From Leptotrichia buccalis C-1013-b (GTDB taxonomy: Bacteria > Fusobacteriota > Fusobacteriia > Fusobacteriales > Leptotrichiaceae), in contig NC_013192.1 in assembly GCF_000023905.1 (NCBI RefSeq), positions 1,612,001 through 1,676,000 of the forward strand: a DNA stretch of 64,000 bases. The letters are read 5' to 3'. Both the position numbers and the translations under genes were made by a program. The notes below the pieces were generated by a model. That model made no database searches. It was not told the DNA's origin and saw only the letters and a list, made by a program, of their open reading frames with translations. Of this stretch, positions 1 through 64,000 are shown piece after piece. Within the stretch, counting starts at the first letter, position 1. Each line of letters begins with the position of its first letter.

Positions 1-2
1 AT

Positions 3-221
3 CTGGAAAAAGAACTTAACCTAAAAATAGCTTATTCACGTAGAGATATTAGTTTTAGAAAAATTACTTCTGAAGAACAGAAATATCTTAAGCTAGAGGA
101 TATAAATATGGTTGTTGTTATTGAAACTCATGCCTATCTTTCAAATGGCACTCTATTTCAATACGAAACAATTATTCACCATCCTGAAAAATTTACTTTT
201 AGTGCAATTGCAAAAAGATAA
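3..221 (+). CDS. GntR-family regulator, C-terminal UTRA domain (5' truncated)
   Basis: This is the last 72 codons of a gene that enters from the left edge and ends at a TAA. The translated tail has the look of a UTRA ligand-binding domain: the end reads THAYLSNGTLFQYETIIHHP followed by a short basic terminus, as in sugar-phosphate-responsive GntR/TreR-type repressors. The DNA-binding half lies outside the window. The gene faces the PTS permease and is one gene away from malQ, whose promoters share a palindrome, so I infer that it is the local repressor of alpha-glucoside uptake. The family call rests on the C-terminal signature and context only. Confidence 0.7.
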   Translation: MEKELNLKIAYSRRDISFRKITSEEQKYLKLEDINMVVVIETHAYLSNGTLFQYETIIHHPEKFTFSAIAKR

Positions 222-350
222 GTATTTTAAAAATAAAAGAAAGAACTTTCTTAAGTCTTATATTTTAAAACTTTAAAATTTTTGACTTTTGAAAATTCTT
301 TCTTAATTTTTTTATAAGATTTAAATTTAATTATTTATCAAATTTTATTT
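222..350. other. Convergent intergenic region with weak A/T hairpin
   Basis: This short gap lies between two convergent genes. An A/T-only inverted repeat (ATTTTAAA, then TTTAAAAT, about 264-281) is followed by a T-rich stretch, which would suit a weak bidirectional terminator. No gene is visible. Confidence 0.35.
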
Positions 351-1940
351 TTATCCTTTTTTCATCATTTCTTCGATTCTTTCTCTTACTTGAGGTACTG
401 ACAATCCAATGATTACTTGAATTGCTGTACCTTTTCTAACTACACCGTGAGCTCCTGCCGCTTTAAATGCTGCATCTGGTAATAATTTACTTGCATCTTT
501 TACACTTACTCTAAGTCTAGTTGCACAATTGTTAAGTTCTTCAATGTTTTCTTTTCCACCTAATGCTTCAAGAATGATTGCACCTTTTTGAGCATATTCA
601 TCTTCTGCTGATGATACGCCGCCTTTTGCATCTCCTTCTCCATGTTTAGCTCTATAATCAGCTTTTGAATAAAGTTTCATTTCTTCATCTTCATCTTCTC
701 TACCTGGAGTTTTTAAATCCATCTTTAGAATTAAGAATCTAAATACAACGAAGTAAATTGCTGTAAATATTAATCCTATTACTATTTGAGCAATTACTGT
801 TCCAGAGTGATTTTTAAACATTGGTATCCAGTTTAAGAAGAAGAAGTCTAAAAGTCCTCCACCCATATTTCCAACTACTCCAAAAGCATACATTGTTGCA
901 GCCATTGTTGCAGCTAAACAAGCATGAACTGCAAATAATACTGGAGCTATAAATAAGAATGTAAATTCTAATGGTTCAGTTATACCTGAAATTACTGCTG
1001 TAAATATTATAGGTATTAATAATGCTGCTACGGCTTTCTTCTTATCAGATTTTGCAGTAGCGTACATAGCAAGCGCTATTCCCGGTGCACCAAATATTTT
1101 TGAGTTTCCGTGTAGCGCAAATCCACCTTGTGGGAATAAAGATTTCAATGATTGTGTACTTTGAGCAAATTCTTTTATATGTTGAACCCAGTAAACTTGA
1201 ATTCCATCAGGTACTGCTGCCGGACCAAATACAAACGGTGTATAAACAAAGTGATGTAATCCAGTTGGAATTAAGATTCTTTCTAAGAACGTATAAATCC
1301 ACACTCCAAATATTCCTGAAGCTTTCATAAATCCTTGTAATGCACTAATTCCCATTTGAAATTTAGGCCAAATTAACACTGTTAAGAATGCACAAGGAAT
1401 CATAACTACAAATCCTACTATATATACAAATACTGAACCTTGGAACACTCCTAAGAAATCAGGTAACTTTTTGTCAAAATATTTGTTATGTAAATATACT
1501 ACTAATGCTGCTATTAAGATACCACCAAATAAGTTTGTATCCAATGTTGGAACTCCACCTATTGCAGAATATCCTGTTACTTTATCTGCTACTTGTTTAG
1601 CTGCATCTATTCCATAAAAAACTTTTAATATTGCTGCTACAAAATAATTAAATGTAGTATATAATGCAAATGTTTCCATACATGCCCTTGCATTTGTCTT
1701 TGTTGCCAAGCTGATTGGCAATCCAATTGCGAACAATATTGGCATTTGTCTAAATACTGTCCAACCACCTTCTGATATCACATACCAGAAATTGTACCAT
1801 ACTGTCCCTTCTTCAGCAATTTTTCCCATAACTTCTGTATTAGTAAATACAGAAGATAATCCTACGACTATACCCGTGAATGCAAATAACAGAACCGGTG
1901 CCATCATTGCTCCACCAAATCGTTGAACCTTTTTCATCAT
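351..1940 (-). CDS. PTS alpha-glucoside/maltose-type EIICB permease
   Basis: A 529-residue phosphotransferase permease that imports a sugar and phosphorylates it on entry. The N-terminal EIIC part (about 1-400) is a run of hydrophobic segments with the conserved GITEPLEFTFLF loop near residue 318. After a charged linker (EDEDEE) comes a C-terminal EIIB domain with NNCATRLRVSV, whose cysteine is the phosphorylation site. No EIIA is fused, so phosphate must come from an EIIA elsewhere. The EIIC type matches the alpha-glucoside/maltose/glucose superfamily; neighbouring malQ and an upstream GntR regulator favour maltose or another alpha-glucoside. The ATG at 1940 sits 9 bases after AGGAGG (1951-1956). 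A strong promoter and an operator-like palindrome lie just upstream. The exact substrate is inferred. Confidence 0.88.
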   Translation of the reverse strand: MMKKVQRFGGAMMAPVLLFAFTGIVVGLSSVFTNTEVMGKIAEEGTVWYNFWYVISEGGWTVFRQMPILFAIGLPISLATKTNARACMETFALYTTFNYFVAAILKVFYGIDAAKQVADKVTGYSAIGGVPTLDTNLFGGILIAALVVYLHNKYFDKKLPDFLGVFQGSVFVYIVGFVVMIPCAFLTVLIWPKFQMGISALQGFMKASGIFGVWIYTFLERILIPTGLHHFVYTPFVFGPAAVPDGIQVYWVQHIKEFAQSTQSLKSLFPQGGFALHGNSKIFGAPGIALAMYATAKSDKKKAVAALLIPIIFTAVISGITEPLEFTFLFIAPVLFAVHACLAATMAATMYAFGVVGNMGGGLLDFFFLNWIPMFKNHSGTVIAQIVIGLIFTAIYFVVFRFLILKMDLKTPGREDEDEEMKLYSKADYRAKHGEGDAKGGVSSAEDEYAQKGAIILEALGGKENIEELNNCATRLRVSVKDASKLLPDAAFKAAGAHGVVRKGTAIQVIIGLSVPQVRERIEEMMKKG

Positions 1941-1994
1941 AATTGAATACCTCCTAAAAATTTTATATATTTGATTTATTTTTTCCTTATTTTA

Positions 1995-2022
1995 AATATA
2001 CCACACTTTTTTAAATTGTCAA
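1995..2022 (-). promoter_or_regulatory. Promoter of the PTS permease
   Basis: On the minus strand a perfect -35 TTGACA (2022-2017) is followed after 16 bases by TATATT (2000-1995). The operator-like palindrome at 2023-2040 abuts the -35 on its upstream side. Confidence 0.8.
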
Positions 2023-2040
2023 GACATTTACGTATATCTT
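2023..2040. promoter_or_regulatory. Operator-like palindrome (site 1) of the alpha-glucoside block
   Basis: The core ACATTTACGTATAT (2024-2037) is identical to the core of the site at 3106-3123 in front of malQ. It is centred on ACGT and touches the -35 of the permease promoter. The same placement in both promoters suggests one regulator, probably the GntR/UTRA protein at the left edge. Confidence 0.65.
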
Positions 2041-2157
2041 TTTTAAAAAATTTTTTTAAAAAAATAACCGCTAGGTTAAAAATAGCGATTATTTCAGGGA
2101 TTTTTTTATTTTAAAGTTATTATTTTCTTTTAAAATTATTATTTTTTTAATTTAGAT

Positions 2158-2949
2158 TTAAAATTCTATTTTAACTTCTATTCCAAAATGATCTGACACT
2201 ATTTCTTTATTTTTGTTATTAAATATGACTTTGCTTTCCTTCACTTTTAATTCTTTATTACTGAATATATAGTCCAGTCGTTTTTTCGCTTTATCATTAT
2301 CCCAGCCGTGAATACTTTTATCTACAGTTATTCCGTCATCTTTTTTTTCAGCCATAACATATGTATCAAAAAGTCCTTGAGATAATATATTTTCATAAGC
2401 TGCTACATTTCCGATTGCATCTGTATTGAAATCACCCATTAATATTTTTAAATTGCTATTTTGAGTTCTATTTAAGATTGTCTGAATATTTTTTCCCATA
2501 TCTTCAGTTTCACAATTTGGCAGATTCATATGACAACTGTAAAATTCGATATCCTGACCTTCATAATTAATTGTAATGCTGACAATTCTTCTTGCAGAAA
2601 TAGTTCTCACAGACTGTGCAAAAGTACAGTAAAATTCATCCTCGGCTTTTATTTTATGCCTCGTAATGACTGCCACACCTTCATTATATTTTCCAAAACC
2701 TATATGCGAATTGCTCCAATGAAGATAATAATCTGTATCTGTATATTTTTGCAACGTTTCCAGAAGTACCCAAGCATAATTTTCTTCCCTTATATCATCA
2801 AAAATAATCTTATTATTCATAAGCTGGTTTACTTCCTGCATTGCAATGACATCATATTGTTTTTCCGCAATGGTTCTTGCCAGAATATCAATTTTTTCCA
2901 TTTGATTTTCTTCCAGCCATGCATGAACATTTACTGTTAATATTTTCAT
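2158..2949 (-). CDS. Endonuclease/exonuclease/phosphatase (EEP) family protein
   Basis: A 263-residue protein of the EEP (DNase I-like) superfamily. It starts MKILTVNVHAW, carries the metal-binding glutamate in AMQEVN near residue 39, the GDFNTDA motif in the middle and the terminal SDHFGIEV with the catalytic Asp-His pair. These residues make it an active metal-dependent phosphohydrolase, but the substrate (nucleic acid, phospholipid or small phosphoester) cannot be read from the sequence. No signal peptide is visible, so it is probably cytoplasmic. It lies between the PTS permease and malQ and has its own strong promoter at 3047-3075. The start is supported by GAGGAG ahead of the ATG. Confidence 0.85.
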   Translation of the reverse strand: MKILTVNVHAWLEENQMEKIDILARTIAEKQYDVIAMQEVNQLMNNKIIFDDIREENYAWVLLETLQKYTDTDYYLHWSNSHIGFGKYNEGVAVITRHKIKAEDEFYCTFAQSVRTISARRIVSITINYEGQDIEFYSCHMNLPNCETEDMGKNIQTILNRTQNSNLKILMGDFNTDAIGNVAAYENILSQGLFDTYVMAEKKDDGITVDKSIHGWDNDKAKKRLDYIFSNKELKVKESKVIFNNKNKEIVSDHFGIEVKIEF

Positions 2950-3046
2950 AATATTCTCCTCATTTATTCTTAAATTTTATTTTGTAATAAAATTTATAGT
3001 TTTTTTTTACAGAAAAAATAAATCATATTTTTGTTATCTTAATTTA

Positions 3047-3075
3047 ATGTTACAATATTTTTTTTACTTTGTCAA
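3047..3075 (-). promoter_or_regulatory. Promoter of the EEP-family gene
   Basis: Minus-strand TTGACA (3075-3070), a 17-base spacer and TAACAT (3052-3047). It is divergent from the malQ promoter about 45 bases away, and the palindrome at 3106-3123 lies between them, so one protein could act on both. Confidence 0.75.
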
Positions 3076-3105
3076 CGAAATAATGCTAAAAATAAAAACT
3101 AAAAT

Positions 3106-3123
3106 AACATTTACGTATATGTT
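3106..3123. promoter_or_regulatory. Operator-like palindrome (site 2), upstream of malQ
   Basis: AACATTTACGTATATGTT is an 18-base palindrome in which 8 of 9 base pairs match. Its last bases overlap the malQ -35. The 14-base core is repeated exactly at 2024-2037 in front of the PTS permease. Confidence 0.7.
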
Positions 3124-3150
3124 GACTTTTGAAATAAAATATAGTATATT
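3122..3150 (+). promoter_or_regulatory. malQ promoter
   Basis: TTGACT (3122-3127), a 17-base spacer and TATATT (3145-3150), followed by the malQ ribosome-binding site AAGGAGGA about 15 bases before the ATG at 3208. Confidence 0.75.
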
Positions 3151-3207
3151 TAGTATTGAGAAATAAAAAATTTAATTTTATTAAATAATTTTAAGGAGGA
3201 CATAGAA

Positions 3208-4698
3208 ATGTTTGAGAGAAGTTCTGGTATTTTGTTACATCCTACTTCACTTCCTGGAAAATATGGAATTGGAAGTTTAGGGAAAGAAGCATATAAATTT
3301 GTAGATTTCCTAAAAAAAGCAAATCAGAGATTATGGCAAATTTTCCCACTTGGGCCGACTGGATATGGTGATTCACCTTACCAATGTTTTTCAACATTTG
3401 CTGGAAACCCATATTTAATTGATTTTGACTTATTAATCGAGCAAAATTTATTAGCTGAGGAAGATTTGAAAGGTGTTGATTTTGGAGGAAATGAAGAATA
3501 TATTGATTATGGCGCTATTTATAATCAAAAATATCCTTTACTAAGAAAAGCATATGAAAATTTTAAAGCTAATGAAAATAAAGAATTAAAAGAAAAATTG
3601 GAAACTTTTAAAGCTGAAAATAGCTCTTGGCTAGATGACTACAGCCTTTATATTTCCTTGAAAAATCACTTTAATGGACTTCCTTGGAATGAATGGGAAG
3701 ATGACATCAGAACTAGAAAAGAAGCTGCTATAAATAAATACAAAGCTGAATTAGCTGATGAAATCGAATATAATAATTTTATTCAGTTCCTATTCTTTAC
3801 TCAATGGAATAACGTAAAAAAATACGCTAATGACAATGGAATAAAAATAATCGGAGATATACCAATCTTCGTTGCAGTAGACAGCTCAGACGCATGGGCA
3901 AATCCAGAAATTTTCCTATTCGATCCTGAACTAAAACCTGTTAAAGTAGCTGGTGTTCCGCCTGATTATTTCAGTGCCACAGGACAACTTTGGGGAAATC
4001 CTTTGTACGACTGGGACAAATTAAAAGAGTTAAACTACAAATGGTGGGTAGACAGAGTTAAAGCCAACCTTTCCACTTGCGACATCATAAGAATTGATCA
4101 CTTCAGAGGATTTGATGAATATTGGGCTGTTCCTTATGGAGATAAAACAGCTGAAAATGGTACTTGGTGTCCAGGGCCTAGAACAGACTTATTTAACACC
4201 ATTAAAAATGAACTTGGAGAATTACCTATAATTGCTGAAGATTTAGGAACAATGACGCAAGGTGTTATTGATTTGAGAGAAGCAACTGGATTCCCTGGAA
4301 TGAAAATTCTAGGATTTGCATTTGATTCCAAAGAAGAAAATGACTACTTGCCTCATACTTATACCAAAAATTGCGTAGTTTATACAGGAACTCATGATAA
4401 CGACACATTAATTGGATGGTTTACAAAAGCCAATGAAGACGATAAACAATTTGCAAGAAACTATTTAAATTCAAGATCTGATAATGAAATCCATTGGGAT
4501 GCGATAAGAGGTGCATGGAGCTCTGTTGCAAACATGGCAATCGCTCCAATTCAAGATTTCTTAGGATTAGGAAGCGAAGCTAGAATCAATACTCCTGGAC
4601 TTGCTAGCGGAAACTGGCAATGGAGATTAAAAGATGGTGTGTTGACAGATGAATTAGCAGAAAGAATTGCTAAATTAACAAAAGTTTACTCAAGATAA
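3208..4698 (+). CDS. malQ: 4-alpha-glucanotransferase (amylomaltase, GH77)
   Basis: A 496-residue disproportionating enzyme that transfers alpha-1,4-glucan segments between maltodextrins and releases glucose. It begins RSSGILLHPTSLPG, the usual GH77 opening, and keeps GDIPIFVAVDSSDAW, the nucleophile region RIDHFRGFDEYW, the acid/base region IAEDLG and the third carboxylate region YTGTHDNDT. The length is normal for the bacterial family. It is cytoplasmic. It stands divergent from the EEP gene and the permease, under its own promoter with an operator shared with the permease. It probably processes maltodextrins or glycogen fragments. An intrinsic terminator follows at about 4739. Confidence 0.96.
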   Translation: MFERSSGILLHPTSLPGKYGIGSLGKEAYKFVDFLKKANQRLWQIFPLGPTGYGDSPYQCFSTFAGNPYLIDFDLLIEQNLLAEEDLKGVDFGGNEEYIDYGAIYNQKYPLLRKAYENFKANENKELKEKLETFKAENSSWLDDYSLYISLKNHFNGLPWNEWEDDIRTRKEAAINKYKAELADEIEYNNFIQFLFFTQWNNVKKYANDNGIKIIGDIPIFVAVDSSDAWANPEIFLFDPELKPVKVAGVPPDYFSATGQLWGNPLYDWDKLKELNYKWWVDRVKANLSTCDIIRIDHFRGFDEYWAVPYGDKTAENGTWCPGPRTDLFNTIKNELGELPIIAEDLGTMTQGVIDLREATGFPGMKILGFAFDSKEENDYLPHTYTKNCVVYTGTHDNDTLIGWFTKANEDDKQFARNYLNSRSDNEIHWDAIRGAWSSVANMAIAPIQDFLGLGSEARINTPGLASGNWQWRLKDGVLTDELAERIAKLTKVYSR

Positions 4699-4738
4699 TT
4701 TGTGAAATTTTTTTGAGATTATACAATTTATGATAAAT

Positions 4739-4786
4739 AAAATAGAGAGAATATACAAAATTTGTATTGACTCTCTATTTTTTTTT
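4739..4786 (+). terminator. Intrinsic terminator after malQ
   Basis: AATAGAGAG (4741-4749) pairs with CTCTCTATT (4771-4779) and is followed by a run of T. The loop contains a smaller A/T inverted repeat. Confidence 0.85.
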
Positions 4787-4815
4787 GCTTTTTATTCTCA
4801 TATTTGACAATAAAT

Positions 4816-4845
4816 AAAAAACAACCTTATAAAAAAGTTGTTTTT
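4816..4845 (-). terminator. Terminator-like hairpin merged with the last CRISPR repeat
   Basis: Read on the minus strand, AAAAACAAC (4845-4837) pairs with GTTGTTTTT (4825-4817) and runs into a T tract. The first half of the stem lies inside the altered end of the terminal repeat (4840-4876). It would stop transcription at the distal end of the array. Confidence 0.5.
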
Positions 4846-5772
4846 ATCCTTGTTTTAATGGATACTCTACTTTAACTTTTAACAGGATGGACTGAATGGA
4901 ACGCTGCTGAATGTGGTTTCAATCCTTGTTTTAATGGATACTCTACTTTAACTTGTCTACCATTATACATTTGTTTCCATCTCACATCTGTTTCAATCCT
5001 TGTTTTAATGGATACTCTACTTTAACGATTTGAGAATTTTATGTTATGTAAAAGAACTTTTGAAGTTTCAATCCTTGTTTTAATGGATACTCTACTTTAA
5101 CGAATTCCATTTTCACGACAAAGTTTACTACAGATACGAGTTTCAATCCTTGTTTTAATGGATACTCTACTTTAACTATTATACTTCAGATAAGAAAGGT
5201 GAGATGAGAAAGACTTGTTTCAATCCTTGTTTTAATGGATACTCTACTTTAACACCAGTGGTACAAGGATATGGACAACAACAAGTATGTTTCAATCCTT
5301 GTTTTAATGGATACTCTACTTTAACCTGATTTAACTTTTGCTGTATTAACATCACTTACCGTATGTTTCAATCCTTGTTTTAATGGATACTCTACTTTAA
5401 CAAATGACATAAAAAATGATCGAGACATCAAAAGATTAAGTTTCAATCCTTGTTTTAATGGATACTCTACTTTAACTAGAAGACATACCAGAAGTTGGAA
5501 AATTTTGGATGGGTTTCAATCCTTGTTTTAATGGATACTCTACTTTAACTAAACAAGATGTCCTTTATAATACCGTATCATTCTTTGTTTCAATCCTTGT
5601 TTTAATGGATACTCTACTTTAACACAATTGGTCTACAAAATAAAATTTAGGTTTATGCTTTGTTTCAATCCTTGTTTTAATGGATACTCTACTTTAACAC
5701 ACATTACAAGTAGACGGTATAGAATTAGATCCTGAAATTCAATCCTTGTTTTAATGGATACTCTACTTTAAC
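4840..5772 (-). CRISPR. CRISPR array, 13 repeats / 12 spacers, no adjacent cas genes
   Basis: The 37-base repeat starts GTTTCAATCC and ends CTACTTTAAC on the plus strand. Repeats begin at 4840, 4916, 4990, 5065, 5140, 5217, 5289, 5365, 5440, 5513, 5587, 5662 and 5736. Spacers are 35-40 bases and all different. On the minus strand the repeat ends ATTGAAAC, the usual 3' handle of type I-B or type III arrays, so I place the leader on the right. Eleven repeats are identical; the two outer ones differ at two bases each (4840 copy: TTTTTA for TTTCAA; 5736 copy: AA for GT). No cas gene lies in the window, so the effector must be encoded elsewhere or be lost. The type assignment is inferred from the repeat only. 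Confidence 0.95.
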
Positions 5773-6155
5773 ACCCGTCTTTTTGAGAAAATCCTTTATT
5801 TATTAGTGTTACAGCGATTTTTTCAGACATTAAAATCACATTTTTTTGCTTAATTTTTATTATTTTTTGCTGTTTTTTTAGCATTTTCCGTAACTCCTAA
5901 TGCTCATTTTTATTGACTTTGAGTGGATTTTGCTTCTCATTTTTCATTTCTTATAGTGGTAGGAATTTTTTCTACAGTCTTATTTTACCATATTTTTCTG
6001 ATTTTTCAAAATCTTTTTGAATTTTTATATAAATAACTTCTATTGTCTATCAGTTGAGTAGTCAATTTGTTGTGAATTTTAAACAAGGGGACAAGCCCCT
6101 TGTTATTAAAAATATTTTAGTTTTTAAATAAAATTTAGTATCACACTTTCAATTT
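5773..6155 (-). promoter_or_regulatory. Probable CRISPR leader with promoter
   Basis: This gene-free AT-rich stretch borders the array on the side expected for the leader. A minus-strand promoter is visible: TTGAAA (6009-6004), a 16-base spacer and TAAAAT (5987-5982). It would start a transcript about 200 bases before the first repeat. A perfect GC-rich hairpin lies at 6082-6104. No coding sequence of convincing quality is seen. Confidence 0.55.
6082..6104. repeat. GC-rich hairpin at the end of the purine operon
   Basis: AACAAGGGG and CCCCTTGTT form a perfect 9-pair stem with a 5-base loop. The core CAAGGGG..CAAG..CCCCTTG recurs at 8145-8164. In this AT-rich sequence it stands out; it could be a terminator or RNA-stability element in either direction. 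Confidence 0.6.
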
Positions 6156-6263
6156 TTATTTCTTTTCATTTTTAGCCTTTAATTTTTTCTGAATAAATTT
6201 TACCATCAAAAATCCAGTTAATCCTCCCGCAATCATAACAACAATTACTAATACTTCTTCCAT
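6156..6263 (-). CDS. Tiny single-span membrane protein (35 aa)
   Basis: This is a 35-codon ORF: MEEVLVIVVMIAGGLTGFLM, then a basic tail ending KAKNEKK. It has one hydrophobic segment with a GG..G pattern and a positive C-terminus, consistent with one membrane span with the tail in the cytoplasm. A GGAG lies 12 bases before the ATG, a loose but usable ribosome-binding site. It follows a similar 50-codon ORF downstream of purN on the same strand. I do not recognise it. The architecture and the twin ORF argue that it is real, but coding evidence in so short a frame is weak. Confidence 0.45.
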   Translation of the reverse strand: MEEVLVIVVMIAGGLTGFLMVKFIQKKLKAKNEKK

Positions 6264-6293
6264 ATTATGATTTAACTCCAAGTCTTTCTAAAA

Positions 6294-6446
6294 TCAATCA
6301 TCTAATTTTTCTTCTTCTAATTTATCTTTGCTTTCAATTTTTCCTAATTTTCTAAAAAAAGCTACTATTAATCCTATTCCAGCTACCCCTCCAATAATTA
6401 TCATAATATATGTTAATATCACTAAAATAGTATAATCTGTATCCAT
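6294..6446 (-). CDS. Tiny single-span membrane protein (50 aa)
   Basis: A 50-codon ORF starting MDTDYTILVILTYIMIIIGG, continuing with a glycine-rich hydrophobic span (VAGIGLIVAFF) and a charged tail rich in K, E and D. AAGGA precedes the ATG. It begins 27 bases after the purN stop codon, so it could be the penultimate gene of the purine operon. The following 35-codon ORF has a similar shape (a short polar start, a span with GG, a charged tail), suggesting a pair of related or co-acting membrane microproteins. Function is unknown. Confidence 0.5.
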   Translation of the reverse strand: MDTDYTILVILTYIMIIIGGVAGIGLIVAFFRKLGKIESKDKLEEEKLDD

Positions 6447-6473
6447 ATTTAAGTCATTCCTTTGCTTTTAAAA

Positions 6474-7097
6474 TTATTGTCCTAATAACTTTTTAATCCC
6501 CTCTATTAGCAAAATATGCTCTTTTTCCAGCACTCTCTTTTGCAAAATTTCAGGCGTGTCATTCTCATAAACAGGTACTTTCACATTTGTTATAATTTCT
6601 CCTGTGTCTATTCCGTTATCTACAAAATGGATTGTGCAACCACTTTCTTTTTCCTTGTTTACAATTACGGCTTCGTGGACTTTTATTCCATACATTCCTT
6701 TTCCACCGTATTTTGGGAGAAGTGAAGGATGAATATTTATAATTTTACGATTCCATTTGTTTATAAAACTTTCTGATAAAATTGATAGATAGCCTGCAAG
6801 TACGATGTAATCTGTTCTTTCTGTATCGTTTTCCAAAATAGCGTTTATTTCATCTGATAAATTTTTTCCAAATAACTTTTTATCAAGCATTATGCTTTTT
6901 ATTCCATGTTTTTCAGCTCTTTCCAGTCCAAAGCATTCCCTGTCGGCAATTACATAGGAAATTTCACAGTTTAAGTTTCCATTTTCGATATTGTCGATTA
7001 TTGACTGCAAATTTGAGCCTGAGCCTGATATAAATACTGCTATTCGTGTTTTTTTATTTTTTGATTTGTCTTTTGAATTTTCAATTATTTTAGACAT
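6474..7097 (-). CDS. purN: Phosphoribosylglycinamide formyltransferase (PurN)
   Basis: A 207-residue GAR transformylase using 10-formyl-tetrahydrofolate, step three of purine synthesis. After an unusual basic, polar 16-residue N-terminus comes the phosphate-binding loop AVFISGSGSNLQSIID, then NIHPSLLPKYGG containing the catalytic Asn-His and ESGCTIHFVDNGIDTGEII containing the catalytic Asp. It overlaps the end of purM by 13 bases, so it is probably translationally coupled to it. Two tiny membrane-protein ORFs follow it on the same strand. Confidence 0.95.
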   Translation of the reverse strand: MSKIIENSKDKSKNKKTRIAVFISGSGSNLQSIIDNIENGNLNCEISYVIADRECFGLERAEKHGIKSIMLDKKLFGKNLSDEINAILENDTERTDYIVLAGYLSILSESFINKWNRKIINIHPSLLPKYGGKGMYGIKVHEAVIVNKEKESGCTIHFVDNGIDTGEIITNVKVPVYENDTPEILQKRVLEKEHILLIEGIKKLLGQ

Positions 7098-8083
7098 ATT
7101 TTTTCATCACCTTTTTCAATATGTCCGATTTCATAAGCAGTTTCACCATTTTGTCCTAAAATTTCAATTACTTTTTTCTTATCTTTTGCGTCTACAATTA
7201 ATATAAATCCTACACCCATATTGAATGTTCCCCACATTTCCTCTTCACTTACTCTTGAAAATGCGTCATGCTTAAATAACTCGTGAATTTGAATTTTTGA
7301 TTTTTGTATATTTGCACAAAGTCCGTCAGGTATTGTTCTTGGTACGTTTTCGATTAGCCCTCCACCAGTAATGTGAGCCATTCCGTTGATTTTTACTTCC
7401 TTCATTACAGCCTGAACTGGTTTTACATAAATTTTTGTTGGAGTCAGTAAATGCTCTCCAATTGTTTTTTCATTGTAAACTTCAGTAAAGTCTGTAAATA
7501 ATTTTCTGATTAATGAAAAACCGTTACTGTGAGCTCCACTTGATGGAATTGCAATTAAAACATCATTTTCCTTAACATCTGAACCATTAACAATTTGGTC
7601 CTCTTCTACCGCCCCTACTGCAAATCCTGCAATATCGTATTCACCTGGAGTATAGAATCCTGGCATTTCAGCCGTTTCTCCACCAATTAAGGCAGCTTCT
7701 GACTGCAAGCACCCTTCTACAACTCCGCTTACAATTTCAGCCGATACATTTGAGTCTAATTTTCCACAAGCCAAGTAATCTAGGAAAAATAGCGGTTTTG
7801 CTCCGTGACACAAAATATCATTTATACACATTGCCACACAGTCTATTCCAACTGTGTTGTAAATTCCTGTTTCAAATGCAACTTTTAATTTTGTCCCAAC
7901 TCCGTCAGTTCCAGAAACTAACACAGGCTTTTTATAATCTCCAAGTTTATACAATGCCCCAAAACTTCCCAAATCATTCATAACATTGGCATTATACGTG
8001 CTTTTGGCACCATTTTTTATTTTTTCTACACTTTTGTACCCTTCTTCTTTATCTACTCCCGAATCTTTATAAGAAATTGACAT
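7085..8083 (-). CDS. purM: Phosphoribosylformylglycinamidine cyclo-ligase (AIR synthetase, PurM)
   Basis: A 332-residue ATP-dependent enzyme closing the imidazole ring to AIR. It starts SYKDSGVDKEEGY and carries VSGTDGVGTKLKVAFE, the IDCVAMCINDI strand, the LIGGETAEMPGFY loop and the HITGGGLIENVPR motif, in family order and at normal length. AGGAGG precedes the ATG. It lies downstream of the YciI-family gene after a 134-base gap filled by a nested inverted repeat, and its end overlaps purN. Confidence 0.97.
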   Translation of the reverse strand: MSISYKDSGVDKEEGYKSVEKIKNGAKSTYNANVMNDLGSFGALYKLGDYKKPVLVSGTDGVGTKLKVAFETGIYNTVGIDCVAMCINDILCHGAKPLFFLDYLACGKLDSNVSAEIVSGVVEGCLQSEAALIGGETAEMPGFYTPGEYDIAGFAVGAVEEDQIVNGSDVKENDVLIAIPSSGAHSNGFSLIRKLFTDFTEVYNEKTIGEHLLTPTKIYVKPVQAVMKEVKINGMAHITGGGLIENVPRTIPDGLCANIQKSKIQIHELFKHDAFSRVSEEEMWGTFNMGVGFILIVDAKDKKKVIEILGQNGETAYEIGHIEKGDEKICLK

Positions 8084-8109
8084 TTTTTCCTCCTATTATA
8101 TCTTTTATT

Positions 8110-8219
8110 AGATGTGTTCGATAACCTAAGTTTTTTTATTTTCACAAGGGGTCAAGACCCCTTGCTTTAGAATATTTGTTTTATTAAATTCTAAATATAT
8201 ATAGTTATCGAACAGGTCT
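8110..8219. repeat. Nested inverted-repeat element in the purine operon
   Basis: TGTTCGATAAC (8115-8125) returns inverted as GTTATCGAACA (8204-8214); with flanking AGA/TCT the arms match at 14 of 16 positions. Inside are two further hairpins: CAAGGGGTC/GACCCCTTG (8145-8164) and TTTAGAAT/ATTCTAAA (8166-8195). The right arm overlaps the stop codon of the YciI-family gene. It could be a small non-autonomous mobile element or a structured RNA that modulates readthrough into purM and purN. Confidence 0.6.
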
Positions 8220-8505
8220 ATTCTACAAATGTTTTAAAATTTTTGTTATATTTTGTAGGAAAAAATTCCGTAATTTCATATTCTGCGATTTCATTTGCAT
8301 TAAATGGATCTTCTAAAATTATCTTTTCTACTTCTGATGAACTTTCTGCATTTAACAAAATTACACCGCCTATTCTAGGATTTTTTCTTCCCGAACAAAT
8401 GAATTTTCCCATTTCATAATATTTTTCCAAAAATTTTATGTGTTCTTCTAAATGTTTTTCAACTTCACTTACTTCTTTTATATAATTCAAACTTACAATA
8501 TACAT
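8218..8505 (-). CDS. YciI-family protein
   Basis: A 95-residue protein with the YciI fold signature: MYIVSLNYIK, then EEHIKFLEKYYEMGKFICSG, RIGGVILLNAESS and a terminal DPFNANEIAEYEITEF. The family is a dimeric ferredoxin-like barrel with a conserved His-Asp pair; here the His is in the EEHI stretch and the Asp in EDPF. It begins 9 bases after the purF stop, with AAGGTG as ribosome-binding site, so it belongs to the purine operon. A role in purine synthesis is not established; other members are thought to be small-molecule dehydratases or hydrolases. Confidence 0.8.
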   Translation of the reverse strand: MYIVSLNYIKEVSEVEKHLEEHIKFLEKYYEMGKFICSGRKNPRIGGVILLNAESSSEVEKIILEDPFNANEIAEYEITEFFPTKYNKNFKTFVE

Positions 8506-8514
8506 TTTTTCACC

Positions 8515-9966
8515 TTATTTCTTTAATTCCTCTAAAGCCTCTTTTTGAATTGGCGTCAATGAATCGTAAAATTCTTCCTCATAATCTCCCAATCCAGCTG
8601 GATAATCTCCATTAAAACATTCCATGCAAAGCCCCGTGTAAGGTGCATCAAAATCAAGCCCTATTGACTCAATCAGCCCATCTATGCTAAGAAATGCAAG
8701 CGAATCCGCTCCTATATATTCTTTAACTTCTTCAATCGTTTTATTTGCCGAAATTAACTCTGACGAATTTGAAACATCTATTCCGTAAAAAATAGGAAAT
8801 TTAAATTCTGGCGACGCTATACGGACATGGACTTCCTTTGCTCCTGCTTCTTTTAACAGCTGAACTATACGGCTTGAAGTTGTTCCACGAACTATTGAGT
8901 CATCTATCATAACTACAACTTTATCTTTTACAACACTTTTTACAGCTGATAATTTCATTCTGACACCTTGTTCACGCAATTCCTGAGTTGGCTGAATAAA
9001 AGTACGGGCTACGTATTGATTTTTGATTAATCCCATTTCATAAGGCTTCCCGATTTCTTCCGCATATCCACTTGCCGCTGACAATGATGAGTTGGGAACT
9101 CCAATTATCATATCCGCATGTTCAACTGGCGCTTCCTGTGCCAATCTTCTACCACATCTTTTACGAGCAGAATGTACATTTACTCCCGAAATATCTGAAT
9201 CAGGTCTTGAAAAATACACATATTCCATCGCCGCAATAGCAGTTGAAGTATTTTCAGTATATTTTTCAATTCTGTATCCTTCTTTGTTAATAATAATTAT
9301 TTCTCCAGATCTAATATTTCTAATAAATTCCGCTCCCACGATTTCCAATGCACATGTTTCGCTAGCTAAAATATATGCTCCATTTTTTGTTTTTCCCAAA
9401 ATCAAAGGACGAAATTCAAACGGATCTACCACCCCATACAATTCAGTTTGAGTTTGAACTAAAAACGAAAATCCGCCTTTTACTTGACGCAATGCGTCTT
9501 TTAATTGGCTCAAAAAATCCTTTTCCTTGCTTCTTCTTATCAAATGCACCAACACTTCTGTATCAGATGAAGAATGAAAAATTGCACCATGTTTTTCCAA
9601 TTCTCTTTTCAATGTTCTGGCATTAATTAAATTCCCATTATGTGCTAAAGCTATACTTCCATCAAAAAATTGAAACAAAAATGGCTGAATATTACGACCG
9701 CTACTACTTCCAGAAGTTGCATACCGCACATGCCCTATCGCACTGTTTCCTTCCAGACGATTAAATATTCTATCATCATTAAACACTTCTGACACTAGTC
9801 CAGGCCCACGGTGTCCATTTACACGCTTTCCATCACTTACTACAATTCCTGCCGCTTCCTGTCCACGATGCTGCAAGCTGTGCAATCCATAATAAGTCAA
9901 ACGCGCTGCCTCATGATGTCCAAATACACCAAAAACTCCACACTCTTCATTCAAACTTTTAAACAC
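8515..9966 (-). CDS. purF: Amidophosphoribosyltransferase (PurF)
   Basis: A 483-residue enzyme for the first committed step, PRPP plus glutamine to phosphoribosylamine. It opens [15 protein letters not shown]; removal of an eight-residue propeptide would expose the catalytic Cys9, as in the Bacillus-type enzyme. The glutaminase region has HRGQEAAGI; the PRPP loop is [14 protein letters not shown]. Late cysteines in [14 protein letters not shown] fit the iron-sulfur-cluster class. The start codon is GTG after GGAGGG. It sits between purC and the YciI-family gene. Confidence 0.97.
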
Positions 9967-9986
9967 GACTTTTTCCCTCCATTAAA

Positions 9987-10706
9987 TTATTCTGCCAATG
10001 CTTTTTCTAAACGTCGCAACACTTCACGATATGCTCCCATTACATCTCCTAAATCCTGTCTAAATCTATCTTTATCCAATTTTTTCAATGTATCCTTATC
10101 CCACAATCTCATTGAATCTGGACTTATTTCGTCAGCTAACAAAATATTTCCATCTTTATCTCTTCCAAATTCTATTTTAAAATCAACCAAAATTAAATTC
10201 ATTTTATCAAAAATTTCTGATAATAATTTATTTATTAAAAATGTTTGTTCTTTTATTTCTTTTAATTCTTCAGCTGAAACTAATTCCAAGGCTAATGCGT
10301 GATCGTCATTTAATAATGGATCTCCTAAATCATCATTTTTGTAAGACAGTTCAAAAGTAGGATTTTTAAAAATTTTCCCTTCTTCAGCTCCGTATTTTTT
10401 TACAAAACTTCCAGTCGCCCTATTTCTAATAATCACTTCCAAAGGCACAATTTCCACCTTTTTACAAAGTTGTTCCCTTTCATTAAGAGTTTCAATCCAG
10501 TGGGTTTTTACACCATTTTTTATCAAATACCCATAAATCAATGTAGAAATTTTATTATTCAAAATCCCTTTATCTTCCAATTGATCTTTTTTAACCCCAT
10601 TAAATGCAGTCGCATCATCTTTAAAATACATAATTATTTCATCCGCATTATCTGTTGCAAAAATTGATTTTGCTTTTCCTTCGTAAATTTGTTCTCTTTT
10701 TTCCAT
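9987..10706 (-). CDS. purC: SAICAR synthetase (PurC)
   Basis: A 239-residue phosphoribosylaminoimidazole-succinocarboxamide synthase. It begins with [11 protein letters not shown] (ATP-binding strand), has [10 protein letters not shown], the [12 protein letters not shown] motif and DFKIEFGRD followed by [14 protein letters not shown]. Length and motif order are standard. It lies between purE and purF, and a GGAGG stands 8 bases before the ATG. Confidence 0.97.
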
Positions 10707-10759
10707 TTTTTATTTCCTCCGTTTATATTTTTCGTATCTTTTACAATTTTTTCTATTTT

Positions 10760-11239
10760 CTATAACTCAATTTTTTTCTCATTATCAGCAATAAACTTAG
10801 CCTTCATCTCTTTTCTGAAATTAATCAGTTTTTCTTTAATTTCAGGATATTTTACTGCCAGAATCTGTACAGCCAGCATTCCTGCATTGTATGAATTATC
10901 AATTCCAACTGTAGCCACAGGAATAGATTTTGGCATCTGCACAATTGAATAAAGTGCATCAAGCCCTCCAATCGCTCCATTTAAAGGCACTCCTACAACA
11001 GGAAGAATTGTTTTTGAAGCAATAACTCCAGGTAAATGCGCCGCAAGCCCAGCTCCAGCGATAATCACTTCAGCTCCTCTTGTTTCCACATCTGCAAGAA
11101 CTTCCTCCAATTTTTCAGGAACTCTGTGAGCCGACAAGATATAAGCCTCATATTCAAGCCCAAATTCTTTCAAGCAATTCGCAGCTCCTCTCATTTTTTC
11201 AGTATCCGACTGACTTCCAAAAAATATTGCTACTTTCAT
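10760..11239 (-). CDS. purE: N5-carboxyaminoimidazole ribonucleotide mutase (PurE)
   Basis: A 159-residue class I PurE, moving the carboxyl group from N5-CAIR to CAIR. It carries IFFGSQSDTEKM (class I phosphate loop), SAHRVPEKL with the catalytic histidine, IAGAGLAAHLPGVIAS and GVPLNGAIGGLDAL. A normal class I enzyme needs PurK, which is not in this window. It is preceded by AGGAGG and separated from purL by a GC-rich hairpin. Confidence 0.96.
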   Translation of the reverse strand: MKVAIFFGSQSDTEKMRGAANCLKEFGLEYEAYILSAHRVPEKLEEVLADVETRGAEVIIAGAGLAAHLPGVIASKTILPVVGVPLNGAIGGLDALYSIVQMPKSIPVATVGIDNSYNAGMLAVQILAVKYPEIKEKLINFRKEMKAKFIADNEKKIEL

Positions 11240-11309
11240 TATTGTCTTTCCTCCTATTTTTTATACAATTTTGTTTAAACATTCACTTTTTTTATTTCAG
11301 ATTTTTAGC

Positions 11310-11333
11310 AAGGGCATCAATTGCAATGCCCTT
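11310..11333. repeat. Hairpin between purL and purE
   Basis: AAGGGCAT (11310-11317) and ATGCCCTT (11326-11333) form a perfect stem around CAATTGCA. It is the third GC-rich hairpin within the purine operon and may tune the stability of the two transcript halves. Confidence 0.6.
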
Positions 11334-11341
11334 ACATTATC

Positions 11342-14300
11342 CTATTTAAAAAATTTTATTCCATTTCTAAAGATATTTTGTTCCTTATTTCCGTAAATAT
11401 TTTTGTAAACATTCTTACCTTTTCTTTCAGAATGCCCCATTTTTCCAAAAATTCTTCCATTATAAGCAAGCATTCCTTCGATCGCATAATAAGAACCATT
11501 TGGATTAAATTGTGAATCTATTGTTGAATTCCCTTCTAAATCCACATATTTTGTTGCAATTTGATTGTTTTCATATAATTTTTTGTATTCTTCTTCTGTA
11601 AGAACTATTCTTCCTTCACCGTGAGAAATTGCAACCGAGTGAATATCTCCTTCTTTCATATCTGAAAGCCAAGGAGAGTTATTTGTAATAATCTTTGTCT
11701 GGACGATTTTTGACATATGCTTATCAATTGTGTTGAAAGTCAATGTTGGTGAAGTTTCGTTCAATTCACGGATTTCCCCGTAAGGAAGTAATCCTGATTT
11801 TATCAATGCTTGGAAACCGTTACAAATTCCTAAAATTAATCCGTCACGTTTTAACAGGTTTTCTACTGCTTCTTTAACTTTTTTATTTTTTAGAACAGCA
11901 ACCATGAATTTAGCAGAACCATCTGGCTCGTCTCCTGCACTAAATCCTCCTGGCAGCATTAAAATCTGTGAATTATCAATTTCTTTGACAAAATTATCAA
12001 TTGAATTTAAAATATTATTATGCGACAAGTTGTTAAATACTCCAATTTTCGCAAGTCCGCCTTCACGGTTAAATGCCCTTTCCAAGTCATATTCTGAGTT
12101 TGTTCCTGGAAATACTGGGATAAATACTCTTGGTTTTGCATAAGTATTTGAAATATTGCTAATCATGTTTTCATGTTCAATTTTTTTCAATTTTTCATAT
12201 TTTAAGCCTTCACAATGTGCGATTTTATGCTCTTTTTCCACTTCTTTTTTCGTTGGGAATATTTTTTCAAGTTTACTTTCCCAATTTCCAATTAATTCAT
12301 CCAAATCAAAATTTGTTCCATTTACAGTAATTTTTGCTTCACTTGTAACTTTTCCAAGTAAAACTGCATTTTTGTAATCAATATTTTCAGCAGTTTCCAC
12401 AACAAATGCTCCATAATTTACTTTAAACCAGTCATTTTCATCAATCTGCGCAGCAACATCCACACCAAGTTTATTTCCAAATGTCATTTTCGCAAGACTT
12501 TCAGCGATTCCACCATTTTTCACAGCCGTAGCAGACACAATTTTTTTATTTCTTATATTTTCAGTTATAAAATCAAAGTTTGCTTTTAGCTCGTCAAGTT
12601 TTGGCAAATCATTTTCATCATTTGGCGTTGTAATCAGGTACACATTGTTTCCAGCCTTTTTAAATTCGCTAGAAATTACATTTTCAGCATCTGTAACGCT
12701 TACTGCAAATGATACCAATGTAGGCGGTACGGAAATTTCGTTAAATGTTCCACTCATTGAATCTTTTCCACCGATTGACGGCAATCCAAAGGATTTCTGT
12801 ATGTACAATGCTCCTAATAATGCTGATAATGGTTTACCCCATTTTTTAGAATCCTGCCCCAATCTTTCAAAATATTCCTGGAATGTAAATCTGATGTTTT
12901 TGTAGTTTCCTCCACCAGCGACAACTTTTGCCATTGACTCGATTACAGCGTAAGCACCACCGTGGAATGTGCTTTGTTTTGCAACATAAGGATTATATCC
13001 GTATCCAACCATTGAGGCGACATCAGTTTCCGCATTAATTACCGACACTTTTTGTACTGAAACTTCTGCAGGAGTCAACTGATATTTTCCACCAAATGGC
13101 ATTAATACCGTCGTTGCTCCAATTGTTGAATCAAAAGTTTCAACTAATCCTCTTTGCGAAGCGACATTTAAGTCTTTCAAGTTATTTACAAATTTACTTC
13201 TAAAGTCATTTCCTTCAACTTCTCTGTTCAAGTTTAATTTTGGCGTATTTTCAATTGTAATATTGATATTTGAGGCGGCTCCGTTTGTATTTAAGAAATC
13301 TCTTGAAATATCAACAATTGCTTTTCCATTGTATTTCATAACAAGCCTATTTGAATCGTTAATTTCAGCTACTTGATACGCTTCCAGATTTTCCTCGTTT
13401 GCAAATTCTATAAATTTATCCAAGTTTTGTTTTTCAATAACAACTGCCATTCTCTCCTGCGACTCTGAAATAGCAAGTTCTGTACCAGTTAGCCCAATAT
13501 ATTTGACTCTTACTTTATTCAAGTCAATTTCAAGCCCGTCAGCCAATTCTCCAATCGCAACCGAAACTCCTCCAGCTCCAAAGTCATTACATTTTTTAAT
13601 TAATTTTGTAACATTTTTATTTCTGAAAAGTCTTTGAATTTTTCTTTCAACAATTGCATTACCTTTTTGCACTTCAGCACTTGATTTTTCCGAAGATTCT
13701 GTCGTATGTTCCTTAGACGATCCAGTCGCCCCTCCAATTCCATCTCTTCCAGTTCTTCCACCAAGCAGAATTACAATATCCCCATTTTCAGGCTTTTCAC
13801 GAATAATATTTTCAGCAGGTGCCGCTCCCACGACAAGTCCCAGTTCCATTCTTTTAGCCTTATATCCTTCATCGTAAATTTCATTTACATGAGTTGTTGC
13901 AAGCCCAATCTGATTTCCGTAAGAAGAAAATCCGTGTGCAGCTACTTGCGTAATAACCTTTTGTGGCAATTTTCCAGCCATTGTATCCTCAATTTTTTCA
14001 GTTGGATCAGCAGAACCGCTAATTCTCACAGCCTGATAAACATAAGTTCTTCCAGATAACGGATCACGGATTGCTCCACCAATACAAGTAGAAGCCCCTC
14101 CAAACGGCTCAATTTCTGTCGGATGGTTATGAGTTTCATTTTTAAACTGCAAAATCCATTTTTCAGTAGTTGTACTCTTTTCCCCATCTTCATCAATTCT
14201 CTCAATTGGCACATCAATATAAATCGAACAAGCATTTATTTCATCTGAAACTTCCAAATCTGGCAAGTTTCCATTTTTTCTCTGCTCTTTTCCAAAAATT

Positions 14301-15148
14301 GTAGCAAGATCCATAAGAGTCATCGGCTTTTTAGAAATTCTGTCAGCATGAACGTACTCCCTGCTTTCCAAGTACTCATTAATAGCCTTTTCAATGATAT
14401 TTTTATAAGTTTCATTTTCAACTTTTATATCATCAATAATTGTTTCAAAAGTTGTGTGTCGGCAATGATCGCTCCAGTAAGTATCAAGAACACGAATTTC
14501 AGTTTCCGTAGGATTTCTTTTTTCCTCATTTTTAAAATATTCCTGAATAAATAGCAAGTCATTTACAGTCATCGCCAGTTCCAATTCATTTTTAAGACTT
14601 TCAATTTCCTCTTTTGTTTTTTCAGTAAATCCTTCATAAACAATAACATCATCCGTATTTTCAGTTTCAACATTTTCACTTAGAACATTTAAATCTTTTT
14701 CCCGTGCCTCAACCTCATTTATATAATATTTTTTTATTCTCGCAAATTCATCAGGAGAAATTTTTCCGTATAAAATTATCAATTTCCCACTTTTTACATT
14801 AATATTATTATCTTCGTCAATCAATAAATTTATACATTGAATTGCAGAATCCGCTCTCTGATCATATTGCCCTGGTAAAAATTCCACTGAGAAATACACA
14901 TTTTCTGAATTTTTTTCTTTAAACACTTCATCAAACGATTTAAAAACATTGTCAACATTTATTTCAGAAAACACAGTTTTTTCCAATTTTTCCAAATCAT
15001 TTTCACCTAAATTAAAAATATCATAAATATTTAAAACTCTTACACTTGTAAGCCCATCTATCCCGATATTTTCCTTTAAGTCGCTAAATAAATTTTGTGC
15101 TTCCACTCTAAAATCTTCTTTTTTTTCTACAAAGATTCTATAATTCAT
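11342..15148 (-). CDS. purL: Phosphoribosylformylglycinamidine synthase, single-chain (PurL)
   Basis: A 1268-residue large-type FGAM synthase combining synthetase and glutaminase in one chain. The start at 15148 (MNYRIFVEK) is chosen because GAAGGAG lies 8 bases upstream; the frame stays open further up but without such a site. The synthetase part includes LDTYWSDHCRHTTFE, NETHNHPTEIEPFGGAST and GFSSYGNQIG. The C-terminal class I amidotransferase domain has VFPGTNSEYDLERAF, GGFSAGDEPDG, the nucleophile in GICNGFQALI (about residue 1107) and SHGEGR. No purS or purQ is needed. It is the first enzyme gene of the operon, behind a leader with a small ORF. Confidence 0.97.
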   Translation of the reverse strand: MNYRIFVEKKEDFRVEAQNLFSDLKENIGIDGLTSVRVLNIYDIFNLGENDLEKLEKTVFSEINVDNVFKSFDEVFKEKNSENVYFSVEFLPGQYDQRADSAIQCINLLIDEDNNINVKSGKLIILYGKISPDEFARIKKYYINEVEAREKDLNVLSENVETENTDDVIVYEGFTEKTKEEIESLKNELELAMTVNDLLFIQEYFKNEEKRNPTETEIRVLDTYWSDHCRHTTFETIIDDIKVENETYKNIIEKAINEYLESREYVHADRISKKPMTLMDLATIFGKEQRKNGNLPDLEVSDEINACSIYIDVPIERIDEDGEKSTTTEKWILQFKNETHNHPTEIEPFGGASTCIGGAIRDPLSGRTYVYQAVRISGSADPTEKIEDTMAGKLPQKVITQVAAHGFSSYGNQIGLATTHVNEIYDEGYKAKRMELGLVVGAAPAENIIREKPENGDIVILLGGRTGRDGIGGATGSSKEHTTESSEKSSAEVQKGNAIVERKIQRLFRNKNVTKLIKKCNDFGAGGVSVAIGELADGLEIDLNKVRVKYIGLTGTELAISESQERMAVVIEKQNLDKFIEFANEENLEAYQVAEINDSNRLVMKYNGKAIVDISRDFLNTNGAASNINITIENTPKLNLNREVEGNDFRSKFVNNLKDLNVASQRGLVETFDSTIGATTVLMPFGGKYQLTPAEVSVQKVSVINAETDVASMVGYGYNPYVAKQSTFHGGAYAVIESMAKVVAGGGNYKNIRFTFQEYFERLGQDSKKWGKPLSALLGALYIQKSFGLPSIGGKDSMSGTFNEISVPPTLVSFAVSVTDAENVISSEFKKAGNNVYLITTPNDENDLPKLDELKANFDFITENIRNKKIVSATAVKNGGIAESLAKMTFGNKLGVDVAAQIDENDWFKVNYGAFVVETAENIDYKNAVLLGKVTSEAKITVNGTNFDLDELIGNWESKLEKIFPTKKEVEKEHKIAHCEGLKYEKLKKIEHENMISNISNTYAKPRVFIPVFPGTNSEYDLERAFNREGGLAKIGVFNNLSHNNILNSIDNFVKEIDNSQILMLPGGFSAGDEPDGSAKFMVAVLKNKKVKEAVENLLKRDGLILGICNGFQALIKSGLLPYGEIRELNETSPTLTFNTIDKHMSKIVQTKIITNNSPWLSDMKEGDIHSVAISHGEGRIVLTEEEYKKLYENNQIATKYVDLEGNSTIDSQFNPNGSYYAIEGMLAYNGRIFGKMGHSERKGKNVYKNIYGNKEQNIFRNGIKFFK

Positions 15149-15181
15149 CTTTTTTTCTCCTTCTTTCTTTTTATAATTTAT

Positions 15182-15222
15182 AAAAAATAAAAATCTAAGC
15201 AAAAAAATTCACCTAGATTTCC
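15182..15222 (-). terminator. Terminator-like hairpin in the purL leader
   Basis: On the minus strand AAATCTA pairs with TAGATTT and runs into a T-rich stretch just before the purL ribosome-binding site and directly after the stop codon of the leader ORF. The stem is short, so this may be a weak attenuator. Confidence 0.35.
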
Positions 15223-15229
15223 CATATAT

Positions 15230-15337
15230 TTATATATTTAATTTTTTATATTTTTTATATAACAAAGTAGACAATTTTACAATTTGTCCCGTAAAAAATA
15301 TCCTGAACATTTTCATGACAAAAAATTTTTTTTTCAT
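15230..15337 (-). CDS. Small leader ORF upstream of purL (35 aa)
   Basis: A 35-codon ORF with a strong ribosome-binding site (GGAGG, 6 bases before the ATG). It reads MKKKFFVMKMFRIFFTGQIV and ends with a basic stretch (LYKKYKKLNI). It is highly basic and rich in Phe, Lys and Ile and has no clear membrane segment. It lies about 80 bases upstream of purL, after the operon promoter at 15445-15473 and before a weak terminator-like hairpin, the place of a regulatory leader peptide. I do not recognise the sequence. It could also be an independent small protein. Confidence 0.5.
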   Translation of the reverse strand: MKKKFFVMKMFRIFFTGQIVKLSTLLYKKYKKLNI

Positions 15338-15444
15338 TTTTCCTCCACAATAAATTTAACTTTACACATTATTAGTAAATCATTTCAAATAATTAACAAT
15401 TATTTTTAAAATTTTAGATTATTGCAAAATTCCCCTACAATAAA

Positions 15445-15473
15445 AGTATAGCAAAATTTTATTATTTTTTCAA
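15445..15473 (-). promoter_or_regulatory. Purine operon promoter
   Basis: Minus-strand TTGAAA (15473-15468), 17-base spacer, TATACT (15450-15445). It would drive the leader ORF and purL-E-C-F-yciI-M-N. No recognisable purine riboswitch follows it. Confidence 0.75.
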
Positions 15474-15590
15474 GGTAAAAAAAGTAAAACCATTTTTTTA
15501 ATCATATGTTTAACGCTCATAATATTTATATATACAAACAATTTTTACTTAATTATAATAAAATTATTTTTATAAGCTACAACTTTAAAT

Positions 15591-15944
15591 TTATTTTAAC
15601 TTTTCCACCCACTCAGCTTCCTTAAATCCAACTAGCACAAAATCCTTCCCTACCAAAAGTGGTCTTTTTAATACCATTCCATTGCTTGCAAGTAATTCAA
15701 ACTGCTCATCTTCTGACATCTCTGCCAATTTTTCCTTTAAGTTTAGCTCCTTGTAAACATTCCCGCTTGTATTAAAAAATCTTTTTAACGGCAATCCACT
15801 TTCTTTATAATATTTCTTAATATCTTCCTTCGATGGTGTTTCTTCCACAATGTGCTTATATTCGTAATCAATCCCATTTTCCTCCAGCCATTTTACAGCT
15901 TTTTTACAAGTTGTGCATCTTGGATAACAATATATTTTGTTCAT
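15591..15944 (-). CDS. ArsC/Spx-family thioredoxin-fold protein
   Basis: A 117-residue member of the ArsC/Spx/YffB family. It starts MNKIYCYPRCTTCKKAVKWL, giving a C-T-T-C pair in the thioredoxin-fold active loop, and has LPLKRFFNTSG and LLASNGMVLKRPLL later, the usual family pattern. The Cys-X-X-Cys is like that of Spx and MgsR regulators rather than the single cysteine of arsenate reductases, but neighbours do not settle whether it is an enzyme or a redox regulator. It is a monocistronic unit upstream of the purine operon promoter. Confidence 0.85.
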   Translation of the reverse strand: MNKIYCYPRCTTCKKAVKWLEENGIDYEYKHIVEETPSKEDIKKYYKESGLPLKRFFNTSGNVYKELNLKEKLAEMSEDEQFELLASNGMVLKRPLLVGKDFVLVGFKEAEWVEKLK

Positions 15945-16054
15945 TTTTTTACTTCCTTTCGTAATTTATTAAAATTTAAATTAATTAACAGATTAATATT
16001 TATTTTTCCAATATTTCCTCTATACTTTTTTCACTTTTTATAAATTAGAAATTC

Positions 16055-17704
16055 TTACAATTCAATCTCACTCTCATAATACAAAACCTGATTTATATTT
16101 CCTTGCAAAAATTCAACCTTTTCCCTAATTTCCTCAGATACAAAGGGCATTTTTATATCTGACAGAGTTTCTTTTAAAGTTTGTGTTAACTCCACTATTT
16201 GCACTTTATATTTATCCAATTTTAAATCATTTGCCATTGCTTTTATACAATCTTCAAGAGTTCCAATTTCATCAACCAAATTGATATTTTTGGCTTCGCT
16301 TCCAAGCCACACTCTTCCTTGTGCAATTTTTTCAAGTTCCTCATCATTCATTCCTCTGGCTACCATTACATGTTCCTTAAACTCGCCATAAACTTCATTC
16401 ATATTATGGATTAATTTCTCTTTTGAATCTTCTCCTAATTCTTCAAATGGATTCAGCATATCAAAGCCCGCACCCTTTCCAAATCCTTCCAAATTAACAT
16501 CTAACTTTTTCATTGTTCCTACAACTTCAGGATACATCATAACAACACCAATTGAACCTGTCAAAGTGAAGTTATTTGCAAATAATTTTTTTCCAGTTGT
16601 AGCAATGTAATAACCTCCACTTGCACACAAATCTCCCATTGAAACATATATCGGCACAGTCAATTTTTTTAATTTCTTATATATTTTTTCAGAAACTAAA
16701 GCACTTCCACCAGGCGAATTTATTCTTAATACTAACCCTTTCAAATTCTTTATTTCTTTTAATTCCTCAAGTTTTTCACAAACATTATCATAAGTAATAT
16801 TTTTGTTGGGATTTTTCATATCAATAACGCCCTCAAGATTTATCACAGCAATTGTATCTTTTGCCTTTTCCTTCTTATCTTTTGTCATCACAATATAATC
16901 TTCAATCGAAACTGTATCTTCTTTATAATTTATCCCAATCTCATCATAATCAGCAACACCGTCAATCAATTTATATTCCAAAGCCTTTTTCTTCCCAGCA
17001 AAAATCAAATTTCCACTCAATATCTCATTTTCAATATCAGTCCCTCTTTTACTTTTTACCAATTCCACAAAATCTTCAAAAACTTTATCTTTTATATTTT
17101 TAATTGATTCCTTTTTCTCTTCCGACATTTGGTTATGGCTAAATTTTTCTCCAGCCACCTTGTAATCACCAATATGAAGCACATTCATTCTTATCCCAAA
17201 CTTTTCCAGAAACGACTTCAAATAAAATTCCTTATGCAAATATCCCCTAAAAATAAGAGTTGACTGCCTTGTGTCAAACATAAAAATCTTATTAGCAAGC
17301 ATAGCCTGTCTATATCGACTTTCCTCAAAAAGCGTTCCTATCGCCACAACTTCCTTATTTTTTTTAATCTTATCAAAAATTTTAGAAATTTCTTCCAGCT
17401 GTGAAAGTGTCAAATTTAACTTATCCACATCAATAATCACTTTTTTTATATTTTTATCTTCCGCAAGATTATTTAATCCTTGCAATATTTGATAATACGA
17501 TAATTTCTCTTTCCCCTTTAATGCAGGCATAGCCACATCTTCCTTTAATTTTTTCACATCAAAAACAACAGTTTTTACTTTTTTTAAAGGCAATTTCTTC
17601 TTATTTTTTACTCTAAGAATCTTCTTTACAAAAATTAAACTTAAAATTACACACAAAATAAGCATTATTACTATTTCTAACAACATTTTCAAAATAAACA
17701 TCAT
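16055..17704 (-). CDS. sppA: Signal peptide peptidase SppA (67K type)
   Basis: A 549-residue membrane-anchored serine protease of family S49 that degrades cleaved signal peptides. Residues 5-27 form a membrane anchor. It has two tandem S49 domains: the first supplies the catalytic lysine in IGDYKVAGEKF (Lys182), the second the nucleophile in GDLCASGGYY (Ser362), preceded by LRINSPGGSA and followed by TLTGSIGVV. This Lys/Ser split across domains is the E. coli-type arrangement. The second ATG (17701) is slightly better spaced from the AGGAG, so the start may be one codon later. Confidence 0.93.
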   Translation of the reverse strand: MMFILKMLLEIVIMLILCVILSLIFVKKILRVKNKKKLPLKKVKTVVFDVKKLKEDVAMPALKGKEKLSYYQILQGLNNLAEDKNIKKVIIDVDKLNLTLSQLEEISKIFDKIKKNKEVVAIGTLFEESRYRQAMLANKIFMFDTRQSTLIFRGYLHKEFYLKSFLEKFGIRMNVLHIGDYKVAGEKFSHNQMSEEKKESIKNIKDKVFEDFVELVKSKRGTDIENEILSGNLIFAGKKKALEYKLIDGVADYDEIGINYKEDTVSIEDYIVMTKDKKEKAKDTIAVINLEGVIDMKNPNKNITYDNVCEKLEELKEIKNLKGLVLRINSPGGSALVSEKIYKKLKKLTVPIYVSMGDLCASGGYYIATTGKKLFANNFTLTGSIGVVMMYPEVVGTMKKLDVNLEGFGKGAGFDMLNPFEELGEDSKEKLIHNMNEVYGEFKEHVMVARGMNDEELEKIAQGRVWLGSEAKNINLVDEIGTLEDCIKAMANDLKLDKYKVQIVELTQTLKETLSDIKMPFVSEEIREKVEFLQGNINQVLYYESEIEL

Positions 17705-17722
17705 ATCAACTCCTTCTTGCTA

Positions 17723-18514
17723 TTATTTTTCTTTTCCTAAAATTATATCAAATCTTTTTTCAATATTTTGAGGAAAATTTGTTACTTTTTTATATTTTTT
17801 TACCATTTTCTGTAAGGATATTAAATTAAAATCAACCTTTAATTCACTAAACATCTGAAATATTAATGTCTCATTTTTTAACAAAAAAGTTATTGAGGAA
17901 ATCATAGAAAACAAGTCATTAATTCCTATTTTATTTTTATAATCATTTTTCCCTATAAATTGATTTGGAAGAAAATTTTTAATATTCTTCAATTTCAAAT
18001 TGTTACCTTTAGCTCTATAGGTTATTACTTTTAAATTATGGGCAATTCTATTTCTAAACTTTCTTACGATAGTAATTGAATTTTTTAATAGTTCTACTAA
18101 TTCTTCATCTTTGAGTTGACTCGCATTATTACAATATTCTTTTGCTATCTCCAGCTTATCTTCTAATTTTAAAAAGGAATATAAATCAATAATGTCTGTA
18201 AAATTAACATTTTTAAATAATATCCAAGCTGGAATATGATTATGATATTTTTTATAATATTCTGTAGGATCATTTTTATACTTATTATCTGTTGCTACTG
18301 CCAAAATTGCTTTTAAGGTTTGATTTCTTTTTTCTCTTCTTTGAAAATTAATAGGCAAATAGTAGTTTTTTTCATTTAAATACTGTTCAATCGAAATTCC
18401 GTATTTCCTTGATATAAGGTATGCCATTTTTGTTTTAAATATATTTTCTACATAGACACTATACTTAAACAATGTATTTTGAATATTTTTATCTAATATT
18501 TTGAAAAGAAACAA
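17723..18514 (-). CDS. Abi_2/HEPN-family protein, C-terminal part of a split gene
   Basis: This 263-residue frame contains most of an Abi_2-type (AbiD/AbiF-like) abortive-infection protein. It has the helical core KYHNHIPAWILFKNVNFTDI and, near residue 155, FRNRIAHN, the R-x4-H HEPN ribonuclease motif. The frame opens with a TTG at 18514 and no ribosome-binding site, so it is not a convincing independent start. Read one base back at the T-run 18565-18560, it joins the preceding ORF seamlessly (reading ESFFEKDSEIFEENTDIIDL), giving about 333 residues, a normal family length. It is thus either a frameshifted gene or one expressed by frameshifting. Predicted role: an RNA-cutting phage-defence effector. 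Confidence 0.8.
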   Translation of the reverse strand: MFLFKILDKNIQNTLFKYSVYVENIFKTKMAYLISRKYGISIEQYLNEKNYYLPINFQRREKRNQTLKAILAVATDNKYKNDPTEYYKKYHNHIPAWILFKNVNFTDIIDLYSFLKLEDKLEIAKEYCNNASQLKDEELVELLKNSITIVRKFRNRIAHNLKVITYRAKGNNLKLKNIKNFLPNQFIGKNDYKNKIGINDLFSMISSITFLLKNETLIFQMFSELKVDFNLISLQKMVKKYKKVTNFPQNIEKRFDIILGKEK

Positions 18515-18516
18515 AT

Positions 18517-18723
18517 CTATAATATCTGTGTTTTCTTCAAATATTTCAGAATCTTTCTCAAAAAAGATTCTTTAGAACCATTAATCAAATTATAATATGA
18601 AATCGTACTTAAAAGTTCTAAAGCAAAATTTTCATTTTTTATATTTAGTTTATATTTATTTTTTAATATTTCTATTTGCTCTTTATAAGTTTTAAAAGGT
18701 TTATCATACACAATTTCTCCCAT
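18517..18723 (-). CDS. Abi_2-family protein, N-terminal part of a split gene
   Basis: A 68-codon ORF that begins MGEIVYDKPFKTYKEQIEIL, the classic Abi_2 N-terminus, and ends 15 codons after leaving the family pattern at a T6 run. The ATG at 18723 is chosen because GGAGGGG lies just upstream; the frame is open further up but overlaps the promoter (TTGACA 18840-18835). The in-frame end (RKILKYLKKTQIL) is unlike the family, whereas a -1 step restores it. The preceding codons spell T TTT TTG, a valid slippery heptamer. Confidence 0.75.
   Translation of the reverse strand: MGEIVYDKPFKTYKEQIEILKNKYKLNIKNENFALELLSTISYYNLINGSKESFLRKILKYLKKTQIL
18560..18566 (-). other. Slippery T-run / frameshift site in the Abi gene
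   Basis: On the minus strand the bases T TTT TTG in the zero frame fit the X XXY YYZ pattern for -1 ribosomal slippage. The same effect would come from a T6-to-T7 length change, so phase variation or a simple inactivating deletion are alternatives. Confidence 0.6.
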
Positions 18724-18811
18724 TTCCCCCTCCACAAAAAAATCCACTACGCATAATGGATTAGATAGTCCTGTAATAAAATTACATCTGACCAAGTTAT
18801 TTTCTATGCAT

Positions 18812-18840
18812 ATTATAGTATAGAATTTTTCAATTGTCAA
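18812..18840 (-). promoter_or_regulatory. Consensus promoter of the Abi gene
   Basis: Perfect minus-strand TTGACA (18840-18835), 17-base spacer and TATAAT (18817-18812). This is among the strongest promoters in the window, which speaks against long-standing gene decay. Confidence 0.85.
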
Positions 18841-18867
18841 TCATTTTTTTAATTAATTTTTTATAAT

Positions 18868-20841
18868 TTACAGTTCAATTAACAACTTCTTCAATTCATT
18901 CATTTTATCCCTCAATTTAATAGCTTCCTCAAAATTAAGCTCCTCAGCCAGTTTTTTAATCTGCTTATCAAGTTTCTTGATTTCCTTTTCAATATCTTTT
19001 TCACTCTTATACTGCTTGATTGCTTTGTTTGCTTCATTTTCTTTTTCAATTTCATAGTCTACGATTGACTCTGCAATTTCTCTTACAATTGATTTTGGAT
19101 TAATGTTGTTTTCCAAGTTGTATTTTTCCTGAACTTCACGCCGTCTGTTCACTTCATCAATGGCTTCCTGCATAGAGCCTGTTATTCTGTCAGCATATAG
19201 GATAACATGTCCTTCTACATTTCTTGCAGCACGTCCCATTGTCTGAATTAAAGATCTTCTGGAACGCAAATATCCTTCCTTGTCTGCTTCCAAAATTGCC
19301 ACTAATGAAACTTCTGGAATATCTAACCCTTCCCGCAGCAAGTTTATTCCAACTAGAACATCAAATTCTCCTTTTCTCAAACCTCTTATTATCTCTGTTC
19401 TTTCTAGCGTGTCGATGTCAGAATGCATATATTTTACTTTTATTCCATATTCCAAATAGTAATCTGTCAGTTCTTCTGCCATTTTTTTTGTCAAGGTTGT
19501 AACTAAAATCCGTTCTTTTCTTGCCGTTCTTGTTTTTATTTCATCCATCAAGTCATCAATTTGATTTTTTGTTTCACGAATGTCGATACTTGGTTCTACA
19601 ATTCCTGTTGGACGGACAAGCTGCTCTACAACTTCACCATTTGAATGTTCCAGCTCGTAATCGCTTGGAGTGGCTGAAATATATACAACTTGTGGGATTT
19701 TCCCAAAAAATTCCTCAAATTTCAACGGACGGTTATCATAAGCACTTGGAAGCCTGAATCCATTGTCAATTAAAGACTGCTTTCTTGCTCTATCTCCCTT
19801 ATACATCCCATTTATCTGCGGAACTGAAATGTGCGACTCATCCAGAAATACAACTAAATCCTCTGGAAAATAGTCAATTAACGTATCAGGTGCTTCTCCT
19901 TCACTCTTTCCTGTCAAATATCTAGAATAGTTTTCCACACCTTTACAATAACCAATTTCCTCAATCATTTCCAAATCATACTTTGTTCTTTGCTCAATTC
20001 TCTGTGCTTCCAGTAGTTTTCCCTCTTTCTGGAAAAAATTCACTCTTTCTTCCATTTCCTTTTTTATTGACTCAAACATCACTTTTGTATCTTCATTTGT
20101 CAAATAGTGAGTTGCAGGCATTATTGTGATTCTTTTTATATTTCTAATTTTCTGTCCAGTAAGCGTATTAATCTCTGAAATGCTTTCCAAATCATCTCCA
20201 AAAAATTCAAAACGGTATCCTGTATCCTGATAAGATGGATGTAAATCAAGAATATCACCTTTCACACGGAATTTTCCACGTTCAAATGCAATGTCATTTC
20301 TCTCATATCTAAGTGAAATCAGCCTTTTTATAAGCTCATTTCTTTCAAATCCTGTTTCCACATCAATCGGAATCGATCTCTTTTTATATGCCTCTGGCGA
20401 CCCCAATCCATAAATTGCCGAAACCGAAGCCACAATAATAACATCTCTTCTGTTCAAAAGTGCCGCTGTTGCCGCATGCCGCAATTTATCAATCTCATCA
20501 TTAATTGAAGAGTCCTTTTCAATATACGTATCAGTTTGCATAATATACGCTTCAGGCTGGTAATAATCATAATAAGACACAAAATATTCAACAGCATTTT
20601 CAGGAAAAAACTGTTTATATTCATTATAAAGCTGTGCTGCAAGTGTTTTATTCGGTGCCATTATCAAAGCTGGACGATTTATTTTTTCAATAACATTCGC
20701 AACTGTAAATGTCTTTCCCGAACCCGTAACCCCAAGCAAAATCTGATCTGTAATACCATCTTCCAAGTTTTCCACAATTTTTTGGATAGCCTGAGGCTGA
20801 TCTCCAGTTGGCTGAAATTTTGAATGTATCTTAAAATCCAT
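18868..20841 (-). CDS. uvrB: Excinuclease ABC subunit B (UvrB)
   Basis: A 657-residue nucleotide-excision repair helicase that loads damaged DNA with UvrA and guides UvrC. From the ATG at 20841, chosen for the GGAGG upstream, it starts MDFKIHSKFQPTGDQPQAI; Walker A GVTGSGKT is at 37-44, the beta-hairpin region YYDYYQPEAYI follows, then FLDESHIS, helicase motifs LVTTLTKKMAEELTDY and GINLLREGLDIPEVSLV, and a C-terminal UVR motif with EEAIKLRDKM for UvrC contact. It stands alone, with a MITE-like element upstream. Confidence 0.98.
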   Translation of the reverse strand: MDFKIHSKFQPTGDQPQAIQKIVENLEDGITDQILLGVTGSGKTFTVANVIEKINRPALIMAPNKTLAAQLYNEYKQFFPENAVEYFVSYYDYYQPEAYIMQTDTYIEKDSSINDEIDKLRHAATAALLNRRDVIIVASVSAIYGLGSPEAYKKRSIPIDVETGFERNELIKRLISLRYERNDIAFERGKFRVKGDILDLHPSYQDTGYRFEFFGDDLESISEINTLTGQKIRNIKRITIMPATHYLTNEDTKVMFESIKKEMEERVNFFQKEGKLLEAQRIEQRTKYDLEMIEEIGYCKGVENYSRYLTGKSEGEAPDTLIDYFPEDLVVFLDESHISVPQINGMYKGDRARKQSLIDNGFRLPSAYDNRPLKFEEFFGKIPQVVYISATPSDYELEHSNGEVVEQLVRPTGIVEPSIDIRETKNQIDDLMDEIKTRTARKERILVTTLTKKMAEELTDYYLEYGIKVKYMHSDIDTLERTEIIRGLRKGEFDVLVGINLLREGLDIPEVSLVAILEADKEGYLRSRRSLIQTMGRAARNVEGHVILYADRITGSMQEAIDEVNRRREVQEKYNLENNINPKSIVREIAESIVDYEIEKENEANKAIKQYKSEKDIEKEIKKLDKQIKKLAEELNFEEAIKLRDKMNELKKLLIEL

Positions 20842-21168
20842 CTCTATTTTTCCTCCTTTCAATACAAACCTTTTGGTTATTTATAAAAGTTTATAAACTT
20901 TCAAATAATACAATTTTTCATTTTTGATTTTTTTATTTTTTATTATTTTCTGACAAACCCCTGCTATAGTAATACTAACCCCCATTTAAATAACGAATTT
21001 ATTACAATCTTTTCTAACAAAGGATAAAAAACAATTTAGTTGAATGATTATGAATTAGCTATCAAACAACCTTATTATAAAAATTTATTCCTATTTTTAA
21101 ATAGGGTTTAATATAAAGATTGTTATTATTCAATTTTTATAATTATTTAATATAACCTAAAAATAAAA
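20842..21168. other. Intergenic region between uvrB and era
   Basis: A 327-base gene-free stretch. It holds the uvrB ribosome-binding site and a MITE-like element at 20972-21114 related to the one at 42507-42846. The remainder is AT-rich with no other feature I can support. Confidence 0.6.
20972..21114. mobile_element. MITE-like element, family 1, short copy
   Basis: The ends ATACTAACCCCCATTTAAA and TTTAAATAGGGTTTAATAT are inverted repeats matching at 16 of 19 positions. Its first half matches the right end of the 42507-42846 element for over 50 bases with few changes, and its second half matches the inverted left end of that element similarly. It carries no ORF, so it would need a transposase from elsewhere. 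Confidence 0.75.
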
Positions 21169-22050
21169 TTATTTCCCATAACCCATTTCATCAAGAAATT
21201 TCTTATTCTTTCTCCATTTTTTCTTAACTTTTACCCACAATTTTAAATTAACCTTCAAATCAATTAAATGCTCAATCTCACGTCTAGCCTCTATCCCAAT
21301 TTTCTTAAGCATAGTTCCATCTTTTCCAATAATAATTCCTTTTTGGCTATCTCTTTCAACATAAATATTTATATCATATTTCCTAATCGCAGGCTTTGTT
21401 TCCACATTAATGATTTCCACAGCCACGCTATGTGGAATTTCATCTTTTGTATGATGTAAAATTTTCTCTCTGACTGTTTCCACAACGATTTTATTTACTG
21501 GTAAATCTGTATAATAATCTTCTGGATAAAACCACACATCATTTGACAAATATTTCTCAGCAACTTCAAATATCTTATGAATCCCAATCGCATATTCCGC
21601 CGTAAGAGTTATTATTTCATCAAACTCTCCCAATTTTTCACGAATTTCCTTTTTCTTCTCCTCAATTTCCTCATCCGTCATTCTATCAATTTTATTAATA
21701 ACAAGTACAATTGGTGTATTTACACTTCGCACATTTTCATTAACGAACATATCCCCAGTTGAAATTTCCTGCGTCCCATCCAGCATAAACATTATCAAAT
21801 CCACATTTTCAAGTGCCTCTAACGCTACATTAGTCATATGTTCCCCAAGTAAATGTTTTGGTTTGTGAATCCCTGGCGTATCTACAAATATAAACTGACT
21901 TTCTCCAATATTTACAATCCCTTTTATCTGATCCCTAGTCGTCCCAGCCTTATCAGACACAATCGCAACTTTTTCTTTCACAAGCTTATTCATAAGCGTG
22001 GACTTCCCAACATTTGGACGTCCAACAATTGTTATAAATCCTGACTTCAT
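21169..22050 (-). CDS. era: GTPase Era
   Basis: A 293-residue ribosome-assembly GTPase that binds the 3' end of 16S rRNA. It has G1 GRPNVGKS (10-17), the switch TTRDQIKG, G3 DTPGIHKPKH, G4 NKID and a C-terminal KH domain with IIIGKDGTMLKKIG. Length and order are standard. GGAG lies 5 bases before the ATG. It is separated from the YjdM-like gene upstream by only 20 bases and probably shares its transcript. Confidence 0.97.
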   Translation of the reverse strand: MKSGFITIVGRPNVGKSTLMNKLVKEKVAIVSDKAGTTRDQIKGIVNIGESQFIFVDTPGIHKPKHLLGEHMTNVALEALENVDLIMFMLDGTQEISTGDMFVNENVRSVNTPIVLVINKIDRMTDEEIEEKKKEIREKLGEFDEIITLTAEYAIGIHKIFEVAEKYLSNDVWFYPEDYYTDLPVNKIVVETVREKILHHTKDEIPHSVAVEIINVETKPAIRKYDINIYVERDSQKGIIIGKDGTMLKKIGIEARREIEHLIDLKVNLKLWVKVKKKWRKNKKFLDEMGYGK

Positions 22051-22070
22051 TCTTTCTCCAATTCTGTTTT

Positions 22071-22406
22071 TTATATTTTTTTTACAAATTCCGATTTCAG
22101 TTTCATCGCTCCAAAACCATCTATTTTACAGTCGATATTATGAATCCCATCGTCAATTAATCTTATATTTTTAACTTTTGTTCCTCTCTTCAAGTCTGAT
22201 GATGCACCTTTTACTTTCAAATCCTTAATAATTGTAACACTGTCCCCATCCTGCAAAATATTTCCGTTTGAATCTTTTACAACATTTTCCTCACTGCTTT
22301 CTTCTCCATTTTCAGCCCATTCGTAAAAACATTCTGGACAGACTAACATATTTCCATCCTCATAAACATATTCTGATCCACATTTTGGACAATTTGGTAA
22401 ACTCAT
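22071..22406 (-). CDS. YjdM/PhnA-family zinc-ribbon protein
   Basis: A 111-residue protein with an N-terminal zinc ribbon, [16 protein letters not shown] then [10 protein letters not shown] (four cysteines), and a C-terminal SH3-like domain ([20 protein letters not shown] and [20 protein letters not shown]). This is the YjdM type, once called PhnA; the old link to phosphonate use is not supported by mechanism. It is immediately upstream of era, but no functional tie is known. Confidence 0.9.
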
Positions 22407-22539
22407 ATTCTATCTTCCTTTCAAATTTTATTATTTTTTTATCATATCATTATACCACGAAACAGTAACTTATAAAATATGTTTATTATCACAATTTTCA
22501 TTTATATTATTAACGGTATTCTAAAATCAATCTCCAAAA

Positions 22540-24153
22540 TTATTTTATTGTTTCAGTATTAAAGGAGCTTGAGTACGTATCGATTTTTGCAGTAAACAAG
22601 GGCATTACAAAAAATGTTATAAAAAATAACATTCCATAATATGCAAAAACCGTCCATAATGGTGCTTTTCCATTAATATTCATCTGTAAAAGCGGAATTT
22701 TGCTTCCAGCATAAATAAATCCTTCAAAAGCCTTAAAAATAATTTCGGTAATAAAAACTACTATTCCATTGAATAAAGATAATTTAAAAATATTTAAAAG
22801 CACTGCAAAAAATAAACATTGTATAACAACCGTCCCAACTGGAATTCCCACAATGTTTAGTAAAAACGAAAATAATGGTAATTTTTCAAAGTAATACAAA
22901 AATAGAGGAATACTCGTAATTTGTATTGTTAAACTCAAAAATATCAAATCTACAGTATTTCTCAAAACCTCGTTTTTTATTTTATCCAAAATTTTTTCCT
23001 GATAAAATTTCTTAAATTCAGGATTTACAAAGATTATCGCTACAACTGCGGCATAGGAAAGCTGCATTGAAATATCAAAAAGTGAATAGGGATTTAACAC
23101 AATTATGACAATAAACGACACTAGCAGAGATTTTTTACTTTCCTCCTGCTCAAAAAGGATTCTTGCTAAAATCATCATCGCTCCCATAATATAGGCACGT
23201 AAAATTCCTGGCGAGAATCCAATTAATGCACAGTAAAAAGTGAGTGCAACAAGTGCCATCAAATACTTAAACCTGTACCCTAGCGACAGCCCATCCAAAA
23301 TTTTCACAATTCCAATAACAACTAGACTTATATGAGTCCCAGAAATTACAATTAAATGAGCCAGTCCCGTGTATTTAAACTTATCCTTCATATCCTTAGA
23401 AACCTCCGCCTTTTCCCCCAGAACCGCAGCACGTGAAAAAGCATACAAATTTTCTTCAGTTATAAACAAATTATCAAAAATCTCCAAAATATATTTACGG
23501 ACTCCATTTAATCGTGATTCTTTATATCCCAGCAGTTTCCCTTCAATCTTAATATTGCCATTTTTATTTACAGCTTTCCTAATTTTGTACCGCATAAGGT
23601 AAAATCCGTATTCAAGCCCCTTCTTATTCTCAATGCTCGCCTGGTTTTTCAAATATTTGTTATTAACCTTCAAGACACTTCCACGATTTCCATCAATTTT
23701 CACATAAAGTGTCTTTTCTCCAGAAAGTTCTCCCTTAAAAGTAACAAAATTAAGATAAAACACAAACAAAAAAATCCCTGCCAAAATCAAAATTCCCAAT
23801 TGCCAAGTTCTTTTCACTTCTTCAATTCCTATTTCCATATTAAAAAATTTTACTAAATTTTGTTTTCTGCGTGAAAGTTCGGATTTTATATACTTTTTCC
23901 TAGTCTCTTTCTCCCTCAATTTTTTCATTTCCAGAATATATTTATCAAATTCCTTATTTTCAAATTTAGTTACATTTTCTTGAGTTTCATTGCTTCCACT
24001 ATTTTTACTTATTTTTGTATTCTCATATTTTTTAAAATCTTCTTTTCTATCTGATTTTTTTACAATTTTACGAAATCTTATATTCTCAAAATCTCTTTTT
24101 TTATTATTTTGTCCAGTTGTTGTATTATTCTCAACATTTCCCCCATTTTTCAT
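22540..24153 (-). CDS. ComEC/Rec2-family protein lacking the C-terminal nuclease-like domain
   Basis: A 537-residue membrane protein of the DNA-uptake channel family. A long charged N-terminus (about 1-100, many K, E, N) precedes a first membrane span and a soluble OB-like section; the competence core follows with GLAHLIVISGTHISLVVIGI, LIGFSPGILRAYIMGAMMIL and several further spans. The chain ends soon after the last span, so the metallo-beta-lactamase-like domain of full-length ComEC (usually about 750 residues) is absent. The ATG directly follows the stop of the pseudopilin gene, indicating coupled translation and supporting a role in transformation. Confidence 0.85.
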   Translation of the reverse strand: MKNGGNVENNTTTGQNNKKRDFENIRFRKIVKKSDRKEDFKKYENTKISKNSGSNETQENVTKFENKEFDKYILEMKKLREKETRKKYIKSELSRRKQNLVKFFNMEIGIEEVKRTWQLGILILAGIFLFVFYLNFVTFKGELSGEKTLYVKIDGNRGSVLKVNNKYLKNQASIENKKGLEYGFYLMRYKIRKAVNKNGNIKIEGKLLGYKESRLNGVRKYILEIFDNLFITEENLYAFSRAAVLGEKAEVSKDMKDKFKYTGLAHLIVISGTHISLVVIGIVKILDGLSLGYRFKYLMALVALTFYCALIGFSPGILRAYIMGAMMILARILFEQEESKKSLLVSFIVIIVLNPYSLFDISMQLSYAAVVAIIFVNPEFKKFYQEKILDKIKNEVLRNTVDLIFLSLTIQITSIPLFLYYFEKLPLFSFLLNIVGIPVGTVVIQCLFFAVLLNIFKLSLFNGIVVFITEIIFKAFEGFIYAGSKIPLLQMNINGKAPLWTVFAYYGMLFFITFFVMPLFTAKIDTYSSSFNTETIK

Positions 24154-24699
24154 CTAAATTTCCTCCTCCCACAAGTTAGCCTTTGAATAATCATCCGAAA
24201 GATTAATCGGCTTTTTAGCCCTGTAAATACTTATAATCGGATATTTCGCCGCATTTATTGTGTTTGTAGAAATCCTGTAATAAATTTTTTCTCCCTTTTT
24301 ATCCAGCAAATAAACGGAAAATCCTTTTTCAAAATTCCCTTCATTTGTGGTACGTCTTCTAAAATCAGCATTTTTATTAGAATTATTTGTCATATAAGAT
24401 AAGTTTTGGGAAATCTCCATTTTATCTATAATATCCTTTTTCCCATTTTTTTCATCCAAAAAATAGGCCCTCTTTTCAGATATTTTAAAATCCAGTACAT
24501 ATTCCTTCCTGTTGTGCTGTGCATACTGCTGAATTTTTCTGATAAACTGGCTAATATTCCTCTTTTGAATTGCGAACTCCTGATTTTGCCTCTGTTTCTG
24601 TAAATTCACAGAAACCACTATAAACAAAATCGCCATAATTGAAATGTATAACAAAACCTCAATGAGCGTAAACCCATTGTTATTTCCCTTTATTCTCAT
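24154..24699 (-). CDS. Type IV pilin-like pseudopilin with prepilin leader
   Basis: A 181-residue protein with a class III signal: MRIKGNNNGFTLIEVLLY, then a hydrophobic helix (ISIMAILFIVVSVNL). Prepilin peptidase would cut between the glycine and phenylalanine and methylate the Phe. The rest is a soluble domain with one predicted globular head and no cysteines in a ComGC-like pattern. GGGGGAG lies before the ATG. Its stop abuts the start of the ComEC-like gene, so it is most likely part of a DNA-uptake or secretion pseudopilus rather than a main pilin. Confidence 0.88.
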   Translation of the reverse strand: MRIKGNNNGFTLIEVLLYISIMAILFIVVSVNLQKQRQNQEFAIQKRNISQFIRKIQQYAQHNRKEYVLDFKISEKRAYFLDEKNGKKDIIDKMEISQNLSYMTNNSNKNADFRRRTTNEGNFEKGFSVYLLDKKGEKIYYRISTNTINAAKYPIISIYRAKKPINLSDDYSKANLWEEEI

Positions 24700-24796
24700 T
24701 TTCTCCCCCTTTAAAAAACTATTTTTATATAATTTTTAATTTCAAATTAATATTATTATACAACATTTTCTGAAAAAATCAAATATTTTTTACAAA

Positions 24797-24835
24797 TAAA
24801 AAAATTCCCTACTTAATAAACAAGGAATTTTTTTC
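24797..24835. terminator. Bidirectional intrinsic terminator
   Basis: AAAAAAATTCC (24798-24808) pairs with GGAATTTTTTT (24824-24834), giving T-tracts on both strands. It ends the transcript of the DUF4125 cassette's last gene or isolates the pseudopilin gene. Confidence 0.75.
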
Positions 24836-24954
24836 GCAGTTTTTTACTCGTTTGAATTTTGTTTTATTTACACTCTAATCTAAACATAAAAACTTAAAAA
24901 ATTAATTTTTACTTTTTGTTTCACTTGATTTGACAATAAATCTAATTCGCAATT

Positions 24955-25326
24955 TTAATCATATAAATAGAAATCCATTATTTGTAATAGTTCCCTAGAA
25001 TTATCATCTATACTTTCATTCGCTAATACATCCTTTATTTCCTCTTGCAATTTCATTCTTTCATTTTTAAATTCTTCCTTTCTTTCGGCATCATAAGCCA
25101 TATTTGCCATTCTTCCTATTGCTGAAAATCCGAAAGTAAAATAATTAAAAATTGTTATAAATCGTTTTTTCTTTTTAGTTCTTTTAAATTTCATATATTT
25201 TTTATCAATTGAACTTATATCTAGATTTTCTTGTTTTGCTGATTCAAAAAACTTTTCTAGCCTGCCTACACTATTTCTTGAAAACAACTCTAATCCACGT
25301 TCTATTAATTCCTTTACTTTTACCAT
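24955..25326 (-). CDS. Hypothetical protein, 123 aa
   Basis: I do not recognise this protein. It is mostly helical and charged (MVKVKELIERGLELFSRN at the start), with one moderately hydrophobic stretch in the middle (FNYFTFGFSAIGRMANMAY) that could contact or enter the membrane, flanked by a very basic patch (FKRTKKKKRF). The C-terminus is acidic and ends DFYLYD. It is the last gene in a same-strand series after the TPR, DUF4037 and DUF4125 genes, 24 bases downstream of the last. AAGGGA precedes the ATG. Confidence 0.7.
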   Translation of the reverse strand: MVKVKELIERGLELFSRNSVGRLEKFFESAKQENLDISSIDKKYMKFKRTKKKKRFITIFNYFTFGFSAIGRMANMAYDAERKEEFKNERMKLQEEIKDVLANESIDDNSRELLQIMDFYLYD

Positions 25327-25350
25327 TTATCTTCCCTTCAATTTATAAAT

Positions 25351-25974
25351 TTACAAACTTTTCTCTGCTTCATCAATCGTCTTATATCCTTTTTCCAGTA
25401 CAATATTTTCCAAATTATTTTCTGCCAAGTTTACATTATTTGTAACACAACTTTGGATATACTCGTAATATAATTTCAATGTTTTTACTGAATATGACGA
25501 TAATTCTCCCTTCAAATAAGTTTCAATTGAAGTATAGTTTGGAGTGTCATATTTTGAGTATAAGGGACGCCCTTTTGAAGTAACTTTTGGATATTTTTTT
25601 ATTATTTCTTCTTCCCAATGCAAATAAATTTCTACTATTTTTTGTACCAGCTCTTCTTTTGCTGGCGAGATTTCAGGCAAATAATCCTTGATTATCTCGT
25701 ATTCTTTTGGAACGCTGTATTTCATCATTCTGGCATATTTGTCCTGAACAATGTTTTCTCCACGATGTTTTGCCAAAATCAAGTCTTCCAGATAACTTTC
25801 CAGAATTTCATCAGGCAATGTTTCCCATTGGCTTCTCCTCATAATTTCAAATTCCTGTGGATTATCCTGACATTCTGCTCTTCCTTCCGTATGGTGAACA
25901 TTTTGAAAAAATTCCCATTCCCTTTTCAAAATTTGCCGAATAAAACTTTCTTTTTTACTAATTTCTCTTTCCAT
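25351..25974 (-). CDS. DUF4125-family protein
   Basis: A 207-residue protein from the ATG at 25974, preferred because AGGAGAA lies within the longer frame just ahead of it. It has the DUF4125 opening KKESFIRQILKREWEFFQNV followed by GGRAECQDNPQEFEIMRRSQ-like sequence (here HTEGRAECQDN) and WETLPDEILESYLEDL. The conserved Cys, Asp and His residues hint at an enzyme, but no function is known. It forms a same-strand set with the DUF4037 and TPR genes, a neighbourhood I recall in other anaerobes. Confidence 0.85.
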   Translation of the reverse strand: MEREISKKESFIRQILKREWEFFQNVHHTEGRAECQDNPQEFEIMRRSQWETLPDEILESYLEDLILAKHRGENIVQDKYARMMKYSVPKEYEIIKDYLPEISPAKEELVQKIVEIYLHWEEEIIKKYPKVTSKGRPLYSKYDTPNYTSIETYLKGELSSYSVKTLKLYYEYIQSCVTNNVNLAENNLENIVLEKGYKTIDEAEKSL

Positions 25975-26032
25975 TTTTAATTCTCCTATTTTAAAATCCA
26001 ATATTCTTTAATTTTGTTAATTGTTTTTTATT

Positions 26033-26926
26033 TTAATCCATCGCAGGATTCCAGTTTCTTAATTTTTCATCTTCAATTTTATTTTGCACAAAAGGCCCAT
26101 AATCCTGTAAAAAGTCGCTTGTTAATTGTCTTGGAACAATATCTTGATTTTTCATTTCCGAAATTACATCGGCACTTATTTCTTCAATAATTTGAAATTT
26201 TCGATTAATCGCACCAGTTGGCAATTTTACTAGTTCTTCAATTAGAAAATAAGTTTTTTCGCCTAAAATTTTCAAATCTTTTAAGGCTTTTGGCATCCAT
26301 TTGTAAAAAAGTTTATATTTTTTATTTAATAAAAAAATCATATGTATCGCCTCATTGATAAATTCCGTTTCTGCCAGCCTTGCTGCTACAATTTCATTCC
26401 TTTTCATGCACCGTAAATAGTTATATTGCCCAGATTGTGCCATTTTCATACATCTTGTAGCAATTTTGTTAAGCCGTATATCTTCTGGAAAATATTTTTT
26501 CAAATCATTTCTAATTTTTGTAAATTGTCCTGAATTATCCATAAAAATCTCTCCATTAACCGCTGTTGCTAATAATTCTTCTGGAATTAACCGCCAATCA
26601 TACAAATTCTCAGGTGCTTTCACATCTCCCAAAAATTTGAAAAACCAGTCTTCCATATTAAGGACACCACGCCGTCCATCCCCAAATTCGCTCACATTCA
26701 ATGCTTTAAATCCCAAAAACTCCTTTGGCAATTCATTCAGCTTTTTTTGTAAAGCAACTCCATATTTCTCATAATCTTCCGAACTTAGCCAAATACAGCA
26801 GGACGGCCCAAAATCATGATCCTGCGAAATTTCATCATCGAACCCAAAACACTCGGAACCTTCTCCCGCAAGTCCAGCCGCCATTTTTTCAAAAACTTCT
26901 GGAAATTCACTTTTTATAACTGGCAA
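26033..26926 (-). CDS. DUF4037 nucleotidyltransferase-like protein (start obscured)
   Basis: At least 297 residues with the DUF4037 pattern: GLAGEGSECFGFDDEISQDHDFGPSCC resembles a nucleotidyltransferase site with paired acidic residues, followed by a helical C-terminal part. The frame given starts at TTG, but homologous-looking sequence (KGLELSKKYFEEVYLP) continues upstream in the same frame to about 26970 with no normal start codon. The well-placed ATG at 26987 (behind AAGGAG) is out of frame by one base across an A-rich tract. So it may have a one-base frameshift near 26964-26973 or a rare ATT start (26983). Substrate unknown. Confidence 0.75.
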   Translation of the reverse strand: MPVIKSEFPEVFEKMAAGLAGEGSECFGFDDEISQDHDFGPSCCIWLSSEDYEKYGVALQKKLNELPKEFLGFKALNVSEFGDGRRGVLNMEDWFFKFLGDVKAPENLYDWRLIPEELLATAVNGEIFMDNSGQFTKIRNDLKKYFPEDIRLNKIATRCMKMAQSGQYNYLRCMKRNEIVAARLAETEFINEAIHMIFLLNKKYKLFYKWMPKALKDLKILGEKTYFLIEELVKLPTGAINRKFQIIEEISADVISEMKNQDIVPRQLTSDFLQDYGPFVQNKIEDEKLRNWNPAMD

Positions 26927-27009
26927 ATAAACTTCTTCAAAATATTTTTTTGAAAGTTCCAGTCCTTTTATTTTTATTTGAATCCATTTTTTCTCCTTCT
27001 TCCAAAAAT

Positions 27010-27840
27010 CTAAACCATTTTTTCCTTCACAACTTCAATATTTTCCAAAATATTCTTGTAATTATTGCTTTCTTTTCCAAACGTCTTTTCACAAATTTCA
27101 GCACTTTCCTCAAACAGTTCCAATGCTTTTTCATATTCATTTTCTGCAAAATAAAAAGTTGCCATATTGTTAAGGACTGCTGCATACAAGTTATGAGTTT
27201 TTCCAACTTCCTTTTCAATTAATTCCAACGATTTTTGCAAATATTCTTCAGCTTTTTCCTTGTTTTTCACTTTCAAATAAGGCTGTACAAGATTACTTAG
27301 CGTAATTGCATACTGAATAGGATTTTCTCCGACTTTTTCCAATACTTCCAGACTTTTTTCCTGCAATTCAATCGCTTCCTCGTATCTTTCAAGTTCCTGA
27401 TAAAACAAAGCCAAATTATTACATACACTTGCATAAACATAGTCATTCTGTAAATTATTATTTTCATAAATTTTCATAGTATTAATATACATATCTTCAG
27501 TTTCATCATACTTTTTCATAAATCTGTAAACTTCCGCCAAGTTCAGGCTACAAGTCGCATACGGAATACTGTCTTTCCCATACTTTTTCTCAATAAAGCC
27601 TTGTGCCTTCAGCAAAGCATCTTTCGCCGTATCAAACTCTCCAACATATTTAAGAGTTCCTCCAACTTCATTCAAAATTTTAATATTTTCATCACTTTCC
27701 TCACCAAAAACCTCTTGTGTAAGTTCTGCTAATTCCTTTAATACTTTAACTTCTTCCACAACATTCCCCTGTTGCATAAGTTCTTTTCTCAAGTTTGTCA
27801 ATTCATTTATTCTAACCTTTTTTTCAAATATATTTGACAT
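27010..27840 (-). CDS. Tetratricopeptide-repeat protein
   Basis: A 276-residue cytoplasmic TPR protein from the ATG at 27840 (MSNIFEKKVRINEL), chosen for AAGGAG at the right distance. It contains about five kinesin-light-chain-like TPR units, with recurring patterns such as YATCSLNLAEVYRFMKKYDE, VCNNLALFYQELERYEEAIE and LNNMATFYFAENEYEKALEL. Such repeats bind proteins and have no catalytic role of their own. It is the first gene of the set with the DUF4037 and DUF4125 proteins, so a scaffold function in that set is plausible. Confidence 0.88.
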   Translation of the reverse strand: MSNIFEKKVRINELTNLRKELMQQGNVVEEVKVLKELAELTQEVFGEESDENIKILNEVGGTLKYVGEFDTAKDALLKAQGFIEKKYGKDSIPYATCSLNLAEVYRFMKKYDETEDMYINTMKIYENNNLQNDYVYASVCNNLALFYQELERYEEAIELQEKSLEVLEKVGENPIQYAITLSNLVQPYLKVKNKEKAEEYLQKSLELIEKEVGKTHNLYAAVLNNMATFYFAENEYEKALELFEESAEICEKTFGKESNNYKNILENIEVVKEKMV

Positions 27841-28091
27841 TTTAAATTTCTCCTTCATCTTAATTTTATTGTTTAACTTTCGTATTTCAAAAGTATAATT
27901 TGAATACATTTCAATTTTAAATTTGTTATTTCTACCAAAAGTTTACCATACAAAATTACAATCTGCAACTATATTTAAAATAATTTTAAGATTTCAAAAT
28001 AGTTTTACTATAAAATAAAATTATATTGTTGAAATAACAAAACTCCCATTATATAATTAAATTGATTAAATGTTTTGAAAGGAAAAAGAAA

Positions 28092-29021
28092 ATGAAAAAT
28101 GAAAAAACGAAAACAATTGATTTTAAGTACCATCATATAAAGCATTATAAATATCAAGCACAATCAAAGAAAACTTTAATAACTTCAATTTTGCTGACGC
28201 TATTTTTTGCTTTAGTTGAATTATTTGGCGGAATATTTAGCGGCTCGCTGGCACTTATTTCGGATTCATTTCACATGTTTTCGGATGTTATTGCACTTTT
28301 GTTTAGCATTATTGCTGTATTTTTTTCAGCCAAAAAGCCAAACAAAAATTTTACTTACGGATTTTTAAGAATTGAGATAATTTCTGCATTTATAAATGGG
28401 CTAGCTCTTATGATAATTTCGGTTGGAATAGTTATTGAGGCTGTAAAACGGCTTTTCAATCCAGAGCATGTTGATTTTTTTACAATGTTTACAATTGCAG
28501 TAATCGGACTTTTGGTTAATGTAATACTTATGTTTGTACTTATGAAAAGTTTGAAAAAAGAAAATAATCTTAATGTGAAAAGTGCATTGTGGCATTTTTT
28601 AGGCGATACATTAAATTCTGTTGGAGTTATAATTGCCGCGATTATTTTGAAATTAACTAATCTTGTGATTTTTGACATAATTATAAGCATAATTATTAGC
28701 ATTGTTATTTTTATTGGAGGTTTCAAAATTGCAAAAGAGACGTTTTTTATTTTAATGGAAGCTGTACCTAATAATTTAGATATTTCTGAAATTCATAATA
28801 AAATTTTGACGATTGATAAAATAAAAGATATTCATGAATTTCATTTATGGAATATTTCTGAAGAAAATATAAGTATCTCATTTCATATTTTACTTGATGA
28901 GTATGATGGTGTAAATGATTACGAGATCGTAAATGATGTGGTAAAACTTCTAAAAAATGAATACGGAATAGAGCATGTGACAGTTCAAATTGAAAATCCT
29001 GAAATAAATCCGCATCTTTAG
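28092..29021 (+). CDS. Cation diffusion facilitator (zinc-type, CzcD-like)
   Basis: A 309-residue proton-coupled divalent cation exporter from the ATG at 28092, with AAAGGAAAA upstream. It has six membrane spans, the metal-site motif SDSFHMFSD in the second span region (His/Asp set), HFLGDTLNSVG in the fifth and a cytoplasmic C-terminal domain with DIHEFHLWNIS. A short histidine-rich N-terminus (YHHIKHYKY) may bind metal. It is monocistronic and followed by a strong terminator. Confidence 0.93.
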   Translation: MKNEKTKTIDFKYHHIKHYKYQAQSKKTLITSILLTLFFALVELFGGIFSGSLALISDSFHMFSDVIALLFSIIAVFFSAKKPNKNFTYGFLRIEIISAFINGLALMIISVGIVIEAVKRLFNPEHVDFFTMFTIAVIGLLVNVILMFVLMKSLKKENNLNVKSALWHFLGDTLNSVGVIIAAIILKLTNLVIFDIIISIIISIVIFIGGFKIAKETFFILMEAVPNNLDISEIHNKILTIDKIKDIHEFHLWNISEENISISFHILLDEYDGVNDYEIVNDVVKLLKNEYGIEHVTVQIENPEINPHL

Positions 29022-29063
29022 CTATTTCTTCTTTTGATATTGCCTAAAATCTAACTAAAAAAT

Positions 29064-29112
29064 AAAAAACATAGCCTTCAGACTTTTTTCTAATCTGTTA
29101 GCTATGTTTTTC
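29064..29112. terminator. Bidirectional terminator between the CDF and lysozyme-inhibitor genes
   Basis: AAAAACATAGC (29065-29075) pairs with GCTATGTTTTT (29101-29111), with T-runs on both strands. It serves two convergent genes. Confidence 0.85.
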
Positions 29113-29134
29113 AATTAATTAAGAATAAATTTTG

Positions 29135-29470
29135 TTATCTTCTTGTGCAAGATTTTTCAATGCCATTAGGTCCTCTATAAATGGCATCTTTTCCACCTTT
29201 GAAGAATTCGATATTTCCATTTTTAGAAACGTATCTTGATCCGCTGCCTGATACTGCTACTTTAAGGTTATAAACTTTTCCTGCTTTAGTCACTACTCTA
29301 GCAGCATTTGTTGCTGGATAAGAAACTGTTATTCTTTCAGAACCGCAAGTATATGATTCTGAAGCCACCTTTCTTGCAGCAGGTCTTTTCTTAGCTGTTG
29401 CGGCAAAACTCATTCCTCCAATTAATGTCATTACAGACAATACTAGCATTGATTTTTTCAATAATTTCAT
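29135..29470 (-). CDS. Secreted MliC-like lysozyme inhibitor
   Basis: A 111-residue exported protein. The third Met (29470) is taken as start because AAGGA lies 8 bases before it. A signal peptide (KLLKKSMLVLSVMTLIGGMSFA) is followed by a short basic linker and a domain with YTCGSERITVSYP, VSGSGSRYVSKNGNIEFF and GIEKSC, the layout of MliC/PliC inhibitors of C-type lysozyme, including the conserved Ser-Gly loop and paired cysteines. There is no lipobox, so it would be free in the periplasm. It probably protects the murein from host lysozyme. Similarity is by motif only. Confidence 0.8.
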   Translation of the reverse strand: MKLLKKSMLVLSVMTLIGGMSFAATAKKRPAARKVASESYTCGSERITVSYPATNAARVVTKAGKVYNLKVAVSGSGSRYVSKNGNIEFFKGGKDAIYRGPNGIEKSCTRR

Positions 29471-29621
29471 CTTCATCATTCCTTTTCTTTAAATTTTGTT
29501 TCAACAGTAATATACCACATAAAACTGTTAAATTTCTTATAAAAAGCTATTTATTTAAAATGAAATCATAATAAAATTTCCTTATATACAAATCTTATTA
29601 GGTTACAAATATAAAACTAAA

Positions 29622-30992
29622 CTAAACAGCACTATTTATCGATGTTCTTCTATTCAATTTCAATTTATATTTTTCCAAAAATTTTTTAACATATCTCATT
29701 AAAAATAGTGATCTTGCTAATGAAAAAACTATGAAAGATAGCCATAATCCATGATTTTGATATACTGGTATTACTGTAAAATACACTATTAGGAAAACTA
29801 CTAACGATTGTAACATTGAATTCCTTATATACGCTGTTTCTGTAGCGCCTGTAAAATTTCCATAAATTACTAATCCAAAACTTACAACTATCGGGAATAC
29901 AATTATCCACATTTTATACTGATTTGCAATATTTATAACTTCTGTATTCTTTGTGTAAAATAATAGCAGCTTTTCACCGCCTAAAATAAATGCTGTACTT
30001 AAAAATACTGAGATTATGATACAAAAATGAATTGATTTTCTCATTACCCATTTTAGTTTCTTAAAATCTTTCTCTCCCACTGCTATACCCGAAAATACAC
30101 TTGAAGCGTTGGCAAAACCGTCAAAAATGTACGACATCAAATATTGAACCTGAAATAATATGGAATTTGCAGCCAATATAATTTTTCCATTGTGTGCAGC
30201 TTTTTCCAAAAATAAATTTGTTGTTACCAAAAGACATACTGTTCTTAATACTAAATCTAAATTTACTGCTCCAACCTTTTTTATTTCAGCTTTGTCAAAA
30301 ATTTCTTTTAAATTTATATTATATAAAATTTCCTTTAATGAAAAAGTCTTTAAAATAATAAAAACTGATAAAAGAGTTGTTGTTATTTGAGAAATTAAAG
30401 TAGCAACCGCCACTCCTGCAACATCCATTTTCATAACTTTTACAAAATATATGTCCAGAGCAATATTTATAAAATTTGTCATAAGCTGCAAAACCAGGCA
30501 TTTTTTTATTTCCTTACGTCCCATTATCCAGCCTAAAAATGTATAATTTAGGAGCACAAACGGTGCTCCCCATATCAAAATATTAAAATAGACTGCTATA
30601 TATTTCGTAATTTCCCTGTCAGCATCAAAAAAATGTGTAAATCCCCATAAAATAGGTTTTTGAAACAAAACAAAGAAAATTCCCAATAAAACAGAAATTA
30701 TCATGGGACGTACTAAAACTGTAATTTCTTCCTTTCTGTTGCTTTCTCCAAAAGCTTTTGCAGAATATCCCGATGTGCTGATACGTAAAAAGCCAAAAAG
30801 CCAATAAATTGTATTAAAAATCGTTCCCCCAAGTGTTACCCCACCTATAAAGACTGGATTTGAAAGATTTCCTACAACTGCTGTGTCAACAGAATTTAGC
30901 AAAGGAACTGTCAGCGTTGACAATGTAAATCCAAATGCTAATTTCAAATATTCCCAGTTTCTAGTTTTTTCTATATTTACACTTTTTTTCAT
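29622..30992 (-). CDS. MATE-family efflux transporter
   Basis: A 456-residue polytopic membrane protein with about 12 spans in two similar halves. It shows MATE signatures near the start (LLNSVDTAVVGNL in the first span) and SYIFDGFANASSVFSGIAVG in the second half, typical of the DinF-like branch. The start at 30992 has AAGGAGG just upstream. It would exchange cations for drugs or metabolites; the substrate cannot be predicted. It lies 35 bases downstream of gmhA on the same strand. Confidence 0.93.
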   Translation of the reverse strand: MKKSVNIEKTRNWEYLKLAFGFTLSTLTVPLLNSVDTAVVGNLSNPVFIGGVTLGGTIFNTIYWLFGFLRISTSGYSAKAFGESNRKEEITVLVRPMIISVLLGIFFVLFQKPILWGFTHFFDADREITKYIAVYFNILIWGAPFVLLNYTFLGWIMGRKEIKKCLVLQLMTNFINIALDIYFVKVMKMDVAGVAVATLISQITTTLLSVFIILKTFSLKEILYNINLKEIFDKAEIKKVGAVNLDLVLRTVCLLVTTNLFLEKAAHNGKIILAANSILFQVQYLMSYIFDGFANASSVFSGIAVGEKDFKKLKWVMRKSIHFCIIISVFLSTAFILGGEKLLLFYTKNTEVINIANQYKMWIIVFPIVVSFGLVIYGNFTGATETAYIRNSMLQSLVVFLIVYFTVIPVYQNHGLWLSFIVFSLARSLFLMRYVKKFLEKYKLKLNRRTSINSAV

Positions 30993-31027
30993 CTTCCTCC
31001 TTGAATTTACAAAAAGCATTATTATTT

Positions 31028-31612
31028 TTAGTAATTTTCAGGAAATAAAATTCTTTCTACGCCTTCAATTATAATGTGTAAAATCATCATGTGAACTTCC
31101 TGAATCCTGTCTGATGTTTCTCCAGGAATTATGAATTCATAGTCACATACTCCCTTCAATTTTCCACCATCTTTTCCAAGTAATGCAACTGTTTTTAAAT
31201 TTCTTTCCTTAGCTGATTTAACAGCTTCAATTATATTTTTAGAATTTCCCGAAGTTGAAATCCCAAAGAAAAAATCACCTTCCTGCCCAAACGCTTCCAC
31301 GCCTTTTGCAAAAATAAAGTCAAATCCATAGTCGTTTCCAACGCATGTAATATGCGAAGAATCACTAATACTTATAGATGGTAATGCTTTTCTATCTTTT
31401 CTAAATCTTCCTGTAAATTCTTCAGCAAAGTGCATTGCATCACAGTTACTTCCACCATTTCCTGCAATCAACGACTTTTTGCCATTTTTGTACGCTTGTG
31501 CTAGTTCTTGTGCAATTTTTTCTGTTTTTTCAATATTTTCCTCATTTTCTACAAATGTCTTCACAGTTTCAAAAGCTGTCAAATACGAATTTCTGATATT
31601 TTCTTTTAACAT
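31028..31612 (-). CDS. gmhA: Sedoheptulose-7-phosphate isomerase (GmhA)
   Basis: A 194-residue SIS-fold enzyme making D-glycero-D-manno-heptose 7-phosphate for lipopolysaccharide core. Motifs are AGNGGSNCDAMHFAEEFTGRF, SDSSHITCVGNDYGFD, GISTSGNSKNI and the metal-site region ETSDRIQEVHM near the end. It supports a heptose-containing outer-membrane glycolipid in this organism. AAGGGAAA precedes the ATG. It is followed closely by the MATE gene. Confidence 0.93.
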   Translation of the reverse strand: MLKENIRNSYLTAFETVKTFVENEENIEKTEKIAQELAQAYKNGKKSLIAGNGGSNCDAMHFAEEFTGRFRKDRKALPSISISDSSHITCVGNDYGFDFIFAKGVEAFGQEGDFFFGISTSGNSKNIIEAVKSAKERNLKTVALLGKDGGKLKGVCDYEFIIPGETSDRIQEVHMMILHIIIEGVERILFPENY

Positions 31613-31658
31613 AAAATTTCCCTTCTAAAATTTATTTATAAATTATTTGTTTAAATTA

Positions 31659-32552
31659 CTATTTATTTTTTACTGAAAATAATGCTGGAGTAATCTTGTA
31701 ATCCTTCACAAATTTTACAAATTTGGAAATTCCGGGTTTTTCTCCATTTTCACGAATATAGGCAATTTGGAACTTGTCTTCGGATTTTTCAAAGTTATGA
31801 ATGACTTTTAATGCACCTTTTTCAATTTCCTCATAAACACTGTAATATGGCAGAACGGCAAAACCAAGTCCGCTTTTTATAAGGTTTTTCATCGTTTCAA
31901 TACTTCCATTTATGACAATCCTGTTTTCAAAATTAAAGCCTATTATTTTTTCAAATAAATCCAGATATTTGCTTGTCAACACAGTATCCCGCTTTAATAG
32001 CTGCATTTCCTTCAATTCCTTGTAATCAGATATTTCCTTTCCTGCCACAACGACAAATGGATATTCCTCAGTTTCAATAACCTTTATTTCCTTATCTTCA
32101 ATGAAATATTCCTCCATTAAAGCAATGTCAACCGTTCCTTCCTTCAAATGTTTTACAAGCGATTCACGATTTTTTATATACAAATCAAATTCAATTTCAG
32201 GATTATGCTTTTTAAATTCCACCATAATTCTCGGCAGCACAGGTTCTCCAATATTGTGAGTTGCTCCTATGCAAATTTTCCCTTTGCCATAATGTGAAAT
32301 TTTTTCCATTTCTTTTTCTACCCGTAAAATCTTGTCAAAAACATCCTTTGACATGCGATAAAGCTCTTTTCCCGCAAAAGTCAACCTAAAATTTTTAGAA
32401 TTTCTTTCAATAAGCTGGATTCCTAATTTTGTTTCCAATTTTTTTATTTGTATTGATACCGCAGATTGGCTTATAAATAAATTTTTTGCAGCTTTCGTAA
32501 AACTTTTTTCCTTGCATGCCTCAAAGAAAATTTTTAAATGATGTACATCCAC
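31659..32552 (-). CDS. LysR-family transcriptional regulator
   Basis: A 297-residue regulator with an N-terminal winged helix-turn-helix: FFEACKEKSFTKAAKNLFIS then AVSIQIKKLETKLGIQLIER, and a periplasmic-binding-protein-like effector domain. I take the GTG at 32552 as start because GGAG lies 8 bases before it; the frame also contains an ATG six codons upstream without a site. It closely resembles CysB/CysL-type members in outline but the ligand is not predictable. It lies upstream of gmhA on the same strand and might regulate it or a divergent gene. Confidence 0.9.
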   Translation of the reverse strand: MDVHHLKIFFEACKEKSFTKAAKNLFISQSAVSIQIKKLETKLGIQLIERNSKNFRLTFAGKELYRMSKDVFDKILRVEKEMEKISHYGKGKICIGATHNIGEPVLPRIMVEFKKHNPEIEFDLYIKNRESLVKHLKEGTVDIALMEEYFIEDKEIKVIETEEYPFVVVAGKEISDYKELKEMQLLKRDTVLTSKYLDLFEKIIGFNFENRIVINGSIETMKNLIKSGLGFAVLPYYSVYEEIEKGALKVIHNFEKSEDKFQIAYIRENGEKPGISKFVKFVKDYKITPALFSVKNK

Positions 32553-32864
32553 AGTTATTTCTCCAATCATATATTTTTTATATTATTATAACTCATACAC
32601 ATATTTTTGTCCAGTAAATATAAGATTGAAAAATAAAATAATTTATTTAAAATTACTTTAATTAATGATTGAATTTCTTTTTTTAAATAATTTTATTCAA
32701 TAAATTTTGGAATTTATTTTAAAATTCACAGATATTATATCATTATCTACTTTGGTAATCAAATTATTTTTTTATAAAAATTTTTAAATCAAATAAAAAA
32801 TTATAGAAAAATTAAATATTTAGTGATAAAATACAAGTATTAAAATTTAAAATTAGGAGGAAAA
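32553..32864. other. Divergent intergenic region
   Basis: About 312 bases between divergent genes, very A/T-rich. The plus-strand ribosome-binding site AGGAGG lies at its right end. Promoters for both genes must lie here, but no single best pair stands out and I see no other feature. Confidence 0.5.
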
Positions 32865-33647
32865 ATGGTAGAACAATTATTTAAAGAACTATCTTTATTG
32901 GAAGAAATTGAAGCAATTGCATTAGGAGGCTCACGAGCGGGAGAAAATTATGATGAAAAATCAGATTATGACGTATATCTTTATGTAAATTCTCCAATTA
33001 GCGAAGAAAAAAGAAAAAACATTCTACAAAAATTCTGCAGTTATATGGAAATTGGAAACAGCTTTTGGGAATACGAAGATAACTGTGTTTTAAACAATGG
33101 AATTGAAATTGACATTTTATATCGGGATATGGAAGACTTTATGAAAGGTATTCAAAGGGTAGTTGTTGAATGCCAACCAAGCAATTCCTACACAACTTGC
33201 ATGTGGCATAATTTAATTACATGCAAAATTTTATATGACAAAAATGGAAAACTTGAAAAATACAAAAATAAATACTCAATACCTTATCCAAAACAGCTAA
33301 AAGAAAATATCATAAAAAGACAGCTAGAATTAATTGATTCTTCAATGCCAGCATACCCAAACCAAATAAAAAAAGCAATTTCAAGAAAAGATTTTGTTAG
33401 CATAAACCACAGAACAACTGAATTTCTAGCTTCTTATTTTGATTTATTATTCGCAATAAATGAAGTAACACATCCAGGTGAAAAACGATTGGTTCAACTT
33501 TGTAAAAAACAATGCAAAGTATTACCTGAAAATTTTGGGGAAAATCTAAATTCTCTTTTTTCACATATGTATTCAGAAGAAAATCAATCTTTGTTAATGA
33601 ATGATATAGAAAATATTGTAAATAATATAAAAAAGATTTCTCACTAA
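32865..33647 (+). CDS. Nucleotidyltransferase-domain protein
   Basis: A 260-residue protein with an N-terminal minimal nucleotidyltransferase fold: ALGGSRAGENYDEKSDYDVYLY gives the GGS and D-x-D signature, with a third acidic position in IEIDILYRD. The helical C-terminal half includes SRKDFVSINHRTTEFLASYF. It resembles aminoglycoside- or antitoxin-type nucleotidyltransferases and DUF4037 proteins, but the substrate is unknown and no toxin partner stands beside it. It has AGGAGG before the ATG and lies upstream of asnA, which has its own promoter. Confidence 0.82.
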   Translation: MVEQLFKELSLLEEIEAIALGGSRAGENYDEKSDYDVYLYVNSPISEEKRKNILQKFCSYMEIGNSFWEYEDNCVLNNGIEIDILYRDMEDFMKGIQRVVVECQPSNSYTTCMWHNLITCKILYDKNGKLEKYKNKYSIPYPKQLKENIIKRQLELIDSSMPAYPNQIKKAISRKDFVSINHRTTEFLASYFDLLFAINEVTHPGEKRLVQLCKKQCKVLPENFGENLNSLFSHMYSEENQSLLMNDIENIVNNIKKISH

Positions 33648-33693
33648 ATTTTTAAATAGTTTTTATAAAATAAATTCAATTAAAGAAAAAGAT

Positions 33694-33722
33694 TTGACAA
33701 TAGATAATAATTTTGATAACAT
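33694..33722 (+). promoter_or_regulatory. asnA promoter
   Basis: TTGACA (33694-33699), 17-base spacer and TAACAT (33717-33722), about 40 bases before the asnA start. Confidence 0.75.
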
Positions 33723-33761
33723 TTACGGGTAGAATAAAAAACTGAGAAAGAAGGAGAGAAT

Positions 33762-34778
33762 ATGTCAAGTATTATAATTCCAAAAAATTATGATCCAAAA
33801 TATGGGATTATGGAAACAGAAATTGCTATAAAAGTGGTAAAAGACTGTTTTGAAAAGGAACTTTCAAAAGCACTGGATTTAACAAGAATTTCAGCGCCTA
33901 TGTTTGTTAGAAAGGCGGCTGGTATTAATGATAACTTGAATGGTGTGGAACGTCCTGTGGCATTTGAAATGAAAGAAATGCCCGATGTAACATTGGAAAT
34001 TGTGCATTCACTTGCAAAATGGAAAAGAATCGCATTGAAGCAATATGGCTTGGAAGTTGGAAAAGGGATTTACACAGATATGAATGCTATCAGAAGAGAT
34101 GAAGATTTGGATAACACACATTCAATTTATGTTGACCAATGGGACTGGGAAAAAGTTATTTTAGAAGAAAATAGAAATGTTGAATTTTTAAAGGAAACTG
34201 TAAAAAAAATATATCAAGTCTTTTTAAATACAGAAAAAGAATTGACAACAAAATTTGAAAAATTTGAAAAATTCTTACCAAAAGAAGTAACATTTATTAC
34301 TTCACAAGAATTAGAAAATTTATATCCTGAATTAATTCCAACTGAAAGAGAAGATAAATTTGCAAAAGAACATGGTGCAATTTTCGTTATGCAAATTGGA
34401 AAAGTGCTAGAATCAGGAAAAAAACACGATGGACGTGCTCCAGATTATGACGACTGGGAATTAAACGGAGATTTGATTATGTGGAATCCAGTTTTGGACA
34501 GATCGCTGGAATTATCATCAATGGGAATTCGTGTAGACAAAGCAGCTTTGGAACGTCAATTAAAGGAATTAAATCTAGAAGAAAGAAAAAATCTTTCTTT
34601 TCATAAAATGCTCTTAAATGATGAATTACCATTAACAATCGGTGGAGGAATCGGACAGTCAAGAATTTGTATGTTCTTATTGCAAAAAGCTCACATTGGA
34701 GAAGTTCAGGCTTCAGTTTGGACTCCTGAAATCGTAAAAGAATGTAAGGAAAACGGAATTAATCTTTTATGGTATTAA
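33762..34778 (+). CDS. asnA: Aspartate-ammonia ligase (AsnA)
   Basis: A 338-residue ammonia-dependent asparagine synthetase related to class II aminoacyl-tRNA synthetases. It begins SSIIIPKNYDPKYGIMETEI and has LTRISAPMFV, LNGVERPVAFE, AKWKRIALKQYG, TDMNAIRRDEDLDNTHSIYV and the late GGGIGQSRICMFLL motif. All are in family order and the length is normal. It uses ATP, aspartate and ammonia in the cytoplasm. A terminator shared with convergent ribBA follows. Confidence 0.97.
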   Translation: MSSIIIPKNYDPKYGIMETEIAIKVVKDCFEKELSKALDLTRISAPMFVRKAAGINDNLNGVERPVAFEMKEMPDVTLEIVHSLAKWKRIALKQYGLEVGKGIYTDMNAIRRDEDLDNTHSIYVDQWDWEKVILEENRNVEFLKETVKKIYQVFLNTEKELTTKFEKFEKFLPKEVTFITSQELENLYPELIPTEREDKFAKEHGAIFVMQIGKVLESGKKHDGRAPDYDDWELNGDLIMWNPVLDRSLELSSMGIRVDKAALERQLKELNLEERKNLSFHKMLLNDELPLTIGGGIGQSRICMFLLQKAHIGEVQASVWTPEIVKECKENGINLLWY

Positions 34779-34794
34779 TAAATTTGAAATAAAA

Positions 34795-34838
34795 GAAAAA
34801 AGTGAATTACTAATTAATTTTAGTTTTTCACTTTTTTA
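34795..34838. terminator. Bidirectional terminator between asnA and ribBA
   Basis: AAAAAAGTGAA (34796-34806) pairs with TTCACTTTTTT (34827-34837), giving T-runs on both strands between convergent genes. Confidence 0.85.
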
Positions 34839-34844
34839 TTTAAA

Positions 34845-36065
34845 TTATAAATCCTGTTCCAGCAAATGTCCCATTTTCTCTTTTTTTACCTTTAAATAAC
34901 TTTTATCTACATCATTTGCAGTAATTTCAATTTCTGTACGTCCAGCAACTTTAACTCCGTATTTTTCAAGCCCTTCAATTTTCTTTGGATTATTAGTTTT
35001 TAAAATAATAGATTTTATTCCCAAATCCTTTATAATTTGCGCTGCCACAGCGTAATCTCTTAAATCATCGGAAAATCCCAATTTATGATTTGCTTCAACA
35101 GTATCATAGCCTTCATCCTGCAATTTATACGCCTTCAATTTATTCAAAATTCCAATTCCACGTCCTTCTTGACGTAAATAGATTATAAGCCCTTCTCCGC
35201 TTTCTTCCAGTTCATGTAAGGCTCTATGAAGCTGTTCTTGACAATCGCACCGTCTTGAACCAAAAACATCACCTGTTAGGCATTCAGAGTGAAGTCTGAC
35301 AGTAACATTTTCTTTATTTTTTATTTCGCCTTTCATAACTGCAATATATTCTTTATGTTCGATTTCATCGCTATAACCTGCAAAAGTAAAGTTTCCAAAT
35401 TGTGTTGGAATATCAACAACTGCTTCATTTTTAACTAATTTTTCGTTTTTTTTTATATAAACAATTAAATCATCAATTGTAATTAATTTTAAATTATGTT
35501 TTTGACAAAATTCAAATAAGTCATTTCGGCGAGCCATTTCTCCGTCTTCCCTTAAAATTTCCATAATTACAGCCACTTCAGAAAATCCTGCAAGTCTAGA
35601 TAAATCAACAGCCGCTTCAGTATGCCCAGTTCTTTCCAAAACTCCGCCTTCCCGTGCAATCAGCGGAAACATATGCCCAGGCTTTCTAAAGTCTTTTGCC
35701 GTTTTTGCAGGATCTGCCAAATCTTTTATTGTCTTTAACCTGTCACCTGTGGAAATTCCAGTAGTTGTGCCTTCGAGAGAGTCAACTGACACTGTAAAGG
35801 CAGTTCCGTAATAATCAGTATTATGCTGAATCATTGGGTTTAACTCAAGTTCTTCTGCTCTTTTTTTGGACATTGGTACACACATAAGCCCACGTGCCTC
35901 ATTAATTATAAAATTCAAAGTTTCATAATTTACTGTATCAGCTGGAATTATTAAATCTCCCTCATTTTCTCTATCTTCGTCATCTACAACTACGACCGGA
36001 ACACCATTTTTCAAATCTTCAAGAGCAGATTCGATACTATCAAATTTTAGTTTAGTTTCTGACAT
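34845..36065 (-). CDS. ribBA: Bifunctional 3,4-DHBP synthase / GTP cyclohydrolase II (RibBA)
   Basis: A 406-residue fusion supplying both riboflavin precursors. The N-terminal RibB part has DDEDRENEGDLI and, later, RPGHMFPLIAREGGVLERTG and HTEAAVDL. The C-terminal RibA part has RLHSECLTGDVFGSRRCDC with the zinc cysteines, then YLRQEGRGIGI and LGFSDDLRDY. It is the last gene of the riboflavin operon. Its ribosome-binding site is weak (AGAAGTG), perhaps relying on coupling to ribE, 31 bases upstream. Confidence 0.97.
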   Translation of the reverse strand: MSETKLKFDSIESALEDLKNGVPVVVVDDEDRENEGDLIIPADTVNYETLNFIINEARGLMCVPMSKKRAEELELNPMIQHNTDYYGTAFTVSVDSLEGTTTGISTGDRLKTIKDLADPAKTAKDFRKPGHMFPLIAREGGVLERTGHTEAAVDLSRLAGFSEVAVIMEILREDGEMARRNDLFEFCQKHNLKLITIDDLIVYIKKNEKLVKNEAVVDIPTQFGNFTFAGYSDEIEHKEYIAVMKGEIKNKENVTVRLHSECLTGDVFGSRRCDCQEQLHRALHELEESGEGLIIYLRQEGRGIGILNKLKAYKLQDEGYDTVEANHKLGFSDDLRDYAVAAQIIKDLGIKSIILKTNNPKKIEGLEKYGVKVAGRTEIEITANDVDKSYLKVKKEKMGHLLEQDL

Positions 36066-36096
36066 TTAAAATCACTTCTTTCGTTTACATTTTTTA

Positions 36097-36786
36097 TTAA
36101 AATCCATTTTTTTGTAAAAATTCCATTGTTAAATTTGATTTTTTCTCTTTTTTATTTTGATTTTTTTCTTCATTTTCAAAATTGTTAAACTTTAATATTT
36201 TTTCAACATATTTTCCAAACAAATCTGTTTCAATATTTACAAAATCTCCAGTTTTCTTCATTCCGACTGTAATATTTTCAATCGTGTGAGGAATAAGTGA
36301 AACCGAGAAAATTCCAGCATTATCGTCTACATCAATTACTGTAAGGCTCGCTCCGTCAATCGTTACACGTCCTTTTTCAACAATATATTTCATATTATTT
36401 TTATAATTTTTATCCAGCTGAAATTCATACACTTTTGCAATCCCCTTATCTGTAATTGATACAATTTTAGCCTCACAGTCAACATCCCCCATTACAAGGT
36501 GTCCGCCTAAAAAAGTCATAAGTGTAAGTGACTTTTCAAGATTTACAATATCTCCAGCTTTAGCACGTTTTAAACCACTTCTTTCAATAGTTTCAAACAT
36601 TACATCAGCAGTAAAGTCATTTCCATTTAGTTTTGTAACAGTCAGGCACACTCCATTTACAGCGATACTATCCCCAATCTGTGCTTTTTCAGCGACTTTT
36701 TTCCCCCTTATTGTAATTTCGATACTTGCAGTTTTTTTTGCAATATCAATAATTTTTCCAGTTTCTTCAACTAAACCAGTAAACAT
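36097..36786 (-). CDS. ribE: Riboflavin synthase alpha chain (RibE) with extra C-terminal tail
   Basis: A 229-residue enzyme converting two lumazines to riboflavin. It opens MFTGLVEETGKI and has two lumazine-binding repeats, marked by IAVNGVCLTV and VTIDGASLTVI. The usual family end (FGKYVEKIL) is reached near residue 197; about 30 more residues follow, rich in Asn and Lys and ending MEFLQKNGF. That ending resembles the RibD end, because a 20-base sequence is duplicated at 36108-36127 and 37047-37066. The tail is thus probably an acquired extension. Confidence 0.94.
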   Translation of the reverse strand: MFTGLVEETGKIIDIAKKTASIEITIRGKKVAEKAQIGDSIAVNGVCLTVTKLNGNDFTADVMFETIERSGLKRAKAGDIVNLEKSLTLMTFLGGHLVMGDVDCEAKIVSITDKGIAKVYEFQLDKNYKNNMKYIVEKGRVTIDGASLTVIDVDDNAGIFSVSLIPHTIENITVGMKKTGDFVNIETDLFGKYVEKILKFNNFENEEKNQNKKEKKSNLTMEFLQKNGF

Positions 36787-36849
36787 AATTTTCTCCTGAT
36801 TTTTAATTTTTTATTCTAAATTATAGTAATTCTAGTTTAAAATAAATAG

Positions 36850-36999
36850 GGCGTGTCTGAAAACTCTCAAAATGATGAATTTTTAACAAATTTTTCCAAA
36901 ATCAAAAATAATAAACACTAATTTTATCGTGATTTGTATAATTTATAAAATCAAAAAAACATTAAAAATAACATAGATTTTGAGTTTTCAGACACAGCC
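36850..36999. mobile_element. MITE-like element, family 2, in the riboflavin operon
   Basis: The ends GGCGTGTCTGAAAACTC and, inverted, GGCTGTGTCTGAAAACTC form near-perfect terminal inverted repeats that continue into CAAAAT / AAAAT. A TAG triplet flanks both sides (36847-36849 and 37000-37002), compatible with a 3-base target duplication. The 150-base interior has no ORF. It sits between ribD and ribE, so the operon must be transcribed through it. Confidence 0.75.
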
Positions 37000-37035
37000 T
37001 AGTAGAAAGTTTAGATTATGTCTATAGTCAATCTA

Positions 37036-38151
37036 CTAACTATAACTTTTTTGTAAAAATTCCATTCCAACATTTTCTCCATAAATATTATATTTTACGT
37101 TTTTCAAAATGATGGATTCATCCATATTTTTCTTATCAAATCCAGCAATAAAAGATTTCCCTTCAGTATCGCCTAAGATTTTATTAGCAATAAAAATCTC
37201 CCCAGCATCAATAACATCTTCTTCAAATGCCTGTGAAATAAGTAATTGACCACCTTCCAGTAAAATTGAGTCAATTCCTAATGTTCCAATTTTTTCAAGA
37301 ATTTCTTTAAAGCTGAATTTTGTACCATTTAAAAATACAAATTTAACCTTGTTATTTTCAGAAAAATCTAACTGCTTTTCAGAATTTTTATTTTTTTCTG
37401 ATGTAACAATTATCGTCTTTTCATCAATATTTTCCTTAATAATATTATGAATTTTTTCAGTTTTTAAATGTGGATCAATAATGATTCTATATGGATTTAC
37501 ACCGTTTTCAATTCTCGCAGTAAGGCTTGGATTGTCAGCTAGGACAGTATTTATGCCAACCATTATTCCCATAAATTTATTTCGGTAAAATTGTACTTTT
37601 TCACGTGCTGCTTCGTTTGTAATCCATTTGGAATTGCCTGTTTTTGTAGCAATTTTTCCATCTAGAGTAATCGCACATTTTAAAAATAAATATGGCAATT
37701 TTGTCAGAATATATTTGAAAAACACTTGATTTAGTTTGTCGCATTCTTCTTTCAAAACATTTTCAGCAACTCCAATTCCAGCATTTTTCAATATTTGTAC
37801 ACCTTTTCCAGCCACTTTTGGGTTTGGATCAGATGAGCCAATGACACACCTTTTTAGTCCCAATTTTACAATTTTTTCTGCACAAGGCGGTGTTTTTCCA
37901 TAATGCGAGCAAGGTTCCAATGTAACATAAATCGTAGCATTTGATAAATCTTTAGAATTTTTTGAAGCTTCGTCCAAAGCGTAAACTTCGGCGTGAGGCC
38001 CTCCAAAATACTTGTGATAGCCAGTTCCAATAACTTTTCCAGCTTGAACGACAACAGCTCCAACCATTGGATTGGGATTAACTGCCCTAGCTCCTTTTTT
38101 TGCTAGTTCAATTGCCATTCTCATATATTTTTCATCAATGTTTTCTTTCAT
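37036..38151 (-). CDS. ribD: Diaminohydroxyphosphoribosylaminopyrimidine deaminase / reductase (RibD)
   Basis: A 371-residue bifunctional enzyme. The N-terminal zinc deaminase has HAEVYALDEAS and PCSHYGKTPPCAEK; the C-terminal reductase has KCAITLDGKIATKTGNSKWI and the NADPH-binding region LEGGQLLISQAF. It performs the second and third steps of riboflavin synthesis. It follows ribH in the operon by 86 bases. Its last residues (MEFLQKSYS) are encoded by a 20-base sequence duplicated at the end of ribE. Confidence 0.97.
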   Translation of the reverse strand: MKENIDEKYMRMAIELAKKGARAVNPNPMVGAVVVQAGKVIGTGYHKYFGGPHAEVYALDEASKNSKDLSNATIYVTLEPCSHYGKTPPCAEKIVKLGLKRCVIGSSDPNPKVAGKGVQILKNAGIGVAENVLKEECDKLNQVFFKYILTKLPYLFLKCAITLDGKIATKTGNSKWITNEAAREKVQFYRNKFMGIMVGINTVLADNPSLTARIENGVNPYRIIIDPHLKTEKIHNIIKENIDEKTIIVTSEKNKNSEKQLDFSENNKVKFVFLNGTKFSFKEILEKIGTLGIDSILLEGGQLLISQAFEEDVIDAGEIFIANKILGDTEGKSFIAGFDKKNMDESIILKNVKYNIYGENVGMEFLQKSYS

Positions 38152-38237
38152 TTTATTTTCCCTTTATATAATCCAAGACATCTTCCTTCTTTTTTCGTAA
38201 AATTCATCTCCACCTATAAATTAGGCATCTAAAATTC

Positions 38238-38702
38238 TTATCCAATTTCTTTTATTAAATTAATCATTTCGATTGCAGAAAATGCAGCATCTGCCCCTTT
38301 ATTTCCAGCTTTTGTTCCAGCTCTTTCAATAGTTTCTTCAATGTTGTTTGTAGTTAAAACTCCAAAAATTACAGGTAATTCACTTTGTAATGAAATTTGA
38401 GAAACTCCTTTTGAAACTTCTGCACAAACATAGTCAAAATGTGGAGTAGACCCTTTTATTACAGCTCCCAGAGTAATTATCGCATCATATTTTCCAGTAT
38501 TTGCTAATTTTTTTGTAATTAAAGGTATTTCAAATGCTCCCGGAACCCAGGCAATATCAATACTTTCTTCAGAAACATCATTTCTTTTCAATACATCCAA
38601 AGCTCCGCCAACTAATTTGGAAGTAATAAACTCGTTAAATCTTCCAGCCACAATCGCTATTCTTACATCTCTTCCATCAAATTTTCCTTCAAAAGTTCTC
38701 AT
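38238..38702 (-). CDS. ribH: 6,7-dimethyl-8-ribityllumazine synthase (RibH)
   Basis: A 154-residue lumazine synthase from the ATG at 38702. It carries [51 protein letters not shown] and [16 protein letters not shown], with the catalytic His within the last motifs' neighbourhood as in the family. It is the first gene after the FMN riboswitch. A TTG two codons upstream is an alternative start. Confidence 0.95.
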
Positions 38703-38837
38703 TTTCAAATCATCCTCTCGTTATCCATATTTTAATTCTCTTTAAAAACAAAAATCATAACTTATGAGTCTGGTTTCAAAGAGGTTTGACATACTAAATA
38801 AAAAAATAAAATTTAAAAACATTATTTGCTAATAAAA

Positions 38838-38876
38838 CAAAAAAGCCAAGAACGTTATAATTCAAGGCTTTTTTTG
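38838..38876 (-). terminator. Riboswitch-controlled terminator of the riboflavin operon
   Basis: AAAAAAGCC (38839-38847) pairs with GGCTTTTTT (38866-38874), with a T-run on the minus strand. It lies about 120 bases downstream of the FMN aptamer and before ribH, where an FMN-dependent terminator is expected. Confidence 0.75.
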
Positions 38877-38995
38877 ATATTTAAAAGGTAGATGATATAT
38901 AATTTAATTAATGCTGAATGTATCAAAATTATTCAAAATATTGCATATAAAATACAATAAAATTGAAAAATAATTTTAAACAGCCAACAATTTCA

Positions 38996-39123
38996 CTTCT
39001 ACCATCTAGACTATAACTATCGGTACTGGAATCACACCAGTTCATGTCGTTTTCATTTTAATTAAAATAAAAACAACTCGTGGACTTTACCACCGGTCGG
39101 GAATTTCGCCCTGCCCTGAAGTT
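38996..39123 (-). ncRNA. FMN riboswitch (RFN element)
   Basis: The minus strand shows the conserved RFN blocks in order: CTTCAGGGCAGGG, TTCCCGACCGGTGGT, AAGTCCACGAG, a variable A/T hairpin, GGTGTGATTCCAGTACCGA and a closing GTAGAAG. It lies upstream of ribH and a terminator-like hairpin, so FMN binding should stop transcription of ribH-D-E-BA. The surrounding gap (38703-39277) holds this element, the terminator and the promoter and nothing else that I can see. Confidence 0.96.
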
Positions 39124-39143
39124 TTAAATTTATTTCTAAATTA

Positions 39144-39172
39144 ATAATATCACTTTTTTAATTTAATTACAA
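39144..39172 (-). promoter_or_regulatory. Promoter of the riboflavin operon
   Basis: Minus-strand TTGTAA (39172-39167), a 17-base spacer and TATTAT (39149-39144), about 20 bases upstream of the aptamer's 5' end. Confidence 0.7.
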
Positions 39173-39277
39173 GAGTTTTTTTAAAGAAACAAGATAAACA
39201 CATAAATATTTTAAAATATTTTTTAAATTTGTCACAATATATTACATAATCTATGTATACCTTTTATCGTATTCTTT

Positions 39278-39979
39278 TCATTCGTTTGTGTGTAAAAGCC
39301 ATACAAATCCTTTTCCTATCCGTATGTCAGAATCTTTAAAATGATTTCCTTCATTCCAATCTAAAATGCAGTTTTTAACATTTTCAGAATTTTCTAAAAT
39401 TTCAATATATTCTCTTATATTATCTCCTATTTTCGATAAAGTCTGATGTTTAGTCTTCTCTTCTAAATCTCCAAGACTTAAATAAATATTATTTACTAAA
39501 GGTTTACTGTCCTTTACAAAATCCATCCAGTTTTTATACCAAACTGATGGTGAAACTCCAGCTGTTCCAGCAAAAATATTTACCTTATAACCACTCCACA
39601 GCGAAAATAACCCAGCAAGAGAATATCCACCTAAAACATATTTCACATTCTTATCTTGAATATTTATAAATTCTGCCAAACTTGGAATCAATTTTTCTTT
39701 TATAAACTTCAACGTTTTATCGGCTCCATTTCCAAAGTTCCCTTTTCCACGAAGAAGTGGCATTTCCCATGGAGTCAGTTCGCTGTTCCAGTCGTTTATT
39801 TTAAATGCAATAAGGCTAAAATTTTTATTTGTATTTTCAGAAATATATTTAACTTCATTATCTAGAACTTTGATATCATTTTCGTCTACAGGCTGTATCA
39901 AAACGTAGTCAATTTTTTCATTTTCTTTTATATACAAAATACACTCTTTATTTTCTATTCTTAAATTTAATTTTTTCAT
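39278..39979 (-). CDS. Alpha/beta-hydrolase fold esterase-like protein
   Basis: A 233-residue protein with the nucleophile elbow GGYSLAGLFSLW (Ser near residue 120), a later SLGDLEEKT acidic loop and a GNHFKDSD histidine near the end. This Ser-Asp/Glu-His layout resembles the esterase-D/enterochelin-esterase group, with no signal peptide, so it is cytoplasmic. The substrate is unknown. It is monocistronic with AAGGAG before the ATG and a likely promoter with TATAAT at 40038-40033. Confidence 0.75.
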   Translation of the reverse strand: MKKLNLRIENKECILYIKENEKIDYVLIQPVDENDIKVLDNEVKYISENTNKNFSLIAFKINDWNSELTPWEMPLLRGKGNFGNGADKTLKFIKEKLIPSLAEFINIQDKNVKYVLGGYSLAGLFSLWSGYKVNIFAGTAGVSPSVWYKNWMDFVKDSKPLVNNIYLSLGDLEEKTKHQTLSKIGDNIREYIEILENSENVKNCILDWNEGNHFKDSDIRIGKGFVWLLHTNE

Positions 39980-40331
39980 AGTAGCTCCTTTTTAATATTT
40001 TTATTTCAAATAAATTTTGATTAATATACTTAATTATAGCATATATTTAAGAAATTTTATTCAAATTTCTCTGTGATATTATTATAGTTTTTTCTTTAAT
40101 TATATATATTTAATTTTTTTTGAAATTGTAGTAAAATAAATTATACAGCAAAAACTTTATTTTATGACTTTAAATTTATTATCCAAGAAAAAAATGATAA
40201 ATTACAAAACACAAAGAAATTAAAAAAGAGCAATTTTCCCTTTTTACGCTTAAATAAACACGTGATACGATAATAGAACGATAAAAAATTATGAGTATCA
40301 GATACAAAATATTAAGATGGAGGTTAATTTT
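39980..40331. other. Divergent intergenic region
   Basis: About 350 bases of AT-rich sequence. It holds a minus-strand -10-like TATAAT (40038-40033) for the esterase-like gene and a plus-strand TTGAAA/TATACA pair (40120-40125, 40142-40147; 16-base spacer) that may serve the next gene with a long leader. Nothing else is seen. Confidence 0.45.
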
Positions 40332-41087
40332 ATGAATGGTGAAATAGCACAAATATGTAATATTGTACTGGGTACTAAAAGTGCTTTAAAAAAAAGAAGC
40401 AGAATTAGATATAAACCTATATATTATGAAAAAAAAGCTACATTCATATTTTTTAATAACAAAAAATATAAGGCTAAAAGTGTTGAGGAATGGTTTGATT
40501 ATTGTATTGATAGAGGATTACAAAATATTAAGTTCTTAATTCCTCTACCTATAAAAGATAGTAATTTTCTTAATTTTACTAATATAAGTCAAGCTAGTAT
40601 AGTCTGCTTTTTTGACAATAAATTAGTTACTTATTTTACTCCAAAATGGGAAGATTACAATAATGAATGGTACATTATTTACACAGAACATGAATGGGAA
40701 CCTCCTCTAAAAGCAAAACCTAAATTTTATGATAATACAGAAGATTTTAAAGATGTATTGAATAGAATAGCAATTTTAGCTGATAAAATTGATTTTCAAA
40801 ATTTTGGAAATATCTTTAGAAAAGCTATTAGTATTTTAAATGGCGAAGAGATTGAAAATATACAAAAAACTTTTTATGGAATATATTTTTCTGAATTACC
40901 CAAAATTAATAAACTCCTTTTTTATGCCTCAGATATTTCTGACGTTTTTGGCGGAATGGGTTCCTGGAATGACAGTCCTCCTTATTATGCACACGAAAAG
41001 GGGCTTGAAAGTAAATATGACAGTCTTACGGAAGAACTTTTGACACAAATTAGGCTTGCTCTTTTATATTCTGTAAATGAATGGTAA
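40332..41087 (+). CDS. Hypothetical protein, 251 aa, immunity-protein-like
   Basis: I do not recognise this family with confidence. The ATG at 40332 follows GGAGG by 8 bases. The protein is soluble, aromatic-rich (SVEEWFDYCIDRGLQ; EWEPPLKAKPKFYDN) and ends with FGGMGSWNDSPPYYAHEKG and LLTQIRLALLYSVNEW, a pattern reminiscent of small immunity proteins of contact-dependent toxin systems. No toxin stands next to it, so this is weak. Its base composition is more AT-rich than the amidohydrolase downstream. An orphan immunity gene or a gene acquired alone are possible readings. Confidence 0.7.
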   Translation: MNGEIAQICNIVLGTKSALKKRSRIRYKPIYYEKKATFIFFNNKKYKAKSVEEWFDYCIDRGLQNIKFLIPLPIKDSNFLNFTNISQASIVCFFDNKLVTYFTPKWEDYNNEWYIIYTEHEWEPPLKAKPKFYDNTEDFKDVLNRIAILADKIDFQNFGNIFRKAISILNGEEIENIQKTFYGIYFSELPKINKLLFYASDISDVFGGMGSWNDSPPYYAHEKGLESKYDSLTEELLTQIRLALLYSVNEW

Positions 41088-41262
41088 AATTACAATAAAA
41101 AGTTTATGGTATAAATGTGATGCCGTAATTAATATTGCGATTTATGTAATTACGTTACAATTTAAAATATTATCATTTATTTTTCAAAAATTTACAAAGG
41201 TAGTATTTTTTGGTATAATAAAATTATAAAAAAACAGAGTTTTAGAAAGAGATGAGGGAAAA

Positions 41263-42477
41263 ATGGAATTGCTTAAAATTAACGAGTTTATAAATGAAAA
41301 TGTTGATAAAATTTATGATGAAATGGTAAAAATTAGACGAACTATTCACGAAAATCCTGAACTTGGGGATGAAGAAATTGAAACGAGTAAATTAATAAAG
41401 AAATTTTTGACGGAAAATGGGATTGAATTTTTTGAAATTATAAATACTGGAGTGGTTGCAACAATCTATAATGATAAGGAAAATATGAAAAATAAGACAG
41501 TCGCGACTCGTGCGGATATTGACGCATTGCCAATTTTGGAAGAAAATGAAGTTGAATATAAGTCAAAAAATATTGGGAAAATGCACGCTTGCGGACACGA
41601 TGCACATACAACTATTCAACTTGGAGTAGCAAAAATTTTGGCAGATAACAAGGATAAATGGCATGGAACTGTGAGATTTTTCTTTCAGCCAGCGGAAGAA
41701 ACAACTGGCGGTGCTGATAGAATAATAAAAAATGGAGCATTAAAATTTGAAAATGATGAAAATCGAAAAATAGACGCCTTTTTTGCATTACACATGGCTC
41801 CAGAAATAAAGCTTGGGAAAATTGGGATAAAATATGGAAAGGCACATGCTTCATCAGCAAGAATACACCTTACAATAAACGGATTTTCTGCCCACGCCGC
41901 ATTGCCACACAAAGGAGTTGATGCAATTTTAATCGGAGCAAAAGTTATGGAATACTTGCAGTCAATAGTTAGTAGAAGAATTGATCCAAGAGAAGAATCC
42001 GTAATTACAATCGGAGCATTCAATGGAGGCTTTACTGATAACGTAGTATGCGATAAAGTGGAAATGAAAGGAACTGCAAGAACAATGTCCGAAGAAACAA
42101 GAACATTTATAATCGAAACACTTGAAAAAGACCTCCCTAAATTTGTAGAATCACTAGGCGGAACAGTAAATGTTGATATTAAGCGTGGCTATGCTCCTGT
42201 AATTAACAACGAAGAAATGACAAAAAAAGTAGAAAATAATATTGTTGATTTATACGGAGAAAATGCTTTGGAATTAATAAAACAGCCTAGAATGGATGTG
42301 GAAGATGTAAGTTATTTCTTAAACGAAATTCCTGGATGTTTTTTCAGACTGGGAACAAGAGTGGAAGAAAAAGGCTTAATTTACGATTTGCACCATCCAA
42401 AATTTAATATTGATGAGGAAAGTTTAAAAATCGGAATGGGATTACAATTGAAAAATATTTTAGAATATTTGAAATAA
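41263..42477 (+). CDS. M20-family amidohydrolase
   Basis: A 404-residue metal-dependent amidohydrolase of the M20D group (hippurate/N-acyl-amino-acid hydrolases). It has RRTIHENPELGDEE, ATRADIDALPILE, KMHACGHDAHTTIQLG with metal ligands, FFQPAEETTGGADRI and FRLGTR at the C-terminus; the central dimerisation domain includes ARIHLTINGFSAHAALPHKG. It would release an amino acid from an N-acyl conjugate or similar. GAGGGAAAA precedes the ATG. It is monocistronic. Confidence 0.93.
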   Translation: MELLKINEFINENVDKIYDEMVKIRRTIHENPELGDEEIETSKLIKKFLTENGIEFFEIINTGVVATIYNDKENMKNKTVATRADIDALPILEENEVEYKSKNIGKMHACGHDAHTTIQLGVAKILADNKDKWHGTVRFFFQPAEETTGGADRIIKNGALKFENDENRKIDAFFALHMAPEIKLGKIGIKYGKAHASSARIHLTINGFSAHAALPHKGVDAILIGAKVMEYLQSIVSRRIDPREESVITIGAFNGGFTDNVVCDKVEMKGTARTMSEETRTFIIETLEKDLPKFVESLGGTVNVDIKRGYAPVINNEEMTKKVENNIVDLYGENALELIKQPRMDVEDVSYFLNEIPGCFFRLGTRVEEKGLIYDLHHPKFNIDEESLKIGMGLQLKNILEYLK

Positions 42478-43062
42478 AAGTTTTTTTATTATAAATTTAT
42501 TGATTAATACTAAACCCCATTTAAAAATGAGAATAAATTTTTATAATAGAATTATTCAATAGCTAATTTATAATCATTCAACTTTTTTATTTTTTATATT
42601 CGTAGGATTGCTCATTGCCGCAAATCCTACAACCTATGGCTAGTCTACGACATTTTTCTGAACTGACAAAAAACTCGCTATGCTCAAACAGTTTTGCCAG
42701 CACAGAAAAATGCTCCGACGGATTAGTTCATACTAAACTCTGTTTAAAAAATAAAAATTATATCTTAAATTACTTGAAAATATTAGGTTTATATCCTTTA
42801 TTAGAAAAATTTGTAATAAATTCGTTATTTAAATGGGGTTTAGTATAAAACTTTATTTTTCCTATTTATATTTTTAAATTTTGCTTGATTTTATTTTAAT
42901 TAAACCAGCGGTTGTAATTAAATTAAAAATACTTAAACGAGCCAAGATTGTAAAAAGGATAGAAATTATTTCCCTTTATTCTAAAAAAACAAAAAAAATA
43001 GCATAATTTATAATAAAAATTATTAATGATAATACTTAAAGAAAATTAAAAAAAGGAATGAT
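42478..43062. other. Intergenic region filled mainly by a MITE-like element
   Basis: About 585 bases without a credible gene. 42507-42846 is a MITE-like element with an internal, more GC-rich palindromic insert. 42847-43062 is plain AT-rich sequence upstream of the methyltransferase gene with a weak AAAGGAATG site at its end. Confidence 0.6.
42507..42846. mobile_element. MITE-like element, family 1, long copy with insert
   Basis: The terminal inverted repeats are a perfect 19 bases: ATACTAAACCCCATTTAAA (42507-42525) and its complement (42828-42846). The outer 80 and 70 bases match the inverted halves of the 143-base element at 20972-21114. The middle (about 42595-42770) is absent from that copy and contains GTAGGATT/AATCCTAC (42602-42630) and CATTTTTCTG/CAGAAAAATG (42651-42712) hairpins. 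No transposase is encoded. Confidence 0.8.
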
Positions 43063-44487
43063 ATGAATAAAATAAAAAATAATTATGAAGTTGGGCAAAA
43101 ACTGGAAATTGAAATAGAAAAAATAGTGTTTGGTGGAGAAGGACTTGGAAGAGTTGATGGATTTGCAGTATTTGTACCGATGAGTGTGCCAGGAGATAAA
43201 TTGGAAGTGAAAATTATTTCGGTGAAAAAGTCGTATGCAAGAGGGCTTATAACTAGGATAATTGAACCATCAAAGGACAGGATTGAGGATTTGTCCAAAA
43301 TTAGTTTTGAGGATTTTGATGGCTGTGATTTTGGAATGCTTAAATATGAGAAACAGCTTGAATATAAGGATAAGATGCTTGAAGAAGTGTTGACAAAGAT
43401 TGCTGAAATTGATTTGAAAAAGGTAAAAATTAGCAAAATTATTGGAAGTGATAAAAAAATTAATTATAGAAACAAGACGGCTGAGCCATTTTTCAAAAAG
43501 AATGGGATTATTCAGACGGGATTTTATTCAAGAAAGTCCCACAATGTGTTTTCAGCTAAAGAAAGTCTTCTAAAGTCAGAAATTGCCAAAATAATTATTG
43601 ATAAATTTTTGCAGAAAGTAAATAGTTTTGCAGGTACAAAAAAGGAATTTAAAGTTTTTAACGAAGTGAATAATACTGGATTTTTGAAGCAGATAATGAT
43701 TAGAAATAATGAAAAAGATGAAGTTATGATAGTTGTTGTCGTAAATAAAAATTCGCAGTATAATCAGCTTTCAAAAGTACTTGAAGAAATGTATGATGAA
43801 AATGACTGCATAAAATCAATCTATATTTCTGTAAAAACTGAACAGAATAATGTAATTTTAGGTAAAAATGTCCATTTATTTGGAAGCCAGTATTTGGAAG
43901 AGGAAATGGAAGGATTAAAATTCAAGATTTATCCAAATTCATTTTTCCAAATTAATAAAAAACAGGCACTGAAACTTTACGATGCTGCAATAAACTTTTT
44001 GAATGAAGAAAATAAAAATATTGATAAAATCTATGAAAAAACAGTAATTGACGCATTTTCAGGGACTGGAACAATTGCGATGATGCTTTCAAAAAACATA
44101 AAAAAGGTTATCGGAATTGAAAGTATCGAAAGTTCAACACTTGCTGCAAAACTGACTTCTTATGAAAACTCCATTCAAAATGTAGAATTTGTAAATGGAA
44201 AAGTTGAGAAGGAACTCCCAAAAATTTTGAAGAGAGAAGATGTCGGAGCAATAGTTTTTGACCCGCCAAGACGAGGAATCGAAGAGTCAGCATTAAAGAG
44301 TGTTGTAAAGAACAAAATTGAAAAAATTGTCTATATTTCTTGCAATCCTGCCACTTTTGCACGAGATGTGAAGATTTTGGCTGAAAATGGATATGTACTA
44401 AGGAAAGTTGCTCCTGTGGATATGTTCCCGCAGACTGGGCATATTGAAGTAGTGGGGATGATACAAAGAATCACACCCCTTAAGTAG
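43063..44487 (+). CDS. TrmA/RlmD-family RNA (uracil-5-)-methyltransferase
   Basis: A 474-residue SAM-dependent methyltransferase that makes 5-methyluridine in rRNA or tRNA. It has an N-terminal TRAM domain (EKIVFGGEGLGRVDGFAVFV), and a C-terminal Rossmann fold with DAFSGTGTIAMMLS, FDPPRRGIEESAL, and YISCNPATFARDVKIL holding the nucleophilic cysteine. The TRAM domain and length match RlmCD/RumA-type 23S rRNA enzymes. Exact position modified is not readable. It is separated from mcrB by 76 bases. Confidence 0.94.
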   Translation: MNKIKNNYEVGQKLEIEIEKIVFGGEGLGRVDGFAVFVPMSVPGDKLEVKIISVKKSYARGLITRIIEPSKDRIEDLSKISFEDFDGCDFGMLKYEKQLEYKDKMLEEVLTKIAEIDLKKVKISKIIGSDKKINYRNKTAEPFFKKNGIIQTGFYSRKSHNVFSAKESLLKSEIAKIIIDKFLQKVNSFAGTKKEFKVFNEVNNTGFLKQIMIRNNEKDEVMIVVVVNKNSQYNQLSKVLEEMYDENDCIKSIYISVKTEQNNVILGKNVHLFGSQYLEEEMEGLKFKIYPNSFFQINKKQALKLYDAAINFLNEENKNIDKIYEKTVIDAFSGTGTIAMMLSKNIKKVIGIESIESSTLAAKLTSYENSIQNVEFVNGKVEKELPKILKREDVGAIVFDPPRRGIEESALKSVVKNKIEKIVYISCNPATFARDVKILAENGYVLRKVAPVDMFPQTGHIEVVGMIQRITPLK

Positions 44488-44563
44488 ATATAGAATTGTA
44501 ATTTTAATAGATTTTAAATTACAATGTAAGATAAGCTATAATAACAATAAGGAGAAAAATTAA

Positions 44564-46675
44564 GTGGAAAATGTATTGCGTGAATTTGTAGAAAAATTTA
44601 TTAATGAATATTCAAAGGAGAAAAACAAATCTCTTAGTAACAAAGATTTAGGAGATTTTATAAGAAAAGAGGTTCCTGAAAAAATTTTTAAGACAGGTAT
44701 TATAAAAAAAGAGGAATATATTGTGAAAGGCAGTGTTGGACAAGGAAATTCGGCTGCTGTACCTTGGGTTGCTATTTATGATCGAAAAATAACTACTTCT
44801 GTACAAAAAGGGGAATACATTGTATATTTACTTTCAGAAAAGGACAAAACACTTTATTTAACTTTTAATCAAGGATGTACTGAACTCAAAAAACAATATC
44901 ATAATAAAACTGAAACTATTAAAAAATTAAAAGAGAATAGTAGTTTTATTCAAGAAAAAATCGAATCAAGAGGATTTTCTAAAGAAAATATAAAATTACT
45001 GTGTCAAAAAACAACATCTGAAATACCTGAAATGTATGAGGCAGGTTGTATTTTTTCGAAAGCCTATAATATTCAAAATTTACCTGAAGAGTTTGAATTA
45101 AGGGAAGATTTGAAAAATATGATAGATATTTATAAAGAATTTGTTTCTTTAAAAAATTCTATATCAAAAAATAAACTAGATAATGAAAGAGGCGGTAAAA
45201 ATATGAAGAATAGTAGTTTGAATACAATCTTATATGGTCCTCCAGGAACTGGAAAAACTTATAACACTGTCAATTACGCAGTGGCAATATGCGAAAGTAA
45301 AAATATTGAAGATGTGCAATCTGAAGAGTATGAAAAAGTATTGCATAGATATAATGAATTGAAAAAAGAAGGTCGAATTGCATTTACTACATTTCATCAA
45401 TCTTACGGATATGAGGAATTTATTGAAGGTATCAGTCCAATAATTGTTGAAGACAATAATGATGATAGTTCTGGAAATATAGAGTATAAAATAAAATCTG
45501 GAATTTTTAAATCTTTCTGTGAAGAAACAGAAAAAATAACAATAAAAAATGATAAATTTTTTATTGATAAAGATGCAACAATTTGGAAAGTTACAGTTGG
45601 ATCTAAAGTACAAAATGATTGTTTTGTAAATAATTATATTAGGATAGGCTTTGGAATTCATGATAAAGGTGCAAAAGAATTTGTAAACCAAATAAATGAA
45701 GGTGATATTATTATTACAACAGATGGTAATAGAAAGAATATTAGAGGTATTGCAATAGCTACTTCAGACGAAGCTTATAAACTTGAAAATACTGAATCAG
45801 ATAGTACTACTAGAGATGTAATTTGGCTTGTTCGTGATATAAACGATGATGTGACAATTTTAAATGGAAATAAGTGGTTGCAGAGAAAGACTGTATCAAG
45901 ATTACCAAACATGAACATCAAGGATTTGATGGAATTTGCAATCAAAAAAAATGTTGAATTGAAGGAAACTCATATTGAAAAAAATAATGGATCTTATGTA
46001 TTTATTATAGATGAAATTAACAGAGGTAATATTTCTAAAATTTTTGGTGAATTGATTACTCTTATTGAAAATACCAAACGTAAAGGAATGATTGAAGAGA
46101 TGTCAACAATTCTTCCTTACTCTGGCAATCTTTTTAGTGTGCCTTCTAATGTTTATATTTTAGGAACAATGAATACTGCCGATCGTTCAATCGCTCTTAT
46201 GGATACAGCTCTTCGTAGAAGATTTCAGTTTGTTGAAATGATCCCAGATACGAAAGTCCTCAGAGATATTGGTGCTGATAAGGTTGATGATCTTGATGTT
46301 GCTGCTATGTTGGAAAAAATTAACGAACGTATTACATTCCTTTATGATAGAGAGCATACAATTGGACATGCATTTTTTACCAAGCTTAAGGATGATCCAA
46401 CAATCGAGACATTAGCTTCTATTTTTGAAAAATCTATAATTCCACTTTTACAAGAATATTTCTATGAAGATTATCAAAAAATACAGTTAGTTTTAGGTGA
46501 TAATGGCAAAGTAGATGCTTCAACAAAATTTATTAAAGATGAAGAAGTAAAAGTGAAGAATATATTTAAGGAGAATAAGGAGAATGCTGTTGATGTTGTA
46601 GATCTTCCAGAGAAGAAATATACTATTAATAAAGAAGCTTTTCTTAATATTGAAAGTTATAAACAGATTCTTTAG
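44564..46675 (+). CDS. mcrB: McrB-type AAA+ GTPase with DUF3578-like N-terminus and internal insert
   Basis: A 703-residue motor subunit of a modification-dependent restriction system, starting at GTG behind GGAG. Residues 1-190 resemble the MrcB/DUF3578 specificity domain (VKGSVGQGNSAAVPWVAIYD). The AAA+ module has Walker A YGPPGTGKT (224-232), then an inserted block of about 140 residues (325-465, with IWKVTVGSKVQND and INEGDIIITTDGNRKNIRGI) resembling a small beta-barrel/EVE-like fold, then Walker B FIIDEINRGN (480-489) and the McrB signature GTMNTADRSIALMDTALRRRF. It pairs with mcrC 14 bases downstream. The insert's role is inferred to be a second modified-base reader. Confidence 0.93.
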   Translation: MENVLREFVEKFINEYSKEKNKSLSNKDLGDFIRKEVPEKIFKTGIIKKEEYIVKGSVGQGNSAAVPWVAIYDRKITTSVQKGEYIVYLLSEKDKTLYLTFNQGCTELKKQYHNKTETIKKLKENSSFIQEKIESRGFSKENIKLLCQKTTSEIPEMYEAGCIFSKAYNIQNLPEEFELREDLKNMIDIYKEFVSLKNSISKNKLDNERGGKNMKNSSLNTILYGPPGTGKTYNTVNYAVAICESKNIEDVQSEEYEKVLHRYNELKKEGRIAFTTFHQSYGYEEFIEGISPIIVEDNNDDSSGNIEYKIKSGIFKSFCEETEKITIKNDKFFIDKDATIWKVTVGSKVQNDCFVNNYIRIGFGIHDKGAKEFVNQINEGDIIITTDGNRKNIRGIAIATSDEAYKLENTESDSTTRDVIWLVRDINDDVTILNGNKWLQRKTVSRLPNMNIKDLMEFAIKKNVELKETHIEKNNGSYVFIIDEINRGNISKIFGELITLIENTKRKGMIEEMSTILPYSGNLFSVPSNVYILGTMNTADRSIALMDTALRRRFQFVEMIPDTKVLRDIGADKVDDLDVAAMLEKINERITFLYDREHTIGHAFFTKLKDDPTIETLASIFEKSIIPLLQEYFYEDYQKIQLVLGDNGKVDASTKFIKDEEVKVKNIFKENKENAVDVVDLPEKKYTINKEAFLNIESYKQIL

Positions 46676-46689
46676 AAAGCGGTAATTTA

Positions 46690-47988
46690 ATGAATAAATT
46701 TTTAGAAGTAAAAGAGTTTGATATAATCACTGGAAATCCTAATTTTAAAAATGATGAAAAATACAAATATTTAGATACTGTAGCTTTTGAAAATCTAATT
46801 GAATTTATTCATCAATTTACTGCAAATGAAGAAGTTGCAGATGTACTTGATTTCATGAGAATTTCATATAAACGTAATATTGGGAATATTGTGTCAATTA
46901 AAAACTATGTAGGGTTAATTCAAATGAAAAATGGATATCAAATACAAATTCTTCCTAAAATAAGTTTTACAAATAGTGATGATTCAGAAAATAGGAATAC
47001 TAAAAAAATTTTTCTCAATATGTTAAGAAGTATGAGAGATTTTCCAAGTAAAGTATTTAATAACTCCAATATTCAAGTTGAGCGTATGAATCTTTATGAA
47101 ATATTTATTAATATGTATTTACAAGAAATAAGGCGATTAATAAAAATAGGAATTAAATCAGATTATATTTTCAAAGAAGATAATTTAAACTATTATAAAG
47201 GGAAGTTATTGACATCGCAGCATTTTAAAATAAACTTAGTACATAAAGAACGTTTTTATGTTGCCTATGATGAATTTAATCCTAATAGAGTTGAAAATAA
47301 GTTAATTAAGGCTACATTGTTAAAATTACAAAAACTTACAACAAGTGCAGAAAATTCAAAAGAAATAAGGCAGTTATTAGTTTTTTTTGAAATAATAGAT
47401 GCTTCAATGAATTATACAGCCGACTTTTCAAAGGTTAGAATAAATAGAAGTAATAGGGATTATGAAATGATTATGCAATGGTCAAAAGTATTTTTACTAA
47501 ATAAATCTTTTACAACTTTTTCTGGAAATAATAATTCTAGAGCATTATTATTTTCAATGGAAAAAGTATATGAAAGTTATGTAGCTAAACATTTGAAAAA
47601 AATACTAGGGGAAGACGGTTGGAATGTATCAAGTCAAGATAGAGGTTACTATTTATTTACTAAACCAAGACTACAATTCGCTTTAATACCTGATATTGTT
47701 TGCAAGCGTGGAGAACGAACTATTATTATGGATACCAAATGGAAGAAACTCGTTAATAACGAACGTATTAATTACGGTATTTCTCAAAGTGATATGTATC
47801 AAATGTATGCTTATTCAAAAAAATATAAAGCCTCAGAAATATGGCTTTTATACCCTTTGAATGATGAAATGAAAGAACATTCAGAAATTTCATTTAATTC
47901 GGGTGATGGAACAACTGTAAATATTTATTTTGTAGATTTGGAAAATATTGAAAGCTCGCTAGAAGTTTTGAGAGACAAGATTAGGTAA
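46690..47988 (+). CDS. mcrC: McrC-family endonuclease subunit
   Basis: A 432-residue nuclease partner of McrB. The N-terminal part has the McrC pattern (YVGLIQMKNGYQIQILPKIS); the C-terminal part carries a PD-(D/E)xK site, seen as LIPDIVCKRGERTIIMDTKWK, with the Asp, Asp and Lys in the right spacing. SDMYQMYAYSKKYKASEIWL follows. It cuts DNA when McrB translocates from a modified site. It lies 14 bases after mcrB and is the last gene of that unit. Confidence 0.94.
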   Translation: MNKFLEVKEFDIITGNPNFKNDEKYKYLDTVAFENLIEFIHQFTANEEVADVLDFMRISYKRNIGNIVSIKNYVGLIQMKNGYQIQILPKISFTNSDDSENRNTKKIFLNMLRSMRDFPSKVFNNSNIQVERMNLYEIFINMYLQEIRRLIKIGIKSDYIFKEDNLNYYKGKLLTSQHFKINLVHKERFYVAYDEFNPNRVENKLIKATLLKLQKLTTSAENSKEIRQLLVFFEIIDASMNYTADFSKVRINRSNRDYEMIMQWSKVFLLNKSFTTFSGNNNSRALLFSMEKVYESYVAKHLKKILGEDGWNVSSQDRGYYLFTKPRLQFALIPDIVCKRGERTIIMDTKWKKLVNNERINYGISQSDMYQMYAYSKKYKASEIWLLYPLNDEMKEHSEISFNSGDGTTVNIYFVDLENIESSLEVLRDKIR

Positions 47989-48177
47989 TTTTAAATTTAT
48001 ATAAGCAAAAGATAAATTTACAGAGACATTACGATAGAATTTAACGAGAAGATGTTTTTGATTAAGTTAATCATCTGTTCAATCTGAACTCTGTGTCTAT
48101 AAAGTTTTTTCTGATGTAAAGAAAAAAATATATTGGAATAAAAAAATAAAAAAATCAAGAAAAGGAAGTTGATATTT

Positions 48178-48765
48178 ATGAAAATATACACAAAATATGG
48201 TGATGAAGGTTTTACAAGACTTGCTGGAGGAGAACGTGTGAGCAAGACTCATGTGAGAGTGGAAGCGTATGGAACAATGGATGAAGTTTGTTCACTGCTT
48301 GGAGTTATTGTGGCAGAAATTCGTGAAGATGAAAAATTAAATAGCGTGCTTGGGGAAATTCGGGAAGAATGTGAAAATATACAGCAGCAGCTTTTTGACT
48401 GTGGAAGTGATTTAGCAGTACCTGAAGGGATACGAGAATACAAGCAGCAGATTGGTGATGTAGAGTGGCTTGAGCAGAGAATGGATGAATATATTCCGTT
48501 GCTGCCTAGATTAGAATGTTTTATAATTCCGGGAGGAAGTAAAATTTCGAGCTTGTTTCATATGATGCGTACAAGTGTGCGTAATTTGGAGCGAAAGATG
48601 ATAGCCGTAATTGAAGCAGATGAAGGAATAAATAAAATTGGACTTCAGTATATAAATAGACTTTCGGACTATTTTTTCGTAGTAGCTTGTCTTGTAAATT
48701 TGAAATTGGGATTTAGTGAAACAGTATATAAAAAAAGTGCTAAAATTTTTAGAAATAATAAATAA
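48178..48765 (+). CDS. Corrinoid adenosyltransferase (PduO/MMAB type)
   Basis: A 195-residue ATP:cob(I)alamin adenosyltransferase. The ATG at 48178 (MKIYTKYGDEGFTRLAGGERV) is chosen over an upstream TTG because AAGGAAGTTG lies at a better distance. It continues with the family motifs EAYGTMDEVCSLLG, FDCGSDLAVP, FIIPGGSK, MRTSVRNLERKM and INRLSDYFFVVA, covering the ATP and corrinoid sites. It makes adenosylcobalamin. No cobalamin-dependent enzyme or riboswitch is adjacent. A TGATTAA/TTAATCA palindrome in the preceding gap is unexplained. Confidence 0.93.
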   Translation: MKIYTKYGDEGFTRLAGGERVSKTHVRVEAYGTMDEVCSLLGVIVAEIREDEKLNSVLGEIREECENIQQQLFDCGSDLAVPEGIREYKQQIGDVEWLEQRMDEYIPLLPRLECFIIPGGSKISSLFHMMRTSVRNLERKMIAVIEADEGINKIGLQYINRLSDYFFVVACLVNLKLGFSETVYKKSAKIFRNNK

Positions 48766-48848
48766 TATATATTTAAAATTTTTTAAGATTATTTGAATAT
48801 TTCTAAAAGGGCTTTTTTAAAAAATATAAGGACAAGGAGCAGAATTAA

Positions 48849-49652
48849 ATGAAATTAGGAATTATTGGAGCAGGAAATATGGGAAGCTCTATATTGAAAG
48901 GCGTTACATCTTCAAACTTTCTTGAAAATAAAAATATAGCTATTTTTGATTTAAACAAGGAAAAAATTGAAGAATTATCAAAAGAGTATGGAGTAAAAAA
49001 AGCAGAAAATGAAAACGAACTTGCAAATAAAAGTGACATTCTCATTCTTTCTGTAAAACCAAATATTGTTCCAAAAGTACTGGATAAAATAAAAGATGAT
49101 TTGTCGGAAAAAACGATTGTTTTATCAATTGCTGCTGGAATTAGCATTGATTTTATTGAAAATATTATTGGAACTGACAAAAAAGTTATTAGAACTATGC
49201 CAAACACACCTGCTCAAGTGATGGAAGGAATGACCGCAGTTTCTTTTAATCAGAACATTCAGGAAAATGAAAAAAGTATGATTTTTAAATTGTTGAATAG
49301 TTTTGGAAAAAGTATTGAAATTGAGGAAAAGCTTATGCATGCCTATACTGGAATTAGCGGTTCTTTACCAGCGTATGTTTATGTATTTATGGAGGCTCTT
49401 TCGGATGGTGGGGTACTGGAAGGGATGCCAAGAGACAAGGCTTACGAAATCATTGCTCAAACAGTTTTGGGCTCAGCTAAAATGATGCTTGAAACAAAAA
49501 AACATCCAGGAATTTTAAAAGATGAGGTAACTTCTCCAGGAGGAACTACAATTGCCGCCTTGAAAGTACTGGAAGATGGTAAATTTAGAGGAACGGTGAT
49601 GGAAGCTGTCAAGGCTTGTACGGAAAAATCAAAGGAAATGGCAGGGGAGTGA
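48849..49652 (+). CDS. proC: Pyrroline-5-carboxylate reductase
   Basis: A 267-residue NAD(P)H-dependent reductase giving proline. It opens MKLGIIGAGNMGSSILKG, the dinucleotide fold, and carries LSVKPNIVPKVLD, VIRTMPNTPAQVMEGMTAVS, HAYTGISGSLPAYVYVFMEAL and DEVTSPGGTTIAALKVLE, the family signature. Length is standard. AAGGAGCAG precedes the ATG. It is followed by a palindromic terminator-like element. Confidence 0.97.
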   Translation: MKLGIIGAGNMGSSILKGVTSSNFLENKNIAIFDLNKEKIEELSKEYGVKKAENENELANKSDILILSVKPNIVPKVLDKIKDDLSEKTIVLSIAAGISIDFIENIIGTDKKVIRTMPNTPAQVMEGMTAVSFNQNIQENEKSMIFKLLNSFGKSIEIEEKLMHAYTGISGSLPAYVYVFMEALSDGGVLEGMPRDKAYEIIAQTVLGSAKMMLETKKHPGILKDEVTSPGGTTIAALKVLEDGKFRGTVMEAVKACTEKSKEMAGE

Positions 49653-49658
49653 AAAAAT

Positions 49659-49712
49659 GAACTGTACCCAAAATCTTGGACATAAACAAGACTGAGGTGC
49701 AGTTTTTTTATT
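49659..49712 (+). terminator. Palindromic terminator-like element after proC
   Basis: AACTGTACC (49660-49668) pairs with GGTGCAGTT (49696-49704), with a second inner pairing TCTTG/CAAGA, and a T7 run follows. It works as a terminator, but its outer sequence resembles the ends of IS150-group elements, so it may be a domesticated insertion-sequence remnant. Confidence 0.65.
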
Positions 49713-49803
49713 AGAAAAATTTGAGAAAATATCAATTTTAATATTGAAAAGCTGTATTTATACATATGTGGAATAATTTTAAAATTTATTTTTCATTTTG
49801 CTC

Positions 49804-49831
49804 TTGTTTTTTCAAAAAAATGAGGTATACT
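49804..49831 (+). promoter_or_regulatory. Ribokinase promoter
   Basis: TTGTTT (49804-49809), 16-base spacer, TATACT (49826-49831). A LacI-type operator lies just downstream at 49847-49862, where a repressor would block transcription. Confidence 0.65.
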
Positions 49832-49846
49832 CATAATAACAAAGTT

Positions 49847-49862
49847 ATGTAAGCGGTTACAT
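49847..49862. promoter_or_regulatory. LacI-type operator (site 1)
   Basis: ATGTAAGCGGTTACAT is a near-perfect 16-base palindrome (7 of 8 pairs) with the central GC/CG typical of LacI-family operators. It repeats at 50826-50841 with 14 of 16 bases identical. Confidence 0.75.
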
Positions 49863-49888
49863 TTTAAAAGTTAAATGGAGGTGATAAA

Positions 49889-50806
49889 ATGAAAAAAGCA
49901 CTTGTAATTGGAAGTTTAAATATGGATATGACTGTAAAGGTGGAAAAATTGCCTAAACTAGGAGAAACGATTTTTGGAAATGAATTTTATGAAAGTTGTG
50001 GAGGAAAAGGTGCGAATCAGGCTGTTGCAGTAGCTAAACTTGGAATGAAAACTGAAATGATAGGAATGGTAGGAAAGGATAGTCAAGGAGAGAAGTTGAT
50101 TCAGAACTTAGTTGATAATGGAGTTAAAGCTGATAATGTCATTAAAAGTGATGAATTAACAGGAAGAGCTATAATAACAGTAGATAAAAATGGTGATAAT
50201 AATATCATTGTTATTGCAGGAAGTAATTTTAAAATTACAGAAAAAGATATTCAGAATAAAGTAAATGTAATAGCAGAAAATGATGTAGTAATTCTACAAA
50301 ATGAAATTCCACTTTCTGTAGTTGAATTTTGTCTTCTGAAAGCTAAGGAACTTGGAAAAATTACAGTATTTAATCCGGCTCCCGCAACAAAATTAAATGA
50401 TAGAATTTTTCATAACACAGATTATTTAATACTTAACGAAACCGAAATGGAAGAAATATTTGAAATAAAAATTTCCGATGAAGGATATGCTGAAAAAATA
50501 CTTCATAAAAAAGAAGAACACGGAATAAAAAATATTATTCTTACGTTAGGTGAAAAAGGCTGTGTCTATTTTGATAAAAATAATGATATCAATAAGTATG
50601 AAGCATATAAGGTAAAAGCAATAGATACAACTGCAGCAGGAGATTCCTTTATTGGAGCATTTGCCATGAAAATATGTGAATGCGGAGATACAGGTGAAGC
50701 AATAAAATATGCAACAGCAGTTTCAGCAATAGTTGTGACAAGGCAGGGTGCACAGAGTTCAATTCCTACAAAAGATGAAATAAAAGATTTTTTGAGAAAA
50801 AATTGA
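49889..50806 (+). CDS. rbsK: Ribokinase (PfkB family)
   Basis: A 305-residue sugar kinase phosphorylating D-ribose at C5. It has the first PfkB signature in GGKGANQAVAVAKLG, GMVGKDSQGE, ILTLGEKGCVYFD and the catalytic IDTTAAGDSFIGAFA. Motif set and length are those of ribokinase rather than fructokinase. The gene stands upstream of the nucleoside hydrolase, which releases ribose, and a LacI regulator, forming a salvage pathway from nucleoside to ribose 5-phosphate. Confidence 0.93.
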   Translation: MKKALVIGSLNMDMTVKVEKLPKLGETIFGNEFYESCGGKGANQAVAVAKLGMKTEMIGMVGKDSQGEKLIQNLVDNGVKADNVIKSDELTGRAIITVDKNGDNNIIVIAGSNFKITEKDIQNKVNVIAENDVVILQNEIPLSVVEFCLLKAKELGKITVFNPAPATKLNDRIFHNTDYLILNETEMEEIFEIKISDEGYAEKILHKKEEHGIKNIILTLGEKGCVYFDKNNDINKYEAYKVKAIDTTAAGDSFIGAFAMKICECGDTGEAIKYATAVSAIVVTRQGAQSSIPTKDEIKDFLRKN

Positions 50807-50825
50807 GAAAAAATTAAAAGAAGAA

Positions 50826-50841
50826 ATATAAGCGATTACAT
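50826..50841. promoter_or_regulatory. LacI-type operator (site 2)
   Basis: ATATAAGCGATTACAT lies between the ribokinase and nucleoside hydrolase genes and closely matches site 1, so both promoters are probably under the LacI regulator at 51922. Confidence 0.65.
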
Positions 50842-50931
50842 AAAAAGAAATAATCCTTAATTGAAACTTTAATATTAAGTATTTATAATTGAAAAAAATA
50901 AAAAAATTAAGACAAAGTAGGAGTAGAGAAA

Positions 50932-51870
50932 ATGAAAAAGGAAAAAATAATTTTGGATTGTGATCCTGGGCATGATGATGCCGTAGCAATAATGCTAGCT
51001 GGAATAAATCCCAAAATTGAATTGTTAGGAATTACAGTTGTTGCAGGAAATCAGAAACTTGAAAAGACAGTAAACAATGCTCTTAAAATTTGTAATCATT
51101 TGAATTTGAATATTCCCATCTATGCTGGAATGTCAAAACCGATGGTAAGAGAACAATTGACAGCTGGCAATATACATGGAAAAACGGGATTAGATGGTCC
51201 TAAATTTGACGAATTAAAAATAAAAGCTGAAGATAAACATGCAGTAAATTTTATTATAGATACTTTAATGAATTCAGATGAGAAAATAACGCTTGTTCCT
51301 ATAGGACCATTAACTAATATTGGAATGGCAATGAGATTTGAGCCTAAAATAATAGAAAAAATTAATAGGATAGTATTAATGGGCGGTTCGTATCAGCTAG
51401 GAAATACGACACCAGCAGCAGAATTTAACATTCTTGCAGACCCTGAAGCGGCACATATTGTATTTACTTCAGGAGTAAAACTGGTAATGATGGGACTAGA
51501 TTTAACAAGGCAGGCTTTGGCAACTAAGGAAGTAGTGGACAAAATAAGAACGCTGAATAACAAAGCATCAAGAGTATTTGTAGAGTCAATGGAATTTTTT
51601 ACGTCTGCTCAGAAAAATATCTTCGGTTTGAATGCCCCTCCTGTTCATGATCCTACTACTATTGCTTATATAATTGATCCTGAATGCATAGAAGTTAAAC
51701 CCATGTTCTGTGAAATCGAACTTTGGAGTGAAAAATCGTATGGCAGAACAATATGTGATTATTTTGGGATACTCAAGAAAGAACCAAATGTTGATGTAGC
51801 AGTAAAACTTGATTTTGACAGATTCTGGAATCTTGTTTACGAAAATTTCAAATTATACGATAATCTCTAA
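50932..51870 (+). CDS. Nucleoside hydrolase (IUNH family)
   Basis: A 312-residue ribonucleoside hydrolase cleaving nucleosides to base and ribose. It has the calcium-site motif DCDPGHDDAVAI near the N-terminus, VAGNQKLEKTVNNAL, VLMGGSYQLGNTTPAAEFN with NIL, and PPVHDPTTIAYI holding the catalytic histidine region. The length fits RihA/RihB. It is pyrimidine- or purine-specific by unknown degree. No signal peptide is present, so it works on imported nucleosides. Confidence 0.93.
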   Translation: MKKEKIILDCDPGHDDAVAIMLAGINPKIELLGITVVAGNQKLEKTVNNALKICNHLNLNIPIYAGMSKPMVREQLTAGNIHGKTGLDGPKFDELKIKAEDKHAVNFIIDTLMNSDEKITLVPIGPLTNIGMAMRFEPKIIEKINRIVLMGGSYQLGNTTPAAEFNILADPEAAHIVFTSGVKLVMMGLDLTRQALATKEVVDKIRTLNNKASRVFVESMEFFTSAQKNIFGLNAPPVHDPTTIAYIIDPECIEVKPMFCEIELWSEKSYGRTICDYFGILKKEPNVDVAVKLDFDRFWNLVYENFKLYDNL

Positions 51871-51872
51871 TA

Positions 51873-51916
51873 CACCGTTAAAATGTAAAATAATATGAAA
51901 TAAAAATGAAACGGTG
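51873..51916 (+). promoter_or_regulatory. Inverted repeat enclosing the LacI-regulator ribosome-binding site
   Basis: CACCGTT (51873-51879) is complementary to AACGGTG (51910-51916), which forms part of the ribosome-binding site of the next gene. Pairing would hide that site. A DNA operator is an alternative reading. Confidence 0.4.
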
Positions 51917-51921
51917 GTATT

Positions 51922-52875
51922 ATGAAAATACAGGATATAGCGAGACTGGCAAATGTTTCTGTAGCAACTGTCTCAAGAGTAATCAATAATAATGACAATG
52001 TAAGAGAAGAAACAAAGGAAAGAATAAATCGGATTATAAAGGAAAATAATTATTATCCCAATGTAATTGCAAGAAATCTTTCTAAAAATGAAAATAATAC
52101 AATAGGAATAATAATTCCTGATATAAAAAATTTATATTTTGCAAGTATAATGGATGGAATAGTTAATGAAGCAAACAGACGAAACTTAAATATTATTCTA
52201 GGATGTTCAAATGAAAATTTTGAATTACAGGAAAAATATATAGAATTATTCATAGAGCAGAGAGTTAAAGGGATAATTATTGCAGTAACTCAAAATTCAT
52301 ATGATAAAATTGATTTTTTTGATCAGACATCTTCAAAAATACCATTAGTACTAATTGACAGAAAAATAGACAAACAGATGCCTGGAGTATTTTTTGAAAA
52401 TTTTCATTCAGTTTACAGAGTTATAGAAAAATTTATAAAATATGGAAAGAAAAAAATAGGATTTTTAGCGGGACCTCAAACTATAAGTACAGCAAAGGAA
52501 AGATTAGAGGGTTACAAAAAAGCCTTAAAAGATAATGGGATTAAGTATGATAAAAAATTAGTACTTTATGGAGATTTCACATTGGAAAGTGGGTATAATC
52601 TGGGAAAAGAAATTTTAAAAAGAGAAATAGATGCCATATATATTTCTAATAACTCAATGACATTAGGATTTTTAAAGGTTTTAAAAGAATTAAACATAAA
52701 TTCTGAAAACATAAAGATTGCAACTTTTGAAGATAATGAAATCATAAGATTTATTGATGAGAAAATAGTGTCTTATAATATGCCTTTTTCAGAATTAGCT
52801 AAAAAAAGTATAGAAATATTGGAATCACTGCTAAAAAATGATACTTCAGATACAACAGTTGAAATAAGCCTTTAA
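51922..52875 (+). CDS. LacI-family transcriptional regulator
   Basis: A 317-residue repressor. The N-terminal LacI helix-turn-helix is MKIQDIARLANVSVATVSRV with the hinge EENNYYPNVIARNLS-like region, followed by a sugar-binding domain (TIGIIIPDIKNLYFASIMDG; LSNNS-type ISNNSMTLGFLKVLKE). It is the third gene of the nucleoside-salvage cluster. Two matching operator palindromes in that cluster make it the likely local regulator, sensing ribose or a nucleoside. Confidence 0.93.
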   Translation: MKIQDIARLANVSVATVSRVINNNDNVREETKERINRIIKENNYYPNVIARNLSKNENNTIGIIIPDIKNLYFASIMDGIVNEANRRNLNIILGCSNENFELQEKYIELFIEQRVKGIIIAVTQNSYDKIDFFDQTSSKIPLVLIDRKIDKQMPGVFFENFHSVYRVIEKFIKYGKKKIGFLAGPQTISTAKERLEGYKKALKDNGIKYDKKLVLYGDFTLESGYNLGKEILKREIDAIYISNNSMTLGFLKVLKELNINSENIKIATFEDNEIIRFIDEKIVSYNMPFSELAKKSIEILESLLKNDTSDTTVEISL

Positions 52876-52978
52876 TAATAAAAAGGCTATCTCAGAATAA
52901 AAAAATATGAAAATTATATTTAATTTTTCATTTTTATAATGCAATCTAACTAAATATCAATACATTCAATAAATTTGG

Positions 52979-53023
52979 GGGCTGTCTCATAAAGATAATT
53001 TTGTGAAACAGCCTTTTTATTTA
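52979..53023 (+). terminator. Terminator after the nucleoside-salvage cluster
   Basis: GGCTGT (52980-52985) pairs with ACAGCC (53008-53013), with partial extension, and a T5 run follows. Confidence 0.75.
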
Positions 53024-53073
53024 TTAAACTGACGAAAGAATCAAAAATTTAAATTGAATCTAAAAAATTATGA

Positions 53074-53889
53074 TTACATAATCTGATATTTTTCTACATA
53101 TTTTAATTTATTATTTATCCAATATTCCAACTGGTTATTATTCTGATTTATTCGAAATTCAAGGCTACGTTTCGCTGTATCAACAAACAATGAGTTTTCT
53201 TTTTGATAAATTGACAAGTAATATTTTCCTTTTTTATCAACAGCAACCACTTTTCCATCCTGTATTGAAAAAGTATATTGAATACTCTTGTAACTACGAT
53301 TTGGAGACCAGACTATTTTCTTGTCATCAATTTTTTTTATGTAAAATGCTGAATTCATTGGAATTGCTAAATTTAACCAATTAAATCCTGTGCTATCAAT
53401 TCCGCCTGAAATTCCCTTATTTGCATAAGCAGTTATTTTGTACTCATCTTTATCTACATTTTTAACTCCTGCAAAGACTATTCCTAATGATTTTAACTCA
53501 GCTTTCTCCATATCCACGTTATCTTTATAATTTGAAAAAAAATCGTTTAGTGAATATTTTATAATTTTAGATTCATCAGTTATTTTTCCTTTTTTATTCA
53601 CTTTTATAATTTTAAAATCTTTTTGCAAAGTATCTGACAGAAATTCATAAACGTTTACTGCAGCATATCGAGAAGGCATAAAAGCCAAATAGTTTCCTAC
53701 ATTCAGCTGGACTGGATATTTATCTCCATCACCACTAATTATACCATAACTAATGTATGTTGGATTATTTGACATTCTATAGGAAAATGTTCCGAAATTG
53801 TTAAAATTTTCTTTATTTCCTGCATTTAACACAATTCCTATTAAAATATTTGTTAATAGAATAAATTTTAATAAAATATTTTTTTTCAT
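53074..53889 (-). CDS. Secreted protein of unknown function, 271 aa
   Basis: I do not recognise this protein. A signal peptide (MKKNILLKFILLTNILIGIVLNA) suggests export. The mature part has no repeats and few cysteines, with beta-rich patches such as KIVWSPNRSYKSIQYTFSIQ and KGKYYLSIYQKENSLF near the end and a charged GKITDESK section. AGGAG lies before the ATG. It stands downstream of the OmpA-like lipoprotein gene on the same strand, separated by a terminator, within the envelope-protein cluster. Confidence 0.8.
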   Translation of the reverse strand: MKKNILLKFILLTNILIGIVLNAGNKENFNNFGTFSYRMSNNPTYISYGIISGDGDKYPVQLNVGNYLAFMPSRYAAVNVYEFLSDTLQKDFKIIKVNKKGKITDESKIIKYSLNDFFSNYKDNVDMEKAELKSLGIVFAGVKNVDKDEYKITAYANKGISGGIDSTGFNWLNLAIPMNSAFYIKKIDDKKIVWSPNRSYKSIQYTFSIQDGKVVAVDKKGKYYLSIYQKENSLFVDTAKRSLEFRINQNNNQLEYWINNKLKYVEKYQIM

Positions 53890-53921
53890 AAATAAATCTC
53901 CTAAAATTTTTTATAAAGAAA

Positions 53922-53965
53922 AAGGAGTTAATCCAAAAATGTATTTTGAAAAAACTCCTAAAAAT
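53922..53965 (-). terminator. Terminator after the OmpA-like lipoprotein gene
   Basis: AGGAGTT pairs with AACTCCT (53923-53929 with 53953-53959), with a T-run on the minus strand. Confidence 0.7.
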
Positions 53966-53972
53966 TTAAAAA

Positions 53973-54620
53973 TTATTTTTGATTTGCAATGATAGCAATT
54001 TCTACTCTTCTATTTTGAGCTCTTCCAGCTTCTGTTGCATTACTTGCGATAGGCATTTTACTTCCATATCCACGATAAGTCATTCTTGAACTTGCTATAC
54101 CTTGTGATTGAAGGTAAGAAGCTACTGAAGCTGCCCTATTTACAGATAATGGATTGTTAATTGCATCATTTCCTGATGTATCTGTATGTCCTGATACTAT
54201 AATTGTTGAATCAGGATAAGTTTTTAATACAGTTGCTACTGAATCCAATGTTCCTCTGAATTGTGGTTTCACTACATAACTGTTTAAGTCGAAAGTAATA
54301 TTTTCAGGTGCTGTTAATTTGATTTCACCTTCACCAGTTCTTCTTACTTCTACACCAGTTCCTTTCAATTTGTCTTTTAATTCTTTTTCTTGTCTGTCAA
54401 AAATATTCCCAATAGCCGCTCCAACAGCTGCTCCTCCAGCTGTACCAATTAATGTACCTTTTGTATCCTTTCCTATGGCTTGACCAATTACAGCTCCAGC
54501 CGCTGCACCAATTCCAGCACCAACTCCAGTTTTACTAACTTTTCGTGTCCCATCAGCAGCAGTTGTACAAGAAACGATTGATAATAAAGATAACAGAATA
54601 ATTGCCAATACTTTTTTCAT
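53973..54620 (-). CDS. OmpA-family glycine-zipper lipoprotein
   Basis: A 215-residue outer-membrane lipoprotein from the ATG at 54620 (AGGAGG upstream). The signal MKKVLAIILLSLLSIVSC ends with a lipobox cysteine. Next is a glycine-zipper segment (GAGIGAAAGAVIGQAIGKD and GTAGGAAVGAAIG) that can insert in or lie against membrane, then an OmpA-like peptidoglycan-binding domain with VSGHTDTSGNDAINNPLSVNRA and YRGYGSKMPIA. It should tie the outer membrane to murein. The YiaD-type layout is common in Gram-negative bacteria. Confidence 0.93.
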   Translation of the reverse strand: MKKVLAIILLSLLSIVSCTTAADGTRKVSKTGVGAGIGAAAGAVIGQAIGKDTKGTLIGTAGGAAVGAAIGNIFDRQEKELKDKLKGTGVEVRRTGEGEIKLTAPENITFDLNSYVVKPQFRGTLDSVATVLKTYPDSTIIVSGHTDTSGNDAINNPLSVNRAASVASYLQSQGIASSRMTYRGYGSKMPIASNATEAGRAQNRRVEIAIIANQK

Positions 54621-54659
54621 AATGACTCCTCCTTTTAGTAAAAAATCTGTTTTCAATAA

Positions 54660-54688
54660 ATTATACAACATTTTTCCTGTTATTTCAA
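54660..54688 (-). promoter_or_regulatory. Promoter of the OmpA-like lipoprotein gene
   Basis: Minus-strand TTGAAA (54688-54683), 17-base spacer, TATAAT (54665-54660). Confidence 0.75.
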
Positions 54689-54753
54689 TTTAATTTAACT
54701 TTGAAATAATTTTATTTTATTGATTTTAGAGTATTTATTTTAATGTTTTAATA

Positions 54754-55641
54754 TTAATTTAAAAAATTTATATTTGAAGTCATAATTAAAACTTCAGTGT
54801 GATGATGTGCTGTATGCGAATGAAATAATTCACCAGTAACCTGCACTCTTTTTCCTAAAATATCTCTATCGAATAAGGAACGTGTTTCCTCTCCCATTAA
54901 CTGAATTTCCTGTACATTTGTTTCAGTCGGGCTATCTTCAGCATCTCCTACTACTGTAATAGGTCTACTTAATCTTAAAAAGAACACATCTGTTACAGAA
55001 TTATTTATAGTTTGATATTTTCTGCTTATAAGCGTTCCAACAATTGTAACTGAAGGTCCATAATCATATGTCGACTGATTATTAGAAGTTATAGTAGTAG
55101 ATTGTTGTCTCTGAACTTTGTTGTTCCCACCTCTCATTCTTGCAATATTGGCATCAGAAATCGTATCACTTTCTAAAATCAGTTTCCATTCTCCGTTTAC
55201 ATTTTCAAAAACTAAATATGAAGGATAATCCTTTACGCCTTTTTTAGTTGTAACTTCCTTTACAAATTCAGCTTTTACCTGCTTATTTGAAATTTGGGTA
55301 ACAATAATATCGCCTTTAATTTTTTGTCCGTAAACAGGATTTTTTACAAAGAATTTTTTCTGATCGGAAATATAGTAGGCTTTTGTAACAGAAGACTGAT
55401 AATATTCAATTCTATCTCCTAAAATTTTCTCTAAAGTATCAAAATCGGCATTACTGGAAGCTTCATTCCAAATACTGACCATTTCCTTTATCTGTTCTTC
55501 TACACTTTTTTCATTTTCACTTTTTTTAATCTTTCCATTATTACTACTTAAATTGCTTGAATTACGCGAATTGTCACCATTTTCCTTTTTTCCACATGAT
55601 AATAATAATAAAAATATTATGAAAAATATAATTTTTTTCAT
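54754..55641 (-). CDS. DUF4431 lipoprotein with NTF2-like domain
   Basis: A 295-residue lipoprotein from the ATG at 55641 (GGAGG upstream). The signal MKKIIFFIIFLLLLSC gives an acylated cysteine. A Ser/Asn-rich linker leads to an NTF2-like region (VSIWNEASSNADFDTLEKIL to WKLILESDTISDAN) and a C-terminal DUF4431 region with VTIVGTLISRKY, LRLSRPITVVGDAED, EIQLMGEE, VQVTGELFHSHTAHHHTEV. The histidine cluster in the last motif might bind metal. Function is unknown; the neighbours are other envelope proteins. Confidence 0.82.
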   Translation of the reverse strand: MKKIIFFIIFLLLLSCGKKENGDNSRNSSNLSSNNGKIKKSENEKSVEEQIKEMVSIWNEASSNADFDTLEKILGDRIEYYQSSVTKAYYISDQKKFFVKNPVYGQKIKGDIIVTQISNKQVKAEFVKEVTTKKGVKDYPSYLVFENVNGEWKLILESDTISDANIARMRGGNNKVQRQQSTTITSNNQSTYDYGPSVTIVGTLISRKYQTINNSVTDVFFLRLSRPITVVGDAEDSPTETNVQEIQLMGEETRSLFDRDILGKRVQVTGELFHSHTAHHHTEVLIMTSNINFLN

Positions 55642-55840
55642 TTCATCAATCATCCTCCTTATTTTTTATTAATTGCACAAAAAAATTTATATCTTAGTAT
55701 TATTATAGCTCATAAATTTAAAAAATAGTATAGCTAATAGAATTTATTTTTTCTTAATAATCAAAAACAATTGATAATTTTGAATTTCAAGTTATAATAT
55801 ATTATAGAAGTTTAAAAAATAATATAAAGGGATGATAAAT

Positions 55841-57001
55841 ATGAACGAAAAATTTAACAAATTATTTGAAACGGTAAAATTTCCTAATGGGGCAACTGTA
55901 AAAAATAGATTTGTGATGGCACCAATGGTTGTCAATGGTTCAAGCTATGAAGGAAATGTAGGCGAAGATGATATAAAATATTTTGAAAGACGTTCTGACT
56001 CTGCTTCGCTTCTTATTACAGGTGCTACAAGTGTTACTCCAGATGGAAATGCTTTTGGTTATGGGCTGGGATTATATGATGACAGTCAAGTCGATGATTG
56101 GAAAAAATTGGTAGCGGCTATGAAATCTAAAGGAAATAAAGCGATAGTTCAAATATATCACCCTGGTTATCAGGCAAAATTTACTTATAAGGACAAAGGC
56201 GTAGTTTATGCTCCGAGTAATCTAAATTTACCTTTTATTCCATATCCAATAACAGCGATGTCAAAAGAGCAAGTAGAAGAAACCATTGAACAATTTGTAC
56301 AAGCAACAAGAAGAGCTGTTGAAGCAGGTTTTGATGGAATAGAAATTCATGGGGCAAATCATTATCTGATACAGCAATTTTTTTCAAAAACTTCCAATAC
56401 AAGAATAGATGAATATGGAGGACGAATTGAAAATAGGGCAAAATTTGCTCTTGAAATTGTAAAAAGAGTAAAAAAATACGTAAAAGAAAATGCTAAAAAT
56501 AATTTCATAGTTGGGTATAGACTCTCACCCGAAGAAATTCACAACGAAGACGTTGGTTATTTACTAGACGACAGCCTGTATTTAATCAATGAAGTCGTAA
56601 GATTAGGAGTAGACTACATTCACACATCCCTTTGGGGAAAACGTGCCTACGCTAGTAAAGCCGTTTTAGGACAATGTAAAGGGCAATCAATTAACAAAGT
56701 TATAAAATCCGTTATTGACGGCAGAGCATTATTAATTGGAGCAGGAGACATAACTAGTGCTGATAAAATCTTAGAAGCTAGCGAATATGTAGATTTACTG
56801 GCATTAGCTTCACTAATAATAATAGATCCTGATACAAAAAATAAAATATCCGCAGGAAAAGAAAATGAGATAACACTAGATGTGGAAAATAAAATTGAAG
56901 ATTTGGCACTTCCGAAAAACTTCCCGCCAATAGTAGTGGCAATGGAAGGGAATGGCTCTATACCGCAGAAAACATTAGATTTATTAAGAAAAATGAAATA
57001 A
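55841..57001 (+). CDS. NADH:flavin oxidoreductase (Old Yellow Enzyme family)
   Basis: A 386-residue FMN-dependent TIM-barrel reductase. The ATG at 55841 is preferred since AAAGGG precedes it suitably. It has the family opening KFPNGATVKNRFVMAPMVVN, active-site GIEIHGANHYLIQQFFS (NEM-like His/Asn pair), TRIDEYGGRIENRAKFALE and the late FMN phosphate region. This is the bacterial OYE/NemA-type class; the electron acceptor is unknown. It stands alone on the plus strand inside a minus-strand envelope cluster. Confidence 0.92.
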   Translation: MNEKFNKLFETVKFPNGATVKNRFVMAPMVVNGSSYEGNVGEDDIKYFERRSDSASLLITGATSVTPDGNAFGYGLGLYDDSQVDDWKKLVAAMKSKGNKAIVQIYHPGYQAKFTYKDKGVVYAPSNLNLPFIPYPITAMSKEQVEETIEQFVQATRRAVEAGFDGIEIHGANHYLIQQFFSKTSNTRIDEYGGRIENRAKFALEIVKRVKKYVKENAKNNFIVGYRLSPEEIHNEDVGYLLDDSLYLINEVVRLGVDYIHTSLWGKRAYASKAVLGQCKGQSINKVIKSVIDGRALLIGAGDITSADKILEASEYVDLLALASLIIIDPDTKNKISAGKENEITLDVENKIEDLALPKNFPPIVVAMEGNGSIPQKTLDLLRKMK

Positions 57002-57012
57002 ATTTTAATATA

Positions 57013-57045
57013 AAACAGGGGCAAAATTCTGTCCCTGTTAAAATA
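57013..57045. terminator. Bidirectional terminator-like hairpin
   Basis: AACAGGGGCA (57014-57023) pairs with TGTCCCTGTT (57030-57039), with an A/T tail on both sides, between convergent genes. Confidence 0.65.
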
Positions 57046-57051
57046 ATTTTA

Positions 57052-57429
57052 TTATCTTCTTTCTCTTTCAATTCCTTCACATAACTGATCTACGGGAGGG
57101 AAAATTCTTAAAATTCTATTATCGTAATCTACTTGCATACAAAGTAATTTTCCATCATAATTTTCTTTTGATTGTAATTTAAATCTTTCTAGATGTCCAA
57201 ATATTCTTGCTTCTCTTATGACTTTGATGTTTTTGTATCTTAATCCGTTAATTCTGCATAATGAATAAGTAGTTGTCATTCCTATATATGGAAGATCTTC
57301 TTCTCTATTTAAAATTTTTCCTCTTCCTTCGCAATAACCTGATTGAATTTCAATTGGTTCATCTTCAAAATCTGCCATTAGTGTAAATGAACATAGTAAC
57401 ATTGTTAATAAAAATAGTATTTTTTTCAT
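57052..57429 (-). CDS. Secreted protein of unknown function, 125 aa
   Basis: I do not recognise this protein. A signal peptide (MKKILFLLTMLLCSFTLMA) is followed by about 105 residues with four cysteines placed as two likely pairs (SGYCEGRGK, YSLCRINGL, KLLCMQVDY, DQLCEGIE), suggesting disulfides in the periplasm. It has many charged and aromatic residues and no repeats. GGAGAA precedes the ATG. It follows a D/Y-rich secreted protein gene on the same strand, separated by a terminator. Confidence 0.78.
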   Translation of the reverse strand: MKKILFLLTMLLCSFTLMADFEDEPIEIQSGYCEGRGKILNREEDLPYIGMTTTYSLCRINGLRYKNIKVIREARIFGHLERFKLQSKENYDGKLLCMQVDYDNRILRIFPPVDQLCEGIERERR

Positions 57430-57495
57430 TTTTTCATTCTCCTTTCTAAATTTTATTTATTTTAATTTAAAATTTTAACTTCTAAAATAAAAATC

Positions 57496-57548
57496 AATAC
57501 AGGTATAAAATTGATGCACAATATGTGAAAATGTACCTTACCTGTATC
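57496..57548 (-). terminator. Terminator after the Asp/Tyr-rich gene
   Basis: ATACAGGT (57497-57504) pairs with ACCTGTAT (57540-57547); on the minus strand a T-rich stretch follows. Confidence 0.6.
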
Positions 57549-57592
57549 TTTAATTCGTTTACCATAATTGATTTATTTAATCTTAATAAATT

Positions 57593-57919
57593 TTAATAAT
57601 AGTAATAGTTATCATAATCATAGTCATAGTCACTATCATCATAATCGTAGTCGTCATCATCACATCCGCAATCGTAATCATCATCATAATCGCCGTCGCT
57701 ATCATCGTAATCATAGTCGTAGTCACTATCGTCATCATAGTCATCGTTATAATCGTTATCATAATAATTGTTTTGATAACTGCTATAATTCGGAGCATTG
57801 TTGTTTTCTACGGAATATTTTAGACCATTTATAATTCTATCTCTATATTTTGCCCATCCAGCACTTACATTTACTGATATCAGAGCCAGTATTCCTAATA
57901 TTAAAATTTTGTTTTTCAT
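57593..57919 (-). CDS. Asp/Tyr-rich secreted protein, 108 aa
   Basis: This protein has a signal peptide (MKNKILILGILALISVNVSA), a short normal-looking stretch (GWAKYRDRIINGLKYSVENN), and then about 60 residues made almost only of Asp, Tyr and Asn, ending DYDYDNYYYY, with one CGC motif in the middle. The charge is extremely negative. Such low-complexity acidic tails can bind cations or mineral surfaces. The DNA is a tandem-like GAY/TAY repeat and so prone to length change. I do not recognise the family. It lies 30 bases downstream of the LprI-like gene. Confidence 0.75.
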   Translation of the reverse strand: MKNKILILGILALISVNVSAGWAKYRDRIINGLKYSVENNNAPNYSSYQNNYYDNDYNDDYDDDSDYDYDYDDSDGDYDDDYDCGCDDDDYDYDDSDYDYDYDNYYYY

Positions 57920-57949
57920 TTTTATTTTTTCCTTTCTTTTATAAAATTA

Positions 57950-58552
57950 TTAATTCATATTGTCATATATTTTTGCAAATTCAATTAATCTGTCTTTTGT
58001 AAATTCTTGATAAGTTATTATTTCAACATTTGCTCCAGCTCTTCCTCCCATTCCAGGATTTCCATCTTCGCCGTTATTTGAATTTTCAACTTTCTTTGTT
58101 CTAATTTTTAACCATTGTCGTTGTTTATTTCTGAACTCTATTTTCTCACTTTCAGATAATCTTGCCATAATTAAATTGTAAACTTTTGTAAGTTCATCAT
58201 CCAATTTTTCATTAAGACGTCCATTTGCATTTGTTTCTTCTGGACTCCATCCATATTCATCACTTACTTTATCTCTTGCAGCCTCATAACTAGCAATTCT
58301 GCTTCTTACTTTATTTTCATAGTTTGATATTTTTGGTTGTGAAGTTTTCTCAATTTTTTTTGTTTCTGTGTTTTCAGGATTTGCTTGAACAGTACTTGTC
58401 TGAATATTCTGCTGTTTTTGTAATATTTCAGCATTTTCCTTTTCTAATTTTTCAATTTTTTTCTCTAATTCAGCATTTTTATTCTGACAAGATATAACTA
58501 AGGACAGTATCAGGATAATTATTAGTTTGGTAATTAGGTATTTCTTTTTCAT
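57950..58552 (-). CDS. LprI/DUF1311-like lipoprotein
   Basis: A 200-residue lipoprotein. The signal MKKKYLITKLIIILILSLVISC ends in a lipobox cysteine. A short coiled coil (NAELEKKIEKLEKENAEILQ) and a Ser/Thr-rich linker lead to a region with RLNEKLDDELTKVYNLIMARLSESE and FRNKQRQWLKIRTKKV, the LprI/YecT (DUF1311) signature, a fold linked to lysozyme inhibition. It is probably anchored in the outer membrane facing the periplasm. It is the first of three secreted-protein genes on this strand. Confidence 0.85.
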   Translation of the reverse strand: MKKKYLITKLIIILILSLVISCQNKNAELEKKIEKLEKENAEILQKQQNIQTSTVQANPENTETKKIEKTSQPKISNYENKVRSRIASYEAARDKVSDEYGWSPEETNANGRLNEKLDDELTKVYNLIMARLSESEKIEFRNKQRQWLKIRTKKVENSNNGEDGNPGMGGRAGANVEIITYQEFTKDRLIEFAKIYDNMN

Positions 58553-58739
58553 AGATTTCCTCCAGTTTATAAAATTATTAATAATTTGTTATTTTTTTCT
58601 TCGATATTCATTATACTATAAATTTAAAAAAAGTCAACATAATTAATATAATTTTATAATTATTCAAATCTAGATTTATTTGATTTTTATAAATTCACAT
58701 TTTATAGAAAACTGAATATAATTAAAAAATTTGTATATA

Positions 58740-58776
58740 AAAAACAAAGACAAGATACTGTCCTGTCTCTGTTTTA
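58740..58776 (-). terminator. Terminator after the autotransporter gene
   Basis: AAAACAAAGACAAG (58741-58754) pairs with CCTGTCTCTGTTTT (58762-58775) with two mismatches, followed by a T-run on the minus strand. Confidence 0.8.
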
Positions 58777-58795
58777 AAATCAAATATAAAATAAA

Positions 58796-61700
58796 TTAGA
58801 ATGAAACACCAAGTCCCACACCAACATGAGCATTTTTATCTTTCGTATCATATCCACCATTTACTGTGAAATTAAAGTTTCCTGCTTCAAATCCTACTTT
58901 TACGTCGCTCTTGAAGTTTCCACGTCTTTCGTATTTTGCACCTTTTAAGTTAATTTTAGTGCTTGTGTTCGCAAATTTAGCTTCGTTTGCCTTGCTTTCA
59001 ACTTTTCCTAGTTCATGTTCATAGCCAAGTCCTAAAGATGCTTTGAATTTAGTGTTTTCTGTAATTGGAGCGGAATATCCAACTTCAACTCCTGCAGATG
59101 GTTTTACAGAATAGTAATTGCTTCCTTTAACTTCCATATTTAAAGTTCCGTCTTTTTCCTTAATTTTTGAAAATTTACCATAACCAAGTTTTAGACCAGC
59201 GTAAGGTTTAACTGTAACATTTTCTCCAACTTGGAAAGTTTTTCCTAATTCGTTCTTAATTGCAAATCCGTAAGCATTGTAGTTAGCCTTGTTTTCATAA
59301 ATATTATTTCCGATTACAAATCTTCTCTTCATATCGTTTTTGGAAACAAATCCATCTCCGCTTAAAGTCCATTCAAGATTATTCAAGTCAAATGTCTTGT
59401 AAGCACCTAATTTAAACATTGTTACATTTTCTTTTGATTTCCCACTGTCTTTAAATTTGAAGTTGTTAATAACTGTTCCGGCATAAATTCCCTGTTTTGC
59501 ATCAGCATTATTGAATAAGTATGAAATTCCGTAAGCTGAACTGTTTGAATCTGCTAATTCTGGTGTTCTTGCCTCATGTTTATCCCTGTTAAAGAAAGTA
59601 GAAACATGATGTCCAGATTTATCAGCATTTTCTTTTTGTAAAGCAGAAAGTTTATTGTCTAAAATATCGTCAGTCTGTGCAATTCTTTGTTGAACATTGA
59701 TATATTGATTTCCATTAATTTCACGGTAAGTTCTTGTTAATGCTTTTCTGTCGCTCAATGTATTTAAGTAGTTGAATACTTGCTTATCTTTTGAATCTGC
59801 ACTAGTTCCAGTATATTTTTCATCCAGTCCATTAGCTACTTCTGTAGAAGTTTCACTATCTGCAAATTTCGCATAAGATTGTTTTTTCAAAGTAACTTTT
59901 TCTACTTTGTTATTTTTAATTTCTGAATCAGCTTCCCATACTAAAGAACCTGTTTTTACATTCCAGTTTGCAATACCACTTGATTGAATAGATCTGTTAA
60001 ATGGATTAAGTACATCATTTCCAACTGTAACTTCAGTAGCGTTAGTTTTTTCAGTAGCTTCAGCTCCGATTAACAAGTCAGCACTTTGTAATCCTAAGTT
60101 TGAAAGACCTTCAATTGGTTTTGTTTTTCCTAATGTGTCTACGTAAACTCCCAAATCCCCATTAATTGGTTTTGTTTTATTTGAGAGAACTTTAATAGTT
60201 CTTGTGTTGTCTACACGGTCTCTTACGGCACCGCCACTAACTTCTATATCTCCATAATTCTTAATTATTCCGCCAGCAACAACAATTCCCGCACCGCCAG
60301 CAGATTCGATGTGGATTTTACCATTATTTGTGAATTCAGAATCTTTTCCTACAACTACACCAATTGCATCTTTTGGAGTTCCAACAGTTGTTATCGTACC
60401 GCTGTTTGTACCTTTAGAACCATTTGCCAAGTACATTCCGATACCGCCATCTTTAGTGATGCTGATAGTTCCTTTGTTTTCTAAAGTGTTTCCGTTGATT
60501 CCTGCCATACCGATTGAATCTTTACCGATTTCTATAATTCCGTTGTTTATCATTTTTGCATTTGGATTATCGCTGTACATTCCCATACTTGGGTTGTTTC
60601 TATCAGATGAATCACCTATTCTGATTTTTCCAGTAGAACCAAAATATTTTTGATTTTCTACATTATAGGCACCATCTCCGCCAGCATAGATTCCGATTGA
60701 CTTATCTCCGTAAAGATTGATTTCCCCAACACTTCCAATTACATCTTGTGGAGTATCTGAAGCTGCAGGGTCTTTCTTCTGGTTACGGACATTTGCCCAC
60801 ATTCCTATTACATTGCCTGCTGTACTTTCAATTTTTCCATTATTTAAATTTGTAATGAATCCTTTGTTATCAAAGTAAGGCTTGTCCATATACATTCCTG
60901 TTGAATTTTCCCCAAGGAGAATATCTCCATCGTTTCTTGCAGAGTTGTGCGGAATAGGAGCAGAAGGTCCAAGCAGTCCATAGTCAAATTCAGATTCTGC
61001 ACTCCAGTAAATTGCAGCTGAATTTTTTCCAACTGAGATTGTTCCAAGGTTATTAAAATTTGACGCAGTACCGTATGCTCCGATTGAGTTGCTACCTTTC
61101 ATATTGATAGTACCACGGTTATAGTTCATATCGTTTGGAACAAATTCATATTCAAATCCATACAATCCTTTAATTCCAATTTGGTTGTCTTTTGTTCCAG
61201 TAATTGTTTTACCAGAATTAATAGTGAAAGTAGAATTTGTAACATCTACTTTATTATACAAGTCGTTAGGATCATCCAAGTTTACATCTTTGTCTACAAA
61301 AAGTCTGGAATTATCAAATTTAACCAGTTTATAGTCAGTACCATTAATTGTTGGTCTTTGATTTGCAGGAATTTTGGCAAGAAGATCTGAAACATCAGTT
61401 TTAGATAATTCTACCTCAACACCTTTAAGAACGAACAAATATGAATTAGGTTCCATATTGAATGTCAATTTTTCAGCATTGTGTATAAGTTTTGTCAAGT
61501 AATGTTTAACGGCTTCCTGAGGATCTGTAAAAAAGTGTGTGTTTCCACTGTAAACGCTATTTCCTTCAAAAAATGCCATTGCTCCTCCGCCTGCTTTTAC
61601 ATCCATTGTTGTTGGAACAGCTATAGTAAGCGGTTTTGTAGCTGAACGATTCAAGTAAAATCCAACTTCTCTGTCTTTAACTTCATAATGATTTCTACTG

Positions 61701-62026
61701 GCAGTTTTAGGTATGTCCAGTTTTTCTCCAGCAATGTTATATGCAAAAATGTCTAATTCTGAATTAGGAATCGCACCAAGATTTACTTTTTGGAATCTTG
61801 CGTCAGTACTTACTATAGGAGAAGTTGGGTTTGACGGATTAGTATTACCAGCATTTCCTCCTCCGTTTCCGTTTGATCCTCCTGGATTGTTAGGCGCAAT
61901 AGGTGCAACTGGTGTTGTTGGGTTTTTACCAATAATTTTATCCCTTATATCCTTAATTCCTTCTGTACAGCTTACAATTGCTAATAGTGATATTACAAAT
62001 AACATTAATTTTTTGTTTTTTCTCAT
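58796..62026 (-). CDS. Autotransporter with lipoprotein-type signal
   Basis: A 1076-residue type Va-like autotransporter. The signal MRKNKKLMLFVISLLAIVSC ends in a lipobox cysteine instead of a plain signal-peptidase site. A Pro/Gly/Asn-rich linker (about 35-75) precedes a long passenger with fusobacterial beta-helix repeats such as NNGIIEIGKDSIGMAGINGN and NNGKIHIESAGGAGIVVAGG (about 260-640). A spacer leads to a C-terminal beta-barrel (about 830-1076) that ends VGVGLGVSF, with the terminal aromatic residue needed for BAM insertion. It is likely a surface adhesin. It is preceded by a terminator-like hairpin. Confidence 0.93.
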   Translation of the reverse strand: MRKNKKLMLFVISLLAIVSCTEGIKDIRDKIIGKNPTTPVAPIAPNNPGGSNGNGGGNAGNTNPSNPTSPIVSTDARFQKVNLGAIPNSELDIFAYNIAGEKLDIPKTASRNHYEVKDREVGFYLNRSATKPLTIAVPTTMDVKAGGGAMAFFEGNSVYSGNTHFFTDPQEAVKHYLTKLIHNAEKLTFNMEPNSYLFVLKGVEVELSKTDVSDLLAKIPANQRPTINGTDYKLVKFDNSRLFVDKDVNLDDPNDLYNKVDVTNSTFTINSGKTITGTKDNQIGIKGLYGFEYEFVPNDMNYNRGTINMKGSNSIGAYGTASNFNNLGTISVGKNSAAIYWSAESEFDYGLLGPSAPIPHNSARNDGDILLGENSTGMYMDKPYFDNKGFITNLNNGKIESTAGNVIGMWANVRNQKKDPAASDTPQDVIGSVGEINLYGDKSIGIYAGGDGAYNVENQKYFGSTGKIRIGDSSDRNNPSMGMYSDNPNAKMINNGIIEIGKDSIGMAGINGNTLENKGTISITKDGGIGMYLANGSKGTNSGTITTVGTPKDAIGVVVGKDSEFTNNGKIHIESAGGAGIVVAGGIIKNYGDIEVSGGAVRDRVDNTRTIKVLSNKTKPINGDLGVYVDTLGKTKPIEGLSNLGLQSADLLIGAEATEKTNATEVTVGNDVLNPFNRSIQSSGIANWNVKTGSLVWEADSEIKNNKVEKVTLKKQSYAKFADSETSTEVANGLDEKYTGTSADSKDKQVFNYLNTLSDRKALTRTYREINGNQYINVQQRIAQTDDILDNKLSALQKENADKSGHHVSTFFNRDKHEARTPELADSNSSAYGISYLFNNADAKQGIYAGTVINNFKFKDSGKSKENVTMFKLGAYKTFDLNNLEWTLSGDGFVSKNDMKRRFVIGNNIYENKANYNAYGFAIKNELGKTFQVGENVTVKPYAGLKLGYGKFSKIKEKDGTLNMEVKGSNYYSVKPSAGVEVGYSAPITENTKFKASLGLGYEHELGKVESKANEAKFANTSTKINLKGAKYERRGNFKSDVKVGFEAGNFNFTVNGGYDTKDKNAHVGVGLGVSF

Positions 62027-62044
62027 GACACTTCATCTCCTTTT

Positions 62045-62095
62045 GAAAAAAAAACGCTTGAAGTTTAACTTTTAAAGTTATTGTTCCAAGCGTTT
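62045..62095 (-). terminator. Terminator/attenuator hairpin ahead of the autotransporter start
   Basis: On the minus strand AAACGCTTG (62095-62087) pairs with CAAGCGTTT (62060-62052) and runs into nine T. The autotransporter ribosome-binding site AAGGAG follows within a few bases, leaving no space for a separate promoter. Confidence 0.75.
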
Positions 62096-62201
62096 CTTAA
62101 AATTATTTTGCCTTCTTATAAAATTTTTTATTAAAAGTAACTTATATTTTTTATATCTGTAGATAGACCGATATTACATTTTGTAATTGAGAAATTATCC
62201 A

Positions 62202-62450
62202 TTAATAAAGAAATTCAAAATCATATAAATATAAATTATTGTAACCATTTCCAGAAAAATAAACTGTGTAGACAGAATCTTCAGAAAGATCATCATAATA
62301 TCCGCTTGTAAATGTGAAAGTTTTACCTGTTTCTAAACTTCTGCAACGTGCGTATCCATAAGACACGTCTGTAACTTCACATTCTTCAACGTATCTTGAA
62401 AATCCCAATACTCCAAATATTAAAAAGGCTCCTAAAATTAGTTTTTTCAT
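62202..62450 (-). CDS. Small secreted protein, 82 aa
   Basis: An 82-residue exported protein from the ATG at 62450 (GGAG 9 bases upstream). The signal peptide MKKLILGAFLIFGVLGFS is followed by a short mature part with two cysteines (EECEVTDV and YARCRSLE), possibly a disulfide, and aromatic-rich beta-strand-like segments (YTVYFSGNGYNNLYLYDF). I do not recognise it. It lies between a small lipoprotein gene and the autotransporter on one strand, apparently under one promoter. Confidence 0.7.
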   Translation of the reverse strand: MKKLILGAFLIFGVLGFSRYVEECEVTDVSYGYARCRSLETGKTFTFTSGYYDDLSEDSVYTVYFSGNGYNNLYLYDFEFLY

Positions 62451-62510
62451 ATTAAACAACTCCTTATTTATTTATTTTTTTTGTTTTTTTGATTTTACTG
62501 ATTTAAAATA

Positions 62511-62651
62511 TTAATAATATCCACTATCTATTAGTGCTCCTGTAACAGCTCCATCTACTCCGCCAAAAGCTGCTCCTAAAAGTGTTGCACAACTTGTACA
62601 GCTCAACATAAGTACCAAAGCTAATAGAAATAATTTTATTTTTGCTTTCAT
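62511..62651 (-). CDS. Small lipoprotein, 46 aa
   Basis: A 46-codon ORF: MKAKIKLFLLALVLMLSCTS, continuing CATLLGAAFGGVDGAVTGAL and ending IDSGYY. It has a basic N-terminus, hydrophobic core and lipobox-like LMLSC, then a glycine-zipper-like mature part of about 28 residues. GGAG lies 9 bases before the ATG, and a perfect promoter (62722-62750) stands upstream, so I consider it real. Its short mature domain resembles entericidin- or zipper-type lipoproteins in outline only. It is first in line before the small secreted protein and the autotransporter. Confidence 0.7.
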   Translation of the reverse strand: MKAKIKLFLLALVLMLSCTSCATLLGAAFGGVDGAVTGALIDSGYY

Positions 62652-62721
62652 AACTATCTTCTCCTTCTGTTATAATATATTTTTTTAAAGTAAATAATTT
62701 TCTTTCTTTTTACAACATAAT

Positions 62722-62750
62722 TATACAACACGATTTTTAAAATGTCAATA
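62722..62750 (-). promoter_or_regulatory. Promoter of the small lipoprotein/autotransporter unit
   Basis: Minus-strand perfect TTGACA (62750-62745), 17-base spacer and perfect TATAAT (62727-62722). No competing promoter is seen closer to the autotransporter. Confidence 0.85.
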
Positions 62751-62947
62751 CTTTTTATAAAAATATTTTATGTTTTTTTTAAAAGTAATTATATAACTGT
62801 TTTTATATTAAAAATATACACTTTTGATATTTACGAATACTTGATAATTCCTCAAAATTTAATTGATAATAATAAAATGCACTTAAAATTTGAAAATATA
62901 CTGTAATTATTAACTTTACTCTGTTATGTGAAAAAACTGTTTTCAAT

Positions 62948-62976
62948 TTGATTTTTAAAGATTTTAAGTATATAAT
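62948..62976 (+). promoter_or_regulatory. dus promoter
   Basis: TTGATT (62948-62953), 17-base spacer, TATAAT (62971-62976), about 25 bases before the start codon. Confidence 0.75.
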
Positions 62977-62999
62977 AAAAACAAAAAATAGGAGAAAAA

Positions 63000-63977
63000 A
63001 TGAAAATATATACCGCCCCAATGGCTGGCATTACTGATTACTCTTTTAGAAAAATACTTGAAAAATTTGAGCCAGATTTTTTATTCACAGAAATGGTAAA
63101 TGCAAATCTATTGAATCGTGAGGATGATACTACGATAAACGAGCTTTTGAAGTGTGATAATAAGGAAAAAACTGGCACACAAATTTTTGGTGGAGATAAA
63201 AATGAGCTAGTTTCAGGAATTTTAAAACTGAAAAATTTTGGATTTAGAAAAATTAATATAAATATGGGATGTCCACAGCCTAAAATCGTAAAAAATGGGG
63301 CTGGTTCGGCACTTCTTGAAAACTATGAACTAGTTGAACAAGTGCTTTTGGAAACGCAGAACATTGATGCTAAAATTTCGATAAAAATACGTGTTGGCTA
63401 TAAAGATTTTGACAATCCTGAAATATTTTTGAATTTGGCAAATAAGCATAATCTTGATTTTATCTGTGTGCATGGACGTACTCAAAAACAAATGTATTCT
63501 GGAACTGCCAACTGGGAAATTGTTGAAAAACTAAGTAAAATGCCAAGAAATATAAATTTTTTTGGAAACGGCGATTTATTTGAACCTTCCGAAATAAAAC
63601 GAAAAATAGCCTCCTGCAACCTTGACGGCATAATACTTTCACGAGGCATAATCGGCAATCCCTGGCTAATTTCACAAACAAGGGAATTTTTGAAGACTGG
63701 TAAAATAAACACTATTCAAACTTTTGATGAAACAAAATCACTTGTTTTGGAACATTTGCAAAATATCGTGGAAAATAAGGGAGAAAAGAAAGCTGTGCTT
63801 GAAATAAACAAATTTTTACGTCCATATTTTCAAAAATTTTGGGATAAAAATTTGGATAGAAATAGTGAAATTGCTGTAATTGAAAACTTTTTTGATGAAA
63901 ATTTAAAAAGCAAAATTGATAAAATTATTTTGGAAAAAGAAATTTTGAAAAAGATAAAGATGATTGAAATATTATAA
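63000..63977 (+). CDS. tRNA-dihydrouridine synthase
   Basis: A 325-residue flavin-dependent enzyme reducing uridine to dihydrouridine in tRNA. It opens IYTAPMAGITDYSFR, and has LFTEMVNANLLNRE, QIFGGDK, NINMGCPQPKIVKNGAGSAL with the catalytic cysteine, IKIRVGYKD, VHGRTQKQMYSGTANW and FGNGDLF for FMN phosphate binding. The closest bacterial match in outline is DusB. AGGAGAAAAA precedes the ATG and the gene is complete. It runs to the right edge. Confidence 0.94.
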   Translation: MKIYTAPMAGITDYSFRKILEKFEPDFLFTEMVNANLLNREDDTTINELLKCDNKEKTGTQIFGGDKNELVSGILKLKNFGFRKININMGCPQPKIVKNGAGSALLENYELVEQVLLETQNIDAKISIKIRVGYKDFDNPEIFLNLANKHNLDFICVHGRTQKQMYSGTANWEIVEKLSKMPRNINFFGNGDLFEPSEIKRKIASCNLDGIILSRGIIGNPWLISQTREFLKTGKINTIQTFDETKSLVLEHLQNIVENKGEKKAVLEINKFLRPYFQKFWDKNLDRNSEIAVIENFFDENLKSKIDKIILEKEILKKIKMIEIL

Positions 63978-64000
63978 TTTTTTACAGTAATAATAATTAT

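What the first reader, a model, noticed from the sequence alone, without database searches (positions are those of the whole stretch)
44564..47988. McrBC variant with a DUF3578-like reader plus a second domain inside the motor
McrB has a DUF3578-type N-terminus and an additional 140-residue block between Walker A and Walker B that looks like a small beta-barrel of the EVE/PUA sort. Two potential modified-base readers in one motor are not the textbook arrangement and may broaden or gate target choice. McrC retains its nuclease site.
Basis: partly seen in the sequence, partly recalled or inferred. Interest (0 to 1): 0.6.

Follow-up and report, generated by a model that had tools for sequence, protein, structure and literature searches.

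The report
Restriction motor with swappable built-in reader
A bacterial enzyme that destroys chemically marked foreign DNA carries, besides its usual front-end sensor, a second sensor-like domain built into the middle of its motor, and among relatives this inner domain is swapped between nearly identical motors, as a target-choosing part would be.

Summary
McrB (44564-46675, 703 aa) has an N-terminal DUF3578/MrcB_N domain (E 3e-57), an intact GTPase motor, and about 157 extra residues (320-476) between Walker A and Walker B. McrC (46690-47988) is adjacent with its nuclease site intact. AlphaFold2 predicts the insert as a separate domain (pLDDT 92, pTM 0.88). Foldseek places it with EVE and YTH modified-base readers (probability 1.0, TM 0.50-0.60). 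The arrangement is not unique: 77 of 81 related motors carry an insert of this family, mostly in Firmicutes. New here: insert similarity is unrelated to motor or McrC similarity (rho 0.02-0.15; motor C-half against McrC, 0.80), and tree tests reject shared history in both directions. Near-identical motors carry 12-24%-identical inserts, an unrelated insert, or none. The same domain family occurs N-terminal to other McrB motors and fused to Mrr nucleases. Most likely it is a second, exchangeable modified-base reader; ligand and logic are unknown. Bell et al. 2024 already reported that McrB GTPase domains often contain insertions likely encoding specificity domains, so the kind is known. DUF3578 plus embedded EVE-like domain was found only here.

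The parts
44564..46675 (+). mcrB gene, 703 aa, GTG start
   Evidence: ORF; McrB motor matches to 6ut5, 6ut3 and 6hz4 at E 1e-34 to 1e-54; Foldseek of the motor+insert model to TgMcrB E 2e-23
44600..45145 (+). N-terminal DUF3578/MrcB_N reader domain, residues 13-194
   Evidence: Pfam PF12102 E 2.9e-57, 193.7 bits against cut-off 25
45236..45259 (+). Walker A GPPGTGKT, residues 225-232
   Evidence: sequence
45386..45493 (+). helix 2 with the canonical McrB beta-hairpin insert, about residues 275-310 (FHQSYGYEEFIEGI, then strands 290-294 and 306-310)
   Evidence: sequence and model strands; present separately from the EVE-like insert
45521..45991 (+). motor-embedded insert, residues 320-476, between helix 2 and beta3 (Walker B)
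   Evidence: alignment to 80 homologues; E. coli McrB has about 4 residues here
45581..45949 (+). EVE/YTH-like domain core, residues 340-462 (strand-helix-strand-helix then four strands, then a helix)
   Evidence: AlphaFold2 pLDDT 92.3, pTM 0.88; Foldseek to EVE/YTH structures, probability 1.0
45998..46024 (+). Walker B VFIIDEINR, residues 479-487
   Evidence: sequence
46169..46189 (+). NxxD GTPase signature MNTADRS, residues 536-542
   Evidence: sequence
46690..47988 (+). mcrC gene, 432 aa; PD-(D/E)xK nuclease with PDI (335) and DTK (348-350) intact
   Evidence: Pfam PF10117 E 2.1e-90; catalytic residues 78/78 conserved
44457..48150 (.). acquired cassette: homology to 8 congeners stops at 44456-44457 and resumes at 48123-48160
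   Evidence: blastn of empty sites in congeners

Best explanation
This is a Type IV (modification-dependent) McrBC restriction system whose McrB bears two reader modules: an N-terminal DUF3578 domain and an EVE/YTH-like domain spliced into the GTPase motor between helix 2 and the Walker B strand. The embedded domain most likely binds a flipped-out modified base in phage DNA, as EVE and YTH domains do. It probably adds a second recognition input to the hexamer; GTP-driven McrB and the McrC nuclease then cut as in known McrBC. Shown by computation: both domains, the intact motor and nuclease, the EVE/YTH-like fold, exchange of the insert among motors, and use of the same domain family as a reader in other restriction proteins. 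Inferred: base binding, the nature of the base, and position on the outer rim of the ring (loop on the far side of the beta-sheet from the pore loops, by AAA+ topology). Also inferred is independent (either/or) rather than joint recognition, since some relatives have only the embedded domain and one has only an N-terminal part.
For: Insert model pLDDT 92.3; Foldseek top hits are EVE proteins PH1033 and MJECL36, YTHDF2 and the EVE domain of the 5mC/5hmC endonuclease VcaM4I, probability 1.0. Profile comparison with EVE relatives gives 82% probability. The same HMM finds the domain N-terminal to McrB motors in 16 proteins and in 13 motor-less ORFs, of which all eight of 340-412 aa scanned carry an Mrr_cat nuclease. 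Insert identity does not track motor or McrC identity: rho 0.02-0.15, against 0.80 for motor C-half versus McrC. Window and L020: motor C-part 83%, insert 12% identical. L011 and L020: motor 91%, McrC 89%, insert 24%, with DNA identity falling to about 40-50% over the insert and recovering to 80-90% after it. AU tests: the window's motor clade is rejected by insert data (p 1.3e-5); the window's insert clade is rejected by motor+McrC data (p 3.1e-5). L078 has the motor with no insert; L066, L079 and L080 have an apparently unrelated insert of about 115 aa at the same site. Positions 363 and 405, at or near the expected base pocket, are aromatic in 95% and 88% of 77 sequences.
Against: No binding data. 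Foldseek TM scores are moderate (0.50-0.60), identity to solved readers is 8-16%, and no insert reaches a Pfam EVE cut-off. The pocket mapping rests on fold topology and one profile alignment, not a superposition. AU tests on three individual two-row pairs with very divergent inserts were not significant (p 0.38-0.50). High divergence could also come from fast evolution of a protein-binding domain.
Confidence: 0.68

Rival explanations
1. The insert is a structural or regulatory part of the motor (for example a hexamer brace, a GTPase gate or an McrC docking element) that has lost reader function.
For: It lies inside the AAA+ core, and in the model strands 325-328 and 470-473 flank it and may form a stem to the motor. 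McrC is adjacent in 79 of 80 loci.
Against: One close relative lacks it altogether (L078) and three have an apparently unrelated insert at the site. Insert similarity is unrelated to McrC similarity (rho 0.02), which a McrC or motor contact surface would not give. The helix-2 hairpin, a known AAA+ element, is separately present.
Confidence: 0.15
2. The insert senses something other than a modified base in phage DNA: RNA, a free nucleotide or a phage protein, as some PUA/YTH domains bind RNA.
For: YTH domains are best known as m6A RNA readers, and other McrBC branches (CoCoNuTs) are predicted to target RNA (PMC11090510).
Against: The same domain family is fused to Mrr-type nucleases, the architecture of modified-DNA enzymes. 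This McrC keeps a DNA-type PD-(D/E)xK site, and the NxxD signature places the motor outside the NxD CoCoNuT branch.
Confidence: 0.12
3. The apparent exchange is only rapid divergent evolution of one vertically inherited insert.
For: Inserts are 34% identical on average while motors are 62%, and pairs with very divergent inserts do not reject a shared clade.
Against: Some inserts are as similar as, or more similar than, their motors while McrC is only 39-44% identical (L027 or L029 with L065, L073, L049 and others). AU tests reject the window's motor clade on insert data and the window's insert clade on motor data. Changes in identity coincide with the insert boundaries.
Confidence: 0.12

Closest known systems
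E. coli K-12 McrBC
   Same: N-terminal DUF3578 reader, AAA+ GTPase with NxxD signature, adjacent McrC PD-(D/E)xK nuclease
   Different: No domain between helix 2 and Walker B in E. coli McrB (about 4 residues); the present McrB adds about 157 residues there
Thermococcus gammatolerans McrB (YTH-McrB)
   Same: YTH/EVE-superfamily reader attached to an McrB motor; best motor match in the PDB
   Different: There the YTH domain is N-terminal and reads 6mA (PMC7680126); here the EVE/YTH-like domain is inside the motor and the N-terminus is DUF3578
McrB GTPase domains with inserts in the Bell et al. 2024 census (PMC11090510)
   Same: The census states that GTPase domains frequently contain insertions likely encoding specificity domains
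   Different: The text read gives no fold, position, exchange pattern or DUF3578+EVE combination for these inserts
VcaM4I EVE-HNH endonuclease
   Same: EVE domain that flips 5mC/5hmC; among the structural matches of the insert
   Different: EVE is N-terminal to an HNH nuclease, with no motor (PMC7897488)
PcdA of Staphylococcus
   Same: McrB-family motor with EVE domains
   Different: Two N-terminal EVE domains, degenerate motor, a cell-division role and no McrC (PMC10602043)
Type I restriction specificity subunit HsdS (from general knowledge)
   Same: Works alike in evolution: recognition modules exchanged within a conserved frame
   Different: Unrelated proteins; no membership claimed

Membership tests
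McrBC Type IV restriction system | AAA+ McrB GTPase with Walker A/B and Nx(x)D signature | tested here: met
   GPPGTGKT, VFIIDEINR, MNTAD; matches to McrB structures
McrBC Type IV restriction system | Adjacent McrC with PD-(D/E)xK nuclease residues | tested here: met
   PF10117 E 2.1e-90; D335, D348, K350 conserved in 78/78
McrBC Type IV restriction system | Cleavage of modified, not unmodified, DNA with GTP | not testable with these tools
   needs purified proteins or phage assays
DUF3578/ADAM (MrcB_N) reader | Sequence match above the Pfam cut-off over the full domain | tested here: met
   PF12102 193.7 bits against cut-off 25, profile 3-182 of 183
EVE/YTH (PUA-like) superfamily, for the insert | strand-helix-strand-helix-four-strand barrel | tested here: met
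   AlphaFold2 element order; Foldseek probability 1.0, E 7.5e-5 at best
EVE family PF01878 (strict) | Pfam match above cut-off | tested here: not met
   Window insert: no EVE match; only 5 of 72 inserts match weakly, best E 0.021. EVE-like, not filed as PF01878
EVE/YTH readers | Aromatic base pocket | tested here: inconclusive
   Positions 363 and 405 aromatic in 95% and 88%; no coordinates available for superposition
EVE/YTH readers | Binding of a modified base | not testable with these tools
   needs binding assays

The most novel reading that the evidence does not exclude
The loop between helix 2 and Walker B of this McrB branch is a docking site for interchangeable reader cassettes, so one McrBC enzyme carries two independently evolving specificity modules, and changing only the embedded one retargets the motor to a different modified base.
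Probability: 0.4. Interest if true: 0.72.

Novelty: new variant of a known kind. Interest (0 to 1): 0.52.

Why it matters
How McrBC readers pass the presence of a modified base to the motor is unresolved, and the solved structures place readers at the N-terminus. A reader fixed inside the motor core gives a short, defined connection to Walker B. It also offers natural experiments: same motor with insert, with another insert, and without. Insert swaps between 80-90%-identical motors would show directly whether specificity can be retargeted, and would help predict which phage base modifications each system restricts.

Tried and rejected
Pfam, NCBIfam and PADLOC did not name the insert. A PDB sequence search with the insert profile gave only noise plus one weak hit to an EVE-like protein (1zce, E 1.2). 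Assignment to a known AAA+ element was rejected because the helix-2 hairpin is separate. The insert is not a phage gene (no phage match) and only a few plasmid AAA ATPases match weakly. A second copy of the domain N-terminal in the same proteins was sought with the insert HMM and not found. DUF3578 together with the embedded domain was sought: 1 of 52 N-termini in this branch has MrcB_N, and none of six further embedded examples has it. AU tests on three two-row pairs were uninformative, and two tests on motor data did not finish.

Full report
Observation. The window holds an mcrB-mcrC pair at 44564-46675 and 46690-47988. McrB begins with a full-length DUF3578/MrcB_N domain (residues 13-194, E 2.9e-57) and continues into an McrB GTPase motor: Walker A 225-232, Walker B 479-487, NxxD signature 536-540. 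Phmmer alignments to E. coli and T. gammatolerans McrB break at this point. Where E. coli McrB has about 4 residues between the end of helix 2 and Walker B, and T. gammatolerans about 66, this protein has about 158. McrC has the PDI...DTK nuclease residues, invariant in 78 of 78 aligned relatives.

The insert is real and old. A scan of genome contigs returned 80 relatives, chiefly Firmicutes, most matching the query continuously from Walker A to the C-terminus. Of 81 aligned motors including the window, 77 carry an insert of the same family, with W341, G380, R417 and W421 invariant. McrC is next door in 79 of 80 loci; the other contig is only 3,008 bases long. Four seed peptides of the scan lie outside the insert and two inside, so the 77/81 figure is somewhat biased upward. 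An independent profile search of 391 genomes of one class found the domain family in 30 genomes, embedded in a motor in a minority of these.

Fold. AlphaFold2 on the insert with 72 aligned sequences gives pLDDT 92.3 and pTM 0.88, with the order strand-helix-strand-helix-four strands-helix, the order described for EVE barrels (PMC7641849). Foldseek against the PDB returns EVE proteins (PH1033, MJECL36), YTH domains and the EVE domain of VcaM4I, all with probability 1.0, TM mostly 0.50-0.60 and 8-16% identity. In the motor+insert model (pLDDT 89.5) the standard helix-2 beta-hairpin of McrB (strands 290-294 and 306-310) and helix 314-322 come before the insert, and the motor matches McrB structures at E 2e-23. 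The insert is therefore not a known AAA+ element. Sequence alone barely sees this: no Pfam cut-off is reached, and a profile comparison with six EVE sequences gives 82% probability over 58 columns.

The same domain is a reader elsewhere. An HMM of the insert finds relatives in other proteins. Sixteen lie N-terminal to an McrB motor. Ten lie between Walker A and Walker B, including one (L130) at a different loop, before the HQSY-like segment of a divergent motor, which suggests a separate embedding event. Thirteen lie in ORFs with no motor, and all eight of those of 340-412 aa that were scanned have a C-terminal Mrr_cat nuclease. The domain family is thus repeatedly attached to nucleases and motors of restriction enzymes, which is the main homology argument for a reader role.

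The insert is exchanged between motors. Pairwise insert identity is almost unrelated to that of the motor (rho 0.10-0.15) or McrC (rho 0.02), whereas motor C-part and McrC agree (rho 0.80). The window's motor C-part is 83% identical to L020 and 85% to L011, but the inserts are 12% and 24% identical. L011 and L020 share 91% of the motor C-part and 89% of McrC but 24% of the insert. Along the genes, DNA identity falls from about 75-80% to 40-50% over the insert and returns to 80-90%. Trees of insert and of motor+McrC differ. Insert data reject the window's motor clade (window, L016, L011, L020; p-AU 1.3e-5) and a second motor clade (p 7e-5). Motor+McrC data reject the window's insert clade of eight (p 3.1e-5). 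Each clade was named from the other data set. Three two-row pairs with very divergent inserts were not rejected. L078 has a 76-81%-identical motor and no insert, and L066, L079 and L080 hold a different insert of about 115 aa. A rigid structural part would not be expected to behave so; a specificity module would.

N-termini. Relatives' N-terminal parts range from about 10 to 944 residues. None of 51 others scanned matches MrcB_N, nor do six further embedded examples, so DUF3578 with an embedded EVE-like domain is rare or unique in this sample. L026, L035, L046 and L067 have almost no N-terminal part in the McrB ORF and no detectable homologue of it in the next genes upstream, so the embedded domain may be their only reader within McrB. 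L007 pairs its insert with an N-terminal part that looks EVE-like by eye (not confirmed by Pfam).

Locus. The genome is a 2.47 Mb single contig. The 12 congeners lack this McrB. In eight of them the flanking genes are close together, homology stopping at 44456-44457 and resuming at 48123-48160, so the pair was most likely gained as a cassette of about 3.7 kb. GC is 26.7% in the cassette against 29.9% in the window.

Mechanism. Shown by computation: the domains, the intact motor and nuclease, the fold class, the exchange, and the domain family's use in other restriction proteins. Inferred: the insert flips and reads a modified base. By AAA+ topology the helix 2 to beta3 loop lies on the edge of the sheet opposite the pore loops, so six embedded domains would probably decorate the rim. 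In T. gammatolerans McrB, density attributed to N-terminal readers was seen at the outer edge (PMC7680126). Because some relatives appear to have only the embedded domain, and L078 only the N-terminal part, independent (either/or) recognition is favoured over strict two-key recognition, at low confidence.

Known or new. Bell et al. 2024 (PMC11090510) already state that McrB GTPase domains frequently contain insertions likely encoding specificity domains, and EVE-McrB fusions are common (PMC7641849). I file this as a new variant of a known kind.

Noticed in passing
L066:6373-6723, L079:6412-6756, L080:6292-6639: Three relatives carry a different insert of about 115 aa at the same motor site, sharing WLFDAR and FRV motifs with each other and not matched by the EVE-like HMM; possibly a second kind of embedded domain.
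   Followed up: partly
L130:571-2757: A divergent McrB (729 aa) with an EVE-like domain embedded after Walker A but before the HQSY-like segment, i.e. at a different motor loop, suggesting independent embedding.
   Followed up: partly
L078:442-2646: Coprococcus MAG McrB with an N-terminus like L007 and a 76-81%-identical motor but no insert (21 residues instead of about 157): a natural no-insert control.
   Followed up: partly
L016 5373-5633 and L017 4083-5015: The N-terminal part of McrB appears to be in a separate, overlapping upstream ORF in these two loci (split gene or frameshift).
   Followed up: no
window 40317-41087 (+): 256-aa ORF with no Pfam match, not far upstream of the cassette.
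   Followed up: no
window 58796-62026 (-): 1076-aa autotransporter (PF03797 beta-domain at residues 832-1056).
   Followed up: no
G000:C1:203949-204788: A second partial copy (68% identical, one stop) in the same genome of the C-terminal half of the RNA methyltransferase-like gene that flanks the cassette at 43063-44487.
   Followed up: no
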